This document shows, piece by piece, positions 1 through 20,000 of a stretch of 20,000 nucleotides of DNA; position 1 is the first letter of the stretch; every line of letters begins with the position of its first letter. The notes under the pieces are model-generated. The model was not told the DNA's origin. It saw only the letters and a list, made by a program, of their open reading frames with translations, and made no database searches. Origin of the DNA: Neocallimastix lanati (nom. inval.) (taxonomy: Eukaryota; Neocallimastigomycota; Neocallimastigomycetes; Neocallimastigales; Neocallimastigaceae). The stretch lies in NCBI GenBank assembly GCA_016946835.1, contig JACVTC010000039.1, positions 1,025,001-1,045,000 of the forward strand, in the 5' to 3' direction. Made by a program: the position numbers and the translations under genes.

Positions 1-220
1 TTATTTTATTTTATTTTATTTTATTTTATTTTTATTAATACTTTATTCTTTAATATTACTTCACTATTTATTTTATTTTATTTCTTTTATTTTATTTTAT
101 TTTATTTTATTTTATTTTATTTTATTTTATTTTATTTCTTTTATTTTATTTTATTTTATTTTATTTTATTTTATTTTATTTTATTTTATTTTATTTTATT
201 TTATTTTATTTTATTTTATT
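1..220. repeat. (TTTTA)n pentanucleotide tract with interruptions
   Basis: Nearly uninterrupted TTTTA units, broken at about 28-72 by a motif (TTTTTATTAATACTTTATTC, then a short tail ending ACTATTTA) and by single TTTCTTTTA variants. The same interrupting motif recurs near 415 and 498. The plus strand has no G here. No coding potential. Confidence 0.95.
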
Positions 221-360
221 CAATCTGTATTTCATATTTATATTTCAACTATTTATTTTATTTTATTTTATTTTATTTTATTCAATCTGTATTTCATATT
301 TATATTTCAACTATTTATTTTATTTTATTCATTCTGTACTTCATATTTATATTTCAACTA
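221..360. repeat. 47-bp minisatellite, first small cluster (3 copies)
   Basis: Three copies of a unit built around CAATCTGTATTTCATATTTA and TTTCAACTATTTA, each joined by a short (TTTTA)n linker. It is the same unit as the large array at 897-1962. The cluster ends in the variant CTATTTATATTATTTTTA, which also closes sub-blocks at about 1210 and 1680. Confidence 0.9.
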
Positions 361-605
361 TTTATATTATTTTTATTTTATTTTATTTTATTTTATTTTA
401 TTTTATTTTATTTTATTTTTATTAATACTTTATTCCTTTATATTACTTCACTATTTATTTTATTTTATTTCTTTTATTTTCTTTTATTTTATTTTATTTT
501 TATTAATACTTTATTCTTTAATATTACTTCACTATTTATTTTATTTTATTTCTTTTATTTTATTTTATTTTATTTTATTTTATTTTATTTTATTTTATTT
601 TATTT
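361..605. repeat. TTTTA tract with two copies of the TTAATACTTTATTC interrupter
   Basis: Pentanucleotide tract containing two further copies of the interrupting motif first seen at 28-72 (here near 415-457 and 498-540). Each copy ends in ACTATTTATTTTATTTTA, as the 47-bp unit also does, so the two interrupters may share an ancestor. Confidence 0.85.
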
Positions 606-898
606 CTTTTATTTTATTTTATTTTATTTTATTTTATTTTATTTTATTTTATTTTATTTTATTTTATTTTATTTTATTTTATTTTATTTTATTTTATTTT
701 ATTTTATTTTATTTTATTTTATTTTATTTTATTTTATTTTATTTTATTTTATTTTATTTTATTTTATTTTATTTTATTTTATTTTATTTTATTTTATTTT
801 ATTTTATTTTATTTTATTTTATTTTATTTTATTTTATTTTATTTTATTTTATTTTATTTTATTTTATTTTATTTTATTTTATTTTATTTTATTTTATT
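606..898. repeat. Long perfect (TTTTA) microsatellite, about 57 units
   Basis: Every line of sequence from about 606 to 898 reads ATTTTATTTT without a single visible interruption, giving roughly 57-58 perfect TTTTA units. Such purity suggests recent expansion or ongoing homogenisation; assembly collapse or inflation of the true length is also possible. Confidence 0.97.
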
Positions 899-1962
899 CA
901 ATCTGTATTTCATATTTATATTTCAACTATTTATTTTATTTTATTCATTCTGTATTTCATATTTATATTTCAACTATTTATTTTATTTTATTCAATCTGT
1001 ACTTTATATTTATATTTCAACTATTTATTTTATTTTATTCATTCTGTACTTCATATTTATATTTCAACTATTTATTTTATTTTATTCATTCTGTACTTCA
1101 TATTTATATTTCAACTATTTATTTTATTTTATTCAATCTGTACTTTATATTTATATTTCAACTATTTATTTTATTTTATTCATTCTGTACTTCATATTTA
1201 TATTTCAACTATTTATATTATTTTTATTTTATTTTATTTTATTTTATTTTATTTTATTTTATTTTATTTTATTTTATTTTATTTTATTTTATTTTATTTT
1301 ATTCAATCTGTACTTCATATTTTTATTTCAACTATTTATTTTATTTTATTTTATTCAATCTGTACTTCATATTTATATTTCAACTATTTATTTTATTTTA
1401 TTCATTCTGTATTTCATATTTTTATTTCAACTATTTATTTTATTTTATTCAATCTGTACTTTATATTTATATTTCAACTATTTATTTTATTTTATTTTAT
1501 TCAATCTGTACTTCATATTTATATTTCAACTATTTATTTTATTTTATTCATCCTGTACTTCATATTTATATTTCAACTATTTATTTTATTTTATTCATCC
1601 TGTACTTTATATTTATATTTCAACTATTTATTTTATTTTATTCATTCTGTACTTCATATTTATATTTCAACTATTTATATTATTTTTATTTTATTTTATT
1701 TTATTTTATTTTATTTTATTTTATTCAATCTGTACTTCATATTTTTATTTCAACTATTTATTTTATTTTATTTTATTCAATCTGTACTTCATATTTATAT
1801 TTCAACTATTTATTTTATTTTATTCATTCTGTATTTCATATTTATATTTCAACTATTTATTTTATTTTATTCAATCTGTACTTTATATTTATATTTCAAC
1901 TATTAATTTTATTTTATTCATCCTGTACTTCATATTTATATTTCAACTATTTATTTTATTTT
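897..1962. repeat. 47-bp A/T-rich minisatellite array, about 20 copies
   Basis: Tandem units of about 47 bp with core TTCATTCTGTACTTCATATT followed by TATATTTCAACTATTTA and a TTTTATTTTA linker. I count about 20 copies here by their CTGTA core. Variants alternate between CAATCTGTA, CATTCTGTA and CATCCTGTA and between ACTTCAT and ACTTTAT. A pure TTTTA tract interrupts the array at about 1210-1300 and again at about 1680-1725. The CTGTA core supplies nearly the only G on the plus strand. Confidence 0.93.
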
Positions 1963-1970
1963 ATTTTATT

Positions 1971-2829
1971 TTATATACTTATACTTCTATATTATTACAT
2001 TCTGTATTTTTTTCATTTTATTTTTAAATATTCTTTTTAAAATTCTTATTTCCTTTTTAATATTTTTTTATCTAATATTTTAAATAAATTTTATATAATA
2101 CGAAAATCTTTTTTACTCAGGAGCATTATATTTAACTTGATAAGGAAAGATTATTTGAAAATTTAATTATAAATATTAAATTAAAACTTTTTTTTAGTAA
2201 TAGTAATAATAACAATAACATTTTTAAACATAAATTTCTATTAAATAATAAATAAATTATTTTAGATATTTATATTATACAAATCTAATAAACTAACAAA
2301 AAGAGCATTACTATTTTTACAAATAGTATAGTTTTTTTTAGAAAGCCTGATAGAAATAATTTAAAATATTAATTATTTTCTTTTATAAGTATTATAATAC
2401 TTAAATATCATTATATATATTTAAAATGTATATTTGAATATTTATTAAAAATATGAAATATACATTAAATATATTTTTAAAAAATATATTAATTTAATAA
2501 TTGGTTTATTTTATAAAAATTATTTATTTATTTATTAATTTACTACAATATAAAATAAAAATAATGCGAAATGCAATACATTCATATTTTTAATATTTTA
2601 TAATACTAATATATAATAATAAAGACATCTTTTAATTTTATTTAATAATCTTTAATTAAGTAAAAAATATTTAAAATAAATTTATAAAAAAAATTTTTTT
2701 TTAATATTTTTAAGCTAACCCTATCAATAAATATTAAATAAATTTCAATATTGAATTTCTTATTAAATAAAAAAATTTAATTTTCAATTAATTGTAATTA
2801 TGATTTTGAAAGGATTTTAATAATTATTT
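1971..2829. other. AT-rich spacer, no gene seen
   Basis: About 860 bp of A/T-rich sequence with stops in all frames. The only less biased patch is around 2116-2160 (CTCAGGAGCATTATATTTAA), which encodes nothing recognisable. It lies downstream of the minus-strand FLYWCH/MULE gene and would hold its 3' UTR. No terminal inverted repeat that pairs with sequence on the other side of that gene could be found by eye. Confidence 0.7.
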
Positions 2830-4278
2830 TTATTTTGTTTTATTAAAATTAATGATTTCATTATTCAATCTAATTAAACAATTAAACCAATTTTCGATGA
2901 TATCATTTTTACTACATCCAATATTTTTTAATTCGGCTTCCATATTTTTATAATATTCAACTAAAATATTAATGTCATCGACCCTTTCTGATATTCTGCT
3001 CTTTTTTCTCCAAATTCCTTTAATTCTCATATGGTAATCATAGTAAGATTTGGATTCTTCAAATTGTATTGTATATATTAATTTATAAAATGAAGGCTTT
3101 TTTACAAATAAATTTTTTAAATAACTGTTATAAGATTCTGAAGCATTATTTGTTATGTGGTCTATATTATTGTAATAATTCCAATATTTTATATTATAGA
3201 TATTTAGAAATGTTTTCTCAAAATAATCTAAAAAATTCAAAAATTGGGAACAGGTAGATTTATATCTCATGCATGCATTTTTAATTTTATTAAAAATATC
3301 AGGTATGTATTCAATATTAATAAAACATAAATTAGAAATGGCTTTATAATAAGTATTTAAAATATTATGATCTTTCACTTCCTTGTAACATAATTTATTT
3401 TTTTTTGTCATTAATAATCTTTTATAATGCCAAAAACAATATTTAATATTTATATTGGGAAAAATATTTTCCACTGCATTAGATATTCCTTTTTCAAAAT
3501 CACAATGAAAAATTTTTTCTGAGAAATTAATATTTGCATTATATTTAATTATATTTTTTTTTATTTCATTAAATAATATTTCGTAAGTTATTTGTTCTTT
3601 GTTTTTTAATATTGACATGGAAGTAGTGTAAAAACAATTTAATTCTGTAACATAAGTTCTGGTAATGAATACTTGATAACTATTAGTTGGAGCTATTAAA
3701 AATGTACCATCAGCAAATATATGTTTATTCTCCATAAATAATTTTGCTTGGAATGGTGATTGAAAAATTATTATATTAGAATTTTTGAATATCATAAAGT
3801 ATTCACCTCTTATTGTTTTATAATATTCAGATACATTAGGAACTTCATCTAATGTTTTTACATTAGGAAATAATTGTTTGTTTTTATATCTTGTTATTTG
3901 GGATTTAATTGTTTTATATTCAGGGCATATATATCCTATTTCTTGAGAAATTTTATCAAATATGCGTTTTGATTTTATATCAGAAGGAATCAAACTTTTT
4001 TTTATTTCATCTTTAATTTTATGTTTTATTAATGATTTGGATGCATTAATTTCATTACCAGGATGATTATGTGAAGAATCATAATTTAAAACCTCTTTAT
4101 TATCATTTAAAATAATAAAAGACTTACATTTATTTAATGTTTTATATTCTGTACATCTATATATTTTTGTATTATCTTTTTTTAATTTTGAAAAATTATA
4201 TTTAAATTTTCGATCTATAATTATTTGCTCTTTTCCTCGATTTGTTTCACTTATATCAATTTTTAGATTTCCCTCCAT
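2830..4278 (-). CDS. FLYWCH zinc-finger and MULE-type transposase-like protein
   Basis: Intronless ORF of 482 aa, starting at the ATG at 4278-4276; the TTG codon just before it is in frame but an unlikely start. Residues about 18-75 look like a FLYWCH-type zinc finger: a tyrosine-rich N part, C42, C51 and the ending H70-N-H72-P. Residues about 155-390 look like a MULE (Mutator-like) transposase core. Candidate DDE residues are D190 in the motif ADGTF, D260 in HCDFE and E381 in NNASESYN, with the family CxxWH-type signature (C281, W283, H284) between the last two. No SWIM finger is evident at the C terminus. Family knowledge: such proteins bind element ends and catalyse cut-and-paste transposition, and some are domesticated as transcription regulators. 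The frame is unbroken and the candidate catalytic residues are present, so it may be active or recently active. The domain call is by motif recognition; I could not find flanking terminal inverted repeats. Confidence 0.82.
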   Translation of the reverse strand: MEGNLKIDISETNRGKEQIIIDRKFKYNFSKLKKDNTKIYRCTEYKTLNKCKSFIILNDNKEVLNYDSSHNHPGNEINASKSLIKHKIKDEIKKSLIPSDIKSKRIFDKISQEIGYICPEYKTIKSQITRYKNKQLFPNVKTLDEVPNVSEYYKTIRGEYFMIFKNSNIIIFQSPFQAKLFMENKHIFADGTFLIAPTNSYQVFITRTYVTELNCFYTTSMSILKNKEQITYEILFNEIKKNIIKYNANINFSEKIFHCDFEKGISNAVENIFPNINIKYCFWHYKRLLMTKKNKLCYKEVKDHNILNTYYKAISNLCFINIEYIPDIFNKIKNACMRYKSTCSQFLNFLDYFEKTFLNIYNIKYWNYYNNIDHITNNASESYNSYLKNLFVKKPSFYKLIYTIQFEESKSYYDYHMRIKGIWRKKSRISERVDDINILVEYYKNMEAELKNIGCSKNDIIENWFNCLIRLNNEIINFNKTK

Positions 4279-4360
4279 CAAAATTTTTAATATAAATATT
4301 AATAAATATGAAATATTTATTTTTTATTTTTTATTTAATATGTATTTTCAATTTTTTTAA

Positions 4361-4996
4361 AAATTACAGTTATAAATATAAATAAATATGAAAAATATGA
4401 AAATATTTTATTTTATTTTAAGAAAATTACTAAAAAAATATTTATCTTTTTTTTTTTTATTTTATTTTTTCATTATAAAATAAAATATTTATTTAATTAT
4501 TATTTATTTATATAATAAAAAATTACAGTTATAAATATAAATAAATATGAAAATATTTTATTTTATTTCAAGAAAATTACTAAAAAAATATTTATCTTTT
4601 CTTTTTTTTATTTTATTTTTTTATTATAAAATAAAATATTTATTTAATTATTATTTATTTATTTATTTATATAATAAAAAATTACAGTTATAAATATAAA
4701 TAAAAATGAAAATATTTTATTTTATTTTTTTAGTATTTTATTTTTTTAATCTTTTTTATTTTTTTTATTTTTTTATTTTTTTTATTTTTTTATTTTTTTT
4801 ATTTTTTTATTTTTTTTATTTTTTTATTTTTTTATTTTTTTATTTTTTTATTTTTTTTATTTTTTTATTTTTTTATTTTTTTTATTTTTTTATTTTTTTA
4901 TTTTTTTATATTTTTTATTATCAAATATATATTAAATTATGAAATTATTATAAAATAAAATATTTATTTAATTATTATTTAATTATTTATTTATAT
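4361..4996. repeat. 159-bp tandem repeat, three copies, third copy expanded
   Basis: The landmark AAATTACAGTTATAAATATA occurs at 4361, 4520 and about 4679, exactly 159 bp apart each time. Each unit continues with AAATATGAAAATATTTTATT and, in the first two copies, GAAAATTACTAAAAAAATAT, and ends in ATTATAAAATAAAATATTTA. The third copy diverges after about 4730, carries a long T-rich microsatellite, then regains the unit's end at about 4945. A degraded partial copy may precede at about 4285-4320. The array sits directly upstream of the FLYWCH/MULE start and could hold its promoter, though nothing specific marks one. Confidence 0.85.
4738..4916. repeat. (T6-8 A)n microsatellite inside the third 159-bp copy
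   Basis: Runs of 6-8 T separated by single A, about 180 bp long. It produces an apparent Phe-rich open frame on the plus strand that is an artefact of the repeat. It appears to be an expansion of the short T-rich stretch found at the same place in the other two copies of the 159-bp unit. Confidence 0.92.
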
Positions 4997-5242
4997 AAAA
5001 AATTTATATATAATACGCCATCTCAAAAAACATGTGGCTTATATCATTCACGTGCGGTTCCGAAACGCGCTCTCCCCAATAAATTATGTTCATAAATTAA
5101 TTTAATCATAATGATACATTATTTTATTAATAATTAATAATTTTATTTTACATTAAAAATATTTTAATTAATATTTTGATTAATAATTTTATTTAAATTA
5201 AACCTTTTATTGTATTTTATATTGTCTTTTATATTGTCTCAG

Positions 5243-5414
5243 GCTTTGTATAAATGTTCTTCCTACTTGGATTAGCAAAGGATATTATAATATATGTACT
5301 AACAAATTAAGAGGAATGAAACTGTTCGTTAAGCATGATGTAAAGTATGAAAATCTCCTGACTTTGATCAAGCCACATTTGTATGTGACTATTAAAGGAT
5401 ACCATAAAAAATAA
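5243..5414 (+). pseudogene. Coding-like fragment, possible terminal exon remnant
   Basis: The frame running from 5241 to the stop at 5412-5414 gives about 57 residues of non-repetitive protein-like sequence. It starts around LCINVLPTWISKGYYNIC and ends LYVTIKGYHKK. A polypyrimidine-like acceptor (TATTGTCTCAG) ends at 5242, so this could be the last exon of a spliced gene whose upstream part is not recognisable. I do not recognise the protein. Upstream sequence is A/T-rich and offers no clear 5' exon, so a dead fragment is more likely than a working gene. Confidence 0.3.
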
Positions 5415-5694
5415 TAATATATTTTTAAAGGTTTCTATGAATTAAGAAACTTCTATTAACTATTAATTAATTTACAAGATAATAACGTATAGTTTTCATA
5501 ATAAAATTTTCCTTTCTGTGATTAATCGAACTGGGTTCTATTCTGGTTGTTAGTTCGAGGGCTAGAATACATAAGGATCCTGGTTTGATTCCGCCCTTTG
5601 ACCATTTCCCAGGTTTTCCTCACAAGAGGTTTTTAAGGAATATGGTGATTAGTGTTAGTATTTTCCCTCATATATTTATATTATTTTAAATTTC

Positions 5695-5898
5695 CTAAGT
5701 AATATAGATAATACCACAAACTAATACTGACGACAAATAATTCTCCGTTCTAGTTACACTTTGATGATTCTGACAATGACAATGATGATGATTATTATTA
5801 TTATTATTGCTACTGATTGTTGTTGTGTACAATGGTTTGGTGTTATAACCGTTTGAGATCAATATTGACCTAAGTGCAAGTCTGAAAGGGTTGCGCAA
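5695..5898 (-). pseudogene. Coding-like fragment on the minus strand with Asn/His run
   Basis: An open frame of about 67 codons on the minus strand. Its first half (LRNPFRLALRSILISNGYN) is of ordinary complexity, and it then runs through a short Asn-His microsatellite ending in HHHCHCQNH. There is no ATG start. A TGACAG acceptor-like site lies just upstream at about 5908-5903. I do not recognise it. It is as likely to be a chance frame in the higher-GC island as a gene remnant. Confidence 0.15.
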
Positions 5899-6040
5899 GT
5901 ACTGTCATTTAATATATTTATGAAGGAATTACTAGCATTTATGCATATATCATATATCCATGTTGATTTATATTCTTCTTAAGTGATGTAGATATATTCT
6001 ACTAAATTACATATTTTCTGACATTTATTCATTTTCCAAG

Positions 6041-6100
6041 GGAGCTACTACGTATCTCATTGGGTTAGGTTATACTGACCTTGCTTTAAAGAAAAGTTAG
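6041..6100 (+). pseudogene. Short stop-broken coding-like stretch
   Basis: The plus-strand frame reads GATTYLIGLGYTDLALKKS then a stop, and continues in the same frame with ELEKYFEKKHT and another stop. The alternation of plausible peptide and stops in one frame suggests decayed coding sequence in the island. The family is unknown, and the call rests only on peptide-like composition. Confidence 0.15.
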
Positions 6101-6295
6101 GAACTAGAGAAGTATTTCGAGAAAAAGCATACTTAAAAATTCCCAACAATAATATACATGTCAGAGTGCCAATGCTGAACACTCAGTAATTTCGTCCAGC
6201 AGGGACATTATCTGTCTACGCGAGGTGTTGTAGCTATTTCAATATTTCTATGTTTTTGAGGCTGAAAATAAGGATAGTACACACCGGAAATAAAT

Positions 6296-6866
6296 ATAAA
6301 AAAATTTATATATTTTTGTGATTAGATGTATTTATTATATAAAATATTATATAAAATAAATGAATAAATGAATCGATGAAGGAATTAATAAATAAATGAA
6401 TGAATAAGTAAGTAAATAAATAAATAAATAAAATATTTGTAATTTTCAATATTTAATTTTATATTATGTATAAATTGAATACAAGTTTTATTTTAATTTT
6501 TATTTTTATTTTTATTTATTAGTAAATTGACATTTTATTAATATTGAAAAATCCTAGATAATTTTGATTAATTTTGCTATATATTTAATAATTATATAGT
6601 GAACAGGTAAATAAATAAATAAACAAGATATTGTGTTTAATAATTTTAAAAAATATTTTATTTAATACTGTTTTATTATTTTTAATTATTATCATAGGTA
6701 ATAAAATATAATAAATTCAAATAATAAAAAATAAGATAAAACAATTTCAAGAAAAATAACACTTTCAAAAAAAAAAAAAAAAATTAATTATTTATTATCA
6801 ATAATATATATTTTGTTAAAATATTAATTATTGAATAATATTTATTTAATAAATTTTAAATTAGTA

Positions 6867-6897
<31 letters not shown>

Positions 6898-6966
6898 TTA
6901 TTTTTATTTTTTTTTTTTTTGAAGCAAATTGTTTTTATTTTAATATAAAGTATATTATTTTAAAAA
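6296..6966. other. AT-rich spacer and 5' flank of the golgin-like gene
   Basis: Contains an AATG/AATA microsatellite at about 6350-6432, an A17 run at about 6767-6783, a (TA)n tract at about 6865-6888 and T-rich runs at about 6889-6920. No ORF or RNA gene is visible. The promoter of the gene starting at 6967 should lie here, but no element stands out from the background. Confidence 0.6.
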
Positions 6967-9900
6967 ATGAATTTCGAAAAAGATTATAATAGAGAAGAGA
7001 AAATTAATTTAGCGAAGAAAAAAGTATGTATTTAATAATTTAATATATTGCTATTAAATGAATATTTAATTTGTGAATTTATTTATTTATTTATATATTT
7101 ATTTATTTATTTATTTATTTATTTATATATAATATGAAGTTGAAAAAATATCGTAAAAACCATTATGTTTCTTCTAGTGAAACAAGTCAGGTAATATATA
7201 TATATATATATATAATATTAATTTATCTTAATTTGATTGAAATTAATGAATTTAAATATATATATGTATATAAATTATTAATTTCATACAAAAGGAATCT
7301 TTAAATTCTGATAGTATTCAAAGTAAGTTATTTAACGTTTTTAATCTATTATTAATATTTATTATAATAATTAATTAGTTATTACTTTATTAATAATAAT
7401 AATAATTTAAATTTTCATATTTAATAATAAAAGGCCAATCATTTTCTATTCCTGCAACTCCAAATGTTAATACTAATGTTAGTAAATTATCACCATTATC
7501 TTATCAAATGAACAGTGCTATAACGACTTCTTCTCAAAATAATACTGTTTCGGTCACAAATAATATAAATAAGACTCTATTATATAATACAAATGAAGTA
7601 TCACAAACAGATTTTAATGCAAATACTACAAATTCAAATACTTTGAATTCTACATCGGAAAATGTTTATCAAACAAATTTAACTGATAATTCGATGAATG
7701 ATACAAATTCAAATAATTACTTATATAATACTAGTATTAATTCATATCAAACAAATTTAACCAATACTATTACTGATAATAGTGGTAATACAATTAATAC
7801 TACCAATGCAAATTATATGGTTGATGCTTCTCAAAACAATAATTATTATTCTTCTCCAAATACTCAGAATACTTTTTCTTATCAAACAAATGTCCAAAGC
7901 AGTTATTATCCAATGGATAGTACTGGAAATAATTATTCTTATAATTCAACAAATCCAGTATTAGAAGAAAAAAAATCTACAGAGTCAAGATCATCGATTA
8001 GATCTGGAATATCGGGCTTCGTTGGTTCAATGTTTAAAAATATTATAGATGCAGCAGCACCTCCAATTGCACCAGAATATTTGCAAAAGCATAAAAGTAG
8101 TCATAATAGTAGTGTAAATTCATTAGAAAATGAAAATGATAATGGAATGAGTAATAATTATTTAGTTAATAATAAAACTAATAATACTGATGGAATAAAT
8201 AATAACAATAATACTACAACAAATTCTACAAGTAATCCTAGTGCAACAGCTCAGGTCGAACCAATCAAAAATGAAGAACCGGAATATATGAAAAATCTTA
8301 ATAATTCAAATAATAGTAATACAACTCCATTATTCATTCAAAATAGTAATTTAATTAACAATCAAACCGTTCCACCACCTACATCTGCTGTAGCTCCTAC
8401 TCAGTATATAAGAAGCATGCCAAAAAAGAAAAAGAAGTGGGCAACTTTCAAATATAATGAAGATGAAATTGTTGTTGATAGAGAAAATTATTCAAAGAAT
8501 CCAGCAAATGCAATTTCATTAAAGGATTATATGGATCAACAACAACAAAAGCAACAAACTAATGATACGAAGAAACCAACTAATGAAAGTGAATTACCAG
8601 ATCCTCCAAAATCAAATTCATTTATGTTGCCAAAGCAAACTACCGATACCATTAATACAAATATGTTTGTTCCTCCTCCACCAAAAATAGAAACAACAGA
8701 TATTTCTAGCGGAGCTCCTATTATTTTATCACCAAAAGCTAATATAACTACATCAAATCAAACTACATCAAATCATATTACCTCAAATACTACTACGTCG
8801 ATCACATTATCACCAAATACTAGTATTTTTAATTTTAATAAATCACCAATTCAAACTGTCCCTTCATCAAAGGCAGAATCAAATATTAATTCAACTTCAA
8901 TACCACCACCCCCAAAAGCTGTTTCAAGTATTGAAACAACTTCAACACCACCCCCAAAAGCTATTTCAAGTATTGAATCAACTGCAACACCACCACCACA
9001 AATAGATAACTCAATTGTATCATCATTAATGGTAGAAACTAATAATGCTAATTTAACTACTACACCACCACCACCAATGGTTGGAAATGATATACACTCA
9101 TCATCACTACCTCCACCACCAAAAACAGGTACATATAATATTAGAGCCACTCCAACTCCACCACCTCCAAAAACTTCGAGTTTCAAAGGATTTAGTGTTC
9201 CTTCTCCTGTAAATGCTGGGTTCAATATTCCAACACCGTCATATCCAACTGCTACTTCAACTTATGGGTCATCATTCGTACCAGCAGTAAACAATTTGAA
9301 TAATTTAAGTGCAGATAATCAAATTTATAATACAGCAACGGTAATTCAAGATGAAAAAGAAGATGTAAACCGAAATAATAGTATTGATATAAATTTCAAT
9401 AATCCATCAGTTGTGGGTTTCATTGAAGAAAATGATAACATTTTACTCTCGTCACCACATATTGATAGTTCAGTAATGAGAAATCATAATAAACGTATTA
9501 ATCCAAAACTTCATAGTAAAACATCATTTTCATCATTAATTAAAAATCCAGATGTAATTGAGTTAACTAGTAGCAGCAATGTTACAACCCCAATTGATAA
9601 ATCAGAGGTATATAGTAATACTAGTGATTTATTCAATTCAACTGGAAATGAAAATAATTCATCTATAAATAATAACACAAGCTCTGTAATGGAATTTACA
9701 AATAATCCTGGTTCGTAAGAAATAATCAGAAATTTATAAATAAAATTAAATTTTTTATATTAATTTTATAATTTTTGAATATATATATTTAAATAGGTAA
9801 TGAAAATTTAAGTGATATTTTATTGAATAATCATTTAAAGGGAAAAAAGAAAACAAAAAAACGTTTTTCTGTTCCTTTAACTGATATTATGGCAAGTCCA

Positions 9901-12900
9901 TTTGGTGTTCATCCAAAAGTTAGTACTAAAATTAATGAAGCTACAGAAAATAAATTAAATGAAAATGTATCTTTTGATTTAGAGCCTGTATCAGTGACAG
10001 ATAGTGCTAAGAATGATAGCTATTCTGAAACAATTTCTCCTGATGACACTTCAAGTATATTTGGTGTCTCAAGAAAGAATAACGAAATACCTGAAAGCTC
10101 ATCATTAAATAAATCTTTTGTTCCAAAAGATGAATCCATTGATGGTGAAGAGTCACCTTCTGTTGTTGTTAAAAATAAACCCTCAAATAATAGTTTATTA
10201 TTTGCTTCAAATGCTGATGGATCTAATAATAATACTAATATAATGACAGAAATGCAAAGTAATAATAATAATGATCTTCCTTATAATTTAATTAATGATT
10301 TAGAAAATGTAAATATTTCTGAAAATAGTAAATCGAAAAAGACACCATTTAATAAAGATATTAGTCTCGTTTCTCCAGAAAAATTGAAAGAAATGTGTGA
10401 TATTCCATTAGATGAAACTATTCCAGAAAAATCAACAAGACAGTTATTTACAGATAAAGCTAAAAATATTATTTCTGGTATGTTCCCATTACGAGATAAT
10501 AAAATTGATGAAAGTGTTGGAACATTAAAGAATTCAGCCATTAATCCACCTCTAGAAAATAAGTCACATGAAACTTCTAACAATTTAGATAAGATCAACA
10601 AACCTGATAATAGTGCTATATTGAAGCCATCATTTAAAAATGAAGTTGAGCAAAATGTATTATTTACGGGTTCAGCTAATAATGATAGTCAAGGATTTTC
10701 TATTAATCATTTTGATATTAAGGGTGATGAAAGATCAAGTTCTAATCCATTATCTATCAATACTTCTGATACACCAAAGACAGAGCAATTGTTTACTACT
10801 CCGACAAAACAAAAAAAGATCAGTATTTTATATTCTTCTAACATTGAAACAGCTAGTAGTTTATTTAGCGACGATAATAAATCAGATAATAATCAACCAG
10901 GTGGTGAGTTCATATCATTTATAAATCAAGATAATAATAATAATAAAGCTGAATTTGCTATTTCTCAACCACAAGATAATAATATACCATTATATGGTAA
11001 TCAATCTGAACAAAACAATACTCAAATTAATAATAATAATATTCCATTCATTATCAATGATAGTACTGATATAAATGATAGTAGTGGATTTTATAACCAA
11101 AATCAAAAAAATTCAATTCCATTCTTAACTTCAGATAATAATAGTTCAATTGGATATAGTAGTGATATATATAATCAAAGTAGTCCAGCAAAATTTTATA
11201 TTTCAAGTGAAAATGCAACTCCTATAAATAGTAATATATATAATAATTATGATTCTCCATTCGCAATGTCTGGAACCTCATCCCCAATTAAGAATGAAAT
11301 TAATGCAACTATTTCTTCAAATATTTCTTCTCCATTAAAAACCGAAGTTGTTAATCATAATGAAAAAATATCATCCTTTAATTCACAAACTACATCACCA
11401 ATTCATAATGAAACACCAAGTCAAATTGAAAATATTCCATTTAATTTAAACAGTACAAGTTCAGTTCAATCCAATAATCAAAATAATGAATTCCCATTCT
11501 TTAATATAGAAACTAGTAATATTCAAAATGAATCTTTCCCAACATTCACTTCTTCTAATCAAGATAATAATATTCCATTAAATATGGAGGATCAAATAAA
11601 AAATGAGCAGAGTAGTTCTAATTTATTTAATAACTTAGACAATACTAACAATCAACATCCATTGAGTCCACAAACTGAAAATAAAAATACAACAGCACTA
11701 TTTGGTAATGAAGTATCTTCATCAAATGTATTTGATACATATTCCAATCAAAACAACACCAATACTAATTTCTTTGACAGTAATAATCAAGGAAATAATA
11801 ATAGTGGAAATTGGTTTGAACAGTTTTCTCAAAGTAACGATTCATTGGTAATATCTGAAATTTTAAAATTTAATTTTTGAAAAAATTTAATATTCGTATA
11901 TATATATTCATACGCATTTTATATTTATTTTATTTTATTATTTTTTATTTTATTAATAAAAAATATATTAATTTATGTTAATAAACTATAAAATATTTAA
12001 AAAGGTTAATAATAAAGTTAGTCATCTAAAAGAAAAAGAAGGTATATAATATTAATTATTGTATATATATATATTTTTAAAAAAATGATAACTTATTTTT
12101 TTTTTTTTTCTTTATTGAAGAAAAAACAACTTTACCAAAACTGGAAGAAAAAGAATTAACAAATGAAAAATTAGAAGAAAAAGAGATTCCACAATTCATT
12201 GAAAATAATAATGCTAATCATCAAGAAAAATTAATAAATGATAATAAAATTGAAGAACAATTAAATAGTACAGAAATAGAGGCTGAACAAAGATTAGCTA
12301 AAGAAGTTGTAGATGATAAGGAATTATTAAAATTAAAGGAAGATTTAAAAAAGACTAATAAGATAATAGATGATAATACCTTAGTTATTAGCAAGTTAAA
12401 ATCACAAATTGAAGAACAAAAGCGACAAAATAATAGTTTAAATGATAAACTTGAATCAGTAGAAAATGAAAATAAAGAAAAAATTGAGAATATCAAGCAA
12501 AATGAAAAAACAATTAATTATTTGAATTCCTTAATAAAAATGAAAGATCAACAAATTGATTTATTAAAGGAAGAAAATGATAATGATAGTAAAAATAAAG
12601 AAAGTTCAAATGAAATAAATAAAATAAATAATATCTTAAAGAAAAAAATGGAAATAATTGAAAAATTAACCATTGATAAGGAAAATTTAAAGAATGAAAA
12701 TAATAAACAAAAACAATTGCTTGAAGCTAAAGAAAATGAACTAAGTATTTGCCAAAATAAGATTAATGAACTTAATGATGAAATAAATAAATTTTCATCG
12801 TCATCAGATATTATTAATAATAAAATGCAAGAATTTTCGAATCAAATTCAAGAATTGCAATCAGTAATAAATGAAAAAGATAAACAGAAAGATGAATTAT

Positions 12901-13521
12901 TAAAGGAAAGACAATTAATTGAATCTAAATCCAAGGAACATTTAGATGAATTGGAAGATTCAAAGAAATCTTATATACAACTTCAAAATAATTTTAGTAT
13001 TTTGCAAGAAGAGAATAAAAAAAGTAAGGAACGTAATACTACGTTAGAACAAGAAATGTTACATATGAAGAATAAGTATGAAGAAATAGAAAAAGGTAAT
13101 AATGAAGAGAAAGAATTTATACAAAAAATGAAGGAATTATATCCAAGTTTAGCTTTAAATGAAATTATGAATAAAATTACAAATTTATCCTCTTCAAAAG
13201 AAGTTACTCATCCAAATCCGATTGATCCTTTAAAGACAGATAATATTCAAGAATTAAATTGGAATGATATTGGTAATACTGATAATAAAGAAGAATTTGA
13301 AAATTATATTAAAGATACTAATATAAATGCTTTTACACCACAGCCAATGATTCTTCCAATGTCAGATGAACAAATTAAAAAATATGAAATTGAAAATAAT
13401 GAATTAAAGGAAAAATGTAGTTCTTATGAAGAAGCTATGGAAAAAAATAAAGCTGAAATTGAATATTTAAAAAATATTATCAAAAATGAAAAGCCTATGG
13501 AGTATGCTCAATTAACAACTG

Positions 13522-13565
<44 letters not shown>

Positions 13566-13696
13566 CATAGTTTAATTGAAATTATTTCTCAGTTAACAAA
13601 GTAAATATTGTTTAAATATTATTTATTTCATTTTATTTATAATTTATAATTATTTATTTATTTATTTATTTTATTTTATTTTATTTTATTTTATTT

Positions 13697-13748
<52 letters not shown>

Positions 13749-14348
13749 ATTATATATATTTCATTAAAAAAAATGAAATATTATAAAACTTTTATGATAT
13801 TTATTAATTTTTATTTATGATAATAAATAATAATGATAATAATAATAATAAATAGGGATAACCAAGCTTTAAGTTTACAAATTCAAGAACTTAGACATGA
13901 AGTTGATTCAAATAATCAAGTAGGTACTTCATTAGCCTATTCCAATCAGCCATATGATAATATAAATACATCTTCTAGTTTTTCATATCCAACCTATATG
14001 GATACCACACAACCACCAACTGATTTGATGTTTAACCAATTATATCCTGGTGGTAGTATTAGTGGAAGTAAAAGTATAGAAAACATACAAGGATTAGGCA
14101 CTTACACATCTCCATATGGAAACCTTGTAGATAATAGAATTTATGACCAGTCAGAGTTTGATATGAATTACTATGACAGTAGACCATTAAGTACTTTTAC
14201 TGGTCCTTCTTCAACCTTTGATCATCAACAATTATTAAACCAATTAAATGAAAGAGAAAAGAATGAAAGAAACAAAATGCTAGCTAATTCCAGCATTAAT
14301 CCAAGCCAAACTGATATATTATATAAGTATAGTACTTTTAATTATTAA
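6967..14348 (+). CDS. Large golgin-like coiled-coil protein (GM130-like N-terminal motif)
   Basis: Eight exons fit splice signals and frame: 6967-7023, 7140-7190, 7295-7322, 7434-9714, 9813-11847, 12005-12041, 12121-13600 and 13856-14348. They sum to 6462 nt, about 2153 aa. Donors are GTATGT, GTAATA, GTAAGT, GTAAGA, GTAATA, GTATAT and GTAAAT; acceptors are AAG except TAG in the last. Residues 10-26 (EEKINLAKKKLKKYRKN) resemble the basic N-terminal helix of vertebrate GM130, which binds p115 and importin-alpha. Residues about 46-1484 are low-complexity and probably disordered: Asn/Ser/Thr-rich, with a KKKKKW basic patch near 375, proline-rich repeats at about 524-630, a second basic patch KGKKKTKKRF near 814 and repeated I-P-F/L motifs in exon 5. 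Residues about 1490-1960 are a Glu/Lys/Asn-rich coiled coil, ending in 14 Asn. A short coiled coil (NQALSLQIQELRHEV) and a Tyr/Ser-rich tail close the protein. Inferred role: Golgi tethering on the cytosolic face, as for GM130 or yeast Bug1/Rud3. Only the N-terminal motif and architecture support this; a generic coiled-coil scaffold is the alternative. The exon chain is firm, the name less so. Confidence 0.72.
8896..9005 (+). repeat. Tandem 42-45 bp coding repeat, proline-rich
   Basis: Inside exon 4 of the golgin-like gene. Two successive units encode SIPPPPKAVSSIETT and STPPPKAISSIEST, followed by a partial third (ATPPPQ). Further PPPP blocks follow to about 9170 without the full unit. Proline runs of this form are typical ligands of profilin, SH3, WW or EVH1 domains, but no partner is identifiable here. 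Confidence 0.85.
13524..13565 (+). repeat. (AAT)14 poly-Asn tract in the golgin-like gene
   Basis: Fourteen consecutive AAT codons in frame, at residues about 1965-1978, between the end of the long coiled coil and the exon 7 donor. It is a trinucleotide microsatellite that stays in frame and is likely length-variable between strains. Confidence 0.93.
13649..13744. repeat. ATTT / TTTTA / T46 low-complexity tract in intron 7
   Basis: Within the 255-nt last intron (13601-13855) of the golgin-like gene, ATTT units pass into (TTTTA)n at about 13666-13698 and then into 46 consecutive T (13699-13744). The pentanucleotide is the same one that builds the block at 1-1970. The tract accounts for this intron being the longest of the gene; its true length may be misassembled. 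Confidence 0.93.
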
Positions 14349-15715
14349 GAAATTTCTAAATGTTGATATATATATATATAATCTTGAAAAGTTAATTTTT
14401 TATATAATATTAAAATATTTAAATAATATATATTATTTATAGTCATATTTGAAAAATCTTTTTCATTATATAAAATGGATTTATTATACAAAATTAGTAA
14501 TAATATTGTAATACTATATATATAATAATAAATTCATTTTGAAATTGAATATCTAATAATAATTATTGAATATTTAATATAAACAATAACAATTAAATAT
14601 CTTGTATAAATAATGATTATCATTTTAAAAGTTTAAAATTAAAAATTAAAAAAGGATATATGAACTAAATAAAAATAGTAATATATATAATAATAGTAAA
14701 TAAATAAATAAATAATAAATAAATAAACGAACAAATAAATAAATAATAAATAAATAAATAAATAATGATAAAAACAATTAATGCAATAAAATAATATTAA
14801 TAATTATAAATAATAGAAATAAAAATAAAAATTATAAAATAATTAAAAAATATATAATATATAAAAATTAAAAAATATATAAAAATTAAAAATATATAAT
14901 AAATAAATATATATATAAATTTATAAAAGAAATATTTTATAAAATATCATTATATTACCTATATTTTTCCTTAAACCTTAAATTTTTTTTCATTTGCTAA
15001 AATAAATAATTTTTTATAAATTTATACTTTTTTTCATATTAATTAAATGTATAGAATAATTTTTTATTAAAAAAAAAAAAAAAAAAAAAAAGAAGGTACA
15101 TTTAATATAATTATTCATTTTATTGAAATTTTTCATGGATTAAAGTTTTATTTTAAAATTTTACATAAAAAAAAAAAAAAAAAGATTATATTTGAAATTT
15201 TAATATTAATTTATTATTTCAATATTTAAAATTTAATGAATAATTTTTTTCTTTTTTATCATTTTATAAGTGTATATAATGGGAAACAAATAGATAATGG
15301 AGTATAAATTTAATAAAGTATAAATTTAAATTATTGATGTTTATATAAAAAAATAATAAAATTTAACATTTATTCAATTTTTATACATATATCCAAAAAG
15401 AAATATAATGATGAAATAATATATAAAAATAATAATTCATTTTTAATTTTGTAATTCAATATTTTATTAATAAATGAGATTATCAAATGATATATAATCA
15501 GGTAGTTTTTAATTTAACAATTAAAATTAAAACACATTATAATTTAAATACAATGGAGAAAAAAAATTATAAAATATATAATTGAAATCTTTAATAGATT
15601 ATATACTTTACATTGAATTAATAAATAAAATAATCCAAATAATAATAAATGAATACTAAATTAGGTTTGATTATTTATGATTATTTAAGTTGTATTCTGG
15701 TATATTAACTATTAA

Positions 15716-15747
<32 letters not shown>

Positions 15748-15926
15748 TTATTTTGGGAAAGTTCTCTTTCACTATAATTTAATTAAAAGGATATTTTATT
15801 AATATCAATTTTAATCATTAAAACATAATATATTTATATTGAATAAGAAATTATTTAAATTTTTATATAAACAATTTTATTATAATAAAATAATATTAAA
15901 GACATATAAAAAAAAATAATTTAAAT
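14349..15926. other. AT-rich intergenic spacer, no gene seen
   Basis: About 1.58 kb between the golgin-like stop and the haspin-like start. It holds AAAT microsatellites (about 14696-14765), A-runs of about 25 and 17 at 15069-15092 and 15167-15183, and a (TTA)n tract at about 15717-15747. Frames are closed everywhere and no RNA gene is recognisable. It must contain a 3' end and a promoter, but AATAAA-like and TATA-like strings are too common in this composition to assign. Confidence 0.7.
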
Positions 15927-16475
15927 ATGTCAGCTGCAGTTAAATGTTTAAGATTTAAAGAACCTGAAGTTGTTGATTATATAGTATATAAGTATACTGA
16001 TTCTGAAAGTACAAAAGAAGATGAAAAAGAAGAAACAGAAGCAAAACTAAATGAAACAAATGAAACCGAGATAGAACCAGATTCAAAGGAAGGAACATTA
16101 TTTTCTGAAAATATAATTAAAAATTCAATTGAAATATTAAATAAGGATCAAAATAGTAGAAATATAGAAAAAATTAACAAGAATGAAAATGAGGATAAAA
16201 ATGAGGGTAAACATGAAGATGAAAATGAAAATAATAATGAAACTCTTATTAAAGACAATAAATCAGAAAGTATTGGAAGTGAAAATATAAATGAAAAAGA
16301 TAATTATAATAAATCAGATGGAAGTAATGAGAATAGGCCATATGAATCTACAGAAAGTTTTGTAATATATAAGGATGGAGACAGTGCAATTATTGAAGGT
16401 ATTCCACAGATTAAAATTAATTTAAGTATTAGTAGAGATAATCTTTTAGCTAGTCAAGCAGCAAATAATAACGAT

Positions 16476-16517
<42 letters not shown>

Positions 16518-16532
16518 AATAATAATAATAAC

Positions 16533-16577
<45 letters not shown>

Positions 16578-19437
16578 TTAAATACAAAAAATTTTATACA
16601 AAATATTGAAAATAATTCAGTTAACAAAAATAGTAATTCATCTTCAAATTTAAATGATTCAAATAAAAATAAATCATTGAGTAAAAATAGTTTATTAGGT
16701 AATTCTAATAAAATAAATAATGACAGTAATAATCTCAGTATACCTCTCTCTAAAAAAAGAAGCACTAATAGTTTAATAAGTATAAGTGATTATAGTAGTA
16801 GATCAAGTCTTTTTAATGTACTTGAAGGTAATACAAGGAGTCAAAAGGCTATTTCCGATAGAAATATGGAAAGAATGCAACAATCACAAAAGAAAATATT
16901 AGAGAGAAAATTAGTGAGAGAAAAGTTAAGAAGTCAAATGAATGAAAAAAAAAAAATTAAGTCACCAGATGAAGTATCTATTAATGGTAATGATAATTTA
17001 GAAAATAAGAATAAAGAAGATAGTATAAATAATGAAAAAATAAAGTTAGAATTGAGAGAAAATCCTTTAACAAAAAGTTCTTCATTATCAAACTCTGATG
17101 AAAATTCAGATACAATTGTAAACTCTAATCCTAATACTCTTCGAATTAAATCAAATGATTCATCAAAAATAACAAAGGAAGATGAAGATGTTAATAAAAT
17201 TTTAAAAGAAGTAAAAATTACAAAAAAAGAAAAGAATTTTTTTATATTAATTACTAATTTTTAATAATTATATATTATTAATATTGAAACTTATAATAAT
17301 AATAAGAATAATTATATATATAATAGTAATAACAATAACAATAACAATATTTGTATAAATATTAATAAATATTACTACTTAATTATATAAATAATATTAA
17401 AAAAGGTTAGTGAAACTTACTTTCTGGAAGAGAATTCAAATATTAATCTTGATAATATACTTGAAATTCTTGGCCAAACTGAAATAGATACAATCGATGA
17501 TACCGTGGGCATGGAGTAAACAAATAAATAAATAAATAATAATAAAAATTATTATAATAATAATATATATTTTAATATATATAATAAAATAGAGTCTTAG
17601 AAACAGCAACTCATATGAATAATTACGAGCATGGAGCCATTTTTCGATTACAATATAATAATAGTAATTGTATCATGAAGATTATTCCTTTTGATCCCGA
17701 AAAAAATAATTTAGATTTAAATACAAATTTAGATTCAAATAATAATTTCGAAAATAATCAAGTATCGCTAAAGATAATTTTACAAGAAATCATTGCTATG
17801 AAAATTTTATCATGCTTTCATACTTCAGGTGAAATAACATTAAACAAAAGTGAAGTGAATCAAGTCACATCAAAAAATGAAGATAAAAAAATAAATAATG
17901 AAAGGAAAGTTTTGGCTTTTGCACAACCAGAAGGGTATTTAATATATAAATATTCATAAAAATAATTTACATATGCATATAATTAAATGATAATAAAAAA
18001 ATGTTATAATTTATATTAATAATTATATAAATATATGCTAATTGCATTATTAAAAATAATTAATTTAATAAATAAAAAATTATAATAATTACTTAATAAT
18101 AATTAATAAAGAATGTGGATTTGTAAGGGTTCAAAATGTCAAGTATTAAACTATGAATTTCAGAATTATCAATTAAGTAATTTTTTTTTTTTTTTTTTAA
18201 TTTTAATTTTAATTGATAACACATTGAAGTTAACATCAATATAAAAATACATAATAACCATAATCATAACAATCAATTATAATAATATCATTAATTTTAG
18301 ATGAATTTAGTCAGGATCAATATTTTTTAGTCACTCTTTTCAATAATGAAGGAGAAATTGTTAATTCATCTAATAATTTAGAGAGATCATTAGACCAAAT
18401 TAAATCAGTTTTATGGCAAATTTGTTATTCTTTAGCACTAGCAGAAGAAGTATTAGGATTTGAACATAGGTATACATATTTTTTTTTTAAAAATTTTTAA
18501 AAATAATTTAAATATACATTAATATAAATTAAACAACTTTATTAAACCAAATTAAATATATACATATATGATTAAATAAAAATAAATAAATAAAAAGTGA
18601 ATTATATCCTGAATATATATTAATTGAAGATGTTCCAAGGGAAGAATTAATATATAAATTAAATGAAAGAGAAATTAAAAAAGATAACTTTGGTGTTAAA
18701 GCAACGATATTAGATTATTCAAGATCACGACTTGAATATAGTATGTATTTATAATATAATTAAACAAATATAATAAAAAATAACAATAATGAAAACCTCA
18801 AAAAACGAACAAACAAACGAACAAATAAACAAACAGACAAAAAAAAGAATATATTAAATATTAAAATTAAACTAAATTAAAAATTAATTATATTAATAAT
18901 TAAAATAGATGGAAAAGTGTATTATTCTGATTTGACTAGTGTATGCTATGATGATCCGTCAAGTACATTTCATTTATAAAAAAAATAAAATAATAAATAA
19001 TCATAATCATAATAATATATTAATGTAGTTAATATAGTTGAAGATAGATATTATAGTATTAAATTTAATACATTAACTTTTTTTTATTTTATTTTTTTTT
19101 TTAAAAAATAAAATAAATAGAGAAAAGGAGTTCAGATGATTTGAAGACCGTATTTAATTCAACATTGTATAAAGTTACACCAATTGTTAATAGATCATCT
19201 TTTGCTGATTTAATACAATCTTCTGTATGGATTATTCAATGTGATAAAGAAATGATGAATTGGCTTTATAATAACATGTTAGAGTTTGCAATAAGAGTTG
19301 AATATAATATTAAATCAATGAAAGAAGCTCTAAATGATCCATTTTGGGACCTTTCCAAAGAGAATTGGGAAATGAAAAGAAAAAATTTAACAAACGAATA
19401 TAGTATTAACACTGATAGTGATTGTATTATATTATAG
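15927..19437 (+). CDS. Haspin-family kinase-like protein, predicted pseudokinase
   Basis: Eight exons fit frame and GT-AG signals: 15927-17210, 17406-17515, 17593-17934, 18112-18176, 18301-18469, 18598-18740, 18909-18962 and 19121-19437; 2484 nt, 827 aa. Residues 1-428 are acidic, Asn/Lys-rich and disordered, with 34 consecutive Asn. From about 430 the sequence follows the haspin kinase domain: LDNILEILGQ before the N-lobe, a weak glycine loop (NNYEHGAIF), the lysine of IMKII (K494), the alpha-C glutamate of LQEII (E530), WICKGSKCQVL, SQDQYFLV, SLALAEEVLGFEH, then ILDYSRSRLE, where D696 matches the DYT aspartate that replaces DFG in haspins. The catalytic loop reads HSELYPEYILI (656-666) where active haspins have HRDLHWGN: the catalytic Asp is Glu and the metal-binding Asn is Tyr. 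The C-lobe after residue 720 is poorly conserved. Known role of active haspin: nuclear phosphorylation of histone H3 Thr3 in mitosis. Catalysis is doubtful here; a binding or scaffold role is possible. Family assignment is fairly secure. Confidence 0.8.
16464..16577 (+). repeat. Poly-Asn codon repeat in the haspin-like gene
   Basis: Three Asn, one Asp and then 34 uninterrupted Asn codons. The 34 are ordered as 13 AAC, 5 AAT, 1 AAC and 15 AAT rather than mixed, which shows expansion of two separate trinucleotide blocks by slippage. It lies in the disordered N-terminal half of the protein. Confidence 0.95.
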
Positions 19438-19454
19438 AAATATATATATTTTAG

Positions 19455-19572
19455 AGAAACAATAATATATATCTTTACATATATATATACTTTTAAAAGA
19501 AACAATAATATATATCTAAACATATATATATATTTTAAAGAAATAATAATATATATCTTTATATATATATAT
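19455..19572. repeat. 41-43 bp tandem repeat after the haspin-like stop
   Basis: About three units of AGAAACAATAATATATATCT followed by a TTACATATATATATA-like tail, starting at 19455, 19498 and 19539. It begins about 18 bp after the stop codon at 19435-19437, so it probably lies in the 3' UTR. The TATATA cores could form local hairpins, but no function is evident. Confidence 0.75.
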
Positions 19573-20000
19573 TAAAAAATTATTATTTATATATAATATA
19601 AATTATAAAATTTTATAATATTGTATTATATAACTTTTCATACATCATAAAAAATAAAAAATTTTTAATTTTTTTATTTTTTTTTATATTGCATACAACA
19701 TTTCAAAAAAATATTTTGATGTGTAACGTTTTTAAATTTATTTCATACTTATTATTATTATGTATTTTTTTTTTTATCACATATTTAATAATATAATATT
19801 TATTCTTTTTACTTATTGTTTATAATATTAATAATCTTTTTTAATGATATAAATTTTTTATCATTATATAAAAAAAAAATATTTTTTTAATTAAAAATTT
19901 TTAATATATAAATAAGAATGGAGAATTATAATTAACAATTATTAATAATAATATATATATTATATTAATTTTTTTTTTTTTTTTTCTATTAATTTATTTT
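19573..20000. other. AT-rich sequence to the window edge, no gene seen
   Basis: About 430 bp of A/T-rich sequence with poly-T and poly-A runs and closed frames. It is probably intergenic. Nothing in it resembles an exon or an RNA gene. Confidence 0.65.

Follow-up and report, generated by a model that had tools for sequence, protein, structure and literature searches.

A collinear pair of haspin-family genes with degraded catalytic motifs in Neocallimastix lanati, probably encoding pseudokinases

Given a haspin-like catalytic loop in which HRD is replaced by HSE, the question raised by this locus is whether it encodes a pseudokinase, a kinase with altered chemistry, a decaying pseudogene or a protein that exists only in a faulty gene model. 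The window, i.e., the whole 20,000-nucleotide stretch of DNA analysed here, corresponds to C323:1025001-1045000 of a 199-Mb assembly of 762 contigs, which was the genome searched. An earlier sequence-only reading had assigned the haspin feature to 18301..18740. The feature was indeed located there, but the gene is longer, running from 15927 to 19437 on the + strand; in the spliced model it comprises eight exons with a product of 827 amino acids, and all seven introns start with GT and end with AG. Its features are as follows.

15927..17210, + strand: exon 1, with the ATG and a long low-complexity N-terminal region (aa 1-428)
17406..17515, + strand: exon 2, starting at aa 429
17593..17934, + strand: exon 3, N-lobe, with the degraded Gly-rich loop NNYEHG (aa 474-479), the VAIK-type K494 (CIMK) and the alpha-C E530
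18112..18176, + strand: exon 4, 65 nt, with MWICKGSKCQVLNYEFQNYQL in the used frame and the haspin-like GFVRVQNVK in the +1 frame
18301..18469, + strand: exon 5, hinge to alpha-E, LWQICYSLALAEEVLGFEH; its last two bases are the first two of the HRD-Arg codon
18470-18597, + strand: phase-2 intron of 128 nt (114 nt in the paralogue), cutting the catalytic loop in two
18598..18740, + strand: exon 6, (S)ELYPEYILIEDV..., followed by the DYT-type ILDYSRSRLEY with D696
18909..18962, + strand: exon 7, GKVYYSDLTSVCYDDPS
19121..19437, + strand: exon 8, the C-terminal part past the PF12330-matched stretch, with the stop codon

The window protein scored 64.6 bits with PF12330 (Haspin_kinase), for which the curated cut-off is 25 (residues 376-713, profile positions 14-267 of 364), and a paralogue on contig C368 scored 44.2 bits with the same profile. 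In both copies the match ends at profile position 267 of 364, and the alignment is ambiguous past this point, in the region of human D707, D709 and GDGDYQFDIYR (the C-lobe segment that binds the H3 tail). Searching the PDB with the kinase part identified eight distinct sequences, all named haspin, with E-values of 2.3e-11 to 2.1e-10; we take all eight to be the human protein. The phmmer comparison with human haspin in PDB 2vuw gave an E-value of 2.3e-11, and 84 of 309 aligned residues were identical. The likeness to haspin lies above chance, as judged from the PF12330 score of 64.6 bits and from the second gene, which has matching exons and phases and a near-identical loop. On this sequence evidence, the window gene is a member of haspin, a protein kinase that marks chromosomes, understood as a fold and sequence family. 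It has in common with haspin (GSG2; Alk1/Alk2 and Hrk1 in fungi) the VAIK-type Lys, the alpha-C Glu and the FEH ahead of the catalytic loop, and its DYT-type motif is present as DYS, followed by SRLE, whereas HRDLHWGN is replaced by H(S/R)ELYPE(Y/C) and the Gly-rich loop is degraded.

Splicing from 18469 to 18598 yields GFEHSELYPEYILIEDV, as the sequence-only reading had stated, and the resulting catalytic loop, HSELYPEYIL, aligns without a gap to HRDLHWGNVL of human haspin. In the alignment to PDB 2vuw, human K511, E535 and D687 correspond to K494, E530 and D696, all of which are kept and had been correctly placed in terms of the 827-aa model, and H647 is kept as H656. Human R648-D649-L650-H651-W652-G653-N654 reads S-E-L-Y-P-E-Y in the window protein, with R648 replaced by S657, D649 by E658, H651 by Y660, G653 by E662 and N654 by Y663, which bears out the proposed changes of HRD to HSE and of the loop Asn to Tyr. 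A degradation additional to these residue changes lies in the Gly-rich loop, where human G491-E-G-V-F-G496 (GEGVFG) corresponds to NNYEHG. With two of three Gly-rich-loop glycines and the Asn lost, nucleotide binding of the ordinary kind is less certain than the earlier reading suggested.

An unusual splice or an artefact of the gene model, in which another junction would restore HRD and the Asn, had been named as an alternative, and the substituted residues do lie on either side of the intron. However, the count of splice signals agreed with the earlier remark that the intron has no other AG: intron 18470-18597 contains a single GT (its first two bases) and a single AG (its last two), so that no alternative GT-AG junction exists inside it. 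ELYPE is encoded within exon 6 in both copies, in the frame that continues to DYSRSRLEY, and a junction shifted upstream would therefore leave it unchanged. The paralogue, whose intron sequence is different, has its junction at the same place and is also without the Asp and the Asn, reading H-x-E-L-Y-P-E-(C/Y) as well. The odd splice was rejected on the basis of this shared junction, and an artefact of this kind is hardly credible.

The second copy was identified by searching the genome with the window protein, which returned 12 matches, split evenly between the window gene and C368. The C368 paralogue (223165-227091) matches the window gene in its eight exons and their phases, encodes 816 amino acids with no stop inside, and has the catalytic loop HRELYPECIL. 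Replacement of Asp by Glu, His by Tyr, Trp by Pro and Gly by Glu is common to both copies, as is the loss of the Asn, while only the window copy has Ser in place of Arg, and the Asn is replaced by Tyr in the window copy but by Cys in the paralogue. Neither copy has the GxGxxG motif, which reads NNYEHG in the window protein and KNFEHG in the paralogue with two of the three glycines gone, and neither has HRDLHxGN with its base Asp and metal-binding Asn (HSELYPEY and HRELYPEC, respectively); the VAIK Lys, alpha-C Glu and DYT-type Asp are kept in both (K494, E530, D696 and their equivalents in the paralogue). Exon lengths are equal in six of the eight exons, with exons 1 and 3 differing by 12 and 21 nt, and the exon 1 islands KCLRFKEPEV, IYKDGDSAIIEGIPQI and ISRDNLLASQA are identical in the two copies. 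The open frames flanking the gene are collinear between C323 and C368 on both sides, and the pair therefore stems from a segmental or genome-scale duplication and not from a retrocopy. The losses that the two copies share are most simply explained as older than this collinear duplication.

Decay of the locus into a pseudogene would be compatible with the loss of several canonical residues and with the peptide resembling haspin that exon 4 encodes in its +1 frame. Against it, all eight exons are open, neither copy has an internal stop, and six of eight exon lengths are equal. Between the window copy and the paralogue, 519 residues are identical over 800 aligned codons, and Nei-Gojobori (NG86) dN/dS was 0.39 overall and 0.34 for aa 429-827. 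In the kinase part (codons 466-827), pN/pS was 0.41 (bootstrap 0.31-0.54). A neutral simulation that kept the numbers and kinds of base changes as observed averaged 0.84 and never fell below 0.54; none of 1000 runs was as low as 0.41. Base changes at codon positions 1, 2 and 3 numbered 58, 49 and 91. Both haspin copies are intact and under purifying selection, a pairwise result that shows constraint on the proteins and is silent as to which function is selected. The pseudogene alternative, also raised by the sequence-only reading, was rejected for the window copy and the C368 copy alike, because of the open frames and the purifying selection, and we consider it very improbable.

The +1-frame peptide of exon 4 is haspin-like in both copies (GFVRVQNVK in the window copy and GFVEVQQIK in the paralogue). 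The used frame, MWIC(K/R)GS... in the two copies, is the sole stop-free frame among the three. The two exons show nine differences in 65 nt, which by codon position favour neither frame, and the +1-frame peptide may reflect either an old frameshift predating the duplication or coincidence. The final 25 nt of exon 4 are identical in the window copy (18112-18176) and the paralogue (L001 1383-1447).

In the available text of PMC4718504, a pseudokinase is defined by loss of the HRD-Asp, the beta3 Lys or the DFG-Asp. The HRD-Asp is a Glu in both copies, and both proteins would accordingly count as pseudokinases under that definition, given the kinase fold predicted from the family match. The same excerpt recalls that haspin itself was formerly labelled a pseudokinase and yet is active (PMC4718504). 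This precedent weakens the pseudokinase reading, as do the retained DYT Asp, Lys and alpha-C Glu. So does the chemistry of the replacement, glutamate being able in principle to serve as a base. What appears from the sequence to be the chief rival is therefore an active, lineage-specific kinase with altered chemistry, in which Glu658 would replace the catalytic Asp and the DYT-type Asp696 alone would carry the metal. Such an enzyme would accord with the identity of K494, E530, D696, the Glu and ELYPE in the two copies and with purifying selection on the kinase domain. A conserved active site, however, would not be expected to differ at the Asn position (Tyr, Cys), to lose its Arg in one copy, or to lack two of three Gly-rich-loop glycines in both. 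An active kinase with altered chemistry thus seems unlikely. Both of these readings had been offered at the outset, and the pseudokinase is favoured because two of the three Gly-rich-loop glycines and the Asn are lost. Taken as a whole, the fairly likely explanation is an intact haspin-family pseudokinase gene whose losses predate the duplication, which is kept by selection and acts as a binding scaffold.

A further check that had been proposed was whether a second, canonical haspin exists in the genome, and searches with the profile, the human protein and DNA patterns turned up none. The PF12330 search of the genome gave five hits, all of which were read: the window gene, the C368 gene, and three ordinary kinases (C741, C468 and C68), whose YRDLKLDN or HRDLKLSN loops are intact. 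With human haspin as the query, both of the two candidates were the window and C368 loci, at weak E-values of 0.09 and 0.67. The coding pattern D-[LF]-H-x-G-N-[VIM]-[LF], which lies 3' of the loop intron, had no match in the genome DNA. The shorter pattern D-[LF]-H-x-G-N had 38 matches, compared with 73 for a reversed-pattern control; none of the 30 matches read in frame was a haspin, and the remaining eight are without the following [VIM][LF] codons. Since both degenerate copies were detected, the profile search is able to detect split haspin genes here. A canonical haspin was not found in this assembly, which is a single assembly with some stretches of N. Among viral contigs, 8 and 22 pattern matches were obtained, and among contigs of prokaryotic genomes 57 and 32; no relative was confirmed in either set, where little was expected.

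The assembly also contains a near-regular tandem array at C163:2488-51974 (period about 6.2 kb) with nine D-[LF]-H-x-G-N pattern hits. Its open frame encodes DFHNGNKERFN together with Asn runs that vary in length, and the same frame occurs at seven places on other contigs.

The search results bear directly on the possibility that a canonical haspin exists but is missing from the assembly, the two copies being an extra degenerate subfamily such as a nematode-like expansion might produce. C. elegans is predicted, according to the accessible part of PMC9277076, to have over eight proteins with a degree of haspin homology, and the present assembly may be incomplete, with some stretches of N. On the other hand, no canonical haspin came to light in the assembly with the profile, the human protein or DNA patterns, while H3, BIR, INCENP and Bub1/Mad3-type loci were detected at no fewer than two places each. 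We regard a missing canonical haspin as decidedly unlikely.

Among the other components of haspin signalling, the histone H3 query gave eight matches at four loci, all four of which start with MARTKQTARKS, and Thr3 is thus kept in four of four. The INCENP Aurora-binding box was detected at two loci, and Mad3_BUB1_I at four loci over the cut-off with a fifth match below it; no Bub1 kinase loop appeared when the 9 kb surrounding each of two of the Mad3_BUB1_I loci were scanned with a simple HxD motif. For WAPL the genome had one hit, a weak one of 29.8 bits; Shugoshin_C had no match in the genome or in any of 14 controls, and its absence is therefore uninformative. YSR, a Pds5-type motif, occurs solely within the kinase domain in both haspin-family proteins, and no motif in favour of a Pds5 link was recognised in them. 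BIR domains gave seven hits in the genome, none with survivin K62 or E65, according to the survivin letters and numbering that we assumed for this comparison. Two genes carry two BIRs each (C112:3369582-3370097 and C135:900379-900892), an architecture that presumably resembles fungal Bir1. In both genes, the K62, E65 and H80 positions read C/H/T in BIR1 and A/G/F in BIR2, with W67, D71 and the zinc ligands all retained. Of the remaining three hits, C279 and C706 are alike; they and C748 carry Thr at the K62 position and Ala at the E65 position. The third position is uncertain in these three, as additional residues precede the final zinc ligand; a direct count from the zinc His would put a His there for C279 and C706 and a Tyr for C748. 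In the available text of PMC9253516, a human survivin mutant with K62, E65 and H80 changed to Ala cannot bind the H3 tail. As the comparison was made against survivin, with assumed letters and numbering, the BIR replacements are a lead rather than a finding.

Under the favoured pseudokinase reading, the haspin protein would no longer phosphorylate H3 Thr3 and would act through binding, most likely as a scaffold at chromatin, cohesin or the centromere, akin to the kinase-independent part of haspin's role. In animals, haspin competes with Wapl for Pds5B and thereby directly aids protection of centromeric cohesion, as described in the part of PMC5743930 that is available. The identical N-terminal islands are candidate docking segments, and the chromosomal passenger complex might be placed by other means, such as a putative Bub1 arm. 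Haspin in this fungus is, judging by its residues, probably a scaffold rather than an enzyme. A broader proposal, which we advance tentatively and consider doubtful, is that the haspin-H3T3ph-Bir1/survivin arm has been lost as a pair of writer and reader, with the haspin body kept as a non-catalytic scaffold. It is suggested by the sole haspins found being pseudokinases and by all BIR hits being without K62 and E65; H80 is also gone in the four domains of the two-BIR genes, where it can be aligned without gaps. H3 Thr3, INCENP and Bub1/Mad3-type genes remain despite the changes in haspin and the BIR domains. An organism whose sole haspins are apparent pseudokinases would be a natural separation-of-function experiment, asking whether haspin can keep its binding role when kinase activity is lost and by what means Aurora B is placed in the absence of H3T3ph.

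Other pseudokinases differ from this case in their genomic setting. VRK3 and IRAK3 have catalytic relatives within the same genome, whereas no canonical haspin was found here. Pseudokinases of the VRK3, IRAK3 and MLKL type are likewise relatives of active kinases that have lost HRD or other catalytic motifs (for VRK3, in the accessible text of PMC9249732), but they belong to kinase families other than that of the window gene. In the BubR1/Mad3-Bub1 pair one paralogue is active, in contrast to the two haspin copies here, both of which are without the catalytic residues. A lineage-specific rise in haspin-related genes is shared with C. elegans, but its hasp-1 and hasp-2, unlike both copies here, retain the known essential residues, as far as the excerpt of PMC9277076 goes. 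In the open-access literature searched, no degenerate haspin is reported from gut fungi. Pseudokinases and haspin are both well known; a lineage in which the sole detectable haspins are pseudokinases seems, as far as the open-access literature searched shows, not to have been described.

Several families were present at two loci each, namely haspin (C323/C368), Bir1-like genes (C112/C135), INCENP-box genes (C62/C446) and PKC-like kinases (C741/C68). These paired loci suggest a large-scale duplication of the genome, on which nothing was found for Neocallimastigomycota in the literature searched. Upstream of the haspin gene, long open frames at 7406-14348 of the window are proline- and asparagine-rich and coiled-coil-like, with no Pfam match over the cut-off; this region is collinear with C368:214635-221759 at 56-74% identity per frame. 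The window also contains a MULE transposase with a FLYWCH zinc finger at 2830-4323 on the - strand (43.8 and 38.6 bits). A second MULE copy, split into two open frames, lies in the opposite orientation about 8 kb upstream (C323:1018367-1019851, + strand), with repeats between the two copies. G+C ranges from 0.06 to 0.31 per kb across the window and falls to 0.056 within about 2 kb of TTTTA/TTTAT-type repeats at 1-2040, where two forward frames are open throughout and the third is broken near 425-522. Abundant dockerins are a mark of Neocallimastigomycota, and, in keeping with an anaerobic gut fungus, to which the low G+C also points, the dockerin/CBM_10 family is large in this genome, with 150 of 150 scored candidates matched among 1440 first-look candidates.
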